Shown: piece after piece, positions 1-64,000 of the stretch | Layout of the letters: each line of letters starts with the position of its first letter | Position numbering within the stretch: position 1 is the first letter of the stretch | NCBI RefSeq assembly: GCF_001552155.1 | Contig: NZ_BCQQ01000016.1 | Span: 1-64,000, forward strand | DNA from: Actinomadura formosensis NBRC 14204 | GTDB taxonomy: Bacteria > Actinomycetota > Actinomycetes > Streptosporangiales > Streptosporangiaceae | DNA length: 64,000 nt | Reading direction: 5' to 3' | Translations under genes and position numbers: made by a program | The notes under the pieces: generated by a model | Told to the model about the DNA's origin: nothing | Database searches by the model: none | Seen by the model: only the letters and a program-made list of their open reading frames with translations

Positions 1-11
1 CGGGCGGGACG

Positions 12-977
12 GTGCCGCCGACGGGGTCGGCCTCGCCGCGGGCGTCCGCACCGACGTCCGCGCCGCCGACGCCGATCGCGGCGGCCGCCGCCGGGGCTGT
101 GGCGGTCAAGGCCAACGAGCTGGGGCAGGTCCCGGTGCTCATGTACCACCGGATCCTGAACAAGCCCCAGATGTCGCTGGACCGGTCGACCAAGGAACTG
201 CACGACGAGCTGACACGGCTCGCGAAGGACGGATACTGCCCGATCACGGCGGCGGAGTTCGTCGGCGGGCGGTTCAACGTGCCGGCGGGCAGGCACCCGG
301 TGGTCCTGACGTTCGACGACAGCACGCCGGGGCATTTCGGGCTCGACGCGCAGGGCGGTCCGAAGCCCGACACCGCAGTGGGGGTCATCGAGCAGGTCGC
401 GCGGGAGAACCCCGGATTCCGGCCCGTGGCGACGTTCTACCTGAACAAGGACCTGTTCGGGATGGACGACGCCCAGGCGGCGGCCGGGCTCGCGTGGCTG
501 CGGCAGCACGGGTACGAGCTCGGCAACCACACGGTGAACCACCCGAGCCTCTCCGGCATGTCCGAAAAGGGCGTCCGCAAGGAGATCGGGGACATGGAGG
601 ACCGGATCGTCAAGCTCGCCGGTGCCCACACGACGACCTTCGCGTACCCGTTCGGGGCCGTCCCCAAGAAGAAGGCGTGGGCCGAGAAGGAGGACGGGCG
701 GTACGCCTTCCAGGGGATGTTCCTCGCGGGCTGGCGGCCGTCGGTGTCGCCGTTCGACGGCGACTTCGACCGGTGGCAGATCGACCGGATCCGCTCCGAG
801 GGCAAGATCAAGGAGAACGACTGCACGAAGTACTGCTCGGTCGCGTGGCTCGACTATCTGGACAAGAACCCCGATGAGCGGTACACCTCTGACGGAGATC
901 CGAACACCGTGACGTTTCCGAAGAGCGCCGAGGACCGGCTCGCCAAGGAGTACCGGGGCCGTGCGCGAACATACTGA
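12..977 (+). CDS. Polysaccharide deacetylase family protein, 5' end probably outside the window
   Basis: The product resembles NodB-fold carbohydrate esterases, which remove N- or O-acetyl groups from cell-wall or extracellular polysaccharides. The metal-site motif TFDDS is at residues 100–104 and the second metal motif, HTVNH, at residues 173–177; a TFYLN strand and an FAYPFG motif follow as expected for the fold. The first start in the window is a GTG at 12, but the frame is open to the window edge. The segment before the domain is an Ala/Pro/Thr-rich linker, so a signal peptide or lipoprotein N-terminus probably lies upstream. The gene ends at TGA 975–977, 238 bases before rpsA. Confidence 0.85.
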   Translation: MPPTGSASPRASAPTSAPPTPIAAAAAGAVAVKANELGQVPVLMYHRILNKPQMSLDRSTKELHDELTRLAKDGYCPITAAEFVGGRFNVPAGRHPVVLTFDDSTPGHFGLDAQGGPKPDTAVGVIEQVARENPGFRPVATFYLNKDLFGMDDAQAAAGLAWLRQHGYELGNHTVNHPSLSGMSEKGVRKEIGDMEDRIVKLAGAHTTTFAYPFGAVPKKKAWAEKEDGRYAFQGMFLAGWRPSVSPFDGDFDRWQIDRIRSEGKIKENDCTKYCSVAWLDYLDKNPDERYTSDGDPNTVTFPKSAEDRLAKEYRGRARTY

Positions 978-1215
978 TCATCGCCGCCCCGGGCGGATTG
1001 ACCACGGGAGACCTGGTCCCATATCCTGAGCGCTGCGCTGTGGGCTTGCGCGTGCTTCGGACGGAGCAGGCTCGCGCTCGGTCAGGTCGGCGACAACGGT
1101 TCGGTTCACTGACACGGCACTGTCCGCGTCCCATTCCGGTCTTCGGCAGGGCGGATAACGGCCCTCCGCGCACAACCCATACGACTTCCATGTCCGTACC
1201 GGAGCCAGCCGACAT

Positions 1216-2691
1216 ATGACGAGCAGCACCGAGGCCACCTCGACCACCCCGCAGGTAGCGGTCAACGACATCGGGTCCGAGGAAGCCTTCCTCGCGGCGA
1301 TCGACGAGACCATCAAGTACTTCAACGACGGCGACATTGTCGAAGGCACTGTCGTCAAGGTCGATCGTGACGAGGTCCTCCTCGACATCGGCTACAAGAC
1401 CGAGGGGGTCATCCCCTCGCGTGAGCTGTCCATCAAGCACGACGTCGACCCCAACGAGGTCGTCTCCACCGGCGACCACGTCGAGGCCCTCGTCCTCCAG
1501 AAGGAGGACAAGGAGGGACGGCTGATCCTGTCCAAGAAGCGCGCCCAGTACGAGCGCGCCTGGGGCACGATCGAGAAGATCAAGGACGAGGACGGCATCG
1601 TCACCGGTACCGTCATCGAGGTCGTCAAGGGCGGTCTCATCCTCGACATCGGCCTGCGCGGCTTCCTGCCCGCCTCGCTCGTCGAGATGCGCCGGGTCCG
1701 CGACCTGCAGCCCTACGTCGGGCGCGAGCTCGAGGCCAAGATCATCGAGCTGGACAAGAACCGCAACAACGTGGTCCTGTCGCGCCGCGCCTGGCTGGAG
1801 CAGACGCAGAGCGAGGTCCGCCAGACCTTCCTCAACACCCTGCAGAAGGGCCAGGTCCGCAAGGGCGTCGTGTCCTCGATCGTCAACTTCGGCGCGTTCG
1901 TCGACCTCGGCGGCGTCGACGGACTGGTGCACGTCTCCGAGCTGTCCTGGAAGCACATCGACCACCCCTCCGAGGTCGTCGAGGTCGGCCAGGAGGTCAC
2001 GGTCGAGGTCCTGGACGTCGACATGGAGCGCGAGCGCGTCTCCCTGTCGCTCAAGGCGACCCAGGAAGACCCGTGGCAGCAGTTCGCCCGCACCCACCAG
2101 ATCGGCCAGGTCGTTCCGGGTCGCGTCACCAAGCTGGTGCCGTTCGGCGCGTTCGTCCGGGTCGAGGAGGGCATCGAGGGCCTGGTGCACATCTCCGAGC
2201 TCGCCGAGCGGCACGTGGAGATCCCCGAGCAGGTCGTCCAGGTCGGCGACGAGATCTTCGTGAAGATCATCGACATCGACCTCGACCGGCGCCGTATCAG
2301 CCTGTCGCTCAAGCAGGCCAACGAGGGCGCCGTCGGCATCGAGGAAGAGGACTTCGACCCGACGCTGTACGGCATGCCCGCCGAGTACGACGAGCAGGGC
2401 AACTACAAGTACCCCGAGGGGTTCGACGCCGAGACCGGCGAGTGGCTGCCGGGCTTCGACGAGCAGCGCGAGACCTGGGAGCGGCAGTACGCCGAGGCCC
2501 GCGCCCGCTTCGATGCCCACCGCAAGCAGATCGAGGAGGCCCGCAAGGCCGAGGCGGAGGCCGACACCGCGCCCGCGGCCGGCGGCGAGACCTCCTACTC
2601 CGGCGGCGGTGAGAGCGAGTCCGGCGGTGGCGCCCTCGCCACCGACGAGGCGCTCGCCGCGCTGCGGGAGAAGCTCTCCGGCGGTCAGTGA
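1216..2691 (+). CDS. rpsA: 30S ribosomal protein S1
   Basis: This 491-residue protein has four consecutive S1 RNA-binding (OB-fold) domains at about residues 40–105, 125–190, 210–280 and 295–365, which is the actinobacterial form with fewer domains than the six of Escherichia coli. It binds mRNA on the small ribosomal subunit during initiation. The tail after the last domain is acidic and then Gly/Ser-rich and low complexity. The ATG is preceded by GGAG at 1201–1204. The 238 bases upstream hold no gene and should contain the promoter and leader. rpsA close to coaE and uvrB is the common actinobacterial order. Confidence 0.97.
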   Translation: MTSSTEATSTTPQVAVNDIGSEEAFLAAIDETIKYFNDGDIVEGTVVKVDRDEVLLDIGYKTEGVIPSRELSIKHDVDPNEVVSTGDHVEALVLQKEDKEGRLILSKKRAQYERAWGTIEKIKDEDGIVTGTVIEVVKGGLILDIGLRGFLPASLVEMRRVRDLQPYVGRELEAKIIELDKNRNNVVLSRRAWLEQTQSEVRQTFLNTLQKGQVRKGVVSSIVNFGAFVDLGGVDGLVHVSELSWKHIDHPSEVVEVGQEVTVEVLDVDMERERVSLSLKATQEDPWQQFARTHQIGQVVPGRVTKLVPFGAFVRVEEGIEGLVHISELAERHVEIPEQVVQVGDEIFVKIIDIDLDRRRISLSLKQANEGAVGIEEEDFDPTLYGMPAEYDEQGNYKYPEGFDAETGEWLPGFDEQRETWERQYAEARARFDAHRKQIEEARKAEAEADTAPAAGGETSYSGGGESESGGGALATDEALAALREKLSGGQ

Positions 2692-2775
2692 GCCCCTCGC
2701 GGACGAGATGGATCCGGTGACGGCCCGCTGACCGCGGGCCCGGCCGCCCGCGCGGCGACACCGGCGCAATTCCGG

Positions 2776-2819
2776 GCACGGCCGGAGAACGATCTTTCTG
2801 GATCGGCCTCCGGCCGTGC
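2776..2819 (+). terminator. Hairpin terminator after rpsA
   Basis: A perfect 12-bp stem pairs 2776–2787 (GCACGGCCGGAG) with 2808–2819. An inner 5-bp stem, CGATC with GATCG, closes on a TTTCTG loop. It lies 85 bases after the rpsA stop and before the next start. There is no long T run, which is usual in high-GC actinomycetes. Confidence 0.7.
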
Positions 2820-2935
2820 TTCGGTTGCGCCACCATTGCCGTGCGGACCGCGTCGCCGCAGCCTCGCGTCCGCGGAGGGCCGCGTCATCCCGAAGGTCCG
2901 CTCGTCACGCTCGTCCCCCGGGAGCAGTCGTTCAA

Positions 2936-4900
2936 TTGGCCAGCACAGACGCCAACACCGCCGTCGGCACCAGGACCGGCGACCCCGCCGCGGCCGGCCC
3001 GTCGATCGTCCCGCAGGGCCCCGCCCGGATCGCGCTGATCGCGGTCACGGTCGCGGTGCTCGCGCAGACCCTGCGGTTCTCGCTGCCGCAGCTCGACCAC
3101 TTCGCCGACCAGACCGGCACCGCGGTCGCCGCGCTCGGCGTCCTGGTCGTCTACCTCGCCGGGTTCACCGCCCCGCTGATCCGCCGCGCCGCCGGGCCGC
3201 GCGGGCTGCTGCTCGCCGGTGTCGGCGGGCTGTTCGCCGTCCGGCTCCTCGCGCAGGCCATCGACCCGGGCACCTGGCTGGCGTTCGCCGGGACCGCCAT
3301 CGGCATGATCGCCGTCGCGGCGCTGTACGAGGGCGCCCGCGGGCTGTCCGGCGTCGGGTTCGCCACCGCGGTCGTCGCCGGCCTGTCCATCGACAGCGCC
3401 GTGCGGATGTGCTTCGCCACCTGGGACCCGGTGTGGCGGGACGGCATCGGCCCGTGGCTGGCGTGCCTGGCGTTCGTCGGCGTCGGCGCCGCCGCGCTCT
3501 ACCGCGAGCTGGTGTCCGGGCCCGTCGCCGCGCCCGGGGTGTCCTGGCGGGACGCACTGGGCGCCGCCGCGCTCGGGCCGTTCCTGGCGCTGCAGGTCCT
3601 CGTCCTCGCCAGCCCCGCGTTCGTGGCGTCGTCCGGCTGGCAGTCGCTGACCGGGGCGCATGTCGCGATCGTCATCGGGCAGGGCCTCGCGCTGGCGTTC
3701 CTCGCGTCCGGCCTCGCCGTGCGGGCGGTGCCGGGCGGCGTGTGCGTGCTCGGCGGAACCGTCCTCGGGGTCGGCGCGGGCGCCGTCGCCGGGACGTACG
3801 CGATCTCCGGCATCGAGGTCGTCCCCGTCGTGATCGTCGGGCAGGTGATGGCGGCGTGGCTGCTGGCCGTCGCGTGCCGGGCGCCGCTGCGCCGCGCCGG
3901 GACCGGCGGCCCGGTCTGGCGGGTCGACGCGGGTGCCGCGCTCGGCGGCCTGCTCATCGCGGTGATCCTCATCCCGTACCAGGTCAGCGCCGTGTCGCCG
4001 CTGCCGTTCCCGAACAACCTGCTGCCCGGTCTCGCCGGCATCGCGCTCGGCGCGCTCGCGGCCATCGCGGCGGCCCGCGGCGGCCCGCTGCCCGCCCGCG
4101 CCCCGCTGCGCGCCCTGACCGCCCTCACCGCCGCCGCCCTGCTGCTCATCGGCACGCTGGTGTTCACCGTGGTGGCGCCGGACGGGAAGGCGCCGGCGGC
4201 GCCCGGCCCCGGCCAGGTCCGCGTGGTGAGCTACAACATCCACGACGCGGTCGACCAGTCCGGGCGGCTCGACCCGGAGGGCATCGCCCGCGTCATCGAG
4301 GGGCAGCGCGCCCAGGTCGTCCTGCTGCAGGAGGCCGGGCGGGGGTCGCTGACGTCGGGCACCACCGACGTCGGCGTGTGGCTGTCGCGGCGGCTCGGCA
4401 TGAAGCTGATCTGGGGCCCGGCCGCCGACGGCCAGTTCGGCAACGCGATCCTGACGTCGCTGCCGGTGCGCAGCTCGGGGACGGGCCGGATGCCGCGCGG
4501 CGACTGGTCGCAGATCCGCGGGTACGTGTGGGCGCGGCTGGCCGTCGGCAAGACCACGATGGACGTGTGGTCGACGCACCTGGAGGGCGGCGACGACCGG
4601 GCCGGTGAGCGGTCCCGGGAGATCGCGGCGCTGCTGCGGGCCTGGGGCGGCGCGCCCCGCACCCTCATCGGCGGCGACTTCAACACCGACGCGGGCAGCC
4701 CGGAGCTGGCCGCGATGACCGAGGGCACCGACCTGCGCAGCGCCGCCCTCGGCGGCGAGGCGTACCCGACCCGGCCGGACGGCGCCACCAACGACTGGAT
4801 CTTCGGCTCGGACGGCGTCCTCGTCACCGACTACGACGTGCCGAAGTCGGACGCGTCCGACCACTATCCGGTCGCGATCACCGTCCGGGTCGGGCGGTGA
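2936..4900 (+). CDS. Polytopic membrane protein with C-terminal endonuclease/exonuclease/phosphatase domain
   Basis: The first ~415 residues hold about eleven hydrophobic membrane segments. The C-terminal ~225 residues form an EEP-fold (DNase I-like) phosphoesterase. Its signature residues are visible: Asn in SYNIH, Glu in LLQEAG, the pair in GGDFNTD and the final SDHYP. The arrangement anchors a metal-dependent phosphodiesterase, probably on the outer face, but the substrate is unknown. I chose the TTG at 2936 (MASTDANT…) because GGGAGC lies just upstream. The frame also opens at 2816, but that would place coding sequence beside the rpsA terminator and gives an Arg-rich leader. Confidence 0.8.
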   Translation: MASTDANTAVGTRTGDPAAAGPSIVPQGPARIALIAVTVAVLAQTLRFSLPQLDHFADQTGTAVAALGVLVVYLAGFTAPLIRRAAGPRGLLLAGVGGLFAVRLLAQAIDPGTWLAFAGTAIGMIAVAALYEGARGLSGVGFATAVVAGLSIDSAVRMCFATWDPVWRDGIGPWLACLAFVGVGAAALYRELVSGPVAAPGVSWRDALGAAALGPFLALQVLVLASPAFVASSGWQSLTGAHVAIVIGQGLALAFLASGLAVRAVPGGVCVLGGTVLGVGAGAVAGTYAISGIEVVPVVIVGQVMAAWLLAVACRAPLRRAGTGGPVWRVDAGAALGGLLIAVILIPYQVSAVSPLPFPNNLLPGLAGIALGALAAIAAARGGPLPARAPLRALTALTAAALLLIGTLVFTVVAPDGKAPAAPGPGQVRVVSYNIHDAVDQSGRLDPEGIARVIEGQRAQVVLLQEAGRGSLTSGTTDVGVWLSRRLGMKLIWGPAADGQFGNAILTSLPVRSSGTGRMPRGDWSQIRGYVWARLAVGKTTMDVWSTHLEGGDDRAGERSREIAALLRAWGGAPRTLIGGDFNTDAGSPELAAMTEGTDLRSAALGGEAYPTRPDGATNDWIFGSDGVLVTDYDVPKSDASDHYPVAITVRVGR

Positions 4901-4937
4901 GCGGACCCGGCGGCGGGCCGCCGCCCGGGTGTGCGGC

Positions 4938-5414
4938 ATGAGGATCGAGCGGGCGGTCCCCGCCGACGCCGGGGAGATCCTGACCGTCCAGCGCGCCGCG
5001 TACGTCGCGGAGGCGCAGTTGTACGGCGACCCGTTCATCCCGCCGCTGGTCGAGTCGATCGAGCAGCTGCGGAAGGTCCTCGCGGGGGACGCGGTGGTGC
5101 TGAAGGCGGTGCTGGACGGCCGTCTCGCCGGTGCGGCCCGTGCCCGGTTCAGTGACCGCACGTGCCTGGTGGGGCGGCTCGTCGTCGCCCCCGACCTGCA
5201 GGGCCGCGGCATCGGGCGGCGCCTGCTGACGGCGCTGGAGGACGAGGCCGCCGGCCGCGCCGACGCGTGCGTGCTGTTCACCGGGCATCTCAGCGAGGCG
5301 AACCTGCGCCTGTACCGCCGCCTCGGCTACACCGAGACGCGCCGCGAGCGTGTCGCCGCGCACCTCACCCTCGTCCACATGCGCAAGCCGCTCGTCCCCG
5401 CCGGAACCGCGTAG
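4938..5414 (+). CDS. GNAT family N-acetyltransferase
   Basis: A 158-residue acetyl-CoA-dependent acetyltransferase of unknown substrate. The acetyl-CoA-binding motif A is clear: [19 protein letters not shown] in the central part, followed by a LYRRLGY motif near the C-terminus. The ATG at 4938 starts the family's typical [11 protein letters not shown] sequence; a GTG at 4929 in frame is an alternative. It starts 37 bases after the EEP gene and may be co-transcribed with it. Confidence 0.85.
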
Positions 5415-5426
5415 CGGCCGCGCCGC

Positions 5427-5432
5427 TAGGGT
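5427..5432 (+). promoter_or_regulatory. TAGGGT −10 box for coaE, leaderless type
   Basis: TAGGGT ends 7 bases before the GTG of coaE and begins 12 bases after the stop of the preceding gene. The spacing would put the transcription start at or next to the start codon, as in leaderless actinobacterial mRNAs. The same hexamer stands at the same distance before three other starts in this window. No convincing −35 is seen. Confidence 0.5.
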
Positions 5433-5439
5433 GACTCCC

Positions 5440-6039
5440 GTGCTGAAAGTGGGACTCACCGGCGGAATCGGGTCGGGCAAGAGCGAGGTGTCGGCGCGGT
5501 TGCGCGAGCGCGGCGCCGTGGTCATCGACGCCGACAAGATCGCCCGGGAGGTCGTCGAGCCGGGCACGCCCGGCCTCGCCGCCGTCGTGGCGGAGTTCGG
5601 CGGGGACGTGCTGCTGCCGTCCGGCGGCCTGGACCGCGAGAAGGTCGGCCGCATCGTGTTCGGCGACCCCGCCCGGCTCGCCGCGCTGAACGCGATCGTC
5701 CACCCGCTGGTGGGGGAGCGGATGCAGGAACTGATGGACGCCGCCCCCGCCCGCGCGGTCGTCGTCTACGACGTCCCCCTGCTGGCGGAGAACGGCCTGG
5801 CCCCCATGTACGACGAGGTCATCGTGGTGGACGCGCCGGAGGAGACCCAGCTGGACCGCCTGGTCGCCCGCCGCGGCATGACCGAGGAGGACGCCCGCGC
5901 CCGCATGGCGAACCAGGCGTCCCGCGCGGACCGCCGCGCGATCGCCACCCACATCATCGACAACTCCGGCACCCTGGACGACCTGAGAACCCAGGTCGAC
6001 GCCCTCTGGGAGACCCTCACCCGCCGTGCCGCGCCCTAG
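5440..6039 (+). CDS. coaE: Dephospho-CoA kinase
   Basis: This 199-residue cytoplasmic enzyme phosphorylates dephospho-CoA in the last step of CoA synthesis. The P-loop [11 protein letters not shown] begins at residue 5, and the [15 protein letters not shown] and ARMANQ motifs of the family follow. The start GTG 5440 gives the normal family N-terminus and fits the TAGGGT box; longer in-frame starts overlap the acetyltransferase. Its TAG (6037–6039) overlaps the stop codon of the convergent TIR–NACHT gene, so the two genes share their ends. Confidence 0.95.
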
Positions 6040-9000
6040 AAGGGGGCGTCGAGGGGGAGGCGGTGGACTTCGGGGAGGTAGGGGTCCAGTTCGCCTGGTT
6101 CGAAACGGCACATGCCGACCGCGTACCAGAATTCGGCGGTGGCGTTGCCCTCCGATTTGTAGCGGCCGTCGGGGGCCAGGGCGGCCCAGCCTTCGGGCAG
6201 CCCGAGGAGGGTGGCGCGGCGGGTGGGGGCCGCGCGGCCGGCGACGTCCCACAGGATGACGGCGCCGTCGTCGCCCGCGGTGGCGAGGAGGTCGCCGTCG
6301 GGGTTGAAGGCCGCCGACCAGACGCGGCGGGTGTGGCCGGGGAGGGTGTGCAGGAGACGCCCGTCGGACGGGTCCCACAGGCGCACCACCAGGTCGTCGC
6401 CCGCGCTGGCGAGCATCGTGCCGGACGGGTGGAACGCCGCGGTCCACAGGCGGCCCGTGTGGGCGGTGAGGATGTGCAGGACGTCGCCTGTGGCGGGGTC
6501 CCAGATCCGGACGGTGCCGTCGTTGCTTGCACTGGCGAGGATCTCACCGGACGGGGAGAAGGCCACCTGGTAGACGCGGTCGGTGTGGCCGCGCAGGACG
6601 GCGGCGAGGGCGCCGGTGCGGGGGTGCCAGAGCCGGACCAGGCCGTCGTCGCAGCCTGTGGCGAGCAGGTCGCCGTTCCGGTGGAAGTCGATGGAGCGGA
6701 CGCGGCCCCGGTGGTCGGCGAGTTCGACGATCTCGCGGCCGGTCGTCCAGTACCAGATGCGGACGGAGTCGTCGTCGTTGGCGGTGGCGAGGAGGTCGCC
6801 GCCGGGCGCGAACGCCTGCGCCCACACGTGGTCGGTCTCCACGTTCAGCTCGCGTTCGAACGTGCCCGTCCCCGCCTGCCACAGGTGGACGCCGCCGTCG
6901 TTGGTGGCGGTGGCGAGCTGGGTGTGGCGGGTGTTGAACGCGGCGGAGGTGAGGTTGTCGGCGACGCCGCGCAGCTCCCGGATCATCCGGCCGGTGCGCG
7001 GCTCCCACAGCCGGACGAGGCCGTCGTTGCCGCTGGAGGCGAGCATGCCGCCGTCCGGGCTGAACGCGACGCCGGTGACGCGGCGGCCGTGGCCGCGCAG
7101 CACGACGCGGCACCGCCCGGTCTCGGCGTCCCACAGCCGGGCGGTGCCGTCGTTGCTGCTGGTGGCGAGCTGCGTGCCGTCGGGACGGAACGCGAACGGC
7201 CACACGGCGCCGCGGTGCCCGGCGAGTTCGAGGCGCTGCCGCCCGGTCCCGGGGTCCCACAGCCGGACGGAGCCGGCGCTGTCGGAGGTGGCGAGACGTC
7301 CGCCGTCCGGGCTGAACGCCGCCTGGTAGATGGCGCCCTCGTGGCCCGGCAGGACGCTGCGCTGCCGGCCGTCCGCCCAGATCCGGACGGACCCGTCGGT
7401 GTCGCCGGTGACGAGGAGGTTCCCGCCGGGGTGGAAGGCGATGGCGTAGACGCGTCCGGTGTGGCCGAGGAGTTCCCGCCGGATCTCGCCGGTGCGGATG
7501 TCCCAGAGCCGGACGACGCCGGCCTCGTCACCGGCGGCGAGGACGGAGCCGTCCGGGTGGAAGACGGCGCGGAACACCGCGCCCCGGTGGCCGGTCAGCT
7601 CGCGCCGCAGCGCGCCCGTGGCGAGGTCCCAGACGCGCAGGGTTCCGCCCGCGTCGCCGGTGACCATGAGGGAGCCCGCGGAGTCGAACACGGCGGTGTA
7701 GACGGGCGCGGTGTGCCCGGGCAGCTCGTGCAGGAGGGCACCGGACGCGATGTCCCACACGCGGACGGTCCCGTCGGCGGCGCCCGCCGCGAGGAGGCCG
7801 GCCCCGGAGGGGGAGAGCCCGCCGGTGACGACCGGCCACACCCCTTCGGGATGGACGGTGAGGATGTGCGCGCAGTGCCCTGTGGCGAGGTCCCAGATCC
7901 GGACGGTTCCGTCCGCCGAACCACTCGCCAGGAGGTTGCCTTCCGCGTCGAACGCCACCGCGTAGGTGCGGTCGGTGTGGCCCTGGAGCGTGCGCAGGGG
8001 AGTGCCCGAGACGGCGTCGCACACGAGGACGCCGCCGTCCTCGCTGCCCACGGCCAGTACGGAGCCGCCCGGGCTGTAGACGAGCGGCTGGGGGAGGCGG
8101 CTGGTCTGGAAGTGGAAACCGTAGGGGACGCCCACCGCGGGCGGTGCGAGCTGGATGTCGATGGGATGCCCGGGGGCGATCGCGGCCTCGCGCAGCTCGG
8201 GCGCGGCGGCGATCCGGGCGGGGAGCGCGGCGTCCACGAGGGCGGCGCGGGTCCAGCGGCTGCCGTCGACGGCGACGTCCCGCAGGTCGGCGCGGGCGAG
8301 GCGGGCCCGGGACAGGTCGGCGCCGCGCAGGTCGGCCCCGGTGAGCCGCGCCTCGTCCAGGCGGGCCCCGGCCAGCGACGCGTCCCGCAGGACGGCGCGC
8401 GACAGGTTCGCGCCGACGAGTTGCGCGTCGGTGAGGTCGGCGCCCGTCAGGTCGACCTCCTGCAAGTCGCGGTAGGACAGGTCCTCGCCTTGCAGGCGGG
8501 CGCCGCGCAGGTCGGTGCGCGCGGGGGTGCGCAGCCGTGTCGTGATGCGGATCGCGTTGGCGCGGGCGATGTCGTCGGCGTCGGGGTCGGCGAGCACGCC
8601 GGCCGCCCAGTCCTGGCAGGCTCGCGTGTCGGCCAGGTCGCACAGGAAGTCGACGGTGAGCTGGGTGAGCGTGCGATGCCCCAGGGCGGCGGGGGCCGCG
8701 CCGCCGGCGAACTCGTCCGCGATGTGCCGCGCGACGAGCCACTCCATCACCGAGGTGTGGATGAACCCGAACAGGCCCTCGTCGGTGCGGACCAGCAGGC
8801 TCCCGGCGCCGACGGCGTGCGTCACCTGGTGCGGGGACATCCGGCCGCCGGCGAGGCCGGTGAGGGTGTCGGCGACGTCGGCGAGCTCGGCGAGCCGCAG
8901 GAACTGCTCGTTGCCCTCCCACAGGCGCAGCGCGAGCGTGCCCACGGCCCGCCACATGTCCTCGGCCTTCAGCCCGGAGGGCCCGCCGGCGCCGCCGACC

Positions 9001-11867
9001 CGGTCGGCCTCGTGGGCGAGCCAGGACGACAGGATCTCGTGGTAGAGGTCGGCGGGGCTGACCGCGCGGCGGGCCTGCGCGACCGCGTGCAGCCGGTCCT
9101 CGGGCAGGTCGGCGATGAACGAGAGCATCCGCGGGTTGGGCGTCAGCGCGAGCAGCTCCTCGATGCCCGCGAGCAGGCTCAGCCGGGCCTCGGCCGCGCC
9201 CTCGTCCCCGTACCGGTTCACCAGGTACGAGCGGACCTGCGGCGGCGTGAACTCCTCCAGGCCGAGGACGCGCCGGTGCGGCAGCACGCCGACCTTCTCG
9301 CCCAGCGCGGTCAGCACCTGTGCCTGCGACTTGAAGTGCTGGGTGCGGCTCGCCACCACGATCTTCGCCTTGTCCCGGGCGGCCTGCAGCAGCGTGTCGA
9401 GGTGGTCGGCGGCCCGGTCGTAGGTCATCCGCGTCACCAGCTCGTCGAACCCGTCGAAGAGCAGGACGATGCGTCCCTGGCGGAGCATGTAGTGGAACGC
9501 CTTGAGGTCGATCAGCTCCTCGCCGTGGTTGGCCAGGTGCGCGGCGACCAGGCCGTCCACCGAGTGCGCCTTGTCGAGGGCCCGCAGCTCGATGAGGATC
9601 GGGATGACGTGCGGCAGCTCCTCGGGGATGCGGCGGGCCAGCTCGCGCAGCGCGAACGTCTTGCCGCGCCCGAAGTCGCCGAGCAGCAGCAGGAACCGGC
9701 CGTGGTCGGCGGCCAGCAGCCGCAGCATCTCGGCGACGACGTCCTCGCGGGCGCCCCCGGCGGGCGCGTCGTCGCCGGCCGGGGTCCCGGAACGGAACCG
9801 GTCGAGCTCGCGGTACCGCTGCGGGACGTACAGGGACGGCGGATACAGCCCGTCGCCGGCCAGCCGCCGCGTCTGCGCCGTCACGTACTCCGACAGGTCG
9901 AGCAGCCCCTGGAACTCGGTGAGGCTGCGCACCCGGATGCCGCGCCGCAGCGCGTCGTCGCGCAGGGCACGAGGCGGTGCCGGCCCCAGGTACACGAGCT
10001 CGGACCCGTGGTCGGCCCCGTCGGCGTGCACGTGCCGGACGAACGCGTCCACGTCCGCCTCGGTCACCTGCCCGACGTGGGCGCCGATGCGGTACTGGCG
10101 GACGAACCCGTCCTCCAGGTGGGTCAGCAGCAGGTGCGGCGGGTCGGACCGGCCCTCCTCGCGCGCGGGCGGGACGATCCGGCGGATGGTCGCGCGCTCG
10201 AACCGCGTCTCGCACGCCTCCGTCAGCCGGTCGAGGAGCCGCGCCGTGGGATCGGGCACCGGATCGGCGGCGCCGTCGCCGGCCGGACCCAGTTCCGGGG
10301 CGGGCGGGGCGGGCGGGGTCTCGGCACGCGGCGGCGGGAACGTTCCCCGGACGTTCGGCCATGACCGTTCGAGCCGCTCCGGGCCGCGGCGGGCGGCGTC
10401 CTCGGGAATCCACCGTTCCAGGCCGTCCCGGCGCAGGACGACGATCTGGTGGCGGCCGGGGCCGAGCGCGGGGACGGCCGGGACGCCGCCGCCGAGCTGC
10501 GGAATCGCACCGAACTCCGATCCCGTCCCCTGGAAGAACAGGTTGACGTGGCCGCCGAGAAGCGTTTCCACCGTCTCGGGGTCGCGCAGCGCCCCGGGCT
10601 CACCGGAGATGGGCGTGTGCTCGATCGCCCCCAGGCGGAGCCAGCCCTCGTCTTCGAAATGGCGCAGCCGCTCGTTGAACCAGGCGGCCTGGGCCTGTCC
10701 GACACGTCCGTACCGGTCCTCCTCGCGGTGGGTCTGCGGCAGGGTCGAGTTGAGACCGGCCACCACGACCCGCAGGTCCGGGACGGGGAACAGCGTCCAC
10801 GGCTGCGCGCTGTCGAAGATCAGCGCGTCGATGCCCTGGTAGAACTCCTTGAACAGGCCCGCGTAATGCCGCCATTTCGGCCAGTACGGCGGCTGCGGCT
10901 CGATGTCGTCGGCCTCGCAGCCGGCGAAGTACGCCCGGCACGCGGCGCGGGTGACGTCGTGGGTGCCCGGCACGATGACGACGCGCTGCGCCTCCAGGCC
11001 GAGCAGCGCCCGCAGGCTCGTCAGGAACGACAGCGCCTCGGCGAACTCCTTGCGGCTCCCCGAGTGGGTGAGGTTGCCGGTGACGACCAGCAGGTCGGGC
11101 CGCGGCACGCCGGAGTCGGCCAGCCGCGTCACATCGCTCCAGATGCGGTCCTGCAGCTCGGTGGCGGTCGTCGGCTCGCCCGGTTCGGCCAGCGTCCGGC
11201 CGAACCGGGGCCCCGAGACGTGCAGGACGCTCAGCTCCTCGCGCGCCTCGTGCCCGGTGCCCGCGGCAGGGAACGCGGGCGCGGCCACGGGCGCCCGCCG
11301 GACGGGACGCTCCCCGACCGGCTCCTGCGGCCCGTCAGGCGGTTCCAGGCGGCCCGGCAGCACGTCACCGCCGCCCGGCGGCGAGAAGCCGCCGGGGAAG
11401 CCGGGGCCGTTGAGGGGCCGGGCGTGACCGGCGAGGGCCTCCCGGATGCGCCGCATCAGCAGCCCGCGCGCCTCGTCCGGATCGTCGATCCCCACCAGGT
11501 CCACATAGGTGATCGTGGACAGCAGCCCGTCGATCGGGCAGTCCTCGATCCGGACCGTCACGAGCTTGCGGGCCGGGTCGTCCGGATCGGCCCGCAGCGC
11601 CGCCATCCACTCCAGCCGCCCGTACCGGGAGCGCAGGTAGTTGCGCGACAGCACCGCCACCACGGCCTTGGCCTCCGACAGGCCCCGGTCCATGAAGTCG
11701 ATGAAGTTGGTCCCGGGCACGAAGTCCCACGCCTGCATCATCGTCCGGTGCCCGGCGGCCTCCAGCTGCCAGGCGATCCAGGACGCCCATCGCTCGTCCG
11801 CGGGCGAGTAGCTGACGAAGAAGTCGGTCGGACGCTCCTGCCTGGGGTGGCCGCCGGGGGGAGTCAT
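6036..11867 (-). CDS. TIR – degenerate metallophosphoesterase – NACHT – pentapeptide repeat – WD40 protein (NLR-like sensor)
   Basis: A 1,943-residue multidomain protein. Residues ~14–145 form a TIR domain ([13 protein letters not shown] with Glu86 in the usual catalytic position). Residues ~212–480 look like a calcineurin-type phosphoesterase, but most metal ligands are replaced (GxR at 219–221, GN at 264–265, GTHD at 301–304, GTGS at 447–450). A NACHT ATPase follows, with Walker A GDFGRGKT (730–737) and Walker [11 protein letters not shown] (801–810). Pentapeptide repeats cover ~1117–1200, 15 WD40 blades ~1256–1880, and the last ~55 residues match a tail I know from other actinobacterial WD40 proteins. 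By family, TIR domains often degrade NAD+, NACHT oligomerises on ATP and WD40 senses a ligand; an anti-phage or stress suicide role is inferred. The start ATG 11867 gives the TIR N-terminus; longer frames run into the divergent transporter. Confidence 0.92.
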
Positions 11868-11873
11868 GCCGCC

Positions 11874-11879
11874 AGTATC
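11874..11879 (-). promoter_or_regulatory. Possible −10 box (GATACT) for the TIR–NACHT gene
   Basis: On the minus strand GATACT lies 6 bases before the ATG at 11867, the leaderless spacing used elsewhere in this window. There is no clear ribosome binding site, which supports a leaderless start. The 87-base divergent gap to the transporter gene is otherwise GC-rich and without a recognised operator. Confidence 0.35.
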
Positions 11880-11954
11880 GCGCGGCGGCGTGCGGAAAGC
11901 AGCGATCCGCGCCGCCCGAAGACCGGGCCGTCCGGGCGGGCGGGCTGTGGGATC

Positions 11955-13187
11955 ATGACGGCCGTGCCGCCCCCGATGAAGACCCTGCGCCGAGCCGCCG
12001 GCGCCCTGGGCGTGCTCGACTGGATCCGCATCGGGGTGCTCGCGCTGGGGCTCGTGTTCGTCGCCACGGGCCTGCTGCCCGCCGACACGGCCCGGTCCAG
12101 CATCGGGCGGATCGCGCCCCTGCTGCTCTTCCTGTTCAGCGTCATCGTCCTGGCGGAACTCACCAAAGAGGCCGGGGTCTTCGACGCGATCGCGGAGCGG
12201 ATGGCGCGGGCCGGACGCGGGAACTACGTCGCGCTCTTTCTGCTGTGCGTGGTGTTCGCGTCGCTCACCACCATCTTCCTCAACCTCGACACGACCGCCG
12301 TGCTGTTGACGCCGGTCATGCTGGCGCTGGCGGCGCGCGCGCGGATCGTCACCCTGCCGCTGGCCATGACGACGGTGTGGCTGGCCAACACCGCGAGCCT
12401 TCTGCTCCCGTTGTCCAATCTGACCAACCTCCTCGCCGCCGACCAGGTGGCTCTGCAGACCCGTGCTTTCGCGGCCCGCATGTGGATGCCGCAATTGGCC
12501 GCCCTGGCCGTCACCATGGCGCTGCTGTGGGTGTTCTATTGGCGGCGGCCCATGCGCGGTGAGGACGCCTATGACCCGCCCGACCTCGCGCCCGTGCGCG
12601 ACCGGGTGCTGTTCTCCGCCACGGGGATCGCGTGCCTGCTGTTCATCGGGGCGATCCTGGCGGGCGTGCACACCGGGATCCAGCTCGGCATCGCCGCGGC
12701 CGTCGCCGCCGTCGTGGCCGTCGCCGCCTTCGCCGTGCGCGACCGTTCGGCGCTGCGCCCCGTCCTCATCCCGTGGCAGCTCATGGTGTTCGTCACCGGG
12801 CTGTTCCTGGTCGTTCCCACGCTCGAACGGTTCGGGCTGGACGATGTCATGCGCGCCCTCGTCGGCCACGACGGCGACGCGGCGGGGGCGCTCCGGGCGG
12901 CGTTCTCCGGGGCGGGCCTGTCGAACGTCCTCAACAACCTTCCCGCCTATGTGGCGGGAGAGTCGGCCGTACCGGCCTCCAACAAGGACCAGCTCCTCTC
13001 CCTGCTCATCGGGACCAACGTGGGGCCGGTCATCACGCCGTGGGGCTCGCTCGCCACGCTGCTGTGGTTCGAATGGTGCCGGCGGTGGGACGTCCGCGTC
13101 CCGATCCGCAAGTTCGTGCTCACCGGGACCGTCCTGGCGGTGCTGGGCTGCGCAGCCGCCGTCGGTGTTCTTCCGCTGACCCGGTAG
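11955..13187 (+). CDS. ArsB/NhaD-type (CitMHS-fold) membrane transporter
   Basis: A 410-residue integral membrane protein with about ten to eleven hydrophobic segments. It has the two signature regions of the ion-transporter superfamily: NLDTTAVLLTPVM in the first half and GLSNVLNNLPAY in the second, both typical of ArsB/NhaD/SLC13 carriers. The ion cannot be told from sequence; arsenite, Na+/H+ or a carboxylate are all possible. No arsenic genes are nearby. The ATG 11955 was taken as start; ATG 11976 is an alternative. It is transcribed away from the TIR–NACHT gene and converges on the inositol-monophosphatase-like gene. Confidence 0.8.
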   Translation: MTAVPPPMKTLRRAAGALGVLDWIRIGVLALGLVFVATGLLPADTARSSIGRIAPLLLFLFSVIVLAELTKEAGVFDAIAERMARAGRGNYVALFLLCVVFASLTTIFLNLDTTAVLLTPVMLALAARARIVTLPLAMTTVWLANTASLLLPLSNLTNLLAADQVALQTRAFAARMWMPQLAALAVTMALLWVFYWRRPMRGEDAYDPPDLAPVRDRVLFSATGIACLLFIGAILAGVHTGIQLGIAAAVAAVVAVAAFAVRDRSALRPVLIPWQLMVFVTGLFLVVPTLERFGLDDVMRALVGHDGDAAGALRAAFSGAGLSNVLNNLPAYVAGESAVPASNKDQLLSLLIGTNVGPVITPWGSLATLLWFEWCRRWDVRVPIRKFVLTGTVLAVLGCAAAVGVLPLTR

Positions 13188-13216
13188 GCGCCCCGCAAGG
13201 CGGCTTGCAGGACGGC

Positions 13217-14119
13217 TCACAGGGCGACGTGGAAGCGGCCGTCAGGGCGGGCTATCCGCGTCGTGGTCTCCAGGAGGCGGCCGAGGAGGTCGGGACGCGC
13301 GGCCACGAACCCCAGCTCGGACGCCGGGCGGTCGATGCCCATCTCGTACGGGCCGCCGTCCAGGCGGCGTAGTTCCGCGCCCGCCTCGGCGGCGACCAGC
13401 GCCCCGGCCGGCAGATCCACGATCTCGGGCAGATAGCCGACGATCCCGTCGATGTCACCGCGCGCCAGCATCGTCCACGCCACCAGCGGCGCCCACAGTT
13501 GGAGCATGCGGGCGCACTGCTTCTCCAAGGATGTGCGAAAGGCGAACGCGACGGGATCGTCCGACTTGACCTGGTGCCCCTGCGTCCATGCCAGCACGGG
13601 GTTCTCAGCCCGGCCGGGCCGCGGACGGTCAGGCAGCCTCAGCGGTGCCCCGTCCGGCCCCAGGGCGCCCTTCCCGCGCATCGCCGACCACGTCCGTCCC
13701 GACACCGGGTCGTGGACGACGCCCAAGACCGGCCGGGTGTGCGCGCACAGCGCCAGCCCCACCGCGTAGACCGGCATGCCGATCGCCACGTTGTTGGTGC
13801 CGTCCAGCGGATCGACGAGCCACACCAGCTCCTCGCCTCCGCCGGTGTCCTCGCCGGGCGCGCCGTCGAGGACACCGGACTCCTCCGCGATGATGCGATG
13901 CCCCGGATACGCGGCCCGCAGCCGCCCGACGATCAGTTCCTCGGCGGCCGTGTCCAGCGCCGTCACCACGTCCCCGCCCGCGCCCTTCGGGCGGACCTCC
14001 AGGGGACCGCCCATGCCCGCGCTCAGCAGGGCGCCCGCCGCCTCGGCGGCGTCCACCGCCACGCCGCGGGCCTGGCAGAGATCGACCGGAAGGGCCGCTG
14101 ACGGGGTCGTGGGTTTCAT
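13217..14119 (-). CDS. Inositol monophosphatase family protein
   Basis: A 300-residue Mg2+-dependent phosphatase of the IMPase/FBPase/CysQ superfamily. The metal-binding motifs EESG and DPLDGTNN are intact, and a second aspartate motif (VDLPAGALVAAEAG) lies near the C-terminus. Possible substrates include inositol phosphates, histidinol phosphate or 3'-phosphoadenosine nucleotides; sequence alone does not decide. ATG 14119 is preceded by GGAGAGG on the minus strand. It follows the cupin-like gene by 32 bases and is probably its operon partner. Confidence 0.85.
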   Translation of the reverse strand: MKPTTPSAALPVDLCQARGVAVDAAEAAGALLSAGMGGPLEVRPKGAGGDVVTALDTAAEELIVGRLRAAYPGHRIIAEESGVLDGAPGEDTGGGEELVWLVDPLDGTNNVAIGMPVYAVGLALCAHTRPVLGVVHDPVSGRTWSAMRGKGALGPDGAPLRLPDRPRPGRAENPVLAWTQGHQVKSDDPVAFAFRTSLEKQCARMLQLWAPLVAWTMLARGDIDGIVGYLPEIVDLPAGALVAAEAGAELRRLDGGPYEMGIDRPASELGFVAARPDLLGRLLETTTRIARPDGRFHVAL

Positions 14120-14151
14120 CGGGGCCTCTCCAGTCGGGTTCCGGCGGCGGC

Positions 14152-14847
14152 CTACCGGCGCGCCGAGCATTGGGCGGCGGCGATCCTGCGCACGGAACGA
14201 CGCAGGGCGCGCACCGTGTCGGCGAAGTCGGAACGAGAACGACGCACGCTATGCGTGGGCGTGCCCAGAGGGCCGAGGGACAGGTCGCCGCCACCCGGTA
14301 TTTGGCGGCCCAAGGCGATCGTGGCCGCGTCCATGCCGTCCTCTATCAGCGTGCTATGGAACACGCCCGCCGGGAGGGTGTACGACTCCCCGGTCCGGTG
14401 CGCGGTGGAACGCCTCGGAGAGCAGCGGACGGCGCGCCCCGTCGCTCTCAGCTCGTCCACGTCCCCCTCGCTGACGACCTCGAACACCTGCCGCGCCGCC
14501 CCTCCGGCGGCCTCCCCGGCGGCCTCCTGGACGTCCATCCGCACGTTCCGCACCGTCCCGTACAGGACGAAGCTGAGCAGATCCCAGCTGTGGCAGTGGA
14601 CCGCGGACGTGGTGGACGGCGCCGGACGCACCTCCGGCGTCCAGAGGTGCAGGCACACGCCGAGACCACCGCTGCGCTCCACCGGGAGGCACAGGAAGCC
14701 CAGCGGGTGCCGCACCGCCGGGACCGGCGGCCCGCCGTCCGCCGCGATGCCGTCCAGGATGCCGCGGAGGACGCCCCTCGCCCACGCCGGCAGCGTCCGC
14801 GCCGCCGTCCCGGCGCGGATCTCCCCGCGGATCTCCTCGTACTTCAC
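14152..14847 (-). CDS. Cupin-like protein of unknown function
   Basis: This 231-residue protein has a VHCHSWDLLSFVLYG segment and, ~70 residues later, LPAGVFHST. The two His clusters, separated by β-rich sequence, look like the two metal-binding halves of a cupin, similar in layout to cysteine dioxygenase-type enzymes. I do not recognise a named family, and the cupin call rests on these motifs only. The C-terminus is Arg/Ser-rich. It lies between the two-TM protein and the phosphatase with 31–32-base gaps, so the three are probably one operon. Confidence 0.6.
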   Translation of the reverse strand: MKYEEIRGEIRAGTAARTLPAWARGVLRGILDGIAADGGPPVPAVRHPLGFLCLPVERSGGLGVCLHLWTPEVRPAPSTTSAVHCHSWDLLSFVLYGTVRNVRMDVQEAAGEAAGGAARQVFEVVSEGDVDELRATGRAVRCSPRRSTAHRTGESYTLPAGVFHSTLIEDGMDAATIALGRQIPGGGDLSLGPLGTPTHSVRRSRSDFADTVRALRRSVRRIAAAQCSARR

Positions 14848-14878
14848 CCCGGCGGCCTCGCCCCTCCGCGCTCCCGGC

Positions 14879-15892
14879 TCACTCGTACGGGTCCTTCGCC
14901 CGCAGCGCCTTACGGATGATCTCGATGACGTCCCGGTCGGTGTAGTCCCGCGCGAGGCCGATGCCGAGCACCTCGAACAGCTTGCGGACCTCCTCGACGG
15001 TCGGCTCGTCGTCCAGCGGCGCCAGCCTGGCCTGCTCGACCGGGACGCGGCGCGCCTGGTCCAGGCTGGTCTGCAGCTCCGCGCTCACCCAGCTGTAGTA
15101 GAACTTGGCGCTGTCGACGACCAGCGCCTCCCCGCGCGGATCGTCGCGGGTCACCACCACCCGCGACGCCGCCAGGTCGTAGCGCAGCGTCGTCATCGTC
15201 CGCGCCAGGCCGATGTCGATGTCGAGCATGGCGAACCGCTGCTTGTGCCAGCACGCCGCCAGGATCGTCGCGTACGCCTCCTTGCGGGTGCGCTCCAGCG
15301 TCCACGGCTCACCGGTCGCGTCCGGGCCGTCCGACACCGAACGGCGGTGGCGCGCGTACGCCTCGCACACCTCCACATCGGTGGGGTCGAGGATCTCCAG
15401 GCGGAACAGCAGCGTGCGCCGCTCCCTGCGGGCCGCCGCCACGCACTCCGGCAGCGTGCGCGCGCGTATGTACGTCCCCGTCCCGCCCTTGAAGAACCAC
15501 CGGTCGGTGTCGCGGCGGGCCTCTTCCAGGACCTGCGCCACCTGCGCCCCGCTGATGACACGGACGACCGTGGTCTCGTCCAGCGTGTGCTTGGTGTCGG
15601 CCAGGACGTTCTCGAACCCCTCGATGTGGGCCAGCCTGCCGCTCAGGTCGTCGAGCGTCGCCGAGGACGCCCGGAGCGTGTCGCGGACCTCCGCCTCGAC
15701 CGGGATGCGGCGCCCGCGGTCCCGCAGCACCGACGTCGCCAGCAGGCCGATCACCGCGAGGATCCCGCTGTTGGTGATGTCGGCCTCGTGCGGCAGGTTC
15801 ACCCCGAGACCCAGCACCGCCACGACGATCGCCAGCACCAGCGCGATCACTGCGTCGGCGTTCTTCCCGAACCAGTTGGCGAAGCGGGTCAT
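14879..15892 (-). CDS. Two-TM membrane protein with soluble C-terminal domain, function unknown
   Basis: A 337-residue protein with two N-terminal membrane segments (about residues 14–32 and 40–56), a short coiled-coil-like stretch, then a ~220-residue soluble α/β region containing DRWFFKGGTGTYIRAR and a LLFRLEILDPT strand. The layout of a two-helix membrane unit joined to a ligand-binding-like domain resembles effectors in nucleotide-signal systems, but I cannot assign a family. It heads the probable operon with the cupin-like and IMPase-like genes. The ATG is at 15892; 204 bases separate it from the divergent histidine kinase. Confidence 0.6.
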   Translation of the reverse strand: MTRFANWFGKNADAVIALVLAIVVAVLGLGVNLPHEADITNSGILAVIGLLATSVLRDRGRRIPVEAEVRDTLRASSATLDDLSGRLAHIEGFENVLADTKHTLDETTVVRVISGAQVAQVLEEARRDTDRWFFKGGTGTYIRARTLPECVAAARRERRTLLFRLEILDPTDVEVCEAYARHRRSVSDGPDATGEPWTLERTRKEAYATILAACWHKQRFAMLDIDIGLARTMTTLRYDLAASRVVVTRDDPRGEALVVDSAKFYYSWVSAELQTSLDQARRVPVEQARLAPLDDEPTVEEVRKLFEVLGIGLARDYTDRDVIEIIRKALRAKDPYE

Positions 15893-16084
15893 CTTCTGCG
15901 GTCATCCCGTCCTAGTCGGCGCCGCGGGCGTCCAGGGGGGCCAAGGGACCCGGAGGACCCACGGGATCCGCCTCGGACGGCACGGTCGGCGCCGTCATCG
16001 TAACCACAGCGCATGGACCGCGGAAAAGCCCCGCGGGTGAGGGCTTTGGTCCCTTGCGCGACCGGGTTCGGCCCCCATGCGCTA

Positions 16085-16090
16085 TAGGCT
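16085..16090 (+). promoter_or_regulatory. TAGGCT −10 box for the histidine kinase gene
   Basis: TAGGCT ends 6 bases before ATG 16097. No ribosome binding site is visible between them, so a leaderless transcript is likely. A −35 element is not clear. Confidence 0.4.
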
Positions 16091-16096
16091 CATCGC

Positions 16097-17248
16097 ATGT
16101 ACGTGCGGGGCTGGTGGACGGGGGCATGGCCCACCCGGCGTTCGCGCGCGCTCGACGTCTTCCTGGCGGTGTCCCTGGCCGCCGGCGACGGCGTGTTCCT
16201 GTGGTTCGCCGACCAGAAGTTCTGGCTGCCGCCGCCCGTCGTGTCGGCGTGCAGCGTCGTCCTCGGCCTGGCGCTCGTCGTGCGGCGCTCCCACCCCGTG
16301 GGGCTCGCCCTGTTCCTGCTCGTGTTCGGGACGATCACCGGCGCGGGCGTGTTCGCCGTCCTGGTCGTGCTGTACTCGCTCGCCGCCTACACCGCGTCCC
16401 GCTGGACGGTCCTGACGATCGCCGCCGTCACCTACATCGCCGCGCTGGCCTTCCCGTCCCCGACGGCGACGGCGGACAACTTCGCCGTGCAGGCCATCTT
16501 CGGCATCGCGTTCATCGCGGTTCCCGTCCTGCTGGGCCTCTACATGGGGGCGCGCAAGCAGCTCCTCGCCTCGCTCCAGGAACGCGCGGCGAGGCTCGAA
16601 CGTGAACAGCACCTCCTCGCAGAGCGCGCGCGGGGCGAGGAACGCACCCGCATCGCGCGGGAGATGCACGACGTGGTCGCCAACCGGATCAGCGTCATGG
16701 TCGTGCACGCGGGCGCGCTCAAGGCGATCGCCGCCCGCGACCCCGAGCGGGCCGCCGAGACCGCCACCATCATCGGGGACATGGGGCGGCAGGCCCTGGA
16801 GGAGCTCCGCCACGTCATCGGGGTCCTGCGCCAGGGCGAGGAGGCCCTTCCCCAGGAGGCGGTGACACTCGCCCACGTCCGCGAGCTCGTCGGCCAGTCC
16901 GGCGCCGCCGGCCTCCGCGTCGACCTGGCGGTCCGCGGCGAGGAGCGCCCGATGCCGATCGCCGTGGGACGGACGGTGTACCGCCTCGTCCAGGAGGCCC
17001 TCACCAACGTCCACAAGCACGCCGGGGCCGCCGACACCCGCGTCGGCCTCGGCCTGCTGCCCGAGGCGATCGAAGTGGAGATCGTCAACGACCCGCCCAC
17101 CGCACGGCCCGAGCACCGGCTGCCGAGCGGCGGGAACGGCCTGGTCGGGCTGCGCGAGCGCGTCACCGCCCTCGGCGGCAGCTTCGAGGCCGGGCCCCGC
17201 GGAGGCGGCTACGCCGTCCGGGCGAGGCTGCCGCTGCCCGCGTCCTGA
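16097..17248 (+). CDS. Orphan NarL/DesK-type sensor histidine kinase
   Basis: The protein has 383 residues. Residues ~18–150 contain four or five membrane segments with little extracellular sequence. A HisKA_3 dimerisation helix follows with phospho-acceptor His191 in REMHDVVANRIS, then an HATPase domain (~285–380) with an N-box (VQEALTNVHKHA) and G-box (GNGLVGLRERV). Kinases of this family normally act with a LuxR/NarL-type response regulator, but none lies next to it; uvrB follows directly. The signal is unknown; loop-poor membrane domains often sense envelope stress or membrane fluidity. Confidence 0.88.
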   Translation: MYVRGWWTGAWPTRRSRALDVFLAVSLAAGDGVFLWFADQKFWLPPPVVSACSVVLGLALVVRRSHPVGLALFLLVFGTITGAGVFAVLVVLYSLAAYTASRWTVLTIAAVTYIAALAFPSPTATADNFAVQAIFGIAFIAVPVLLGLYMGARKQLLASLQERAARLEREQHLLAERARGEERTRIAREMHDVVANRISVMVVHAGALKAIAARDPERAAETATIIGDMGRQALEELRHVIGVLRQGEEALPQEAVTLAHVRELVGQSGAAGLRVDLAVRGEERPMPIAVGRTVYRLVQEALTNVHKHAGAADTRVGLGLLPEAIEVEIVNDPPTARPEHRLPSGGNGLVGLRERVTALGGSFEAGPRGGGYAVRARLPLPAS

Positions 17249-17336
17249 CGGCGCGGACGCGGAATGTCGGGGCCCCTGAATACAGTGGTGGAAAGCAGGG
17301 GAGTACGCCGGACCAGGCCGGACCAGGGGAGTGCCG

Positions 17337-19466
17337 ATGCGCCCAGTCACCGATCTGCGGCGCCGCGTGGCGCCGTTCGAGGTCGTCACCGAGATGACGC
17401 CGTCGGGCGACCAGCCGCAGGCGATCGCCGAGCTGACCGCCCGGATCGAGGCCGGCGACAAGGACGCGGTGCTGCTCGGCGCCACCGGCACCGGCAAGAC
17501 CGCCACGATCGCGTGGCTGGTGGAGAAGCTGCAGCGGCCGGTCCTGGTCATGCAGCCGAACAAGACGCTCGCCGCCCAGTTCGCCAACGAGCTGCGCGAG
17601 ATGCTGCCGCACAACGCCGTCGAGTACTTCGTGTCGTACTACGACTACTACCAGCCCGAGGCGTACATCCCGCAGACCGACACCTACATCGAGAAGGACT
17701 CCTCGATCAACGACGAGGTCGACCGGCTGCGGCACTCGGCGACCAACTCGCTGCTCACCCGCCGCGACACCATCGTCGTCGCGTCGGTGTCCTGCATCTA
17801 CGGCCTCGGCACCCCGCAGGAGTACGTCGACCGCATGCTCCGGCTGCACACCGGCCAGGAGATCGACCGCGACGACCTGCTCCGCCGGCTCGTCGGCATG
17901 CAGTACACGCGCAACGACCTCGCCTTCACCCGCGGGACGTTCCGGGTCCGCGGCGACACCATCGAGATCATCCCGCAGTACGAGGAGCTCGCCGTCCGCA
18001 TCGAGATGTTCGGCGACGAGATCGAGAAGCTCGCGACCCTGCACCCCCTCACCGGCGAGCTGATCACCGAGGACGACGAGCTGTACGTCTTCCCCGCCTC
18101 CCACTACGTCGCCGGCCCCGAGCGCATGGAGCGGGCCATCCGCGACATCGAGGCCGAGCTGGAGGAGACCCTCGCCGTGATGGAGCGGCGGGGCAAGATG
18201 CTGGAGGCGCAGCGGCTGCGCATGCGCACCACCTACGACATCGAGATGATGCGCCAGGTCGGCGCCTGCTCCGGCATCGAGAACTACTCCCGGCACATCG
18301 ACGGCCGCGGCCCCGGTACCGCCCCCAACACCCTCCTCGACTACTTCCCGGAGGACTTCCTCCTCGTCATCGACGAGTCGCACCAGACCGTCCCGCAGAT
18401 CGGCGCCATGTACGAGGGCGACGCGTCCCGCAAGCGGATGCTGGTCGAGCACGGGTTCCGGCTGCCGTCCGCGATGGACAACCGCCCCCTGAAGTGGGAG
18501 GAGTTCCTCGACCGCATCGGCCAGACCGTGTACCTGTCGGCGACGCCCGGCCCGTACGAGATGAACCGCGTCAAGGGCGACGTCGTCGAGCAGGTCATCC
18601 GCCCGACCGGCCTCATCGACCCCGAGATCGTCGTCAAGCCCACCAAGGGCCAGATCGACGACCTCATCCACGAGATCCGCGAGCGCACCGAGCGCGACGA
18701 GCGCGTCCTCGTCACCACCCTCACCAAGAAGATGGCCGAGGACCTCACCGACTACCTCCTCGAACTCGGCATCCAGGTCCGCTACCTGCACAGCGAGGTC
18801 GACACCCTGCGCCGGATCGAGCTGCTCCGCGAGCTGCGCTCCGGGGAGTTCGACGTCCTGGTCGGCATCAACCTGCTCCGCGAGGGCCTCGACCTGCCCG
18901 AGGTCTCCCTCGTCGCGATCCTGGACGCCGACAAGGAGGGCTTCCTGCGCTCCGAGACGTCCCTCATCCAGACGATCGGCCGCGCGGCCCGCAACGTCTC
19001 CGGCCAGGTCCACATGTACGCCGACACGGTCACCCCGTCGATGGAGCGCGCGATCGACGAGACCAGCCGGCGCCGCGCCAAGCAGCAGGCCTACAACGCC
19101 GAGCACGGCATCGAGCCGCGGGCCCTGCGCAAGCGCATCGCCGACATCCTCGACTCCCTCGCCCGCGAGGACGCCGACACCGAGACCCTCATCGGCGGCG
19201 CCGGGCGGCAGCAGTCCCGCGGCAAGGCCCCCGTCCCCGGCCTGGCGTCCAAGGCGGCCTCGCGCTCGGGGGAGGTCGGCCGCCACGCCGCCGACCTCGT
19301 CGGCGAACGGCCCCGCGAGGAGCTGGAGGCCCTCATCGAGCAGATGACCGACCAGATGCACCAGGCCGCCACCGACCTGCAGTTCGAGCTCGCCGCCCGC
19401 CTCCGCGACGAGATCAAGGAACTCAAACGCGAACTCCGCGACATGAAGGAGGCCGGTGTCAGGTGA
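17337..19466 (+). CDS. uvrB: Excinuclease ABC subunit B
   Basis: A 709-residue helicase-like subunit of nucleotide excision repair, which takes damaged DNA from UvrA and recruits UvrC. The Walker A motif GATGTGKT is at residues 48–55, the damage-probing β-hairpin [12 protein letters not shown] follows, and helicase motifs continue to the C-terminal UVR helix pair ([16 protein letters not shown]). ATG 17337 is set 6 bases after AGGGGAG; a GTG at 17331 is possible. A TACAGT −10-like box lies at 17281–17286. No GAAC-N4-GTTC LexA box is visible in the short upstream gap. Confidence 0.97.
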
Positions 19467-19529
19467 CCGCCGGGGCGCGCGTGCGGAAGGCGGCGTTCTC
19501 CCCGTGCCCGCGTCGGGCGATCGGCGCCG

Positions 19530-20366
19530 TCAGGTGAAGGAGAGCGCGACGCGGTCCTCCACGGGCCGGTAGCCGAGCCCCTGGTAGATGCCGTTGCTCG
19601 TCGGGTCGGCGAGGTCGGTGAACAGCACGACGTGTGCGGCGCCCGCGTCCAGCGCACCCGCGGTCACCGCGGCGGTGACCGCCGCTCCGTAGCCCCGGCG
19701 CCGGTGCGCGGCGGGGGTGTACACGGGCGCGACCCGCGCCATGCCGGCGACGACCGGCGTCCGCCCCGCCATCGACACCGGACGGCCGCCGGCCTCCCAC
19801 AGTGTGAGCCCGCCCTCCGCGAGCCTGCCGTCGACCAGTTCGGTGTTCACGGGCCGGGACTGGCCGGCGTCGCGGTAGAAGGTCGCGAACCATTCCAGCA
19901 CCAGCTCGCGGTCGCCGCCGCCGGCCGTGCGCGCGGCGCCCTCCGGCGGCGGATCGGGGACGTCCAGCCTGTCGAGCCGGTAGAGCCGCTGCCGCATCCT
20001 GACGCCGCTCGCGGCCCCGGTCCTGCTCGTCCACGCCTCGGCGAACGCCCCGGCCGCCGCCCGTGCCCCGTTGACCTCCGGCACCTTCGCGTCCCGCCCG
20101 GCCAGCGCGTCCGCCAGTTCCGCGGCCGCCGCCTGCGGCATCGCGCTCAGCAGCAGCGGATGTGCGCCGGTCCACATGCACACGCCCGCCACACGCCCCG
20201 CCGCCGTCCACCATCCGAGCAGCGTTTCCCCGTAGAGGCCGGGGCCCTGCGTTCGCATGGCCTCGGCCACGGTCAGCGCCACGGTGTTCGCGACGGGATC
20301 ACCGCGCAGGAAACCGCTCGCCCGCGTGAGGAACTCCTCAAGATCATCGGTCAGCGTCCATCCCAT
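19530..20366 (-). CDS. GNAT family N-acetyltransferase
   Basis: A 278-residue protein whose C-terminal half carries a GNAT fold: ARVAPVYTPAAHRRRGYGAA is the acetyl-CoA motif, and VVLFTDLADPTSNGIYQGLGY ends the core. The N-terminal half is a diverged domain, as in double-GNAT proteins. The substrate is unknown. ATG 20366 gives MGWTLTDDLEE; no strong ribosome binding site precedes it. It converges on uvrB and is divergent from another GNAT gene. Confidence 0.8.
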   Translation of the reverse strand: MGWTLTDDLEEFLTRASGFLRGDPVANTVALTVAEAMRTQGPGLYGETLLGWWTAAGRVAGVCMWTGAHPLLLSAMPQAAAAELADALAGRDAKVPEVNGARAAAGAFAEAWTSRTGAASGVRMRQRLYRLDRLDVPDPPPEGAARTAGGGDRELVLEWFATFYRDAGQSRPVNTELVDGRLAEGGLTLWEAGGRPVSMAGRTPVVAGMARVAPVYTPAAHRRRGYGAAVTAAVTAGALDAGAAHVVLFTDLADPTSNGIYQGLGYRPVEDRVALSFT

Positions 20367-20483
20367 ACCCGAGCATGCGCACACCCCTGCCCGCCTCGCA
20401 CCCCGTTTTCCGGCGGCGGCCATGCCCGGCACCCTCGCCCGCGGCCCGGACATTAATGGGAGGACGCGGCCCGGGGCGCGGCC

Positions 20484-20489
20484 TACGAT
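20484..20489 (+). promoter_or_regulatory. TACGAT −10 box for the 20496 acetyltransferase
   Basis: TACGAT ends 6 bases before ATG 20496 with no ribosome binding site between, again the leaderless arrangement. Confidence 0.5.
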
Positions 20490-20495
20490 CGCGGG

Positions 20496-20999
20496 ATGGG
20501 GCATGAGGTTCGGCCGGCGCGGCCCGAGGATCTCCCGGGGCTGGCGGAGATCGAGAACTCGGGCGACCCGATGTTCGAGGAGATCGGGATCGTGTTCCCG
20601 CCCGGTCCGACCGTGATCGAGCAGGTGATCGGCAAGGGCGCCGGGATCGTGGTCGCCGGTGACCCGCCGGTCGGGTTCGCGGCGACCCGGCAGGTCGATG
20701 GCGCCGCGCACCTGGAGCAGATCTCGGTGCGCGGCGACCTGACCGGGCGGGGGATCGGCGTCCGGCTGCTGGAGGAGGTCGTGGCGCGGGCGGCGGCGGC
20801 CGGATCGCCCGGTGTCAGCCTGCTGACGTTCCGGGACGTCCCGTGGAACGGCCCCTGGTACGCGCGGCACGGGTTCGCGGAGCTGCCCGAGGACCGGTGG
20901 GGGCCGGGCCTCAGGTCCTACTGGGACGCCGAGGTCGAGGCCGGGCTGCACGAGCTGGGTCCGCGGGTCGTCATGTGGGCGCCGGCCGGGGAGCGGTAG
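20496..20999 (+). CDS. GNAT family N-acetyltransferase
   Basis: A 167-residue single-domain acetyltransferase. The acetyl-CoA loop is ISVRGDLTGRGIGVRLLEEV in the middle, and the WYARHGFAEL motif follows. The substrate is unknown. The start follows a TACGAT box by 6 bases. A hairpin lies directly after the stop. Confidence 0.85.
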   Translation: MGHEVRPARPEDLPGLAEIENSGDPMFEEIGIVFPPGPTVIEQVIGKGAGIVVAGDPPVGFAATRQVDGAAHLEQISVRGDLTGRGIGVRLLEEVVARAAAAGSPGVSLLTFRDVPWNGPWYARHGFAELPEDRWGPGLRSYWDAEVEAGLHELGPRVVMWAPAGER

Positions 21000-21003
21000 C
21001 CTC

Positions 21004-21023
21004 GGCACCGGCGCCCCGGTGCC
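21004..21023 (+). terminator. Hairpin terminator after the acetyltransferase gene
   Basis: A perfect 8-bp stem, GGCACCGG with CCGGTGCC around a 4-base loop, begins 5 bases after the stop codon. There is no T tract. Confidence 0.5.
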
Positions 21024-21118
21024 GATCATCCGCGGCATCCGGCTGATGATCTACAATGTAAAGGCGGGAACCGGGAGCGGCTCGTGGACGTCTGCCCCAG
21101 GGACGTACAAGGAGGACG

Positions 21119-22153
21119 ATGACCAGCCCGGTGGCATGGATGCGGGCCCGTCTCGGCGAACGAAGGGCCGCGCTCGTCCTGCTGGTGGTGCTGCTGGCAC
21201 TGGCCGTCGTCCCGCTGGCGGCGATGCCCGCGGTCCGCTGCGAGGTCTTCGGCGGCGGCTGCCCCAGGCCCGCACCGGAGAAGCGCACCGACCCGGTCGC
21301 GGTCCGCAGGGGACCCACGCCGCTCGAAGTGGCCACGCGGGGTTCGTATGTCGCGCTGGGGGACTCGTACTCGGCGGGCGTCGGCGCGGAGGCGACGGTG
21401 GCCGACCAGAACCCGCTCGACCGCTGCCATCGGACGTCCAAGGCGTACTACCACGAGGTCTCCCAGGCGTTTCGTTTCGCCAGGGGCACGTCGTTCTGGG
21501 CGTGTTCCGGCGCGACGACCGACGACGTCCTGGACGGGCGGGGCGGTGAGCCCCCGCAGATCGGGCGGATCGGACGCGACACCAGCCTGATCACCATCAG
21601 CATCGGCGGCAACGACGTCGGGTTCTCCAAGGTGCTCGCCGGATGCGTCGTCAAGCTGCCGTGGGGCAGGGGCTGCACCTCGCAGGGCGAGGAGATCGCC
21701 GGCAAGATGTCCGAACTGCGGCAGGATCTTCCGGCCCTGCTCGCGAAGATCACCGCGCGGGCCCCCTACGCGCGGGTGATCGTGATGGGGTACCCGAAGG
21801 CGTTCTCCGAGGTCAGCGGCGTGGACGGGGACAACATCACGGTGTCGGACCAGCGTTGGCTGAATGCGCGCGCCTACGATCTGGGGCGGCTGATCCGCCA
21901 GTCCGTCATCGAGGCGGACGCGCGCAAGGCCGCGACGCACGGCCGCGGCAGCGTCGAGTTCGTCGACGCCTACAGTGCGTTCGCCGGCCACGAGGTCGGC
22001 AGCCCGAACGCGTACATGAACGGCCTGACACTGAACCTGTCGGCGCTGGAGGCCGAGCCGCGCAGCTACCACCCGACGATCGCCGGGCAGCACGCCCTGG
22101 CCCAGTTGTTCACCGAGCAGATCAAGAAGGGACCGGGCCGCCCGCTGTCCTAG
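21119..22153 (+). CDS. Secreted or membrane-anchored SGNH/GDSL hydrolase
   Basis: A 344-residue esterase/lipase-type enzyme. A basic start and a hydrophobic segment (~residues 17–36) form a signal peptide or anchor. The catalytic blocks are present: Ser83 in GDSYSAG, Gly/Asn in IGGNDVGF and the Asp/His-bearing block SYHPTIAGQ near the C-terminus. Several Cys pairs fit an exported protein. ATG 21119 is preceded by a near-perfect AAGGAGG, and a TACAAT −10-like box is at 21052–21057. Its TAG overlaps the stop of the convergent TetR gene. Confidence 0.88.
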   Translation: MTSPVAWMRARLGERRAALVLLVVLLALAVVPLAAMPAVRCEVFGGGCPRPAPEKRTDPVAVRRGPTPLEVATRGSYVALGDSYSAGVGAEATVADQNPLDRCHRTSKAYYHEVSQAFRFARGTSFWACSGATTDDVLDGRGGEPPQIGRIGRDTSLITISIGGNDVGFSKVLAGCVVKLPWGRGCTSQGEEIAGKMSELRQDLPALLAKITARAPYARVIVMGYPKAFSEVSGVDGDNITVSDQRWLNARAYDLGRLIRQSVIEADARKAATHGRGSVEFVDAYSAFAGHEVGSPNAYMNGLTLNLSALEAEPRSYHPTIAGQHALAQLFTEQIKKGPGRPLS

Positions 22154-22722
22154 CGCGGGACGGCGCGTTCCACCGCGATCGCCACAAGGTCCTGTACCTC
22201 CTCGTCGGAGAACACTCCCGGGAGGGTGAGGTGCTCGACGATCAGCCAGTTGAGGGCGAGGTAGAGCAGCCGGACGGAGGTGGCGTCGCCGGGCAGGCCG
22301 CTGTCCAGGTGGTAGGCGATGTTGGCGTCGATGTCCGCCCGCACCCGCTCGGTCAGCACGGCGCGCAGTTCCGGGCGCCGGGTCGCCTCCAGGCGCAGTT
22401 CCAGCAGTGCCAGGTAGCCGGTGCGGAAGCCGGAGATACGTCCGATCACGTCGCGGAGGAGTTCGGTGACCTTGGCGATGTCGCGGGGCCCCTCCAGGGT
22501 CCCGGCCACGGTGGACGCGTCGGGCTGCAGGCGCTCGTAGATCCGGCCGCCCGCCTGGGTGAGCAGGTCGTCCCGGTTGGCGAAGTAGTTGGACGCGGTG
22601 CCGGCCGGGACGCTCGCCTCGGCGTCCACCGCCCGGAACGTCAGCCCGCGCGCCCCCTCCCTGGCCAGGACCTCGATGGCGGCGTCGACCAGTGCCGCCC
22701 GCCGTTCGGTGTTCCGCCGCAT
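22150..22722 (-). CDS. TetR/AcrR family transcriptional regulator
   Basis: A 190-residue repressor-type protein. The N-terminal helix-turn-helix is clear (AAIEVLAREGARGLTFRAVD … VPAGTASNYFANRDDLL), followed by an all-helical ligand domain. It is divergent from the RibD-like reductase gene. The 71-base gap carries promoters for both directions overlapped by repeated AGTACTACGT boxes, so it likely represses itself and the reductase until a ligand binds. Confidence 0.92.
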   Translation of the reverse strand: MRRNTERRAALVDAAIEVLAREGARGLTFRAVDAEASVPAGTASNYFANRDDLLTQAGGRIYERLQPDASTVAGTLEGPRDIAKVTELLRDVIGRISGFRTGYLALLELRLEATRRPELRAVLTERVRADIDANIAYHLDSGLPGDATSVRLLYLALNWLIVEHLTLPGVFSDEEVQDLVAIAVERAVPR

Positions 22723-22723
22723 G

Positions 22724-22780
22724 TTGACACCACTCCAATTGTAGTACTACGTTCTAGCCACTACAAGCAGAGTACTACGT
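22724..22780. promoter_or_regulatory. Divergent promoters with overlapping TetR operators
   Basis: Plus strand: TTGACA at 22724–22729, an 18-base spacer and TACGTT at 22748–22753. Minus strand: TTGTAG (22761–22766), a 17-base spacer and TACAAT (22738–22743). The decamer AGTACTACGT occurs at 22743–22752 and 22771–22780 as direct repeats, the first inside the perfect palindrome GTAGTACTAC (22741–22750). The first copy overlaps both −10 boxes, the layout of an autoregulating TetR operator. Confidence 0.7.
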
Positions 22781-22793
22781 ATGGAGTTCATTT

Positions 22794-23369
22794 ATGCGAA
22801 AGCTCGTCTACTACGTCGGCGTCAGCATCGACGGCTACATCGCGGGGCCGGGCGGCGAGTTCGACTTCTACCCGCTCGGGGACGACATGGCGGCCTGGAT
22901 CAACGAGCGCTACCCGGAGACGATCCCCACGCACGTCCGTCCGCATTTCGGCCTTGAGGGAGCGCCGAACAAGCGGTTCGACACGCTGGTGATGGGGCTC
23001 GGCACCTACCGGCCGGCCCTCGACATCAACGTGACCAGCCCGTACGCGCACCTTCGGCAGTACGTCGTCTCCACCACGCTCGACGAGATCGCCGACCCCG
23101 GCGTGGAACTGGTCAGAGAGCCGCTCGACGTCGTCCGCGAACTCAAGGCCGAGGACGGTGACATGGACATCTGGCTCGCCGGTGGCGGCAGGCTCGCCGG
23201 TGCCCTCCTCCCCGAGATCGACGAACTGATCGTCAAGTCGTATCCGGTGGTGGCCGGGGACGGCATCTCCGCCTTCTCCGGCGGGTTCCGACCGACCCGG
23301 TTCGCGCCGGCCGAGCGGAAGCCGTTCGGCAACGGCGCCCAGGTCACCTGGTTCACCCGCGTTCCGTAG
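22794..23369 (+). CDS. Dihydrofolate reductase/RibD C-terminal-like reductase
   Basis: A 191-residue NADPH-dependent reductase-fold protein. The N-terminal VYYVGVSIDGYIAGPGG and the WLAGGGRLAGALLP motif are typical of the RibD-C/DHFR-like family common in actinomycetes; the substrate is usually unknown. It is transcribed from a consensus-like promoter overlapped by the TetR operator, so it is probably the target of the divergent repressor. Confidence 0.88.
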   Translation: MRKLVYYVGVSIDGYIAGPGGEFDFYPLGDDMAAWINERYPETIPTHVRPHFGLEGAPNKRFDTLVMGLGTYRPALDINVTSPYAHLRQYVVSTTLDEIADPGVELVREPLDVVRELKAEDGDMDIWLAGGGRLAGALLPEIDELIVKSYPVVAGDGISAFSGGFRPTRFAPAERKPFGNGAQVTWFTRVP

Positions 23370-23405
23370 TGTGGAAACCAGGGGGTCCGTGGAGGGGAGG
23401 AGCCG

Positions 23406-24383
23406 ATGGCCGTCACGATGGCGCTCGCCGGGGACACCATGCTGGGACGCGGCGTGGCGGACGAGATCGCGGTGTCCGGTCCGCACGGCCTGTTCTCGGA
23501 GGGGGTGCGCGAGGTCTTCGCGGAGGCCGACCTCGTGCTGCTGAACCTGGAATGCTGCATCTCCGAGCGCGGACGGCCCTGGGGCGCCCCGGGCAAGCCC
23601 TTCCATTTCCGGGCGCCGCCGGCCGCCGCCGAAGCCCTCACCGACCTCGGTGTCGACTGCGTGACGCTCGCCAACAACCACGCCCTGGACTTCGGGCCCG
23701 ACGCGCTGGCGGACACACTCGCCATTCTGCGGCGGGCCGGCGTCCGGACGGTCGGGGCCGGTGCCGATCTGGAGGAGGCGCGGGAGCCCGTCGTCCTGGA
23801 AGCCCGGGACACCCGGATCGCGGTCGTGGGCATCACCGATCATCCGGCCGATTTCGCCGCCGGGCCCGATCGTCCCGGTGTCGCGCACGTCGATCTGTGG
23901 GGCGGCGTCCCCGATGACCTGGTGAGGCGGATCCGCCGGCTTCGGGACGAGGCCGATGCGGTACTGGTGATGCCGCACTGGGGGCCGAACATGACCGATG
24001 AGCCGCTGGGTTACGTCCGGCGTGCGGCCGAGGCGCTGGTGGACGCCGGCGCGTCGCTCATCGCAGGGAGTTCGGCGCACGTGTTCCACGGTGTTTCCTG
24101 GCCGGTCATGTTCGACATGGGGGATTTCATCGACGATTACGTCGTTGACCGGCAGCTCCGCAACGACCTGGGCCTGGTGTTCCTGGTCACCGTGGACGGC
24201 GGTGGCCCGTCCCGGATCGAGGCGGTGCCGGTCCGGCTCGACCTCGCGCACACCCGGCTGGCCGAGGGCGCCGACCGCGCCTGGATCGTCGACCGCTTCA
24301 CCGCGGCCTGTGCCGCCTTCGGGACGGAGGTCACCGTCCGGGGCGACCGGCTCGTCCTTGAGTCAAGGTCCGGCGCGCCATAG
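23406..24383 (+). CDS. CapA-family (poly-γ-glutamate capsule-type) metallophosphatase-like protein
   Basis: A 325-residue protein of the CapA/PgsA fold. Visible motifs are LAGDTMLGRG at the N-terminus, LNLECCIS, TLANNHALDFG and the MPHWG and GSSAHVFHG blocks, which carry the conserved metal-type residues. No signal peptide is evident, and no pgsBC partners are nearby, so capsule synthesis is doubtful; many actinobacterial relatives are of unknown role. ATG 23406 follows GGAGGGGAGGAG. It starts 36 bases after the reductase gene and may share its transcript. Confidence 0.85.
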   Translation: MAVTMALAGDTMLGRGVADEIAVSGPHGLFSEGVREVFAEADLVLLNLECCISERGRPWGAPGKPFHFRAPPAAAEALTDLGVDCVTLANNHALDFGPDALADTLAILRRAGVRTVGAGADLEEAREPVVLEARDTRIAVVGITDHPADFAAGPDRPGVAHVDLWGGVPDDLVRRIRRLRDEADAVLVMPHWGPNMTDEPLGYVRRAAEALVDAGASLIAGSSAHVFHGVSWPVMFDMGDFIDDYVVDRQLRNDLGLVFLVTVDGGGPSRIEAVPVRLDLAHTRLAEGADRAWIVDRFTAACAAFGTEVTVRGDRLVLESRSGAP

Positions 24384-24509
24384 CGGATCGCCGAGGGGTG
24401 GGTACTCGTCCGCCAGCGCGTCGGCCGATCTCGCGCCGGAGCCGTTCCGGCAGCGTCCCTCACCGCGACCGCAATGTTACCGAATGCACTCAATTGGTAG
24501 CTAAGCGCA

Positions 24510-25520
24510 ATGGCAGGTCCGGTCCATCCCGCACGCGGTGTTTCCTATCCCGTCACCGCGCTGTTCATGGTGGGCGTCTTCCTGCTCGGCGCGGCGTTCA
24601 TCGCCTCCTACGTGGGCGGACTCCACGCACCGCATCCCCACCGGGTGCCGGTGGCGGTGGCCGGCCCGGCGGACGCCACCGCACGGGTCGATGCCGCACT
24701 GCGCCGCGAGGGCGACGCGTTCGACCTGCGCACCTACCCGACCACCGCGTCCGCACGCCAGGCGATCCAGCACCGGGACGTGTACGGCGCCTACCTGCCC
24801 CAGCAGGGCCGGCTGCTCATCACCTCCGCCTTCGGCCCGACCACCAGCGGCCTCCTGCGCAGCGCCTTCGCCCCGGTGGCCGCCGCCGACGGCCTGCGCC
24901 TGTCCGTGCAGGACGTGGTGCCGGCCGACCCCGGCGACCCGGAGGGACTCGTCCCGTTCTACCTGGTGATCGGATGGATCGTGAGCGCCTACCTGGTCGC
25001 CGCGATCGTCGGCCTCTACCGCGGCATGGCGGCCATCACGCTCCGCGACGCCCTCGTCCGCCTTGCCGCCTTCGCGGTGTACTCGGCGGTGGCCGGCGCG
25101 ATGGGCACCCTCATCGTGGAAACCGGCTACGGCTACCTGCCCGACAGCCCGTGGCCGCTCACCGGCGTCGGCGCCCTGTGCGTCTTCGCCGTGGCGGCGG
25201 CGACCGCCGCGGCCGAGAGCCTGCTCGGGATCATCGGGACGGCGTTGACGATCCTGGTGTTCGTGGTGCTCGGCAACCCCTCGGCGGGCGGCCCGTGGCC
25301 GCTGCCGCTCCTGCCGGCGTTCTGGCGGACGGCCGGCCCCTGGCTGCCCAACTGGGCCGGCACGGAAGCCGTACGGAACGCCGTCTACTTCGACGGCCAC
25401 GCCTTGACGCGCCCCCTGCTCGTCCTCGCCGCCTACGCCGCCGCCGGAATCGTGCTCTTCCTCCTCCTGGCCGGACGCACGAACCCGGTGATGCGCTTCC
25501 CCGCCCACTCCACCGCCTGA
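24510..25520 (+). CDS. ABC-2/YhgE-like membrane protein
   Basis: A 336-residue protein with one N-terminal membrane helix, a ~130-residue extracellular region (VPVAVAGPAD…, QAIQHRDVYGAYL) and five more helices. This layout matches DUF3533/YhgE-Pip and ABC-2 permease-like proteins that stand alone or export small molecules. No ATPase is adjacent in the same transcription unit. ATG 24510 has no clear ribosome binding site; a TAGCTA box at 24498–24503 is a possible −10. The function is unknown. Confidence 0.7.
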   Translation: MAGPVHPARGVSYPVTALFMVGVFLLGAAFIASYVGGLHAPHPHRVPVAVAGPADATARVDAALRREGDAFDLRTYPTTASARQAIQHRDVYGAYLPQQGRLLITSAFGPTTSGLLRSAFAPVAAADGLRLSVQDVVPADPGDPEGLVPFYLVIGWIVSAYLVAAIVGLYRGMAAITLRDALVRLAAFAVYSAVAGAMGTLIVETGYGYLPDSPWPLTGVGALCVFAVAAATAAAESLLGIIGTALTILVFVVLGNPSAGGPWPLPLLPAFWRTAGPWLPNWAGTEAVRNAVYFDGHALTRPLLVLAAYAAAGIVLFLLLAGRTNPVMRFPAHSTA

Positions 25521-25719
25521 CCGGCATGTGCGAAGCCGGACCGAGAACACGGCTGTGGACAGCCCTGACGCTCCTGCAGGACCGTTTCCGCGACCTTGCA
25601 TTATGTGTGCCGCGTCCTCATGGGCCGGTACCAGAAGTTGCTCAACTGGAGCATCGTGGAAAACCCCTACAAAAAAAGGGGGGGTGACCCGTAACTCTTC
25701 GGTTCTCCTGACAAGACCT
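25521..25719. other. Intergenic stretch upstream of the bacteriocin promoter
   Basis: No gene is seen in this part of the 419-base gap before the bacteriocin gene. It contains a run of seven A followed by seven G (25671–25684), rare in this genome, flanked by a CCCC that could pair with the G run. The rest of the gap holds the promoter and leader annotated separately. The base composition is lower in GC than the neighbours. Confidence 0.5.
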
Positions 25720-25748
25720 TTGCTCAAGATCACTGCTGTTGTTATGGT
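25720..25748 (+). promoter_or_regulatory. σ70-like promoter of the bacteriocin gene
   Basis: TTGCTC at 25720–25725 and TATGGT at 25743–25748 are separated by 17 bases. Transcription from about 25755 would give a leader of ~185 bases before the bacteriocin ATG, containing a strong GAAA-capped hairpin. Confidence 0.55.
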
Positions 25749-25840
25749 CTCCATGCTTTCCGGAAATTCCGACCATCCGGTGAACCAATCGAGGTGCCGG
25801 AGGTGACGGAAACAGCGGGTGGACCCTGAGAGACGCCGAA

Positions 25841-25864
25841 CGCGGCGGCCGAAAGGCCGCCGCG
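25841..25864 (+). promoter_or_regulatory. GAAA-capped hairpin in the bacteriocin leader
   Basis: A perfect 10-bp stem (CGCGGCGGCC with GGCCGCCGCG) closes on a GAAA tetraloop, 75 bases before the ATG at 25940. There is no T tract. It could stabilise the leader mRNA or act as an attenuator. Confidence 0.55.
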
Positions 25865-25939
25865 CTGGGCATACATGCACTCCCAGAGTACTCCCTGTCC
25901 GGTGGGCAATGCCATGTCCGCATCACGGAGAGGGTCTCC

Positions 25940-26329
25940 ATGCGAAAGACACTGAAGGGCGGCCTGGTCATGGCCGCCACGGCCGGCGTCATCATCCTCG
26001 GCGGGGCCGGTGCCGCCATGGCCGAGGGGAACGCCGCACCTGCCCCCGACCCGACCGCCACCGAGGGCTCGGTCACCTTGGACCCGGGCACCGGTGACGT
26101 GACCGCCCAGGGCACCAAGAACGTCGGCGGCGGCACGTGGAACTACGGCTCCAACCGGGTTCAGGATTACGGCTGGTCGGACTACTACCACCCCACGAAC
26201 TGCCACGGCTCGTCCGCGAGGTCGGGCAGGCACTACGCCGCGGATCACGGCGTCGCGGCGAAGCGGTGGTCCGAGGCCACGGTCACGAAGGACGGCACGG
26301 TCAAGGTGTACTGGACGAACAAGTGCTGA
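25940..26329 (+). CDS. Lactococcin 972 family bacteriocin precursor
   Basis: A 129-residue secreted peptide. The N-terminus is a Sec signal peptide with a likely cut after AMA at residue 28. An acidic Pro/Thr linker of ~30 residues follows, then the family core: GGGTWNYGS, WSDYYH, CHGSSA and a C-terminal VKVYWTNKC. Lactococcin 972 itself binds lipid II and blocks septum formation in lactococci; a similar wall-directed toxicity is inferred. Two Cys in the core could form a disulfide, which the classical peptide lacks. GGAGAGGG precedes the ATG. A DUF1430-like membrane protein and an ABC ATPase follow, as in known loci. Confidence 0.9.
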   Translation: MRKTLKGGLVMAATAGVIILGGAGAAMAEGNAAPAPDPTATEGSVTLDPGTGDVTAQGTKNVGGGTWNYGSNRVQDYGWSDYYHPTNCHGSSARSGRHYAADHGVAAKRWSEATVTKDGTVKVYWTNKC

Positions 26330-26376
26330 TCCTCGGTGAGGCCGCCTACGGCCGATCTGTCTGAGTGAGCGCGCCG

Positions 26377-26416
26377 CAGGGGTGACGGGGTGACAGAAGT
26401 CATCGCGTCACCCCTG
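26377..26416 (+). terminator. Intercistronic hairpin between bacteriocin and transporter genes
   Basis: An 11-bp perfect stem pairs 26377–26387 (CAGGGGTGACG) with 26406–26416. Inside the loop, TGAC and GTCA form a short second stem. It lies 48 bases after the bacteriocin stop and 40 before the next ATG. It may be a partial terminator that keeps transporter expression below that of the peptide. Confidence 0.55.
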
Positions 26417-26456
26417 TGTGCCAGTGAACGACCTTGGATTGCGAGGGAATGCTCCC

Positions 26457-28532
26457 ATGCGTCACCCCGGTTTGAAGATCGTCCATGCCGTCATGCTCGC
26501 CGTCTCGGTGCTGCTCGCGTTCTTCGTATTGCAGGATCTCGACGAGGAGCCCGCAACGGGCGAGGCGGCCTCGATCTGGATTCTGGATAATCGTGATGCC
26601 GTGAGTGGTGCACAGACCGCACGGATGGTGGACTCCTTCGCGCGTGGGCATCGGGTGTCGGTCGTGCGGGAGGTCCAGGACTTCCGGGAACCCGATCGCC
26701 TCCTGCATCTTTACATCGCCTCAGGCGACGCCGGATCGGCTCCGGAGTCATGGGCGCGGCGGGGGGTCTCCTCCTTCGGGCACGGCATCCGTACCGAAAC
26801 CCATCCGTTGAAGGAGAGCGGCTTTCTCGACCCCAGGGGCATGTACAAGGTGTACGGCTCTCGTCGCGCCATCGAGGAACTACGCGCCGAGTTCGCCGGG
26901 ATCGGCCTCGTCGGGGAGTTGGTCGAGCCTGTCGGGTTCGGCGAGCGTCTCGTGCGTTACGCGCATTCTTCGCTGGGATCGGCCTATTACGTCGTCGCGC
27001 TGACCGTGGTGCTGACCGTGGGCGCGAGCGTGCTGCTGAGCGCCAAGGGCTACGGAGTGCTGCGGCTTCAGGGCATGTCGTTCCCGGCGATTCTCCGGCT
27101 GGATCTGCGCCGGTCGGCGCCCTTCTGGCTCATCGCCGTCGCGGTGGTCACGACGATCACACTGGTCTTTCTCGGCATGTACAACGGCTTCGCTCACGTC
27201 GGGCTGTTCGCCATGGTCGCGGGCGGTTTGGCGGGAGTGCTGTGCCTGCTCTCCCTCATCACCCATCTGGGCGCGTTGGCCTTGGTGACCCGTACCGGTG
27301 TGCTGCGGGGGCTGAAAGGGGAGGTGACGGCCAGGCCGGCGATGGGGAGCGTCTATCTGCTGCGGGTCATCGCCGCGCTTCTGGTCCTCATTATCGGCGG
27401 TGCCGCCCTGGCGTCCGCACGGGATTTCGCGCAGCGGCAGGCGAGTCAGCAGCGCTTCGCCGCGCTGGGAGAGGCCAATTACATCAGGCTTCCCGGCAGC
27501 CGGACGGAGAATGCCTCCGAGGAGGCGGCGGCGCGGGTCGGCCGGTGGTTACGGCGGGTCGATGAGCGGGGGCAGGTCATCGCGATCTACCGGTGGTACC
27601 TGAACGATTTCAGCTCCGCGAAGCAAAGACTTCCCGAAGGTGAACTGCTGTTCGTCAACGACACCTTTCTCGCCGAGCAGCCGATCCTGGACCCGTCAGG
27701 GAGGCGATACGGCCCGGATCCTCGGGGGCGGTTGCGGGTCATCATCCCGGAGCGCCTGCGTGAATACGCCCAGACCATCATCGACAACGTTCCGGCGGGA
27801 GTTCACCCCGCAGACGGCGGGAAGCTGGTGCGCAGGGCCGGTGTGGACCAGGTGTGGGCGAAAGACGGCCAGACGGTCTTCACCTTCGGCTCCGAGAGCG
27901 AAGGGCTGGACGAACCCCTGCTACACGATCCCGTTCTCGTTGTCATTCCCAACGGATCGTCCCTCACCTCGGGCGCCGACTATACGGCGATGGCGACCCA
28001 TAACGGGATCATCTTCAAGAACCCTCAGGATCTTCTGTCCGCCCTCGGACGGGACATCCCGAGAGAAGACATCGCGGACATGAATCCGGTCGGTCAGAAC
28101 GCCGCTGGGGAATACGCCGAATCTGCGCGCGAGTTACGGGTCAGCGGGTTGAGTCTGACTGCGGCCCTAGTTGTGCTGTTCACCACCGGGCTGGGGGTGT
28201 GCATGATCTACGCCCGCAAGAACGCCCAGGCCATCTTCGCCAAGCACATCAACGGCTGGTCGTTCTGGACGAACCATCGCCGCCTGTTCGCCCTGGACGC
28301 CCTCGTCGCCTGCGGGCTGCTGGGCTGGGTCGGCTGGGGGATCTGGACCAGGGTCAAAGCGCTCGACCGATTCACCGCCAGGGGCGTTCCGGCGCCGCCA
28401 AGCCTGCCCCCGGCCGACTGGTGGGAACTGGCGCCCGCCGCGGGGGTGGCCGCACTGGCGACGATCCTGCTGACGGCCGGGCTCGCCTTCGCCCACCGCC
28501 GCATCGTGACCGAACACGCCGCCGATGTCTGA
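26457..28532 (+). CDS. Bacteriocin-associated integral membrane protein (DUF1430-like)
   Basis: A 691-residue membrane protein. One N-terminal helix is followed by a ~140-residue outer region, a block of about four helices, a second large outer region (~residues 320–540) and three more helices at the C-terminus. This is the architecture of the permease-like proteins found with lactococcin 972 peptides, related to MacB/FtsX-type permeases. It likely works with the ATPase in immunity or export. ATG 26457 follows GAGGGAA by 7 bases; a GTG at 26418 inside the hairpin is less likely. It overlaps the ATPase gene by 8 bases. Confidence 0.85.
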   Translation: MRHPGLKIVHAVMLAVSVLLAFFVLQDLDEEPATGEAASIWILDNRDAVSGAQTARMVDSFARGHRVSVVREVQDFREPDRLLHLYIASGDAGSAPESWARRGVSSFGHGIRTETHPLKESGFLDPRGMYKVYGSRRAIEELRAEFAGIGLVGELVEPVGFGERLVRYAHSSLGSAYYVVALTVVLTVGASVLLSAKGYGVLRLQGMSFPAILRLDLRRSAPFWLIAVAVVTTITLVFLGMYNGFAHVGLFAMVAGGLAGVLCLLSLITHLGALALVTRTGVLRGLKGEVTARPAMGSVYLLRVIAALLVLIIGGAALASARDFAQRQASQQRFAALGEANYIRLPGSRTENASEEAAARVGRWLRRVDERGQVIAIYRWYLNDFSSAKQRLPEGELLFVNDTFLAEQPILDPSGRRYGPDPRGRLRVIIPERLREYAQTIIDNVPAGVHPADGGKLVRRAGVDQVWAKDGQTVFTFGSESEGLDEPLLHDPVLVVIPNGSSLTSGADYTAMATHNGIIFKNPQDLLSALGRDIPREDIADMNPVGQNAAGEYAESARELRVSGLSLTAALVVLFTTGLGVCMIYARKNAQAIFAKHINGWSFWTNHRRLFALDALVACGLLGWVGWGIWTRVKALDRFTARGVPAPPSLPPADWWELAPAAGVAALATILLTAGLAFAHRRIVTEHAADV

Positions 28533-29229
28533 GCACACCGGGAGCCCGCCCATGATCACCGTTAAGAACCTGTCCAAGTCCTTCGGCCGCCGTACGCTGT
28601 GGTCCGACCTCGCTCTCACGGCCAAGGCGGGCGAGATGCTCGCCGTGACCGGCCCCAGCGGATCAGGCAAGTCGACCCTGCTCAACTGTATCGGCCTGCT
28701 GGAGTCGCCGACCAGCGGACAGATCCTCTACGAGGGCACCGACACGACGCGGTTCGGCAGGCGGGCCGCGCGTCGCTTCCGCCGTGACGTCCTGGGCTAT
28801 CTGTTCCAGAACTACGCGCTGATCGAGAACGCCACCGTCGCCGAAAACCTCGACATCGCGTCCCCCAACCGACGCGACCGCCATGCGCGCCACCTCGACG
28901 CGCTCGACCGCGTGGGTCTGGTCGGACGGGAGAAGGAGAAGGTCCACCATCTCAGCGGCGGCGAACAGCAGCGCGTCGCCCTCGCCCGCCTCCTGGTCAA
29001 GCAGCCCTCCCTGATCCTGGCGGACGAGCCGACGGGGGCCCTCGACAGCGCCAACGCCGCCATGGTCATCGACACGCTGCGGCAGCTGAGCGACACCGGC
29101 TGCACCGTGATCATCGCCACCCACAGTGACTATATCCAAGGCAGATGTGACACCACCTTTGAGATCACCTCTGCAGAGGCCGACCTGGTGGACCGCACGC
29201 CGGTGGTGGTCAAGCGTCCCGGGTCCTGA
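28525..29229 (+). CDS. ABC transporter ATP-binding protein of the bacteriocin locus
   Basis: A 234-residue MacB/LolD-type ATPase. It has Walker [10 protein letters not shown], a Q-loop (YLFQNYAL), the signature LSGGEQQR, Walker B LILADEPTGALD and the H-switch THS. It most likely energises the DUF1430-like permease. The overlapping ATG 28525 was used; ATG 28552, with GGGAG before it, starts directly at the domain (MITVKNLSKSFG) and is an equal candidate. Confidence 0.92.
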   Translation: MSEHTGSPPMITVKNLSKSFGRRTLWSDLALTAKAGEMLAVTGPSGSGKSTLLNCIGLLESPTSGQILYEGTDTTRFGRRAARRFRRDVLGYLFQNYALIENATVAENLDIASPNRRDRHARHLDALDRVGLVGREKEKVHHLSGGEQQRVALARLLVKQPSLILADEPTGALDSANAAMVIDTLRQLSDTGCTVIIATHSDYIQGRCDTTFEITSAEADLVDRTPVVVKRPGS

Positions 29230-29284
29230 AGGCGGGACGGAAGGCGGAGTGGACGCGGTTTCCCGGGCCGTCGCTTCGGTGACC

Positions 29285-30706
29285 TCAGCGGGGGCAGGGG
29301 CGCAGTCCGGGGGCGGCGTCGCCGCCGTTCAGGCAGCCGCAGATCGGGGTGCGGGTCTTCAGCGTGACCTTGATCAGGGTGAGGCCGCGGTTGTCCGGTG
29401 CTTTGGGCGGGCCGTCGTCCTTGTGCGGGTCGTTGTCCTCGTGTGGGTCCCGGTGGAAGTCGATCTCGCCGGTGGCCGCCTCGCGGACGTGCAGGTGACG
29501 CAGTGCCAGCAGTACGGTGCCGGACGTCACGGAGCGGCTGCCGGTGACCCGGGGCGGTCCGGTGTCGGTGAGGCCGAGGCCCTTGAAGACGTCCTGCGCG
29601 GCCTGGCTCAGGGCGACGGTGGCGTCGTAGGTGAGGGCCATCTGGCCGTCCACCAGAAGCGGTTCGTTGGGCCGGACGTGCGGCGCGCCGATGCCGAGGA
29701 GGTTGCGGGCGAGGAGGAAGAAACCGTTGGTCTGGTCGGCGTTGCCCGCGACCAGGAACGGCAGGTGGACGAAGGCGGTGTGGTAGATGACCGTGTTGTC
29801 GGGGATCGGCACCTCGTGCGGTCTGGTGCCGAACCGGGTCTTGGTCACGTCGTCGCCGGCGAGGAGGACGAGGCGGTGCCGGGTGCAGCCGCCCTGGACG
29901 AGGCCGTTCATCAGTCCGGGGAGGTCTTCGGAGCGTCCGGCGAAGTAGACGAGGGGCGCGGGGGCCTTCTCGCAGACCTTCTTGACCCCGCCGGCGATGT
30001 CGTCGGTGCCGGTGTAGTTGACCGGGTCGACGGCGCGGGGCTTGAGCGCGCGGGTGACGTCGTCGGCGATCTCGCTGCTGTAGGCGTCCCGGGACGGGCC
30101 GGGTTTGCGGTGGACGAGCATCAGGCGGGAGATCGGCCGGCCCTTCAGTTCGATGCGGACGGCGGCGCGGGTCGCGGCGGCCTCCTGGTAGTTGGTGGAC
30201 GCGGGACCGTAGTAGTGGGGCAGGGCCGGGAGCTGGTCGGAGGAGTTGACGGTGTCGATGATCGGCAGCCCGGCGGCGATCAGCCGTTCGATCGCCGCCC
30301 GGGAATGCTCGGTGTTGCGGCCGAAACCGACGACGCCGATGAGGCTGGGGGCGCGGCGGGCGAGGTCGAGGATGCGGTCGGCGGTCTCGGCGGAGAAGGC
30401 CATGTTCTGCCCGGTGTTGGCGGGCAGCAGGCGCAGCTTGAGGGAGTTGTTGACCTCGCCGGGGTGCTTGGAGCGGTTGTTGCGCATCTGGGCGAGGTAG
30501 GCGCCGGCGAGTTCCCGGATGCTGCTCACCGTGAGATCGCTCTGCCCCGGGCTGGCGGTGAACACGCCCGCGTAGACGACGGTGACGTACGGCTTGGGCG
30601 AGTCGATGACGGCCTTGTTCTCGTCCTCGATGCGGCGCTGCAGGTCGGCGAGGGTGAGACGGGCGCCGGTGTTGCCGGGGGAGGAACCGCCGCTTCCTCC
30701 CTTCAT
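29285..30706 (-). pseudogene. Periplasmic-binding (type 1) protein, 5' part cut off by an IS element
   Basis: The remaining 473 codons encode a type 1 periplasmic-binding fold as in branched-chain amino acid receptors: YVTVVYAGVF, GVVGFGRNTEHS, PIIDTVNSSD and LVYFAGRSEDL are the usual landmarks. The tail contains a charged Asp/His-rich stretch and several Cys. No signal peptide or lipobox remains. The reading frame continues a few codons into the IS, but the coding similarity stops at the inferred element end (30707). The original gene probably began at the GTG 32014 on the far side of the insertion. Relatives in actinomycetes can carry an N-terminal ATPase region; whether this one did is unclear. 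Confidence 0.65.
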
Positions 30707-30734
30707 GCACAGGAGAACCGTTAGGGTGCAAGGC

Positions 30735-31942
30735 ATGGCGCGGCAGGTGAAGCGGGCGTTTCGGTACCGTTTCTATCCCACTCCCGGACAGGCGGCGGAA
30801 CTCGCCCGCACGTTCGGCTGTGTGCGGCTGGTGTACAACCGGGCGTTGGAGGAACGCACCCGCGCCTGGTACGCCGAGCGGCGGCGGGTCTCCTATGTGG
30901 AGACCTCCGCGATGCTCACCGGGTGGAAGAAGACCGAAGAGCTGGCGTTTTGGGCGAGGTGTCCAGCGTGCCGCTGCAGCAGGCGCTGCGGCACCTGCAG
31001 ACCGCGTTCACCGGCTTCTTCGCCGGGCGCGCCAGGTACCCGCGGTTCAAGTCGCGCAAGAAGTCGCGTGCCTCGGCGGAGTACACCCGCTCGGCGTTCC
31101 GCTGGCAGGACGGGTGCCTGACGCTGGCCAAGATGTCCGAGCCGCTGGCGATCGTGTGGTCGCGGCCCCTGCCGCAGGGGGCGGTGCCGTCCACGGTGAC
31201 CGTCAGCCGGGACGCGGCCGGGCGCTGGTTCGTCTCGATCCTGTGCACCGACACCATCGCCCTGCTGGAGCCGGTGGAGCGGGCGGTGGGGGTGGACGCG
31301 GGAATCACCTCACTGGTCGCCCTGTCCACCGGGGAGAAGGTCGCCAACCCCAGGCACGAGCGCCGCGACCGCGAACGCCTGGCCAGAGCGCAGAAGGACC
31401 TGTCCCGCAAGGCCAAGGGCTCGGCGAACCGGGACAAGGCCAAGATGCGGGTGGCGCGGATCCATGCCCGGATCGCCGACCGGCGCCGGGACTTCCTGCA
31501 CAAGCTGACCACTCGGCTCGTCCGTGAGAACCAAACGGTCGTGATCGAGGACCTGAACGTGCGCACCATGGTCAAGAATCACTCGCTGGCGCGTGCGATC
31601 TCAGACGCGGCGTGGCACCAGTTGCGGTCGATGCTGGAGTACAGGGCCGGCTGGTACGGCCGTGAACTCATCGTGGTCGACCGGTGGTTCCCCTCCACCA
31701 AGACGTGCGCAAAATGCGGAACCATCACCGACACGTTGCCCCTTGAGGTGAGGGAATGGGAGTGCGGCGGGTGCGGCGTCCGGCATGACCGGGACGTCAA
31801 CGCCGTGAAGAACGTTCTGGCCGCCGGGCCGGCGGTATCGGCCTGTGGAGCCGACGTAAGACCCAAACGGCGCAGGCCCGGCGGGCGGACGGCGACGAAG
31901 CGGGAAACCCGATCGGCGACGGTCGGAATCCCCTGCCCCTAG
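30735..31942 (+). pseudogene. tnpB: TnpB RNA-guided nuclease gene with a one-base frameshift
   Basis: The N-terminal part (MARQVKRAFRYRFYPTPGQ…) runs in one frame to the T4 tract at 30948–30951, and the rest continues in another, from …LGEVSSVPLQQALRHLQ to the stop at 31942. One missing T explains the break. The catalytic RuvC residues are intact (VGVDAGITS, VIEDLNV, HDRDVNAVKN), as is the zinc ribbon with two CxxC pairs. TnpB cuts DNA beside its TAM, guided by an RNA made from the element's right end. A TAGGGT box (30722–30727) precedes the ATG by 7 bases. A sequencing error cannot be excluded. Confidence 0.85.
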
Positions 31943-31960
31943 GCAGGCGGAGGATGTCAA
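31932..31960 (+). ncRNA. Right-end hairpin, likely 3' part of the TnpB guide-RNA scaffold
   Basis: CCTGCC (31932–31937) and GGCAGG (31942–31947) pair around CCTA, followed by AGGATGTCAA to the element end. In this family the guide RNA (ωRNA/reRNA) covers the 3' end of tnpB and the right end, and the guide is the flanking DNA, here starting CCAGTCGAAC at 31961. Confidence 0.45.
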
Positions 31961-32014
31961 CCAGTCGAACAGCGCGAGATCGCGCTCGGAGTCGGCGGGT
32001 CGGGGGTTGCCCAC
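31961..32014 (-). pseudogene. N-terminal fragment of the IS-interrupted gene
   Basis: A GTG at 32014 with GGGAAGGA 7 bases upstream starts 18 codons (MGNPRPADSERDLALFDW) that run exactly to the inferred IS end. The good ribosome binding site indicates a real gene start. It stays in frame with the periplasmic-binding remnant when the IS is removed. Confidence 0.5.
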
Positions 32015-32137
32015 GGCTGGTCCTTCCCTGTCCAGGGACGGATCTCGGCTCTCGCTGCGAAAGCGTAAGGCCGTGGCGGCGGGGTGCCACGCCGTGGCAG
32101 GAGGGGCGCCCCCGTCGCGGCGTCCGGTTCCGGCCGT

Positions 32138-33274
32138 TCAGCTCTCGCCGGTGATGGTGTTGAGGCGCTCCACGGCGCCGGCGAAGTCGTCGACCATGTC
32201 GTAGACGACCTGGCGGGCGGGTTTGACGGTGTTCATGAGTCCGACGCACTGGCCGACGAAGTAGTTGGCGAGGGCGCGGGCGCCGGGGTTGCCGGACTCG
32301 GCCACCTTGGTGATCTGCCGCATGGCGCCCTCGGCCACGATCATCTGCAGCGGCATGCCGAGCGGGCCGGGGCTCGCGGGGCCCTCCCACTCGTCCGTCC
32401 AGGCGGAGCGGAGCTGGCGGGCGGGCTTGCCGGTGCGGGACCGGGACCGGATCGTGTCGCGGGAGGTGGCGGCGAGCATCTTCTCCTTCACCGCCGGGGA
32501 CGTCTCCGCCTCCTCGGTGGTGAGCCACACCGAACCGCACCAGACGCCGGACGCGCCGAGGGCGAGCGCGGCGGCCATCTGGCGTCCGGTGGCGATGCCG
32601 CCCGCGGCGAGGACGGGCACCGGCGCGACCGTGTCGACGACCTCGGGGACGAGCACCATCGTGGAGATCTCGCCGGTGTGCCCGCCGGCCTCTCCGCCCT
32701 GCGCGACGATCAGGTCGGCGCCCGCGGCGACCTGGCGGCGGGCGTGCTCGGGCGTCCCGACCAGCGCGGCGACGGGGACGCCCGCCGCACGGGCCTTCTC
32801 CACCATGAGCGGGGGAGGGGTGCCGAGCGCGCTGGCGATGAGCCCGATGGGGTGGGCGAGTGACACGTCGATCAGCTCGGTCGCGCCCTCCTTGGTGACC
32901 TGGCCGCCGCCGCGTGCGTTGGCGTGCCTGGCCCTGTCCAAGTCGGGCAGCGGGACGTCGTACTTGGCGAACAGGCCGGTGAGGAACGTCCAGTGCTCGT
33001 CCGGGATCGCGGCGAGCATGGCGTCGAGGCCGCCGCCGCTCTCCGCCGCCTTGTCGATCTTGCCGGGGACGAGGACGTCCACGCCGTAGGGGCGGCCGTT
33101 CACGTGGTCGTCGATCCAGCGCAGCTCCTCTTCGAGCCGGTCGGGGGTGTACGCGACGGCCCCGAGGACGCCGAGCCCGCCGGCATTGGTGACGGCGGCG
33201 ACGACGTCGCGGCAGTGGCTGAAGGCGAACAGCGGGAACTCGATGCCGAACCGTGCGCAGACCTCGGTGTTCAT
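32138..33274 (-). CDS. NAD(P)H-dependent flavin oxidoreductase / nitronate monooxygenase family
   Basis: A 378-residue TIM-barrel FMN enzyme. The FMN-phosphate-binding segments DLIVAQGGEAGGHTG and PVLAAGGIATGRQMAAALALGASGV are clear. Relatives include nitronate monooxygenases and 2-enoyl-CoA-type reductases in actinobacterial lipid or steroid clusters. A 23-base palindrome lies 14 bases before its ATG, and the DUF35/thiolase pair is just upstream in the same direction, which suggests a shared catabolic role. Confidence 0.88.
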   Translation of the reverse strand: MNTEVCARFGIEFPLFAFSHCRDVVAAVTNAGGLGVLGAVAYTPDRLEEELRWIDDHVNGRPYGVDVLVPGKIDKAAESGGGLDAMLAAIPDEHWTFLTGLFAKYDVPLPDLDRARHANARGGGQVTKEGATELIDVSLAHPIGLIASALGTPPPLMVEKARAAGVPVAALVGTPEHARRQVAAGADLIVAQGGEAGGHTGEISTMVLVPEVVDTVAPVPVLAAGGIATGRQMAAALALGASGVWCGSVWLTTEEAETSPAVKEKMLAATSRDTIRSRSRTGKPARQLRSAWTDEWEGPASPGPLGMPLQMIVAEGAMRQITKVAESGNPGARALANYFVGQCVGLMNTVKPARQVVYDMVDDFAGAVERLNTITGES

Positions 33275-33287
33275 GCCCCGACGCTAA

Positions 33288-33310
33288 TGGACCGAATGCC
33301 ATTCGGTCCA
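33288..33310. promoter_or_regulatory. Palindromic operator upstream of the flavin oxidoreductase
   Basis: TGGACCGAAT and ATTCGGTCCA form a perfect 10-bp inverted repeat around GCC. It fills the 41-base gap between the DUF35 gene and the oxidoreductase gene. Size and symmetry suit a TetR-type repressor. A weaker copy lies before the thiolase gene. Confidence 0.65.
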
Positions 33311-33315
33311 GTGGG

Positions 33316-33687
33316 TCAGGGGTGGAACAGGATGTAGGTCTCGCCCTCGTCCGGCCGCTCGAACGTCACGTGCAGCGGCAGGCCCTCGCGGAGGTCGCCG
33401 CGGGTCACCCCGTCCAGCCGGGCGTGCAGCCACGGCCCCTCGGCCAGCTCGACCAGGGCCAGGTACGCCGGGGGCTCCTCGGGCAGGACGGTCCAGGTCA
33501 CCAGGGTCGCCTCGCCGCTCGCCTCCGCCCAGCCGGGGTCCTCCTCCCCGCAGCCGGGGCAGCCGGACGCGTCCGGCGCGAACCAGCGGTCGCACGCCTC
33601 GCACCGCCGGATGACGAGCCGCCCGGCGGCCGTGCCGTCGAAGAACGGGTCGGTGCGCCCGTCGCGGCGCAGAATCCCGATGTCCAT
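33316..33687 (-). CDS. DUF35 OB-fold/zinc-ribbon protein
   Basis: A 123-residue acyl-CoA-associated OB-fold protein. The N-terminal rubredoxin-like zinc ribbon has CEAC and CPGC pairs, then an OB-fold (VTWTVLPEEPPAYLALVEL). DUF35 proteins form complexes with thiolase-like partners, and in steroid side-chain degradation with Ltp2-type aldolases. The gene begins 2 bases after the stop of the thiolase-like gene, so the two are surely co-expressed. Confidence 0.9.
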   Translation of the reverse strand: MDIGILRRDGRTDPFFDGTAAGRLVIRRCEACDRWFAPDASGCPGCGEEDPGWAEASGEATLVTWTVLPEEPPAYLALVELAEGPWLHARLDGVTRGDLREGLPLHVTFERPDEGETYILFHP

Positions 33688-33689
33688 GG

Positions 33690-34862
33690 CTAGGCCCCCT
33701 TCGGGTGCGGGCTGACGATCAGCGTGGAGTGGTGGTCGAGGATGCCGCCGTTCCCGCTGACGAGGATCACGTCGCGGGCCGGCACCTGCCGCTCGCCGCC
33801 GTCCCCGCGCGCCTGGATCACGGCCTCCGACAGCGGGGTCATGCCCCACATGTAGTACGCCGACAGCTGCCCGCCGCCGGTGTTGGTCGGCAGCGACCCG
33901 CCGGGACCGAGCGCGCCGGACGCGGCGAACGCGCCGCCCTCGCCCTTGGCGCAGAACCCGTAGTCCTCCAGCGACACCAGGACCGTGTAGGTGTAGCAGT
34001 CGTACAGCTCGCACACGTCCACATCGGACGGGGCGATCCCGGCCATCTTCATCGCCGTGGCCCCCGCGGAGGCGGCGCCGGTCGTCAGGCCGAAGTCGCT
34101 GCCGCGCTCCTTGCGGTGCCCGGGATGGCCCTGCCCCCATCCCCACAGGTGGACGGGCGGGCGGGCGAGGTCGCGGGCCCGGTCGTCGCCCGTCACGATG
34201 ACGGCGATGGCGCCGTTGGAGACCAGGCAGCAGTCCAGCAGGTGCAGCGGCTCGGACACCCAGCGGGAGTTCTGGTGGTCGTCGAGGGTGATCGGGTCGC
34301 GCATCTCGGCGAGCGGGTTGCCGGCCGCCCACGCGCGGGTCGAGACGGCGATCGCGCCGAGCTGCTCGCTGGTCGTCCCGTAGCGGGCCATGTGCCGCTG
34401 GGCGGCGAGCGCGTAGAAGGAGGTGACGCTGCGCAGCCCGAGTGCCGCCGTCATCCCCGCGAATCCGTGCCATTCGCGGGCGCTGCGGTTGTAGGCCGCG
34501 CCCGCCGACTGCTTCGGCTTGCGCGGCGCGTCCGCGAACACGCAGGCCACGGTGGTCGCGGTCCCATTCAGCACCGACATGGCCGCGTACGACACCATCG
34601 CCCCGGCCGTGGCGCCGAACGCGTTGACCTGCGCCAGCAGCCGCAGGTCACCGAGCCCGAGCGTGCCCGCCAGTTCGATGCCGGGGGACCCGCTCACGCC
34701 ATGGCTGACCAGCAGCCCGTCCAGGTCGCCGAGCGCCAGCCCCGCGTCGGCGGCGGCGAGCCGCACCGCGTCCGCGGCGAGCCGCCGCGGACTCCGCCCG
34801 TACACCCTGCCGAGCTCGGTCATGCCGAGCCCCACGATCGACGTGCCCCTCGAAGTGCGCAT
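33690..34862 (-). CDS. Thiolase-fold lipid-transfer protein (Ltp2/SCP2-thiolase-like)
   Basis: A 390-residue thiolase-fold protein (IVGLGMTELGRVYGRS at the start, GGGQLSAYYMWG and DVILVSGNGG near the end). The segment that holds the nucleophilic Cys in true thiolases reads NAFGATAGAM, so the Cys is missing. With a DUF35 partner next door this fits Ltp2-like aldolases that cleave β-hydroxyacyl-CoA side chains rather than a classical acetyl-CoA acetyltransferase. The ATG 34862 follows GAGGAGAG. Steroid or fatty-acid catabolism is inferred. Confidence 0.85.
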   Translation of the reverse strand: MRTSRGTSIVGLGMTELGRVYGRSPRRLAADAVRLAAADAGLALGDLDGLLVSHGVSGSPGIELAGTLGLGDLRLLAQVNAFGATAGAMVSYAAMSVLNGTATTVACVFADAPRKPKQSAGAAYNRSAREWHGFAGMTAALGLRSVTSFYALAAQRHMARYGTTSEQLGAIAVSTRAWAAGNPLAEMRDPITLDDHQNSRWVSEPLHLLDCCLVSNGAIAVIVTGDDRARDLARPPVHLWGWGQGHPGHRKERGSDFGLTTGAASAGATAMKMAGIAPSDVDVCELYDCYTYTVLVSLEDYGFCAKGEGGAFAASGALGPGGSLPTNTGGGQLSAYYMWGMTPLSEAVIQARGDGGERQVPARDVILVSGNGGILDHHSTLIVSPHPKGA

Positions 34863-34892
34863 GGCCCCGCTCTCCTCGTCCGTAAGCGCTAC

Positions 34893-34915
34893 GGTACAGA
34901 ATGTCGTTCGGTGGA
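34893..34915. promoter_or_regulatory. Second, degenerate copy of the 23-base operator, before the thiolase gene
   Basis: This 23-base site matches the palindrome at 33288–33310 at 16 positions, including GAATG in the left half and TTCGGT in the right half. It lies 31 bases before the thiolase ATG, where a repressor could block transcription of the thiolase–DUF35–oxidoreductase set. Confidence 0.45.
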
Positions 34916-34930
34916 GGGCGGGCCGGGAGA

Positions 34931-35887
34931 TCACGGGCGGGTGCGGAAGGCGTTGCGGTAGGCCAGCGGGGACGTGCCGACCCGGCGGGCGAAGTGGGCG
35001 CGCAGCGTCACCGGCGAACCGAACCCGGCCTCGGCGGCGACCCGCTCGACCGGCAGGTCCGTGCTCTCCAGCAGTTCCTGCGCGCGGTGCACGCGGGCGC
35101 GTGCCAGCCACTGCCGCGGCGTCGTTCCCGCCTGGTCGCGGAACCGCCGGGTCAGCGTCCGGACGCTGACCGACGCGTGCCGCGCGATGTCGTCCAGCGT
35201 CAGGGGACGGTGCAGATTGGCCTCCAGCCAGGCCAGCGTCGGCTGGAGGGCCGTCTCGCCGTCCGGCGGCTCCTCGCGCCGGATGAACTGCGCCTGCCCG
35301 CCGTCCCGCTGCGGCGGCATGACGATCCGGCGGGCGGTGCGCGCGGCCGTCGCCGAGCCGTGGTCGCGCCGGACGAGATGCAGGCACAGGTCGATGCCGG
35401 CCGCGACCCCCGCCGAGGTGAGGATCTGCCCGCCGTCCACGTAGAGCACGGACGGATCGACCTCGACGTCCGGGAACCGGCGGGCCAGCGCCCTCGCGTA
35501 GCGCCAGTGCGTGGTGACGCGCCGTCCGTCCAGCAGCCCGGCCGCGGCGAGGACGAACGCGCCGACGCAGATCGACGCGATCCGGGCGCCGCGCGACGCC
35601 GCGTGGCGCAGGGCGTCCAGCACCTCGGCGGGCGGATCGGACCGGACGTCCTCGTGCCCCGGCACCACGACGGTGCCGGCCGTGGCCAGTGCGTCCAGCC
35701 CGAACGGGGTGTCCACCCGGATCCGGCCGAGCATGGCCGACGTCTCCGCGCCGCCGGGCGGCGTGCACACCCGCGTCTCGTACAGCGGGACGTTCCCGGC
35801 GGTGGTCGTCGAGCCGAACACCTGCCCCGGGACGGCCAGGTCGAACGCGACCACGCCGTCAAGCGCGAGTACGGCCACTACGTGCAT
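34931..35887 (-). CDS. GlxA-type transcriptional regulator (DJ-1/PfpI + AraC HTH)
   Basis: A 318-residue regulator. The N-terminal DJ-1/PfpI-like domain carries the Cys nucleophile-elbow ASICVGAFVLA, and two AraC helix-turn-helix units fill the C-terminus (DIARHASVSVRTLTRRF and VERVAAEAGFGSPVTLRAHF). ATG 35887 was chosen; ATG 35905 is possible, and neither has a strong ribosome binding site. It is divergent from the HD-domain gene, a pairing that suggests control of that gene. Confidence 0.88.
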   Translation of the reverse strand: MHVVAVLALDGVVAFDLAVPGQVFGSTTTAGNVPLYETRVCTPPGGAETSAMLGRIRVDTPFGLDALATAGTVVVPGHEDVRSDPPAEVLDALRHAASRGARIASICVGAFVLAAAGLLDGRRVTTHWRYARALARRFPDVEVDPSVLYVDGGQILTSAGVAAGIDLCLHLVRRDHGSATAARTARRIVMPPQRDGGQAQFIRREEPPDGETALQPTLAWLEANLHRPLTLDDIARHASVSVRTLTRRFRDQAGTTPRQWLARARVHRAQELLESTDLPVERVAAEAGFGSPVTLRAHFARRVGTSPLAYRNAFRTRP

Positions 35888-35988
35888 GGCCAGAACGTAG
35901 CGCATATCGGCAGTCCGGACACTGTCGGAGACATCCGGCGGCATCGGACGATCAGGAGCGTTCGCAGCACCACGTCCGAGGAGCTTTC

Positions 35989-36642
35989 GTGTCCGACCAT
36001 TTCGCCGAGTTCTCGATGCCCGACACCGACCTGACCCGCATGGCGTACGACCTGGTGTCCTCGATGGCGCCGGTGGCGCTCACCCACCACAGCGTCCGCA
36101 CCTACCTGTTCGGCCGCGCCCTCGGCGAGGCGCGGGGCGCGCGTGCGGGCGCCGACTACGACGACGAGGTGTTCTTCCTGGCGAGCGTCCTGCACGACGT
36201 CGGCCTCACCGAACAGGGCGACCGGGGCGGGCGCTTCGAGGTGGACGGCGCCGACCTCGCCGCCGGGTTCGTGCGCGAGAACGGCCTGGACGACGAGCGG
36301 ACCCGTGTCGTCTGGGAGGCGATCGCGCTGCACACCAGCAGCGGCATCGCGCACCGGATGCGTCCCGAGATCGCCCTCACCCACGCCGGAACCGCCGCCG
36401 ACGTCACCGGGCTGGGCGCCGGCGCGCTCCCCGGCGACCTGGCGGGACGGGTGCACGCCGCGTTCCCCCGCGGTGAAGCCGGCCGCGGGCTCACCGAGAT
36501 CATCGTCGACCAGATCGCCCGGAACCCGGCCAAGGCCCCGATGGGCACGTTCCCCGCCGAGATCGCCCGCCAGCACGGCGCCGGCGATCCCGTCCCCGGC
36601 TGGGCGGAGATCGTCGCAGCCGCCTGGCCCGGGGTGCGCTGA
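35989..36642 (+). CDS. HD domain protein, cyanamide hydratase-like
   Basis: A 217-residue metal-dependent HD-fold hydrolase. The metal ligands are visible: His in THHSVRTYLFG, HD in SVLHDVGLT and His in ALHTSSGIAH. The overall layout resembles cyanamide/isocyanide hydratase-like proteins of bacteria and fungi. GTG 35989 follows GAGGAG by 6 bases. It is divergent from the GlxA-type regulator and converges on ehuA, separated by a strong shared terminator. Confidence 0.85.
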   Translation: MSDHFAEFSMPDTDLTRMAYDLVSSMAPVALTHHSVRTYLFGRALGEARGARAGADYDDEVFFLASVLHDVGLTEQGDRGGRFEVDGADLAAGFVRENGLDDERTRVVWEAIALHTSSGIAHRMRPEIALTHAGTAADVTGLGAGALPGDLAGRVHAAFPRGEAGRGLTEIIVDQIARNPAKAPMGTFPAEIARQHGAGDPVPGWAEIVAAAWPGVR

Positions 36643-36649
36643 AACGAGA

Positions 36650-36687
36650 GTCGCCCGCGCCCCCGGGGCGACGGGGGCGCGGGCGAC
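36650..36687. terminator. Bidirectional terminator between the HD gene and ehuA
   Basis: A perfect 16-bp stem pairs 36650–36665 with 36672–36687 around a 6-base loop, in the 79-base gap between two converging genes. It serves both strands. Confidence 0.8.
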
Positions 36688-36721
36688 GCGCGGGATGGCC
36701 CGCGGTCTCGGGAGATCCTCG

Positions 36722-37693
36722 TCAGGATGCCAGCACGGCCTGCAGGAAGTCCCGGGTGCGCTGCTCCGAGGGCTCGCCGAAGATCTGGTCCGGCGGACCC
36801 TCCTCGACGATCTGGCCCTGGTCGAACATCAGGACCCGGTTGGAGATGTCCTTGGCGAAGCCCATCTCGTGGGTGACGCACAGCAGGGTCAGGTCGCTCT
36901 GCCGCGCGATGTCGCGCAGCAGGTCCTGGACGCCGACGACGAGTTCGGGGTCGAGCGCGGAGGTGACCTCGTCCAGCAGCAGCACCTTCGGCTGCATCGC
37001 GAGCGCCCGCGCGATCGCGACCCGCTGCTGCTGGCCGCCCGACAGTTGCGTCGGGTGCGCGTTCTCCTTGTCGGTGAGCCCCACCATGTCCAGCAGGCCG
37101 CGGGCGCGCTCGACCGCCTCGTCCTTCGAGAGGCCGAGCACCCGTACCGGGCCCTCGGTGAGGTTGTGCAGCACGTTCATGTTGGGGAACAGGTTGAACT
37201 GCTGGAACACCATGCCGACCTGCTTGCGCATCTCGTGCAGGTGCTTCTGGTCGGCCGGGACGCGTTTACCGCCGCGCTCCCTATGCCACAGCGTCTCGTC
37301 GCCGATCCAGATGAGGCCCCCGTCCAGTTTCTCCAGCGTCATCAGCAACCGCAGGATCGTGGTCTTACCCGACCCGCTCGGCCCGATGAGCGTCACGCGC
37401 TCGCCGGGCGCCACGGTGAAATCGAGTTCGCGCAGCACGACGTTGGAGCCGAACCGCTTGACGACCTTCTCGAAGCGGATTCCCGGCGCGGTGCCGCGCG
37501 GAAGCTCGGCCGCCTGCTCGCCCCCGGGAACCTCGCCCTTCTGCGTGGCGACGCCTTTCTCGGTGACGACGTTCGGCGCGGAGCCGGACCCGCCGTCCCC
37601 GGGCGCCGGGGCTTTCGGTGCGCCGGGTATTTCGGAAGGGGGGCGATCCCCCACTCCTCCCGGGCCGGCTTCGTCTGTATCAGATGGTGGCAT
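36722..37693 (-). CDS. ehuA: Ectoine/hydroxyectoine ABC transporter ATP-binding protein
   Basis: A 323-residue polar-amino-acid-type ATPase with Walker A GPSGSGKTT, signature LSGGQQQR, Walker B LLLDEVTSALD and H-switch THEMG. It powers uptake through EhuC/EhuD. A Pro/Gly-rich extension of ~70 residues precedes the domain, longer than usual for the family; a later start cannot be excluded. The gene overlaps ehuD by 14 bases and is last in the ect–ehu run. Confidence 0.9.
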   Translation of the reverse strand: MPPSDTDEAGPGGVGDRPPSEIPGAPKAPAPGDGGSGSAPNVVTEKGVATQKGEVPGGEQAAELPRGTAPGIRFEKVVKRFGSNVVLRELDFTVAPGERVTLIGPSGSGKTTILRLLMTLEKLDGGLIWIGDETLWHRERGGKRVPADQKHLHEMRKQVGMVFQQFNLFPNMNVLHNLTEGPVRVLGLSKDEAVERARGLLDMVGLTDKENAHPTQLSGGQQQRVAIARALAMQPKVLLLDEVTSALDPELVVGVQDLLRDIARQSDLTLLCVTHEMGFAKDISNRVLMFDQGQIVEEGPPDQIFGEPSEQRTRDFLQAVLAS

Positions 37694-38333
37694 AACGCCT
37701 CTCCAAGCGGCGGACGAGTATCGAAGATATGACGCTGACCACGACGAACAACAGCCCGACTATCGTGATGGGCTCCAGGAACTGCAGCGTCTTCGCGCCG
37801 ACCTTGTACGCGGAGAACAGCAGCTCCGAGACGTTGATCGCCAGCAGCATCGGCGAGTCCTTGAACATCGCGATCAGGTAGTTGCCGAGCGTCGGGATCA
37901 CCCGGCGGATCGCCTGCGGCAGGATCACGTCCAGCCACACCCGCGACTTCGGCAGGTTCAGCGCGGTGCACGCCTCCCACTGCCCCTTCGGGACGTCGGC
38001 GATCCCGGCCCGGTACACCTCGGCCGTGTAGGTCGAGTAGTGGAGGCCGAGCGTGATGATGCCCGCGGTGAGCGACCCGATCGTGATGCCCCAGGCGGGC
38101 AGGACGAAGAACACGAAGTACAGCTGCGGGATCAGCGGCGTGGACCGGATGAACTCGGTGATCCACCGGATCACCTGGTTGAAGATCCTGCTGGGGGTGC
38201 GGCGCAGCAGCGTCCACACCAGGCCGAGGACGACCGCGATCACATAGCCGGCCAGCGTCGCGATGACCGTGTAGCGCAGGCCGTCCAGCAGGTCGGGGAG
38301 GATCTCCCCCGAGTAGTGCCAGTCCCAGTTCAT
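37680..38333 (-). CDS. ehuD: Ectoine/hydroxyectoine ABC transporter permease EhuD
   Basis: A 217-residue HisM-type permease with five membrane segments. The EAA-type coupling loop is WEACTALNLPKSRVWLDVILPQA. It pairs with EhuC. Its start overlaps the stop of ehuC by one base, so translation is coupled. Confidence 0.9.
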   Translation of the reverse strand: MNWDWHYSGEILPDLLDGLRYTVIATLAGYVIAVVLGLVWTLLRRTPSRIFNQVIRWITEFIRSTPLIPQLYFVFFVLPAWGITIGSLTAGIITLGLHYSTYTAEVYRAGIADVPKGQWEACTALNLPKSRVWLDVILPQAIRRVIPTLGNYLIAMFKDSPMLLAINVSELLFSAYKVGAKTLQFLEPITIVGLLFVVVSVISSILVRRLERRYATI

Positions 38334-39049
38334 CAGCCGGTCACCCCCGTTCCGGGAGCGCCCGCCGCGACCGTCTCGAGGGACGGCTCACTGGGCAGCC
38401 GGCGGCCGAGCATGCGGTCCACCCGGCGTTCGGCGTAGCGGACGAACAGTTGCAGCACCTGCGCGATGATGAAGTACAGGACGAGGACGACCGAGAACGC
38501 CGCGACGGTCTGGCCGGTGCTGCCCTGGATGTTCTTCGACACGCGGGTCAGGTCGACGAGCCCGACCAGGGACACGATCGCCGTTCCCTTCATCAGCTCG
38601 ATGAGCAGGTTGCCGAACGGGGGCAGCATCAGCGCGAACGCCTGCGGCAGCAGGACGCGCCGCATCCGCTGGAACGGGGTGAAGTTCAGCGCGACCGTCG
38701 CCTCGTACTGGGCCTTCGGGACGGCGTTGATCGAGCCGCGCACCACCTCGGCGCCGTAGGCGCCGACGTTCAGGCCGAGGGCCAGCACCGCCGCGGACAA
38801 CGTGGTGAACCGCAGGCCGAGGAGCGGCAGCGCGTAGAAGAACCAGTACAGCAGCACCAGCGTGGCGTTGCCGCGGAAGAACTCCACGTACACCCGGTTC
38901 AGCACCCGTACCCACGCGTGGCGCGAGGTGCCCGCCATGCCGAAGAGCAGGGCGAGCACCAGCGCCAGCGCGCCGCCGAGCAGGGTGAGCCGGACCGTGA
39001 CCCACGCGCCGTCCAGCCACTGCGGGTAGCTGTCGAGGACGTCGGACAC
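38333..39049 (-). CDS. ehuC: Ectoine/hydroxyectoine ABC transporter permease EhuC
   Basis: A 238-residue HisQ-type permease with five membrane segments and the coupling loop YEATVALNFTPFQRMRRVLL. The start is GTG 39049. The last ~25 residues form a soluble Pro/Gly/Thr tail. It lies 6 bases after the binding-protein gene. Confidence 0.9.
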   Translation of the reverse strand: MSDVLDSYPQWLDGAWVTVRLTLLGGALALVLALLFGMAGTSRHAWVRVLNRVYVEFFRGNATLVLLYWFFYALPLLGLRFTTLSAAVLALGLNVGAYGAEVVRGSINAVPKAQYEATVALNFTPFQRMRRVLLPQAFALMLPPFGNLLIELMKGTAIVSLVGLVDLTRVSKNIQGSTGQTVAAFSVVLVLYFIIAQVLQLFVRYAERRVDRMLGRRLPSEPSLETVAAGAPGTGVTG

Positions 39050-39055
39050 GGGCGA

Positions 39056-39949
39056 TCAGCCCTTGCAGAACTTGGCCGCGGTGTCGTCCGGGCCCGGCAT
39101 GTCCGCCTGCGTGAACCCGAAGGGCTGCAGGATCGGCAGCAGCCCGTTCTGCTGCTTGAGCTTTTCGAGTTCGGTGTTCCATGCGCTCACCAGGTCCGAG
39201 TCGGCCTTGCGGAACGCGAACGCGCCGGCGCCGAGCTGCTCCTTGCCGTCGATGACCGGGACGAACGGCGCGGTGACCTCGAAGCCCTCGCCCTTGTGCT
39301 TGGACAGCAGGTCGGCGAGCGAGATGCGGGTCAGCCAGATGCAGTCGATGCGCCCGGCCTTGAGGCCCTCGAACGCGCTCGCCTGGTCGGCGAACGACTT
39401 GATGTCGCCCTTCTTCACGCCGGTCTTCTCGGCGTACCCGGCCTCGACCGCGCCGGTGAGGACACCGACCGTGACACCCTTCTTGGCCGGGTCCTCGGCG
39501 GTCGTCAAACCCTTCGGGTTGCCCGCCTTCACCATGAAGGCGCTCTTGGCGACGTATTCGGGGTTGGCGAACGCCGCCGACGCGCACCGCTCGGGCGTGA
39601 TGAACATGCCGGCGGCGATCGCGTCGAACCGCTTGGCGTTCAGGCCGCCGATCAGGCCGCCGAAGTCGACCTGGACGCCCTTGATCTCATCGATGCCGAG
39701 GTTCTTGAAGATGGTGCGGGCCAGTTCGGGCGCCTCACCGGTCAGCTTGCCGGACTTGTCGGTGTAACCGTAGGGCGCCTCATTCGCGAAACCCACCGTG
39801 ATGGAGCCCGCGTTCTTGGCCTTCTGCAGCGTGCCGCCGCCCGCCTGCTCCGCCTCCGGATCCGTCGTGGAGCAGCCCGCCGCGGCCAGCGGGGCCGCGG
39901 CGGACAGCAGCACGGCGGTGCGGAGGAAGTCTCTTCTCGAAGAGGTCAT
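39056..39949 (-). CDS. ehuB: Ectoine/hydroxyectoine-binding lipoprotein EhuB
   Basis: A 297-residue solute-binding protein of family 3. The N-terminus has a twin-Arg signal (SRRDFLRTA) and a lipobox ending AAAGC, so it is a Tat-exported lipoprotein on the outer face of the membrane. The N-terminal lobe begins SITVGFANEAPYGYTDKSG. It captures ectoines for import as osmoprotectants or nutrients. AGGAG precedes the ATG. Placement right after ectD links uptake to synthesis. Confidence 0.92.
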   Translation of the reverse strand: MTSSRRDFLRTAVLLSAAAPLAAAGCSTTDPEAEQAGGGTLQKAKNAGSITVGFANEAPYGYTDKSGKLTGEAPELARTIFKNLGIDEIKGVQVDFGGLIGGLNAKRFDAIAAGMFITPERCASAAFANPEYVAKSAFMVKAGNPKGLTTAEDPAKKGVTVGVLTGAVEAGYAEKTGVKKGDIKSFADQASAFEGLKAGRIDCIWLTRISLADLLSKHKGEGFEVTAPFVPVIDGKEQLGAGAFAFRKADSDLVSAWNTELEKLKQQNGLLPILQPFGFTQADMPGPDDTAAKFCKG

Positions 39950-39975
39950 CGTTGAACTCCTGTGGGTGTGCCATC

Positions 39976-40011
39976 GCGCCCGCGGGGGCCATGCGCGGCC
40001 CCCGCGGGCGC
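39976..40011 (-). terminator. 15-bp perfect hairpin between ectD and ehuB
   Basis: GCGCCCGCGGGGGCC (39976–39990) pairs perfectly with 39997–40011 around a 6-base loop, in the 101-base gap between ectD and ehuB. It could end most ect transcripts or protect the ect mRNA 3' end, and so uncouple synthesis from uptake. Confidence 0.65.
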
Positions 40012-40050
40012 GGGGCGAACGGTCGGGGTTATCGAATTGTTGCCGGCCGG

Positions 40051-40959
40051 TCAGCCGGCGACCGGCGTGAAATCACGCGCGCCGATGAACGTCGGCCGGG
40101 GCGCGGACGCCGAGAACGGCTCGACGCACGTGTTCTCCACGCTGTTGAACACGATGAACACGTTGGAGCGCGGGAACGGGGTGATGTTCCCATTTGAGCC
40201 GTGCATGCAGTTGCAGTCGAACATGGTCGCGGAGCCCGCCGGTCCCGTGAACAGCTCGATCCCGTGCTTGTCAGCCAGAATCGAGAGGCTGTTGGGATCG
40301 GGGGTGCCGATCTCTTGCCCCCGCAGAGACTCCTTATAGTGGTCGGCCGGGGTCTCTCCCACGCACGCCACGAAGGTCTTGTGCGAACCAGGCATAATCA
40401 TTAGCCCGCCATTGTGCACGAAGTTCTCGGTGAGCGCGATGGATATGCTCACCGCGCGCATCCGCGGCATGCCGTCCTCGGCGTGCCAGGTCTCGAAGTC
40501 GGAGTGCCAGTAGAAGTCCTTGCCGGTGAACCCCGGCTTGTAGTTGACCCGGCTCTGGTGCACGTACACCTCCGAGCCGAGGATCTGCCGGGCCCGTCCG
40601 ACGACGCGCGGGTCGCGGACGAGTTCGGCGAAGACCTCACTGATCTTGTGGACCTCGAAGATGGAGCGGACCTCGTCCGAGCCGCGCTCGGTGACCGTGC
40701 GCTCGTCGGCCAGGATCTCCGGGTCGGACGACAGCCGGCGCAGCTCGGCGCGGTAGTCCTCGACCTCCTCCGGCGCGAGCAGCTGGTCGACGGTCAGGAA
40801 GCCGCCGGCCTCGAACGAGTCGAGGGTGGCCTCGTCGATCGGCCCGTCCTGCGGCCCGCCGTACACGACCGGGTCCTGCCGGTACAGCAGCGCCGCCTCG
40901 ACGGCCTTCCGGGTGGGGTAGGCGTCGTCGAGCGTCGGATGGGACTCGATGATGCTCAT
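40051..40959 (-). CDS. ectD: Ectoine hydroxylase
   Basis: A 302-residue Fe(II)/2-oxoglutarate dioxygenase that turns ectoine into 5-hydroxyectoine. The iron ligands are His and Asp in [15 protein letters not shown] and a distal His in [10 protein letters not shown]; the first is part of the EctD signature. It overlaps ectC by 4 bases (ATGA) and completes the synthesis operon. Confidence 0.96.
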
Positions 40960-41351
40960 GCGTCCTCCTCGGTCAGCAGGGGGTAGACACCGTTCTCGTC
41001 ATGGACCTCCCGGCCGGTGCAGGGCGGGTTGAAGACGCACACGGTCTTCACGTCCGTGTGCGCGCGCAAGGTGTGGTGCTCGTGGCCGTCCAGCAGGTAC
41101 ATCACGCCGGGCCGGATCTCGTGCTTCTCCCCGGTCTCGTCGTTGGTGAGCTCCCCGTGGCCCTCGATGCAGTAGACGGCCTCGATGTGGTTCGCGTACC
41201 ACATCTTCGTCTCGGTCCCCGCGTACAGGATCGTCTCGTGCAGGGAGAAGCCGACGCCCTCCTTGGCCAGCACGAACCTGCGGCTGCACCAGGTCGGCGC
41301 CTGTACGTCGCGCTCCGAGCCGACGATCTCGTCAAGGGAACGAACGATCAT
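40956..41351 (-). CDS. ectC: L-ectoine synthase
   Basis: A 131-residue cupin enzyme that closes the ring of N-γ-acetyl-diaminobutyrate to give ectoine. The family motifs [15 protein letters not shown] at the start and [13 protein letters not shown] and [12 protein letters not shown] in the cupin core are present. It overlaps ectD by 4 bases and starts 33 bases after ectB. Confidence 0.97.
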
Positions 41352-41384
41352 GAATCTCCTCTTTCCAGGTGTACCGGCGGCGGC

Positions 41385-42647
41385 TCAGACGGTGACTTTC
41401 TCGCGGACGGCCTCGACCGAGTCCGCGATGATCTCAAGGCCGTGGGCCAGTTCGGCCTCGGTCGTGGTGAGCGGCGGCAGCAGCTTGACGACCTCTCCCT
41501 CGGGGCCGGACGTCTCCATCAGCAGGCCGCGGTCGAACGCCTCGGCGCACACCTTCGACGCCATCTCCGGGTCGTTCATCACCAGGCCCCAGGCGAGGCC
41601 GCGGCCCCGGATCGTGCTGATCGCGCCGGCGTGCGCGAGCGCGATCTCCTCCAGCGCCGCCTGGACCTGCTGGCCCTTGGAGAGCGTCTGCTTCTCCATG
41701 TCGTCGCCGGTCCAGTAGCGCTCCAGCGCGGCGACGGCGGTGACGAACGCGGGGTTGAAGCCGCGGAAGGTGCCGTTGTGCTCGCCCGGGTCCCACACGT
41801 CCAGCTCGCGCTTCATCAGCGTGACCGCGAACGGCAGCCCGTAGCCGCTGAGGGACTTGGACAGGCAGACGATGTCCGGGACGATCCCGGCCTCCTCGAA
41901 GCTGAAGAACCGCCCGGTGCGGCCGCAGCCCATCTGCACGTCGTCGACGATGAGCAGGATGTGGTGCCGGCGGCACAGGTCCTGCAGGTGGCGCAGCCAC
42001 TCGGCGGTGGCGACGTTGATGCCGCCCTCGCCCTGCACGGTCTCCACGATGACGGCGGCGGGCTTGTCCAGGCCGCTGCCGCTGTCGTCCAGCATCGTCT
42101 CGAACAGCAGGAAGTCGGGCGTCCGGCCGTCGAGGTAGTTGTCGTAGGGCATCGCGACCCCGTGGCCGAGCGGGACGCCGGCGCCGGTGCGCTTCATCGA
42201 ATTACCGGTCACCGCGAGCGCGCCGAGCGTCATCCCGTGAAAGGCGTTGGTGAAGCTGACGACGGTCTCCCGGCCGGTGTACTTGCGGGCGAGTTTCAGC
42301 GCCGCCTCGACCGAGTGGTTGCCCGCGGGGCCTGGGAACTGCACCTTGTAGTCGAGCTCCCGCGGACGCAGCACGTACTCCTTGAAGCGTTCCAGGAACT
42401 CGCGTTTGGCCGCGGTGTACATGTCCAGGCTGTGCACGATCGCGTCGCCGGCGAGGTAGTCCAGCAGCCGGCGTTTCAGCTGCGGGTTGTTGTGCCCGTA
42501 GTTGAGCGTCCCGGCACCGGCGAAGAAATCAAGATAGGTTTTACCGTTCTCGTCGGTCATGTGGCTGCCCCGCGCGGTGGTGAACACCGTGGGCCAGCCC
42601 CTGCAGTAGCCGCGGACTTCCGATTCCAGACTGGCGAAAACGTCCAT
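41385..42647 (-). CDS. ectB: Diaminobutyrate–2-oxoglutarate transaminase
   Basis: A 420-residue PLP-dependent class III aminotransferase that makes L-2,4-diaminobutyrate from aspartate semialdehyde, the first ectoine step. The cofactor region LIVDDVQMGCGRTGRFF and the lysine in LSKSLSGYGLP are intact. GGAGG precedes ATG 42647. It follows ectA by 49 bases. Confidence 0.96.
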   Translation of the reverse strand: MDVFASLESEVRGYCRGWPTVFTTARGSHMTDENGKTYLDFFAGAGTLNYGHNNPQLKRRLLDYLAGDAIVHSLDMYTAAKREFLERFKEYVLRPRELDYKVQFPGPAGNHSVEAALKLARKYTGRETVVSFTNAFHGMTLGALAVTGNSMKRTGAGVPLGHGVAMPYDNYLDGRTPDFLLFETMLDDSGSGLDKPAAVIVETVQGEGGINVATAEWLRHLQDLCRRHHILLIVDDVQMGCGRTGRFFSFEEAGIVPDIVCLSKSLSGYGLPFAVTLMKRELDVWDPGEHNGTFRGFNPAFVTAVAALERYWTGDDMEKQTLSKGQQVQAALEEIALAHAGAISTIRGRGLAWGLVMNDPEMASKVCAEAFDRGLLMETSGPEGEVVKLLPPLTTTEAELAHGLEIIADSVEAVREKVTV

Positions 42648-42696
42648 GTCTGCCTCCAGACAGGTCGGGATGGAGCGGATGGGGGAGTGGGCGGGA

Positions 42697-43245
42697 TCAG
42701 TTCGCGTCGGCGATCGGGCCGATCCTGAAGAGCACCTCGGGCTCGTGTCCCCCCTCGGGGAAGTGCTCCGCGCCGAACAGCGGGCTGCGGACGAGCTCGC
42801 ACCCGCGGTCCCGGGCGAACGATTCGAACATCGCGGTGGAAGCGGTGTTGTCCGGCGTGACCGTGGCCTCCATGTACCGGTGCCCGCGGGGGGCGAGCCG
42901 GTCGGCGAGGTGGTCGAGCATGCGGCGGGCGAGGCCCTGGCCGCGGTGGTCGTGGTCGACGGCGACCTGCCACACGAAGAACGTGTCCGAACGACCGGGC
43001 CGGACGTAGCCGGTGATGAAACCGCACGCGCCGGCGGCATCGCGCGCCACCACGGACGTTTCCGCGAAATCGCGGCACCAAAGGGTGTAGCTGTACGGCG
43101 AGTTGACGTCCAGGACCTGTGAGTCCCGGGCGAGCCGCCACAGCCCTGGGCCATCGGTCAGGCTCGGCTCCTGGAGTTGCACTTCCGCGTTCGTCTCGTG
43201 CGTGTCGGGGCGTCGAGTCGGTGTTTCCAGGGATTGCGCTGCCAT
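42697..43245 (-). CDS. ectA: L-2,4-diaminobutyrate N-γ-acetyltransferase
   Basis: A 182-residue GNAT enzyme and first gene of ectABCD. The acetyl-CoA motif VAVDHDHRGQGLARRMLDHL and the substrate motif NSPYSYTLWCRDF are typical of EctA. No clear ribosome binding site precedes the ATG; a minus-strand TAAGTT box 9 bases upstream allows a leaderless start. Confidence 0.95.
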   Translation of the reverse strand: MAAQSLETPTRRPDTHETNAEVQLQEPSLTDGPGLWRLARDSQVLDVNSPYSYTLWCRDFAETSVVARDAAGACGFITGYVRPGRSDTFFVWQVAVDHDHRGQGLARRMLDHLADRLAPRGHRYMEATVTPDNTASTAMFESFARDRGCELVRSPLFGAEHFPEGGHEPEVLFRIGPIADAN

Positions 43246-43627
43246 GTCCAGGCAACTTAGCGAATCGCGCGCCGTGATCGCAGAGGAATGTTATCTACGG
43301 GATGTTTAGTGGCGCGGTCAGCTGGGTAGGGTTAATTGCTTTGCTGAATTCGGTGCAATTTGAATGAGCCCCATGCGGGCGGCGATCCGCCTTTCCCGCT
43401 GATAAGCAGGAGGTACGGCCGGGTGCGCCGGAGAGCCTGACAGGACGCTTCCTGAATGTCAGCTTAATGTTCCGGTGCCGGGGAAGGAGGGCTTTTGTGT
43501 ATCGGTTGTGTGAGGTAAGTCACTCAGATTTGGTGTCAACGTGACCGGTGCGATGGGCGTCACGTCGCGTTGTGCGAGGTCGTCCGCTCGCGCGCGCTCC
43601 GGGGCGGATCGGAGCTGCGGACGAGCC
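43246..43627 (-). promoter_or_regulatory. Upstream region of the ectoine operon, no gene
   Basis: No gene is supported in this stretch. For the minus strand, TAAGTT (43255–43260) lies 9 bases before the ectA ATG, and TAACAT (about 43287–43292) is a second possible −10; neither has a good −35. The region is AT-richer than its surroundings. No ectR-like regulator gene is adjacent, so osmotic control would act from elsewhere. Confidence 0.4.
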
Positions 43628-43661
43628 GGCCGGGGCCCGGCGTTACCGCCGAACCCCGGCC
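43628..43661 (-). terminator. Hairpin terminator after proline iminopeptidase
   Basis: GGCCGGGG (43628–43635) pairs with CCCCGGCC (43654–43661); inside, CGGCG and CGCCG close on a TTAC loop. It lies ~57 bases downstream of the minus-strand pip stop and separates pip from the ectoine operon. Confidence 0.6.
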
Positions 43662-43717
43662 ACATTACGGCCGCACTGATGACCGTGTTGTGGTGCGACC
43701 GAATTATGAGGCTCTGC

Positions 43718-49271
<5,554 letters not shown>

Positions 49272-49283
49272 GCCGGATGAGAT

Positions 49284-49306
49284 CCCCCTCCGGTCGCCGG
49301 AGGGGG
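49284..49306 (+). promoter_or_regulatory. Hairpin that buries the xerD ribosome binding site
   Basis: CCCCCTCCGG (49284–49293) pairs perfectly with CCGGAGGGGG (49297–49306) around TCG. The right arm contains GGAGG, the Shine–Dalgarno sequence of xerD (ATG 49308/49311). It can act as a terminator for the Nudix gene or hide the xerD start. Confidence 0.6.
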
Positions 49307-49307
49307 C

Positions 49308-50375
49308 ATGATGGGCGGGTCCCCGGAGTCCACGGCCGGAAGAGGTGGCGCACTGTCCCCGACCCCGTCCCCCCGGAGCACCGCGCAGGGCGCGGGTCCC
49401 GCGCTCGGCTCGGCGGTGCGCGCCTATCTGGGGCATCTGGCCGTCGAGCGGGGCCTGGCCGCCAACACGCTCAGCTCCTACCGGCGTGACCTGCGCCGCT
49501 ACGTCGAGATGCAGGACGCGCGGGGCCGCGCGGCGATCGGCGAGATCACCGAGGACGACGTCCGCGCGTTCCTGATGGGGCTGCGGGAGGGCGACGACGA
49601 CCATCCGCCGCTGTCGGCGGGTTCGGCGGCGCGCGCGCTCGTCGCCGTCCGGGGCCTGCACCGGTTCGCGCTGCGGGAGGGCCTGGCCGCCGGGGATCCC
49701 GCCCACGATGTCAAGCCGCCGGCGCCGCCGCGCCGGCTGCCGAAGGCGATCTCCCTGGCGGACGTGGAGCGGCTGCTCGCCGCGGCGGCCGGCCCGCCCG
49801 GCGATGCCGGCACCGCGCGCGGGCTCCGCGACCGCGCGCTGCTGGAACTGCTCTACGGGTCGGGGGCGCGCATCTCGGAGGCCGTCGGCCTGGACGTCGA
49901 CGACCTCGACCTGCGGGACGGGTTCGCCCGCGTCGCGGGGAAGGGCGGCAAGGCCCGGGTGGTGCCGATCGGCGACTACGCCCGCGAGGCCGTGGACGCC
50001 TACCTGGTGCGGGCGCGGCCGGAACTCGCCGGGGCGGGACGGGGCGGCCCGGCGCTGTTCCTGAACGCGCGCGGCGGGCGGCTGTCGCGGCAGGGCGCCT
50101 GGATGGTGCTGCGCGCCGCCGCCGACCGGGCGCGGCTGTCGCAGGTGTCCCCGCACACGCTGCGGCATTCCTTCGCGACCCATCTGCTGGACGGCGGAGC
50201 CGACGTCCGCGTCGTCCAGGAACTGCTCGGGCACGCGTCCGTGACCACCACGCAGGTGTACACGCTGGTGACGGTCCAGTTGCTGCGCGAGGTCTACGCG
50301 ACGTCGCATCCGCGCGCCCGGAGCGGCCCGCCGAGAGGCGCACCAGGGGACGAACCGGACGGACCGGCACACTGA
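49308..50375 (+). CDS. xerD: Site-specific tyrosine recombinase XerD
   Basis: A 355-residue recombinase that resolves chromosome dimers at dif. After a ~30-residue flexible start, the SAM-like N-terminal domain ([19 protein letters not shown]) and the catalytic domain follow. Catalytic residues are visible: Arg in YGSGARISE, Lys in [17 protein letters not shown] and [12 protein letters not shown] with the Tyr nucleophile. ATG 49308 or 49311 may be used. parA follows after 101 bases. Confidence 0.95.
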
Positions 50376-50476
50376 CAAATCGCGACGTTCGGCGCGCGTC
50401 GGCTTGTGGCCCGGGGACGGACGGCCCTAGAGTCCCCGTTCTGGATGGCATTTCCGGGCCGCCGGGGAGGGATCTG

Positions 50477-51391
50477 GTGACCAGCACCAACCGTGCGGAT
50501 GGAGTCCTTTCCTCCGCCACCATAGAGACCGATCCGAGCCGGGCCCTCGGACCCACTCAGCGACCCGTTCCGGTGTTCCCGGAGCCGGAGCCGCCGGCCG
50601 AGCACGGGCCCGCGCGGATCGTGGCCGTCTGCAACCAGAAGGGCGGCGTGGGCAAGACCACCACGACGATCAATCTGGGCGCGGCGCTCGCCGAGTACGG
50701 CCGCCGGGTCCTGCTCGTCGACTTCGACCCCCAGGGCGCCCTGTCGGTCGGTCTCGGCAAAGGAGATCCGCGCCAGCTCGACGTGACGATCCACAACCTG
50801 CTGCTCGAACACGACACCGAGTGGGAGGACGTCGTCATCGAGACCGGTGTCGACGGGATGGACCTGCTGCCGAGCAACATCGACCTGTCCGGCGCGGAGG
50901 TCCAGCTCGTCCACGAGGTCGGGCGGGAGTACATCCTGCAGCAGGTGCTGAAGTCGGCCGTCCCGCACTACGACTGCATCCTCATCGACTGCCAGCCGTC
51001 GCTCGGCCTGCTGACGGTGAACGCGCTGGCGGCCAGCGAGGGCGTGCTGATCCCGCTGGAGTGCGAGTACTTCGCGATGCGCGGCGTCGCGCTGCTGATG
51101 GAGACCATCGACAAGGTGCAGGGCCGCATCAACCCGGACCTCGTCATCGACGGGGTCCTCGGCACCATGTACGACTCGCGGACGCTGCACACCCGTGAGG
51201 TTCTCGGCCGCATCGTCGAGGCGTTCGGCGACAAGGTCTTCCATACCGTCATCAACCGGACGGTGCGTTTCCCCGACGCGACCGTCGCCGGGGAGCCGAT
51301 CACGTTCTTCGACCCCAGTTCGATGGGTGCGAACGCGTACCGGAGCCTTGCGCGGGAGGTCCTGGTGCGATGGGCCGACGATGCCGAATGA
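50477..51391 (+). CDS. ParA family ATPase
   Basis: A 304-residue deviant-Walker ATPase with KGGVGKTTTT, DFDPQGALS and LIDCQPSLGLLT. A ~45-residue Pro-rich extension precedes the domain. It is the ParA-like protein found next to scpAB in actinobacteria, distinct from the parAB locus near the origin, and may assist chromosome segregation. GGGAGGGA precedes GTG 50477. No ParB partner is adjacent. Confidence 0.92.
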   Translation: MTSTNRADGVLSSATIETDPSRALGPTQRPVPVFPEPEPPAEHGPARIVAVCNQKGGVGKTTTTINLGAALAEYGRRVLLVDFDPQGALSVGLGKGDPRQLDVTIHNLLLEHDTEWEDVVIETGVDGMDLLPSNIDLSGAEVQLVHEVGREYILQQVLKSAVPHYDCILIDCQPSLGLLTVNALAASEGVLIPLECEYFAMRGVALLMETIDKVQGRINPDLVIDGVLGTMYDSRTLHTREVLGRIVEAFGDKVFHTVINRTVRFPDATVAGEPITFFDPSSMGANAYRSLAREVLVRWADDAE

Positions 51392-51441
51392 GCGCCGGGT
51401 GAGGTCGTCCGGCGGCTCCTGACCCCCCACGGAGCGCACCT

Positions 51442-52080
51442 ATGGGGCACCCCCCGCCACTTCCGTACGATCCGCCGCCAGGCGTCCCTTCGCCCGCCCC
51501 CAGGCGGAGCGGGGGCGCGATGGTCGTCGTGCTGTTCGCCGCGTTCCTCACCGTCCTCCTCGTGATCGGCGGCGCCGTCGGCTACCTCGTCGTCACCGCC
51601 GCCGACGGCGACCCCGCGCCGCTCGTCTCGGTCGGCCCGGTCGAGCTGCGGGAACCGCTGACGTTCGCGCTGGTCGAGCAGGTCTCCGACCCGCCGTGCT
51701 CCGCCCCGGCGGTCACGGTCGCCGGGGCGTCCTCCTGCTACACGTTCGGCGCGGACCGGCTGACCGTGCGGAGACTGGAGAAGGTCGGGACGCTCGCGCC
51801 CGACCCCGCGACCGGCCGCACCGGCTGGAGCGTGTCGGTGACGCTGGCGCCGGCGGACAGGTCCGGGTTGGCCGCGCTGACCGGCAGGGCCGCCCAGGCG
51901 TCCGCTGACGGGCTGCCGAGCGGCCGGATGGGGATGCTCGTCGGCGGGACGCTCCTCTCCGAGCCCCCGCAGGTGATGAGCGCCATCCCGGGAGGTGCGA
52001 TGGAGATCTACGGTGGGGCGGCCGGGTCCGGCACCCGCAGCGAGGCGGAGCTTCTCACCCGCCGGCTGACCGGGCGGTAG
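51442..52080 (+). CDS. Single-pass membrane protein with SecD P1-like domain
   Basis: A 212-residue protein with a Pro-rich cytoplasmic start, one membrane helix (~residues 27–52) and an extracellular domain with two Cys. The end of the domain (MGMLVGGTLLSEPPQVMSAI then GGAMEIYGG) resembles the P1-head region of SecD, with its lAivlDg…saP pattern. It has no other SecD helices. Function is unknown; it sits between the parA-like gene and scpA. Confidence 0.65.
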   Translation: MGHPPPLPYDPPPGVPSPAPRRSGGAMVVVLFAAFLTVLLVIGGAVGYLVVTAADGDPAPLVSVGPVELREPLTFALVEQVSDPPCSAPAVTVAGASSCYTFGADRLTVRRLEKVGTLAPDPATGRTGWSVSVTLAPADRSGLAALTGRAAQASADGLPSGRMGMLVGGTLLSEPPQVMSAIPGGAMEIYGGAAGSGTRSEAELLTRRLTGR

Positions 52081-52154
52081 CGGCCGGACGCCCCCGTCAC
52101 CGCTCGTGATCGTCCGTGGTGCGAGCACGCGCCGGGCATGGGACGATGGGGCCG

Positions 52155-53060
52155 GTGAGCACAGCGCGGGAGGAGTTCTCCGCTACCGTGAGCGACGTGG
52201 ACGAGACGTCGCCGGAGCCGGAGCGGGAGGCCGAGGAGGAGCACGGGTTCCGCGTCCACCTGGACAACTTCGAGGGCCCGTTCGACCTGCTGCTCGGCCT
52301 GATCTCCAAGCACAAGCTCGACATCACCGAGGTGTCGCTGCACAAGGTCACCGACGACTTCATCGCGCACATCCGCTCCTACGGCAGGGAGTGGGACCTC
52401 GACCAGGCCAGCCACTTCCTGCTGGTCGCCGCGACGCTGCTCGACCTCAAGGCCGCGCGGCTGCTGCCGTCCGGCGAGGTCGACGACGAGGAGGACCTGG
52501 CGCTGCTGGAGGCCCGCGACCTGCTGTTCGCGCGGCTGCTGCAGTACCGCGCCTACAAGGAGGTCGCGCAGGTGCTCGCCGGCCGGATCGCGGAGGCGAG
52601 CCGCCGGTTCCCGCGCCTGGTGCCGATGGAGCCGAGATTCGCGAACCTGCTGCCGGAGGTGCTGCTCGGCCTCGGCCCGGACGAGTTCGCGCGGCTCGCC
52701 GCCAGGGCCCTCGCGCCGAAGGCGCCGCCCGCGGTGTCGGTCGAGCACATGTACCAGCCGAAGGCGAGCGTCAAGGAGCAGGCAGCGATCGTCGTGGAGC
52801 GGCTCCGCCGGCTGCGCCGCACGACGTTCCGCGTTCTCGCCTCCGACGCGGAGGGCACCTTCGAGGTCGTCGCGCGGTTCCTGGCGCTGCTGGAGCTGTA
52901 CCGGGAGCGGGCCGTCACGTTCGAGCAGGACGAGCCCCTCGGTGAGCTGCACGTGATCTGGACCGGCACCGACGAGGGCGACGTCGAGGTCGGCGACGAC
53001 TACGAGGGGGCCCCGAAGAAGGACGAGGCCCAGACGAAGGACGAGGACGACGATGAGTGA
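52155..53060 (+). CDS. scpA: Segregation and condensation protein A
   Basis: A ~301-residue kleisin that bridges SMC heads in the condensin complex. The N-terminal signature FEGPFDLLLGLISKHKLDI and the DLKAARLLP motif are clear, and the C-terminal winged helix follows; both ends are acidic. The start is uncertain: ATG 52146, GTG 52155 and GTG 52188 are all in frame. scpB begins within its last codons. Confidence 0.93.
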   Translation: MSTAREEFSATVSDVDETSPEPEREAEEEHGFRVHLDNFEGPFDLLLGLISKHKLDITEVSLHKVTDDFIAHIRSYGREWDLDQASHFLLVAATLLDLKAARLLPSGEVDDEEDLALLEARDLLFARLLQYRAYKEVAQVLAGRIAEASRRFPRLVPMEPRFANLLPEVLLGLGPDEFARLAARALAPKAPPAVSVEHMYQPKASVKEQAAIVVERLRRLRRTTFRVLASDAEGTFEVVARFLALLELYRERAVTFEQDEPLGELHVIWTGTDEGDVEVGDDYEGAPKKDEAQTKDEDDDE

Positions 53061-53628
53061 GCAATCCGGCGCGGGTGTGCCGGAGCTTCCGGGGCTGCGC
53101 GCCTCGATCGAGGCGCTTCTGCTGGTGGCGGACGAGCCGATCACGGTGCTGACGCTCGCGCAGCTGCTGGAGCGTCCCCGTGACGAGGTCGCCGGGGCGC
53201 TGCGGGAACTGGCCGCGGAATACACCGGGCAGGGCCGCGGGTTCGATCTCAGGGAGGTCGCCGGCGGATGGCGGTTCTACACCCGGGACGTGTGCGCCCC
53301 GGTCGTGGAGCGGTTCGTCACCGACGGGCAGCAGGCGCGGCTGACCCAGGCCGCGCTGGAGACGCTCGCCGTCGTCGCCTACCGGCAGCCGGTGAGCCGT
53401 GCCCGTGTGTCGGCGATCCGCGGCGTCAACAGCGACGGCGTCATGCGGACGCTGACGCTGCGCGGCCTGATCGAGGACGCCGGGCAGGACCCGGAGTCGC
53501 AGGCGCACCTGTACCGGACGACGGGGTACTTCCTGGAACGGCTCGGTCTGCGCGATCTCGACGAGCTGCCGGAGCTCGCCCCCTATCTTCCCGATGACCT
53601 GCCAGAAGACATAGTTGAGGATTCGTGA
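53053..53628 (+). CDS. scpB: Segregation and condensation protein B
   Basis: A 191-residue protein with two winged-helix domains (LRASIEALLLVADEPITV and LETLAVVAYRQPVSRARVS). It dimerises and binds ScpA. It overlaps scpA by 8 bases and the next gene by 4, a tightly coupled operon. Confidence 0.95.
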   Translation: MSEQSGAGVPELPGLRASIEALLLVADEPITVLTLAQLLERPRDEVAGALRELAAEYTGQGRGFDLREVAGGWRFYTRDVCAPVVERFVTDGQQARLTQAALETLAVVAYRQPVSRARVSAIRGVNSDGVMRTLTLRGLIEDAGQDPESQAHLYRTTGYFLERLGLRDLDELPELAPYLPDDLPEDIVEDS

Positions 53629-54356
53629 GCGACAACGAGGGCGTGCGGCTGCAGAAGGTTCTGGCCGAGGCCGGGGTCGGCAGCCGCCGCCACTGCGAGG
53701 AGCTGATCGGCGAGGGCCGCGTCACCGTCAACGGGAAGAAGGTGTTCCGGTTCGGCGAGCGCGTCGACCCGCGGACCGCCGTCATCCACGTGGACGGCAA
53801 GCGCGTCGAGACCCGCGCCGAGATGCGGTACTACGCGATCAACAAGCCGCGCGGGGTGGTGTCCACGATGTCGGACGAGCGGGGCCGCAAGTCCCTCGCC
53901 GACTATGTGGAGGTGCCCGAGCGGCTGTTCCACGTCGGCCGGCTCGACACCGACACCGAGGGCCTGATCCTGCTCACCAACGACGGGGAGCTGTCGCACC
54001 GGCTGACCCACCCGTCCTACGGGGTGTCCAAGACGTACCTGGCGGAGATCCACGGCCCGGTTCCGCGTGACCTCGGCAGGCGGCTGAAGGCCGGGGTGGT
54101 GCTGGACGACGGGCCCGCCAAGGCCGACGGGTTCCGCATCTTCGACCAGGTCGGCCGCCGCGTCCTGGTGGAGATCACGCTGCACGAGGGACGCAAGCAC
54201 ATCGTGCGGCGGCTGCTGAAGGAGGCCGGGTTCCCCGTCCAGCAGTTGGCCCGCATAGAGTTCGGGCCGATCAGGCTGGGGTCGCTGAAACCGGGCACGA
54301 TGCGGGCGCTGACCGTGCGGGAGGTCGGCGAGCTGTACAAGGCCGTGGGGCTGTAG
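53625..54356 (+). CDS. rluB: 23S rRNA pseudouridine synthase, RluB/RsuA family
   Basis: A 243-residue enzyme with an N-terminal S4 RNA-binding domain (LQKVLAEAGVGSRRHCEELI) and a pseudouridine synthase domain with the catalytic Asp in GRLDTDTEGL. RluB makes pseudouridine 2605 in 23S rRNA; the exact site here is inferred. GTG 53625 overlaps scpB (GTGA). Confidence 0.93.
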   Translation: MSDNEGVRLQKVLAEAGVGSRRHCEELIGEGRVTVNGKKVFRFGERVDPRTAVIHVDGKRVETRAEMRYYAINKPRGVVSTMSDERGRKSLADYVEVPERLFHVGRLDTDTEGLILLTNDGELSHRLTHPSYGVSKTYLAEIHGPVPRDLGRRLKAGVVLDDGPAKADGFRIFDQVGRRVLVEITLHEGRKHIVRRLLKEAGFPVQQLARIEFGPIRLGSLKPGTMRALTVREVGELYKAVGL

Positions 54357-54384
54357 CGGCACCGGAGACGAGGAGGAGACGACT

Positions 54385-54747
54385 GTGGCGGTACGCGCGG
54401 TCCGCGGGGCGACGCAGATCGACGCCGATGACCGGGACCAGATCCTGGAGGCGACGACGGAGCTGGTCTCGGAGGTGATGGCCCGCAACGGGCTGAGCAC
54501 CGACGACGTGATCAGCGTCATCTTCACGGTGACACCGGACCTGACGGCGGAGTTCCCGGCGCTCGCCGCCCGCAAGCTCGGCTTCCACGAGGTGCCGCTG
54601 CTGTGCGCGACCGAGATCGGGGTTCCCGGTTCGCTGCCGCGGGTGATCCGGCTGATGGCGCACATCGAGACGGACCGCCCCCGCTCGGACGTCCAGCACG
54701 TGTACCTGCGCGGCGCCACGGCGCTGCGGCTCGACATCGCGCAGTAG
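54385..54747 (+). CDS. aroH: Chorismate mutase, AroH type
   Basis: A 120-residue monofunctional mutase that rearranges chorismate to prephenate. The RAVRGATQIDAD start, Arg and Glu of the active site and the final HVYLRGATALRLD are typical of the AroH fold. GAGGAGGAG precedes GTG 54385. tyrA, the next pathway step, follows. Confidence 0.95.
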   Translation: MAVRAVRGATQIDADDRDQILEATTELVSEVMARNGLSTDDVISVIFTVTPDLTAEFPALAARKLGFHEVPLLCATEIGVPGSLPRVIRLMAHIETDRPRSDVQHVYLRGATALRLDIAQ

Positions 54748-54754
54748 CGCCCTC

Positions 54755-54830
54755 GCGGAGCGAGGCAGGGTGCGGGGCGCGGTGGCGCCCGGGCGGAGCG
54801 AGGCAGGGCATGGGGCGCAGTAGGGTTGCG
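54755..54830 (+). repeat. Imperfect 38-base direct repeat before tyrA
   Basis: The 16-mer GCGGAGCGAGGCAGGG occurs at 54755–54770 and 54793–54808, followed in both by a GGGGCGC block. The second copy contains the TAGGGT box of tyrA; the matching part of the first copy reads differently. A small hairpin (CCTCGC/GCGAGG at 54751–54765) overlaps the first copy and may end aroH transcripts. Confidence 0.7.
54821..54826 (+). promoter_or_regulatory. TAGGGT −10 box for tyrA, leaderless type
   Basis: TAGGGT ends 6 bases before GTG 54833. The bases between (TGCGGC) are almost the same as those before the mod-regulator stub. No ribosome binding site is present. Confidence 0.5.
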
Positions 54831-54832
54831 GC

Positions 54833-55924
54833 GTGAGTGAGGACGTGGTGGCGCGGCGCATCGTCGTGGTCGGGACGGGGCTGATCGGCACGTCGATCGC
54901 CCTGGCCATGCGGGAGCGCGGCGCCGAGGTGCTGCTGACCGACCGGGACACGGCGGCGCTGGGCCTTGCCGTGGAGCTGGGCGCCGGTGAGGCGCTGCCG
55001 GACGGGGCGCACGAGGAGCCCGCCGACCTGGCGGTGCTGGCGGTGCCGCCCGCGGCGGTGGCGGTGACGCTGCTGGACGCGCAGAAGCGCGGCCTCGCGA
55101 CCGCCTACACCGACGTGGCGAGCGTGAAGGCGCTGCCGCTGGCGCAGGCCGCCGAGCTGGGCTGCGACCTGACGACGTTCGTGGCGGGCCATCCGCTCGC
55201 CGGAAGCGAGCGGTCGGGGCCGGGCGCCGCGCGCGCCGACCTGTTCCTCGGCCGCCCGTGGGCGCTGTGCGCGCCCCCGGAGGCGACGCCGGAGACGGTC
55301 CGGATCGTCACGGGGCTGGTGCGGGCGTGCGGGGCGATGCCGGTCGAGGTGGACGCCGCCGAGCACGACCGGGCCGTGGCGCTGGTGTCGCACGCCCCGC
55401 ACGTGGTGTCGGCCGCGGTCGCGGCCCGGCTGACCGGCGCGGACGATGTGGCGCTGGGCCTGGCCGGGCAGGGCGTCCGGGACGTGACGCGGATCGCGGC
55501 GAGCGACCCGCGGCTGTGGATCGGCATCCTGTCGGCGAACTCCGCGCCGGTCGCGGACGTCCTGGAGGCCGTCGCCACCGATCTGGCGGTGGCCTCCTCG
55601 CTGCTGCGCGACGGCAGCGAGGAGGCCGCCGCGCACGTCGCGGACCTGCTGCTGCGCGGGAACGCGGGCCGGTCCCGCATCCCCGGCAAGCACGGCGGCC
55701 GCCAGCCCGCCTACGCGACCGTCCAGGTGGTCATCCCGGACCGTCCGGGCGAGCTGGCGATGATCTTCCAGGCGGCGGGGATCGCGCAGGTCAACATCGA
55801 GGATGTGACGATCGAGCATTCGCCGGGCCGCCCGGTGGGGGTGCTGGAGCTGTCGGTGGTGCCGGAGGCCGCCGAACGGCTCGCCGCCGAGCTGCGCGCC
55901 CGCGGCTGGTCGGTCCCCGGCTAG
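54833..55924 (+). CDS. tyrA: Prephenate dehydrogenase
   Basis: A 363-residue NAD(P)+ enzyme of tyrosine synthesis. The Rossmann motif GTGLIGTSIA is at the N-terminus, the active-site HPLAGSERSG follows, and the last ~75 residues form an ACT domain (VVIPDRPGELAMIFQAAG) for feedback control by aromatic amino acids. It follows aroH, so two steps of the branch are side by side. Confidence 0.95.
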   Translation: MSEDVVARRIVVVGTGLIGTSIALAMRERGAEVLLTDRDTAALGLAVELGAGEALPDGAHEEPADLAVLAVPPAAVAVTLLDAQKRGLATAYTDVASVKALPLAQAAELGCDLTTFVAGHPLAGSERSGPGAARADLFLGRPWALCAPPEATPETVRIVTGLVRACGAMPVEVDAAEHDRAVALVSHAPHVVSAAVAARLTGADDVALGLAGQGVRDVTRIAASDPRLWIGILSANSAPVADVLEAVATDLAVASSLLRDGSEEAAAHVADLLLRGNAGRSRIPGKHGGRQPAYATVQVVIPDRPGELAMIFQAAGIAQVNIEDVTIEHSPGRPVGVLELSVVPEAAERLAAELRARGWSVPG

Positions 55925-56005
55925 TCTGCGGGACCGGTAGCCTGGTTCGCCGGGGCTTGTCCGGGGGGATTCCTGCGCCGGTGCGGCGACGAGCGCCGCC
56001 CGCTT

Positions 56006-56028
56006 CGCCCGCCCTTCGCAGGCGGGCG
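56006..56028 (+). terminator. Hairpin between tyrA and cmk
   Basis: CGCCCGCC (56006–56013) pairs with GGCGGGCG (56021–56028) around a 7-base loop, 27 bases before the cmk start. Neighbouring GAGCGCC offers an alternative pairing. It may end tyrA transcripts or act in the cmk leader; a TAGCCT box at 55936–55941 could be the cmk promoter. Confidence 0.5.
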
Positions 56029-56055
56029 CTCCAACGAAACAGAGAGGGAGCGATC

Positions 56056-56718
56056 GTGCCGCTCGTCATCGCCATGGACGGACCCTCCGGTTCGGGCAAG
56101 TCAAGCGCGTCCAAGGGGGTCGCCCGTGCGCTCGGGCTGCGGTACCTCGACACCGGCGCGATGTACCGGGCCATGACGTGGTGGATGCTGGAGAACGGCG
56201 TCCCGGTCGAGGACGGCGCCGCCGTCGCGGCCCGCGCCCTCGACCCGGAGATCGCGTGCGGCACCGACCCGGACGCGCCCGCGATCACGGTGGACGGGAC
56301 GGACGTGTCCGGCCCGATCCGCACCCGCGAGGTGACGAACGCGGTCAGCGCGGTCAGCGCCGTCCCGGCCGTCCGGGCCCGGCTGGTCGAGTTGCAGCGC
56401 GAGATCATCGGCGCCGGCGGGATCGTGGTGGAGGGCCGCGACATCGGCACGGTCGTCGTGCCGGACGCGCCCGTGAAGGTGTACCTGACGGCCAGCGAGG
56501 AGGCGCGCGCCGCGCGCCGTGCGAAGGACCTCGCGGCCGACCCGGGCGCGTCGGTGTCGGTCACGCAGGCCGAGCAGGCGCGCCGGGACCGGCTCGACTC
56601 CACCCGGAAGGCGTCGCCGCTGGCGAAGGCGGCCGGCGCGCACGAGATCGACTCGACGGAGCTGAGCCTCGCCGAGGTCATCGAGGCGGTAGTCCGCCTC
56701 GCCAAAGAGCATGAGTGA
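56056..56718 (+). CDS. cmk: Cytidylate kinase
   Basis: A 220-residue CMP/dCMP kinase. The P-loop [10 protein letters not shown] is at the start; [12 protein letters not shown] and [15 protein letters not shown] are family signatures. GAGGGAG precedes GTG 56056. The gene overlaps der by 8 bases, a classic pair. Confidence 0.96.
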
Positions 56719-58108
56719 GCATTTGAGCGAATACGAGATCGAGACGGCGGACGTCGCCGAGGACGCCGCCGGGGACGCGGGACCGGCGCCGGTGGTGGCG
56801 GTGGTGGGGCGGCCGAACGTCGGCAAGTCCACCCTCGTCAACCGGATCCTCGGCCGCCGCGAGGCCGTCGTGGAGGACGTCCCGGGCGTGACCCGCGACC
56901 GGGTCGCCTACGACGCGACATGGAGCGGGCGCCGGTTCACCGTCGTCGACACCGGCGGATGGCTGCCCGACTCCTCCGGCCTGGCCGCGGCGATCGCCGA
57001 GCAGGCGCGCCTGGCGGTCGACCTGGCCGACGTGGTCATGTTCGTGGTGGACGCGACCGTGGGCGCCACCGACGTGGACGAGGCCGTGGTGGAGATCCTG
57101 CGCCGGTCCGGGAAGCCGGTGGTGCTGGTCGCCAACAAGGTCGACGACGCGGGCGCCGAGTCGGACGCGGCGCTGCTGTGGTCGCTCGGCATCGGCGAGC
57201 CGCACCCGGTCAGCGCCCTGCACGGGCGCGGCAGCGGTGATCTGCTCGACGCGGTGCTGGAGGCGCTGCCGGAGCAGGCCCCGCCGGAGACGTTCGGCGC
57301 GGAGGGCGGCCCGCGCCGGATCGCGCTGCTGGGGCGTCCGAACGTCGGCAAGTCGAGCCTGCTGAACAAGCTCGCGGGGGAGGCCCGCGCGGTCGTGGAC
57401 TCGGTGGCCGGGACGACCCGCGACCCGGTGGACGAGCTGATCGAGCTGGGCGGCAGGACGTGGCGGTTCATCGACACGGCCGGGATCAGGCGGCGGCACC
57501 GGGAGAACCAGGGCGCCGACTTCTACGCGACGCTGCGCACGCAGTCGGCGCTGGAGCGCGCCGAGGTCGCGGTGGTGCTGGTGGACGCCGACCAGCCGCT
57601 CGCCGAGCAGGACCTGCGGATCATCTCGATGGTGGTCGACTCGGGCCGCGCGCTGGTGATCGCCTACAACAAGTGGGATCTGCTGGACGAGGAGCGCCGC
57701 CACTATCTGGAGCGCGAGATCGACCGGCAGTTGCACAACGCGCGGTGGGCGCCGCGGGTGAACATCTCCGCGAAGACCGGCCGGCACGTGGAGAAGCTGG
57801 TGCCGGCCATCGAGACGGCCCTGGAGGGCTGGGGGACGCGGGTCCCGACGTCCAAGCTGAACCAGTTCTTCGCCGACCTGGTGAACGCGCACCCGCATCC
57901 GGTGCGGGGCGGCAAGCAGCCGCGTGTGCTGTTCGCGACGCAGGCGGGGGTGCGCCCGCCGCGGTTCGTGCTGTTCACGTCCGGGTTCCTGGAGGAGGGG
58001 TACCGGCGGTTCATCGAGCGGCGGCTGCGGGAGGAGTTCGGTTTCGCCGGGACGCCGCTCGACATCACGATGAAGATCCGCGAGAAGCGCGGCAAGGGCA
58101 GGAAGTAG
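56711..58108 (+). CDS. der: Ribosome biogenesis GTPase Der (EngA)
   Basis: A 465-residue protein with two GTPase domains in tandem, each with GRPNVGKS (residues ~35 and ~215), and a C-terminal KH-like domain. It acts in 50S subunit assembly. NKVD and NKWD base-specificity motifs are present. Confidence 0.97.
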
Positions 58109-58217
58109 CGGTGCGCGGGTGCGGCCCGCCGGGGATCTTCCCTGGCGGGCCGCGGCATGTCAGGATGCCTGCTACGGGGCGCGGGTAAGTCTTCCATTAC
58201 TCGACGAAGGGTGCGAT

Positions 58218-58421
58218 GTGAAGCTGCTGCTGCTCATCTCCGCCGCGGCCGTCTGCGTGGGTCTCGGTTTCGCCTGGCGGGAGCCGTGGATCGGCGGGGT
58301 CGGTCTGCTCGTCGCGTTCGCCGCGATGTTCACCGACCGTGACGACGTGCCGACGGACGAGGAGCGCGGCAGCTACGAGACCCCCGCGGCGGTCCGTAAC
58401 ATGCGCGCCCGCAACCGCTGA
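58218..58421 (+). CDS. Small two-helix membrane protein
   Basis: A 67-residue protein with two hydrophobic stretches (about residues 2–16 and 22–37) and a charged tail (TDRDDVPTDEERGSYE). GTG 58218 follows GAAGGG. I recognise no family. It is transcribed with der's direction and converges on the next gene, only 6 bases from its stop. Confidence 0.6.
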   Translation: MKLLLLISAAAVCVGLGFAWREPWIGGVGLLVAFAAMFTDRDDVPTDEERGSYETPAAVRNMRARNR

Positions 58422-58427
58422 CGGCCG

Positions 58428-59030
58428 TCAGCGGTCGTAGCGCGGCTCGCCGGCGACGTGCTGGTCGTCCTGCCGCGGCTGCCGTCCGGGCTGGTTCTCG
58501 GGCGCGTGGCGTCCGTAGACCAGTGGCTGCGTGGTGTTCGAGCCGCCGGGTTCGGGCTCGTCCAGCAGGGCTCGTTCCCGGACGCCGACGACGGCGAACC
58601 GGCCGAGCGCGGACGCGGCGAGGAACACGATGACGACGCCGAGGCCGGTGAGTCCGGCGAGCTGTTCGGCGATCCGCTGCCCTTCGCCCGTGCCGAGCGG
58701 GGCGCCGACGCCCTGGGCGTCCCACAGCGGCGCGAGGAGCGGGCCGACGGCGAACCAGGCGCCGCCGAGCGTGGCCAGCCAGCCGCCGAACATGCCGGAC
58801 ACCCGGTTGGCGCTGAAGAGCAGTATGAGCCCGCCCAGGACGACGGCGGCGGCGGGCACGATGCTGAACTGCAGCCGGGCGGTGGTGTAGACCCAGGTGT
58901 CGTCCGGCGCGAAACCGAAGCCGAAATAGGGGCCGGCGAAGGGCAGCAGGCCGCCCCACAGGCCCAGCGGGATCAGCAGGATCCCGCTGAGGGCGCCCCG
59001 GGTGCGCGGGACTCGCATGGTCCCAGTCAT
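58428..59030 (-). CDS. Four-helix membrane protein of unknown function
   Basis: A 200-residue protein with four membrane helices (the first at ~residues 11–30) and a soluble His/Gln/Asn/Arg-rich tail of ~60 residues. No enzymatic motif is seen. ATG 59030 is set 7–8 bases after AGGAGGA; ATG 59036 is too close to that site. An upstream set of GGGACA inverted repeats may control it. Confidence 0.65.
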   Translation of the reverse strand: MTGTMRVPRTRGALSGILLIPLGLWGGLLPFAGPYFGFGFAPDDTWVYTTARLQFSIVPAAAVVLGGLILLFSANRVSGMFGGWLATLGGAWFAVGPLLAPLWDAQGVGAPLGTGEGQRIAEQLAGLTGLGVVIVFLAASALGRFAVVGVRERALLDEPEPGGSNTTQPLVYGRHAPENQPGRQPRQDDQHVAGEPRYDR

Positions 59031-59063
59031 GATCATTCCTCCTGACCGGGCTGTCCGATGTTG

Positions 59064-59137
59064 TTTTGGGACACCGTTTACCCCGAGCTGGGCGCTCCAC
59101 ACGGCCAGGAAACCCTCACTTGTCCCAAAAGGGGACA
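59064..59137. promoter_or_regulatory. Inverted GGGACA repeats upstream of the membrane protein gene
   Basis: TTTTGGGACA (59064–59073) is repeated inverted as TGTCCCAAAA (59121–59130), and TGTCCC (59121–59126) also pairs as an operator-like palindrome with GGGACA (59132–59137), 5 bases apart. The three boxes lie 34–107 bases before the minus-strand ATG. The factor is unknown. Confidence 0.5.
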
Positions 59138-59301
59138 TTTTCGAAGGGCACGGCAGGGAACGGCTCGGAGACAGGGCGAAGGTGGGAATGACCACAGAGG
59201 CGGCGCCGAAGGGGCGCCTGTCGCACCTGCGGGTCGGATAGCCCTGGTCAATCCATGTTTTCCAGCCATGGAGCGCTCTTTCCCTTGTATATGCGGTTGG
59301 G

Positions 59302-59307
59302 TAGGGT
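59302..59307 (+). promoter_or_regulatory. TAGGGT −10 box for the mod locus
   Basis: TAGGGT ends 6 bases before GTG 59314. A TTTCCC at 59279–59284, 17 bases upstream, is a weak −35. It would drive the regulator stub and modBC as one leaderless transcript. Confidence 0.5.
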
Positions 59308-59313
59308 TGCCGC

Positions 59314-59418
59314 GTGACCACGTTCAGGATCGGTGAGGCGGCCGCGCTTCTCGGGGTCGGCGCCGGCACCGGCTCGCATCCCGGCGTGCTGGGCCGGGCG
59401 GGCTTCGAGGCGCCGTGA
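59314..59418 (+). pseudogene. Truncated MerR/excisionase-type molybdate regulator
   Basis: Thirty-four codons start MTTFRIGEAAALLGV, the N-terminal helix-turn-helix of the HTH–TOBE molybdate regulators that head actinobacterial mod operons. The sequence then turns into Gly/His/Pro residues unlike the family and stops, before the rest of the helix-turn-helix. The TGA overlaps modB (GTGA). The stub cannot bind DNA; it may now serve only as a translated leader for modB. Confidence 0.65.
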
Positions 59419-60215
59419 GGGAGCGGTCCGGAGCCGGGCGCCCGCCATGGATCCTGCTGCTGCCCGCGCTGGCGGGGCTGGGGTTCCTGGTGCTGCCGCT
59501 TTTCGGGCTGCTCGTCCGGGCGCCCTGGTCGACGCTCGGCACCCGGCTCATGCGGGCGCAGGTCCTGGACGCGCTGCGTCTCTCCCTGCTCAGCGCCACC
59601 CTCGCCACCTGCCTGTGCCTGGTGCTCGGCGTGCCGCTGGCCTGGACGCTGGCCCGCGTCCGCTTCCCCGGTGTCCGTCTCGTCCGCGCGCTGGTGACCG
59701 TGCCGCTGGTGCTGCCGCCGGTCGTCGGCGGTGTCGCGCTGCTGCTGGTGCTCGGACGGCGCGGCCTGGTCGGCGGCTGGCTGGACTCGGCGTTCGGGAT
59801 CACGTTCCCGTTCACCACCGCCGGGGTCGTGCTCGCCGAGACGTTCGTCGCGATGCCGTTCCTGGTGATCAGCGTGGAGGGTGCGCTGCGCGCCGCCGAC
59901 CTGCGCTACGAGGAGGCGGCCGCCACCCTCGGCGCCGGCCGCTGGACGGTCTTCCGCCGGGTCACGCTGCCGCTCGTCGCGCCCGGAGTGGCGGCCGGCG
60001 CCGTGCTGTGCTGGGCGCGGGCGCTCGGTGAGTTCGGTGCCACGATCACCTTCGCGGGCAACTTCCCCGGCCGGACGCAGACGATGCCGCTCGCCGTCTA
60101 CCTGGCGCTGGAGACCGACCCGCAGGCCGCGATCGTGCTCAGCCTCGTCCTGCTCGCCGTGTCCGTCGTCGTCCTGGCCGCGCTTCGGGACAGGTGGGTG
60201 AACACCTCCACATGA
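59415..60215 (+). CDS. modB: Molybdate ABC transporter permease
   Basis: A 266-residue permease with five to six membrane segments and the EAA-type loop YEEAAATLGAGRWTVFRRVTLP, followed by GEFGATITFAGN, typical of ModB/CysT-type permeases. It forms the channel for molybdate. It begins inside the stop of the regulator stub; the binding-protein gene modA, usual at this place, is missing. Confidence 0.9.
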   Translation: MRERSGAGRPPWILLLPALAGLGFLVLPLFGLLVRAPWSTLGTRLMRAQVLDALRLSLLSATLATCLCLVLGVPLAWTLARVRFPGVRLVRALVTVPLVLPPVVGGVALLLVLGRRGLVGGWLDSAFGITFPFTTAGVVLAETFVAMPFLVISVEGALRAADLRYEEAAATLGAGRWTVFRRVTLPLVAPGVAAGAVLCWARALGEFGATITFAGNFPGRTQTMPLAVYLALETDPQAAIVLSLVLLAVSVVVLAALRDRWVNTST

Positions 60216-61273
60216 GCGGGAGCACCGGGGACAGGGGGCTGGACGCGCGGCTCGTCGTGCGGCGCGCCGGGTTCGATCTCGACCTGGCGCTCACCGCCGC
60301 GCCGGGCGAGGTCGTCGCGCTGCTCGGGCCCAACGGCGCGGGCAAGAGCACCGCGCTGCGCGCGCTGGCCGGGCTCGTCCCGATGGCGGGCGGGTACATC
60401 CGGGTGGACGGCGAGGACCTGCGCCCGCTGCCGCCGGACCGCCGCGGCATCGGCATGGTCTTCCAGGACTACCTGCTGTTCCCGCATCTCAGCGCGTTGG
60501 AGAACGTCGCGTTCGGGCCGCGCTGCCAGGGCGCGGGCCGCCGCGCCGCCCGCCGCGTCGCCGCCGGATGGCTGAAGCGGGTGGGGCTCGCCGAATACGC
60601 CTCCGCCCGGCCCCGGGCGCTGTCGGGCGGGCAGGCGCAGCGCGTCGCCCTCGCCCGTGCGCTCGCCGTCGATCCGGGCCTGCTCCTGCTGGACGAGCCG
60701 CTCGCGGCCCTCGACGCCCACACGCGGCTGGAGATCCGGGCCGCGCTGCGCCGCCACCTCGCCGGGTTCGCGGGCGCGGCCGTGCTGGTCACCCACGACC
60801 CCCTGGACGCGATGGTGCTGGCCGACCGCATCGTGGTGATCGAGGACGGGCGCCTCGTCCAGCAGGGGACGCCCGCGGACGTCGCCCGCCATCCCCGCAC
60901 CGGCTATGTGGCGCGGCTCGTCGGGCTGAACCTGTACCGGGGACGGGCGGAGGGCGGCACCGTGACGATCGGCGACGGCGACCGGACGCTGGACACGGTG
61001 GACTCCCTCGACGGTGAGGTCTTCATAGCCTTCGCGCCGTCCTCGGTGGCGCTGTACCGGACCCGTCCCGACGGCAGCCCCCGCAACCTCTGGCGCGCCC
61101 GGGTGGCGGCGGTCGAGCGGCAGGGGGACCGCGTCCGGGTGCGGCTCTGCGACCCGCCTTTCGACGCCGTCGCGGACGTGACCCCGGCGGCCGTGGCGGA
61201 ACTCCAATTGTCGGAGGGCAGCGCGGTCTGGGCGGCTGTGAAGGCCACCGAGACCCACGTTTACCCAGCTTGA
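60212..61273 (+). CDS. modC: Molybdate ABC transporter ATP-binding protein
   Basis: A 353-residue ATPase with Walker A GPNGAGKS, signature LSGGQAQR and Walker B LLLLDEPLAALD, and a C-terminal TOBE/MOP-like β-domain that binds molybdate (~residues 285–352). ATG 60212 overlaps modB (ATGA). Confidence 0.9.
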   Translation: MSGSTGDRGLDARLVVRRAGFDLDLALTAAPGEVVALLGPNGAGKSTALRALAGLVPMAGGYIRVDGEDLRPLPPDRRGIGMVFQDYLLFPHLSALENVAFGPRCQGAGRRAARRVAAGWLKRVGLAEYASARPRALSGGQAQRVALARALAVDPGLLLLDEPLAALDAHTRLEIRAALRRHLAGFAGAAVLVTHDPLDAMVLADRIVVIEDGRLVQQGTPADVARHPRTGYVARLVGLNLYRGRAEGGTVTIGDGDRTLDTVDSLDGEVFIAFAPSSVALYRTRPDGSPRNLWRARVAAVERQGDRVRVRLCDPPFDAVADVTPAAVAELQLSEGSAVWAAVKATETHVYPA

Positions 61274-61344
61274 GCCGATCAAGGCCGGGAAGCGCCGGAC
61301 GCCGCCCCGTCCCGCCCGACTCCAGGTGATAACAATCACAAAGC

Positions 61345-61387
61345 GGGCATGATGCCCCAAAAGTGGACGGGATTGGTCCAGACCAAA
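61345..61387. promoter_or_regulatory. Palindromes upstream of pckG, one DasR-like
   Basis: TTGGTCCAGACCAA (61373–61386) is a perfect inverted repeat with a 2-base centre. It differs by little from the DasR site ACTGGTCTAGACCACT of Streptomyces. A second palindrome, GGGCAT-G-ATGCCC, lies at 61345–61357. Both stand 65–105 bases before the pckG start and could be operators on its promoter. Confidence 0.6.
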
Positions 61388-61450
61388 TGGCAAAAACGAC
61401 GGGTCTTGTTCATCATGCAAACATCCTGCGAACAGCTGAAGGAGTTGCCC

Positions 61451-63268
61451 GTGTCCATCCAGGTCCCCGGCCTCGACCAGGCCCCAACCGGCCACACCGA
61501 ACTGATTGAGTGGGTGCGCGGGATCGCCGAGCTGACCGAGCCGGACCGCGTCGAGTGGTGTGACGGCTCGGACGAGGAGTGGGAGCGGCTGACCGGCCTC
61601 CTCGTCGAGCAGGGCACGCTCACACGGCTCGACCCGGCCAAACGGCCGAACAGCTTCCACGCCGCGTCCGACCCCACCGACGTGGCCCGCGTGGAGGACC
61701 GCACGTTCATCTGCTCCGAGAAGGAGGAGGACGCCGGTCCCACCAACAACTGGGTCGCGCCCGCCGAGATGAAGGAGACCCTGGACGGGCTCTTCGACGG
61801 TTGCATGAAGGGGCGCACCATGTACGTGGTGCCGTTCTGCATGGGCCCGCTGGGCGGCAACATCTCGCAGCTCGGCGTCGAGATCACCGACTCCGCCTAC
61901 GTCGCGGTGTCCATGCGGATCATGACGCGGATGGGCGAGCGCGCGCTGCGGCTCATCGAGGAGCGCGGCTCGTTCGTCAAGGCCGTCCACTCCGTCGGCG
62001 CCCCGCTGGAGCCCGGCCAGCAGGACGCCAAGTGGCCCTGCAACTCCACCAAGTACATCACCCACTTCCCCGAGACCCGGGAGATCTGGTCGTACGGGTC
62101 CGGGTACGGCGGCAACGCGCTGCTGGGCAAGAAGTGCTACGCGCTGCGCATCGCGTCCACGATGGCCCGCGACGAGGGCTGGATGGCCGAGCACATGCTC
62201 ATCCTGAAGCTGACGCCGCCCACCGGTGAGACCCGCTACGTCGCCGCCGCGTTCCCGTCCGCTTGCGGCAAGACCAACCTTGCGATGCTGGAGCCGACCA
62301 TCCCGGGCTGGAAGGTCGAGACGATCGGCGACGACATCGCCTGGATGCGGTTCGGCGACGACGGCCGCCTCTACGCCATCAACCCGGAGGCCGGGTTCTT
62401 CGGTGTCGCGCCCGGTACCGGCGAGAGCACCAACTCCAACGCCGTGAAGACGCTCTGGGGCAACAGCATCTTCACCAACGTGGCGCTCACCGACGACGGC
62501 GACGTGTGGTGGGAGGGCCTCACCGACGAGCCGCCCGCGCACCTGACCGACTGGAAGGGCAACGACTGGACGCCGGACTCCGAGACCCCGGCCGCCCACC
62601 CGAACGCCCGCTTCACCACCCCGGCCGGGCAGTGCCCGATCATCGCCGACGAGTGGGAGGACCCCAAGGGCGTCCCGATCTCGGCGATCCTGTTCGGCGG
62701 CCGGCGCGCCTCCGCCGTCCCGCTCGTCACCGAGTCGTTCGACTGGCAGCACGGCGTGTTCCTCGGCGCCAACATCGCCTCCGAGAAGACCGCCGCCGCC
62801 GAGGGCGCCGTCGGCGAGCTGCGCCGCGACCCGTTCGCGATGCTGCCGTTCTGCGGCTACAACATGGGCGACTACTTCGGCCACTGGCTGGAGATCGGCA
62901 AGGCCACCGACGCCGAGAAGCTCCCGCGGATCTACTACGTCAACTGGTTCCGCAAGAACGCCGACGGCAAGTTCGTCTGGCCCGGCTTCGGGGAGAACAG
63001 CCGCGTCCTCAAGTGGATCGTCGAGCGGCTGAACGGCAAGGCCGACGCCGCCAAGTCCCCGATCGGGCACCTGCCGACCAGGGAGGCGCTCGACACCGAC
63101 GGCCTCACCATCGACGACGCCGACCTGGAGATGCTCCTGTCGGTCGACACCGAGGTGTGGAGGCAGGAGGCCGCTCTCGTGCCGGAGTTCTTCGAGAAGT
63201 TCGGCGACCACATGCCGAAGGCGCTGTGGGACGAGTACCACGACCTGGTGCGCCGCCTGGAGAACTGA
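61451..63268 (+). CDS. pckG: Phosphoenolpyruvate carboxykinase (GTP)
   Basis: A 605-residue gluconeogenic enzyme that turns oxaloacetate and GTP into phosphoenolpyruvate. The kinase loop [12 protein letters not shown], with the active Cys typical of the GTP form, and [19 protein letters not shown] are intact. GTG 61451 has AAGGAG 7 bases upstream and gives the usual length; longer in-frame starts to 61349 run through the regulatory palindromes. Confidence 0.97.
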
Positions 63269-63309
63269 CCCGGGGGCCCGGCACCGGGCCGGCACCGGCG
63301 TGACCCGAG

Positions 63310-63345
63310 GGCCGGGCGCGGACTTTGCGAAGTCCGCGCCCGGCC
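63310..63345 (+). terminator. Strong hairpin terminator after pckG
   Basis: GGCCGGGCGCGGACTT (63310–63325) pairs perfectly over 16 bp with 63330–63345 around TGCG, 41 bases after the pckG stop. It is followed by TT. Confidence 0.85.
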
Positions 63346-63409
63346 TTGGCGTTCCCCACGGGGAACGGCGGTTAGCACTGGAGGAAGTCCCCGTCCCGGA
63401 AGGCCCGGA

Positions 63410-63985
63410 ATGTTCGACCTGATGACCCGCCACTGGTGGGTGCTCGCGCTGCGCGGCACGTTCGCGATCCTGTTCGGCATCATCGCCTGGGTGTGGCCGG
63501 GCATCACCGTCTTCACACTGGTGCTGCTGTTCGGCGCGTACGCCCTGGCGGACGGCGTGATCGCGGTGGTGCAGGCGGTCCGCGGGACGACCGGCGGGCC
63601 GCGCGGCCTGCTCGCACTGTCGGGGGCCGCCGGGATCGCGCTCGGCATCGCGGCACTGGTGTGGCCGGGCATCACCGCGTTCGTCCTGCTGATGCTGATC
63701 GCCGCGTGGGCGGTCGCCACCGGCGTGCTGGAGATCGTGGTCGCGCTCGCACTGCGCAAGGAGCTGAGGGGCGATTGGGTGTACGTGCTGACCGGCGCGA
63801 TCTCGCTGCTGTTCGGGATCCTGCTGTTCGCGTGGCCGGTCTCCGGCGCGATCGCGATCGTCTGGCTGATCGGGCTGCTGGCGATCATGACCGGCGCCGC
63901 CATGATCGGCGTGGCGTTCCGGCTGCGCCGGCTCGGCCGGGCGTCCGGAGGGTACGGCCGGACGGGCCAGGCCGTCCGCTCCTAG
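63410..63985 (+). CDS. HdeD-like DUF308 membrane protein
   Basis: A 191-residue protein with six membrane helices in three internally similar pairs (WPGITVFTLVLLFGAYAL, WPGITAFVLLMLIAAWAV, WPVSGAIAIVWLIGLLAI). HdeD is an acid-resistance membrane protein in enteric bacteria; the role in actinomycetes is unknown. GGAAGG precedes ATG 63410. The last 15 bases of the window after its stop hold nothing. Confidence 0.88.
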   Translation: MFDLMTRHWWVLALRGTFAILFGIIAWVWPGITVFTLVLLFGAYALADGVIAVVQAVRGTTGGPRGLLALSGAAGIALGIAALVWPGITAFVLLMLIAAWAVATGVLEIVVALALRKELRGDWVYVLTGAISLLFGILLFAWPVSGAIAIVWLIGLLAIMTGAAMIGVAFRLRRLGRASGGYGRTGQAVRS

Positions 63986-64000
63986 CCGCCCGGTCCCGCG

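Follow-up and report, generated by a model that had tools for sequence, protein, structure and literature searches.

What does a bacterial gene that joins a TIR domain, a NACHT ATPase and a WD40 array do, and does it work alone? The question is raised by a locus in a 64,000-nucleotide stretch of the genome of Actinomadura formosensis NBRC 14204, which we analysed as a whole and refer to as the window. A first-pass annotation had described the product as a candidate immune sensor combining TIR, phosphoesterase, NACHT, pentapeptide and WD40 parts. The analysis reported here partly confirmed that observation and partly supports the interpretation attached to it.

A six-domain NLR-like protein with a predicted leaderless start

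The open reading frame at 6036-11867, g5, is a genuine gene. All five domains listed in the first-pass annotation are present, and a sixth, an inactive nuclease fold, had been missed. The gene, its domains and its start signal are as follows.

6036..11867, minus strand: g5, six-domain NLR-like gene, 1,943 aa
11874..11879, minus strand: conserved -10-like element at -12 to -7 of the NLR start codon; predicted leaderless start
11469..11822, minus strand: TIR_2 domain, residues 16-133; Glu86 at 11610-11612
10353..11252, minus strand: degenerate class III phosphodiesterase fold, about residues 206-505
9894..10244, minus strand: NA-iREase3, a NACHT-associated inactive restriction-endonuclease fold, residues 542-658
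9219..9695, minus strand: NACHT domain, residues 725-883; Lys736 at 9660-9662, Walker B at about 9441-9455
8223..8513, minus strand: pentapeptide repeats, about residues 1119-1215
6228..8105, minus strand: WD40 array, about residues 1255-1880, 14 Pfam stretches

In 80 sequences preceding the start codon, A is conserved at -11 in 74, T at -7 in 72 and G at -6 in 73, and Shine-Dalgarno-like motifs are found in 7. Given this conservation and the scarcity of such motifs, the message is predicted to be leaderless; the distance from the -10 element to the start codon was judged by the spacing rule for leaderless promoters. A longer reading of 2,394 aa from the GTG at 13220 was rejected, since its additional part runs opposite to the neighbouring gene g6 and since the conserved distance to the -10 element belongs to the start at 11867. 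A search of the DNA against Rfam gave no match.

Like STAND/NACHT NLR-like proteins, g5 has an N-terminal effector-type domain (TIR_2) and C-terminal repeats (WD40). Its NACHT domain, a P-loop ATPase with Walker A and Walker B motifs, matches PF05729 at 1.3e-10 and is followed by a helical module of the kind found in NLRC4 and NOD2. Thirteen blades of the WD40 array are, on average, 42% alike. The phosphodiesterase domain has the Rv0805/SMPDL3A fold and does not have the two-metal ligand motifs of class III phosphodiesterases such as Rv0805; in what follows, these motifs bear the names customary for calcineurin-like enzymes. The NCBIfam DS8 and DS9_1 models match the phosphodiesterase-NACHT region below their cut-offs, and the sole match of residues 171-1100 to PDB sequences was 2xmo at 0.067.

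The N-terminal domain matches TIR structures and contains the presumed catalytic glutamate, which we take to be Glu86, with Tyr82 as the aromatic residue four positions before it. Its best PDB sequence matches are the TIRs of Toll-like receptors and MyD88. As these TIRs are mostly scaffolds, Glu86 alone is no proof of NADase activity.

Relatives, invariant residues and rates of evolution

A scan of species genomes with the first 700 residues detected 131 relatives, of which the best 80 were kept. Among these 80, most come from Actinomadura and Spirillospora (71-92% identity), and the remainder include two MAGs (64-65%), Micromonospora and Plantactinospora (54-55%), and Streptomyces with its kin, Kitasatospora and Streptacidiphilus (47-52%). 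A protein search scored 7,981 proteins, 690 of them at E <= 1e-50; the 120 matches listed range from 1,704 to 2,047 aa, and those named among them include Streptosporangium, Sphaerisporangium, Microbispora, Nonomuraea and others. From the 80 loci and the window, 71 full-length sequences were aligned, ten being dropped (seven off the contig, one starting inside the gene, one with an early stop and one with a mis-set start).

Glu86 and Tyr82 of the TIR domain, and Lys736, Asp805, Asp808 and Glu809 of the NACHT domain, are invariant in all 71 sequences. The phosphodiesterase domain was compared with a relative that has intact motifs (L090). In 71 of 71 sequences, the Asp of the first metal motif is replaced by Gly219, and both the HH and the GHxH motif have lost their first His (residues 416 and 448, respectively). 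The Asn of GNHD is retained in 2 of the 71, and Asp265 of the GD motif is Asn in 41 and Asp in 30, including all 27 rows of the Streptomyces group; Asp304 and His417 are retained throughout. With key metal ligands gone from every sequence, this domain looks like a pseudo-enzyme across the aligned set.

Median dN/dS was computed for each domain over the 40 closest Actinomadura pairs (88-98.5% identity). Purifying selection acts on every domain: the medians are 0.061 for the TIR, the lowest in the protein, 0.077 for the C-terminal tail, 0.093 for the pentapeptide repeats, 0.103 for NACHT, 0.133 for the inactive nuclease, 0.146 for the phosphodiesterase, 0.211 for the post-NACHT region, 0.217 for WD40 and 0.370 for the first linker. 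We had considered a fast-evolving sensor and rejected it, as the WD40 array shows no hypervariability in these pairs.

A divergent permease accompanies the NLR gene

The earlier claim that the gene sits alone and needs no partner is wrong, as it has a constant neighbour. The surrounding features are these.

5440..6039, plus strand: coaE, neighbour of the NLR gene and one border of the block
11868..11954, no strand: divergent intergenic region common to g5 and g6, 87 bp
11955..13187, plus strand: g6, ArsB/NhaD-like (CitMHS/ArsB) permease, divergent partner, 410 aa
13217..14170, minus strand: g7, inositol-monophosphatase-family protein, start at 14170 or 14062
14152..14847, minus strand: g8, cupin-like protein (Cupin_2 weak)
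14879..15892, minus strand: g9, protein of no assigned family with a hydrophobic N-terminus and the motif GGTGTYxRAxTLP
16097..17248, plus strand: g10, histidine kinase beyond g9, the other border of the block

Among the best 80 of the 131 relatives, the permease lies directly upstream of the NLR gene and divergent from it in 79 of 79 readable loci, with a median of 88 bp from start to start; the one locus unreadable on the 5' side, L032, begins inside the NLR gene. Of 60 Actinomadura genomes, 45 encode both proteins, adjacent in every case, 14 encode neither, and none has the NLR gene alone. A single genome, G022, has the permease without the NLR: there (locus L089) it remains at the coaE site with the rest of the block missing, so the permease has a use of its own. 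In the wider class sample, the permease adjoins the NLR gene in four genomes (57-74% identity to g6), a fifth carries a 35% relative at the 3' side of the NLR gene, and a permease match is absent in six (G292 and five others). The NLR-like matches in G292 are partial, and the five others are known here solely by paralogous-looking MPE-NACHT proteins.

The product of g6 resembles the ArsB arsenite pump in its match to a PDB entry named 'Arsenical pump membrane protein' (4.3e-31), but falls well below the NCBIfam ArsB cut-offs (169.2 of 457, 134.8 of 415 and 131.5 of 760 bits).

From the slow change of the WD40 sensor, we think that its target is some component or state of the host, possibly the permease or its membrane, rather than a rapidly evolving protein of a phage. 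Slow evolution fits indirect sensing, as proposed for bNACHT25, which would act through the host chaperone DnaJ according to the available text of PMC12169576, and makes the permease a candidate guarded protein. One possible, if rather doubtful, reading goes further: the NLR would keep watch on the permease, or on the state of the membrane or ions that the permease sets, and would drive TIR-mediated arrest when a phage, a competitor's toxin or an antibiotic disturbs it, phage defence being only one trigger. The constancy of the permease, the slow sensor and the correlation between permease and NLR distances (0.84 within Actinomadura and 0.90 within Streptomyces and kin) all point in this direction, but the permease of G022 occurs without anything to guard it.

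Three further genes beside the permease

Next to the permease, on the opposite strand, lie three genes in the order g9, g8, g7. The g9-g8 gap has a median of 19 bp (69 loci), and g8 and g7 overlap or are less than 60 bp apart in 65 of 68 loci. Across the best 80 loci, g7 was found in 68, g8 in 71 and g9 in 70. Two loci (L016 and L032) are truncated. In addition, L025, L026 and L070 lack g7, and L057 lacks g9. None of the trio was found in the available sequence of seven Micromonospora/Plantactinospora loci, three of which have short flanks.

The g7 product matches PF00459 at 6.5e-38, and its EE, DPLDG and third Asp are invariant in 31 rows. Profiles of g8 and g9 gave no useful match in the PDB. 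Pfam detected Cupin_2 in 9 of 35 g8 members (best 0.0038) and nothing but scattered weak matches in g9 members. PADLOC returned nothing for g6, g7 or g9 and JAB at 0.052 for g8.

In the class sample of 246 genomes, strong g9 matches occur in eight, including the source genome, and a ninth match is weak and contains a stop. In the seven other genomes, g8 adjoins g9 in all and g7 in six; the NLR gene is in the same stretch in four and 15 kb away in one, and an NLR ortholog was not seen in the remaining two. In three of the four with the NLR gene, the trio and the permease are separated by other genes over 5-7 kb.

The phosphatase, the cupin-like protein and g9 probably act on a TIR product or react to it, although their role is uncertain, given that the trio occurs without the NLR in two of these seven genomes and was not found near seven loci. 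It is also conceivable, though quite unlikely in our judgement, that the TIR has no catalytic activity and serves as a scaffold for another effector, for example g9. Its closest PDB matches are consistent with that idea, as is another TIR protein that lies beside the trio in G292, but the invariance of Glu86 and Tyr82 and the strong constraint on the TIR argue against it, and the trio is not always nearby.

A cassette gained or lost as a unit

The five genes (NLR, permease, g7, g8 and g9) usually form a complete block. Fourteen Actinomadura genomes lack it; the coaE of one was not found, and all 13 sites that could be read (L091-L103) have none of the five genes next to coaE. There, the genes after coaE are the histidine kinase and g11, presumably uvrB, with 79-1001 bp between matches; coaE and g10 are about 10 kb apart in the window.

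On a four-gene tree with 49 labelled rows, the state of the block changed at least six times, five of these changes being forced by well-supported branches; only this minimum is meaningful, because the 'present' rows are mostly loci chosen for their NLR gene and the 14 'absent' rows come from the 60-genome sample. Presence is clustered on the tree (shuffled labels required 12.2 changes on average). G022 was counted as absent, and rows L106-L108 were left out for having too few columns.

The whole Actinomadura region is syntenic and the block occupies one fixed site there, more like a core trait. NLR distances in this genus follow those of g11 (Pearson 0.91, 465 pairs) and g2 (0.93, 325 pairs), so inheritance of the gene follows the genome; the correlation with g9 is 0.90. 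In Streptomyces, Kitasatospora and Streptacidiphilus, 24 right flanks fall into 17 groups and 25 left flanks into 18 (25 in 18 and 26 in 19 in the tblastx version), whereas the Actinomadura flanks, 27 and 30 under the same procedure, form a single group on either side. Yet all 27 Streptomyces and kin loci retain g7 and g8, and 26 retain g9, with an inversion in L055. Over 25 of these loci (300 pairs), Spearman correlations with NLR distances are 0.90 for g6, 0.86 for g7, 0.87 for g8 and 0.94 for g9. In Nonomuraea gerenzanensis (L112), the order g9-g8-g7-g6-NLR is preserved, with coaE 6.8 kb further on.

Synteny of the Actinomadura region might suggest that the neighbours are unrelated and held together by slow genome rearrangement. 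However, the genes stay together where the flanks change and go missing together at 13 of 13 sites, so this explanation is highly improbable and, for g6, largely refuted. The block is better described as a cassette with an NLR-like core that is gained or lost as a unit. A tRNA-linked insertion was considered and rejected: ARAGORN matches occur at 4 of 27 loci and are probably false, as all lie inside the permease or NLR stretch. The sole full match in plasmid records is an 11.85-Mb record of N. gerenzanensis, evidently a chromosome.

The NLR protein was not found in phage records, and the flanks in Streptomyces and kin (127 proteins, 20 loci, no baseline set) contain no obvious defence islands; in a PADLOC search of these proteins no family appeared in more than two at 1e-15, and the matches were mostly to PD-T4-6, a generic family. 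This context bears on another unlikely reading, in which the block regulates cell death during stress or development in multicellular actinomycetes and does not act against phages, the permease exporting a toxic ion or metabolite and the NLR sensing export failure. Common, vertical inheritance in Actinomadura (45 of 60 genomes), the missing defence-island signal and the ArsB/NhaD-like permease are in keeping with it. Patchiness, with at least five changes on the tree, and the many sites in Streptomyces and kin look more like a dispensable, exchanged module, and no arsenic-operon gene was found among the nine neighbours scanned.

Comparison with known systems and a proposed mechanism

No paper recognised as describing the cassette itself came up in a literature search whose reach excluded most subscription journals, but its parts have counterparts. 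DS-8 is an antiphage protein that, like g5, joins an SMPDL3A-like metallophosphatase to a NACHT domain, and mutation of its predicted catalytic metallophosphatase residues abolishes defence (PMC13092281, available text). In g5, by contrast, the metal ligands are lost, the phosphodiesterase is preceded by a TIR and separated from NACHT by an inactive nuclease fold, and pentapeptide and WD40 repeats follow the NACHT domain; moreover, DS-8 is a single-protein system, whereas g5 has conserved neighbours.

In human TEP1 and NWD1, as in g5, a TIR-like NADase-family domain is combined with NACHT and WD40 repeats. The available text of PMC13174449 describes NADase activity for TEP1, and its authors speculate about an APAF-1-like release of NACHT by WD40 that activates the TIR-like domain. 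There, the domain next to NACHT in TEP1/NWD1, like the TIR-like NADase of bacterial Swarozyc, is DUF4062, another TIR-like family than the TIR_2 of g5, and that text mentions no phosphodiesterase, inactive nuclease or permease partner.

With bNACHT25 and Avs4 (the latter a PDB chain), as far as described in the sources at hand, g5 shares the central NACHT/STAND ATPase and differs in its TIR effector, its six domains and its place in a block of genes that includes a permease. TIR, calcineurin-like, STAND/NACHT, pentapeptide and beta-propeller parts all belong to a conflict network of multicellular bacteria (PMC7159879, PMC8195603); the available portions of these papers do not describe the g5 domain order or the cassette. 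LypABC, in the accessible part of PMC13236601, is an immune-type NLR-like system that serves other ends. Thoeris differs from the block in its ThsA-type SLOG/macro receptor, a partner that Pfam did not detect in g6-g9.

We lean, by a modest margin of confidence, towards a block of g5, the permease and usually the trio, missing from some genomes, in which g5 would be an alarm of the APAF-1/TEP1 type. Until a trigger arrives, the NACHT ATPase would be kept inactive by the WD40 propellers; once released, it would oligomerise into a ring that would bring the TIRs together, and the clustered, predicted TIR NADase could then cleave NAD+, ending in abortive infection or another self-limiting response. 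On this reading, g5 is a likely alarm that sacrifices its own cell, destroying the NAD+ pool once an attack is sensed. The dead phosphodiesterase and inactive nuclease folds are probably regulatory, ligand-binding or spacing domains.

A bolder extension, which we offer as speculation and consider unlikely, makes the five genes an immune cassette that spans two compartments in multicellular actinomycetes: the TEP1-like TIR-NACHT-WD40 alarm would guard or signal to the ArsB/NhaD-like permease, g9 would be a membrane effector reading a TIR-made, NAD-derived messenger, the phosphatase and the cupin-like protein would trim that messenger, and the dead, formerly DS-8-type phosphodiesterase would be a messenger-binding brake.

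Should the block prove to serve defence or cell death, bacteria would have an NLR-like system whose membrane-transport partner is fixed, and the whole cassette could be compared, present versus absent, at one site in syntenic congeners. The resemblance of its TIR-NACHT-WD40 order to TEP1/NWD1 would, moreover, offer a tractable model for the WD40 release of NACHT to fire a NADase.

History of the phosphodiesterase and TIR domains

Other relatives bear on how a dead phosphodiesterase came to lie behind a TIR domain. The TIR-less L090 retains SDLQ/GD/GNHD/HH/GHxH, which suggests that the phosphodiesterase was probably once a working effector. The motifs are partly decayed in L114 and decayed in L113, L118, L123 and L124; L118 gives no TIR match and L123 a weak one, and the proteins L119 and L131 are themselves partial. 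A strict coupling of metal-site loss to TIR gain was tried and fails, as three TIR-bearing proteins of one genome, G076 (L122, L125 and L128), keep the motifs. The most likely order is that the TIR was added in front first, and that the phosphodiesterase later became inactive and was kept as a regulator. If the block does serve defence or cell death, the relatives would also illustrate effector swapping in an NLR, running from a TIR-less protein with complete motifs through proteins with both TIR and motifs to those with a TIR and motifs lost.

Paralogs and other TIR proteins

The 5-Mb genome G076 encodes several TIR-phosphodiesterase paralogs, at loci L122, L125 and L128, in which the metal motifs are intact; these are candidates for a dual-effector form. 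Matches to the N-terminal 700 residues of the NLR-like protein (NLR, g5), mostly to its TIR part, were found at 35 places in G221 and 26 in G292, two genomes of the same genus, amounting to a large TIR protein set within this genus. At locus L110, a different TIR protein (13929-16253, +), which matches the TIR profile of the window NLR family at 4e-8, immediately adjoins the g9-g8-g7 trio; no NLR ortholog was seen in this genome, which carries the trio together with the other TIR protein.

Irregular copies and mobile elements

The NLR copy of Actinomadura sp. J1-007 (L038, 10001-12013) ends early, after 670 aa, reflecting either real loss or an assembly error. At L005 (7060-8895), the frame of the cupin-like gene g8 remains open, with no stop, through to the end of g7 (612 aa), possibly a fusion or an error. 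The product of window gene g23 (30950-31942, +, 330 aa), which we take to be a TnpB-like mobile-element protein, is 71% identical to an L108 protein (12529-13542) encoded between g8 and g9, and a gene of this kind can thus insert inside the block.

Additional observations

The genome of L101, which lacks the block, contains a further WD40-repeat-like stretch past g11 (12751-14664, -). Within the window, consecutive genes at 40051-43182, all on the minus strand, resemble an ectoine/hydroxyectoine operon.
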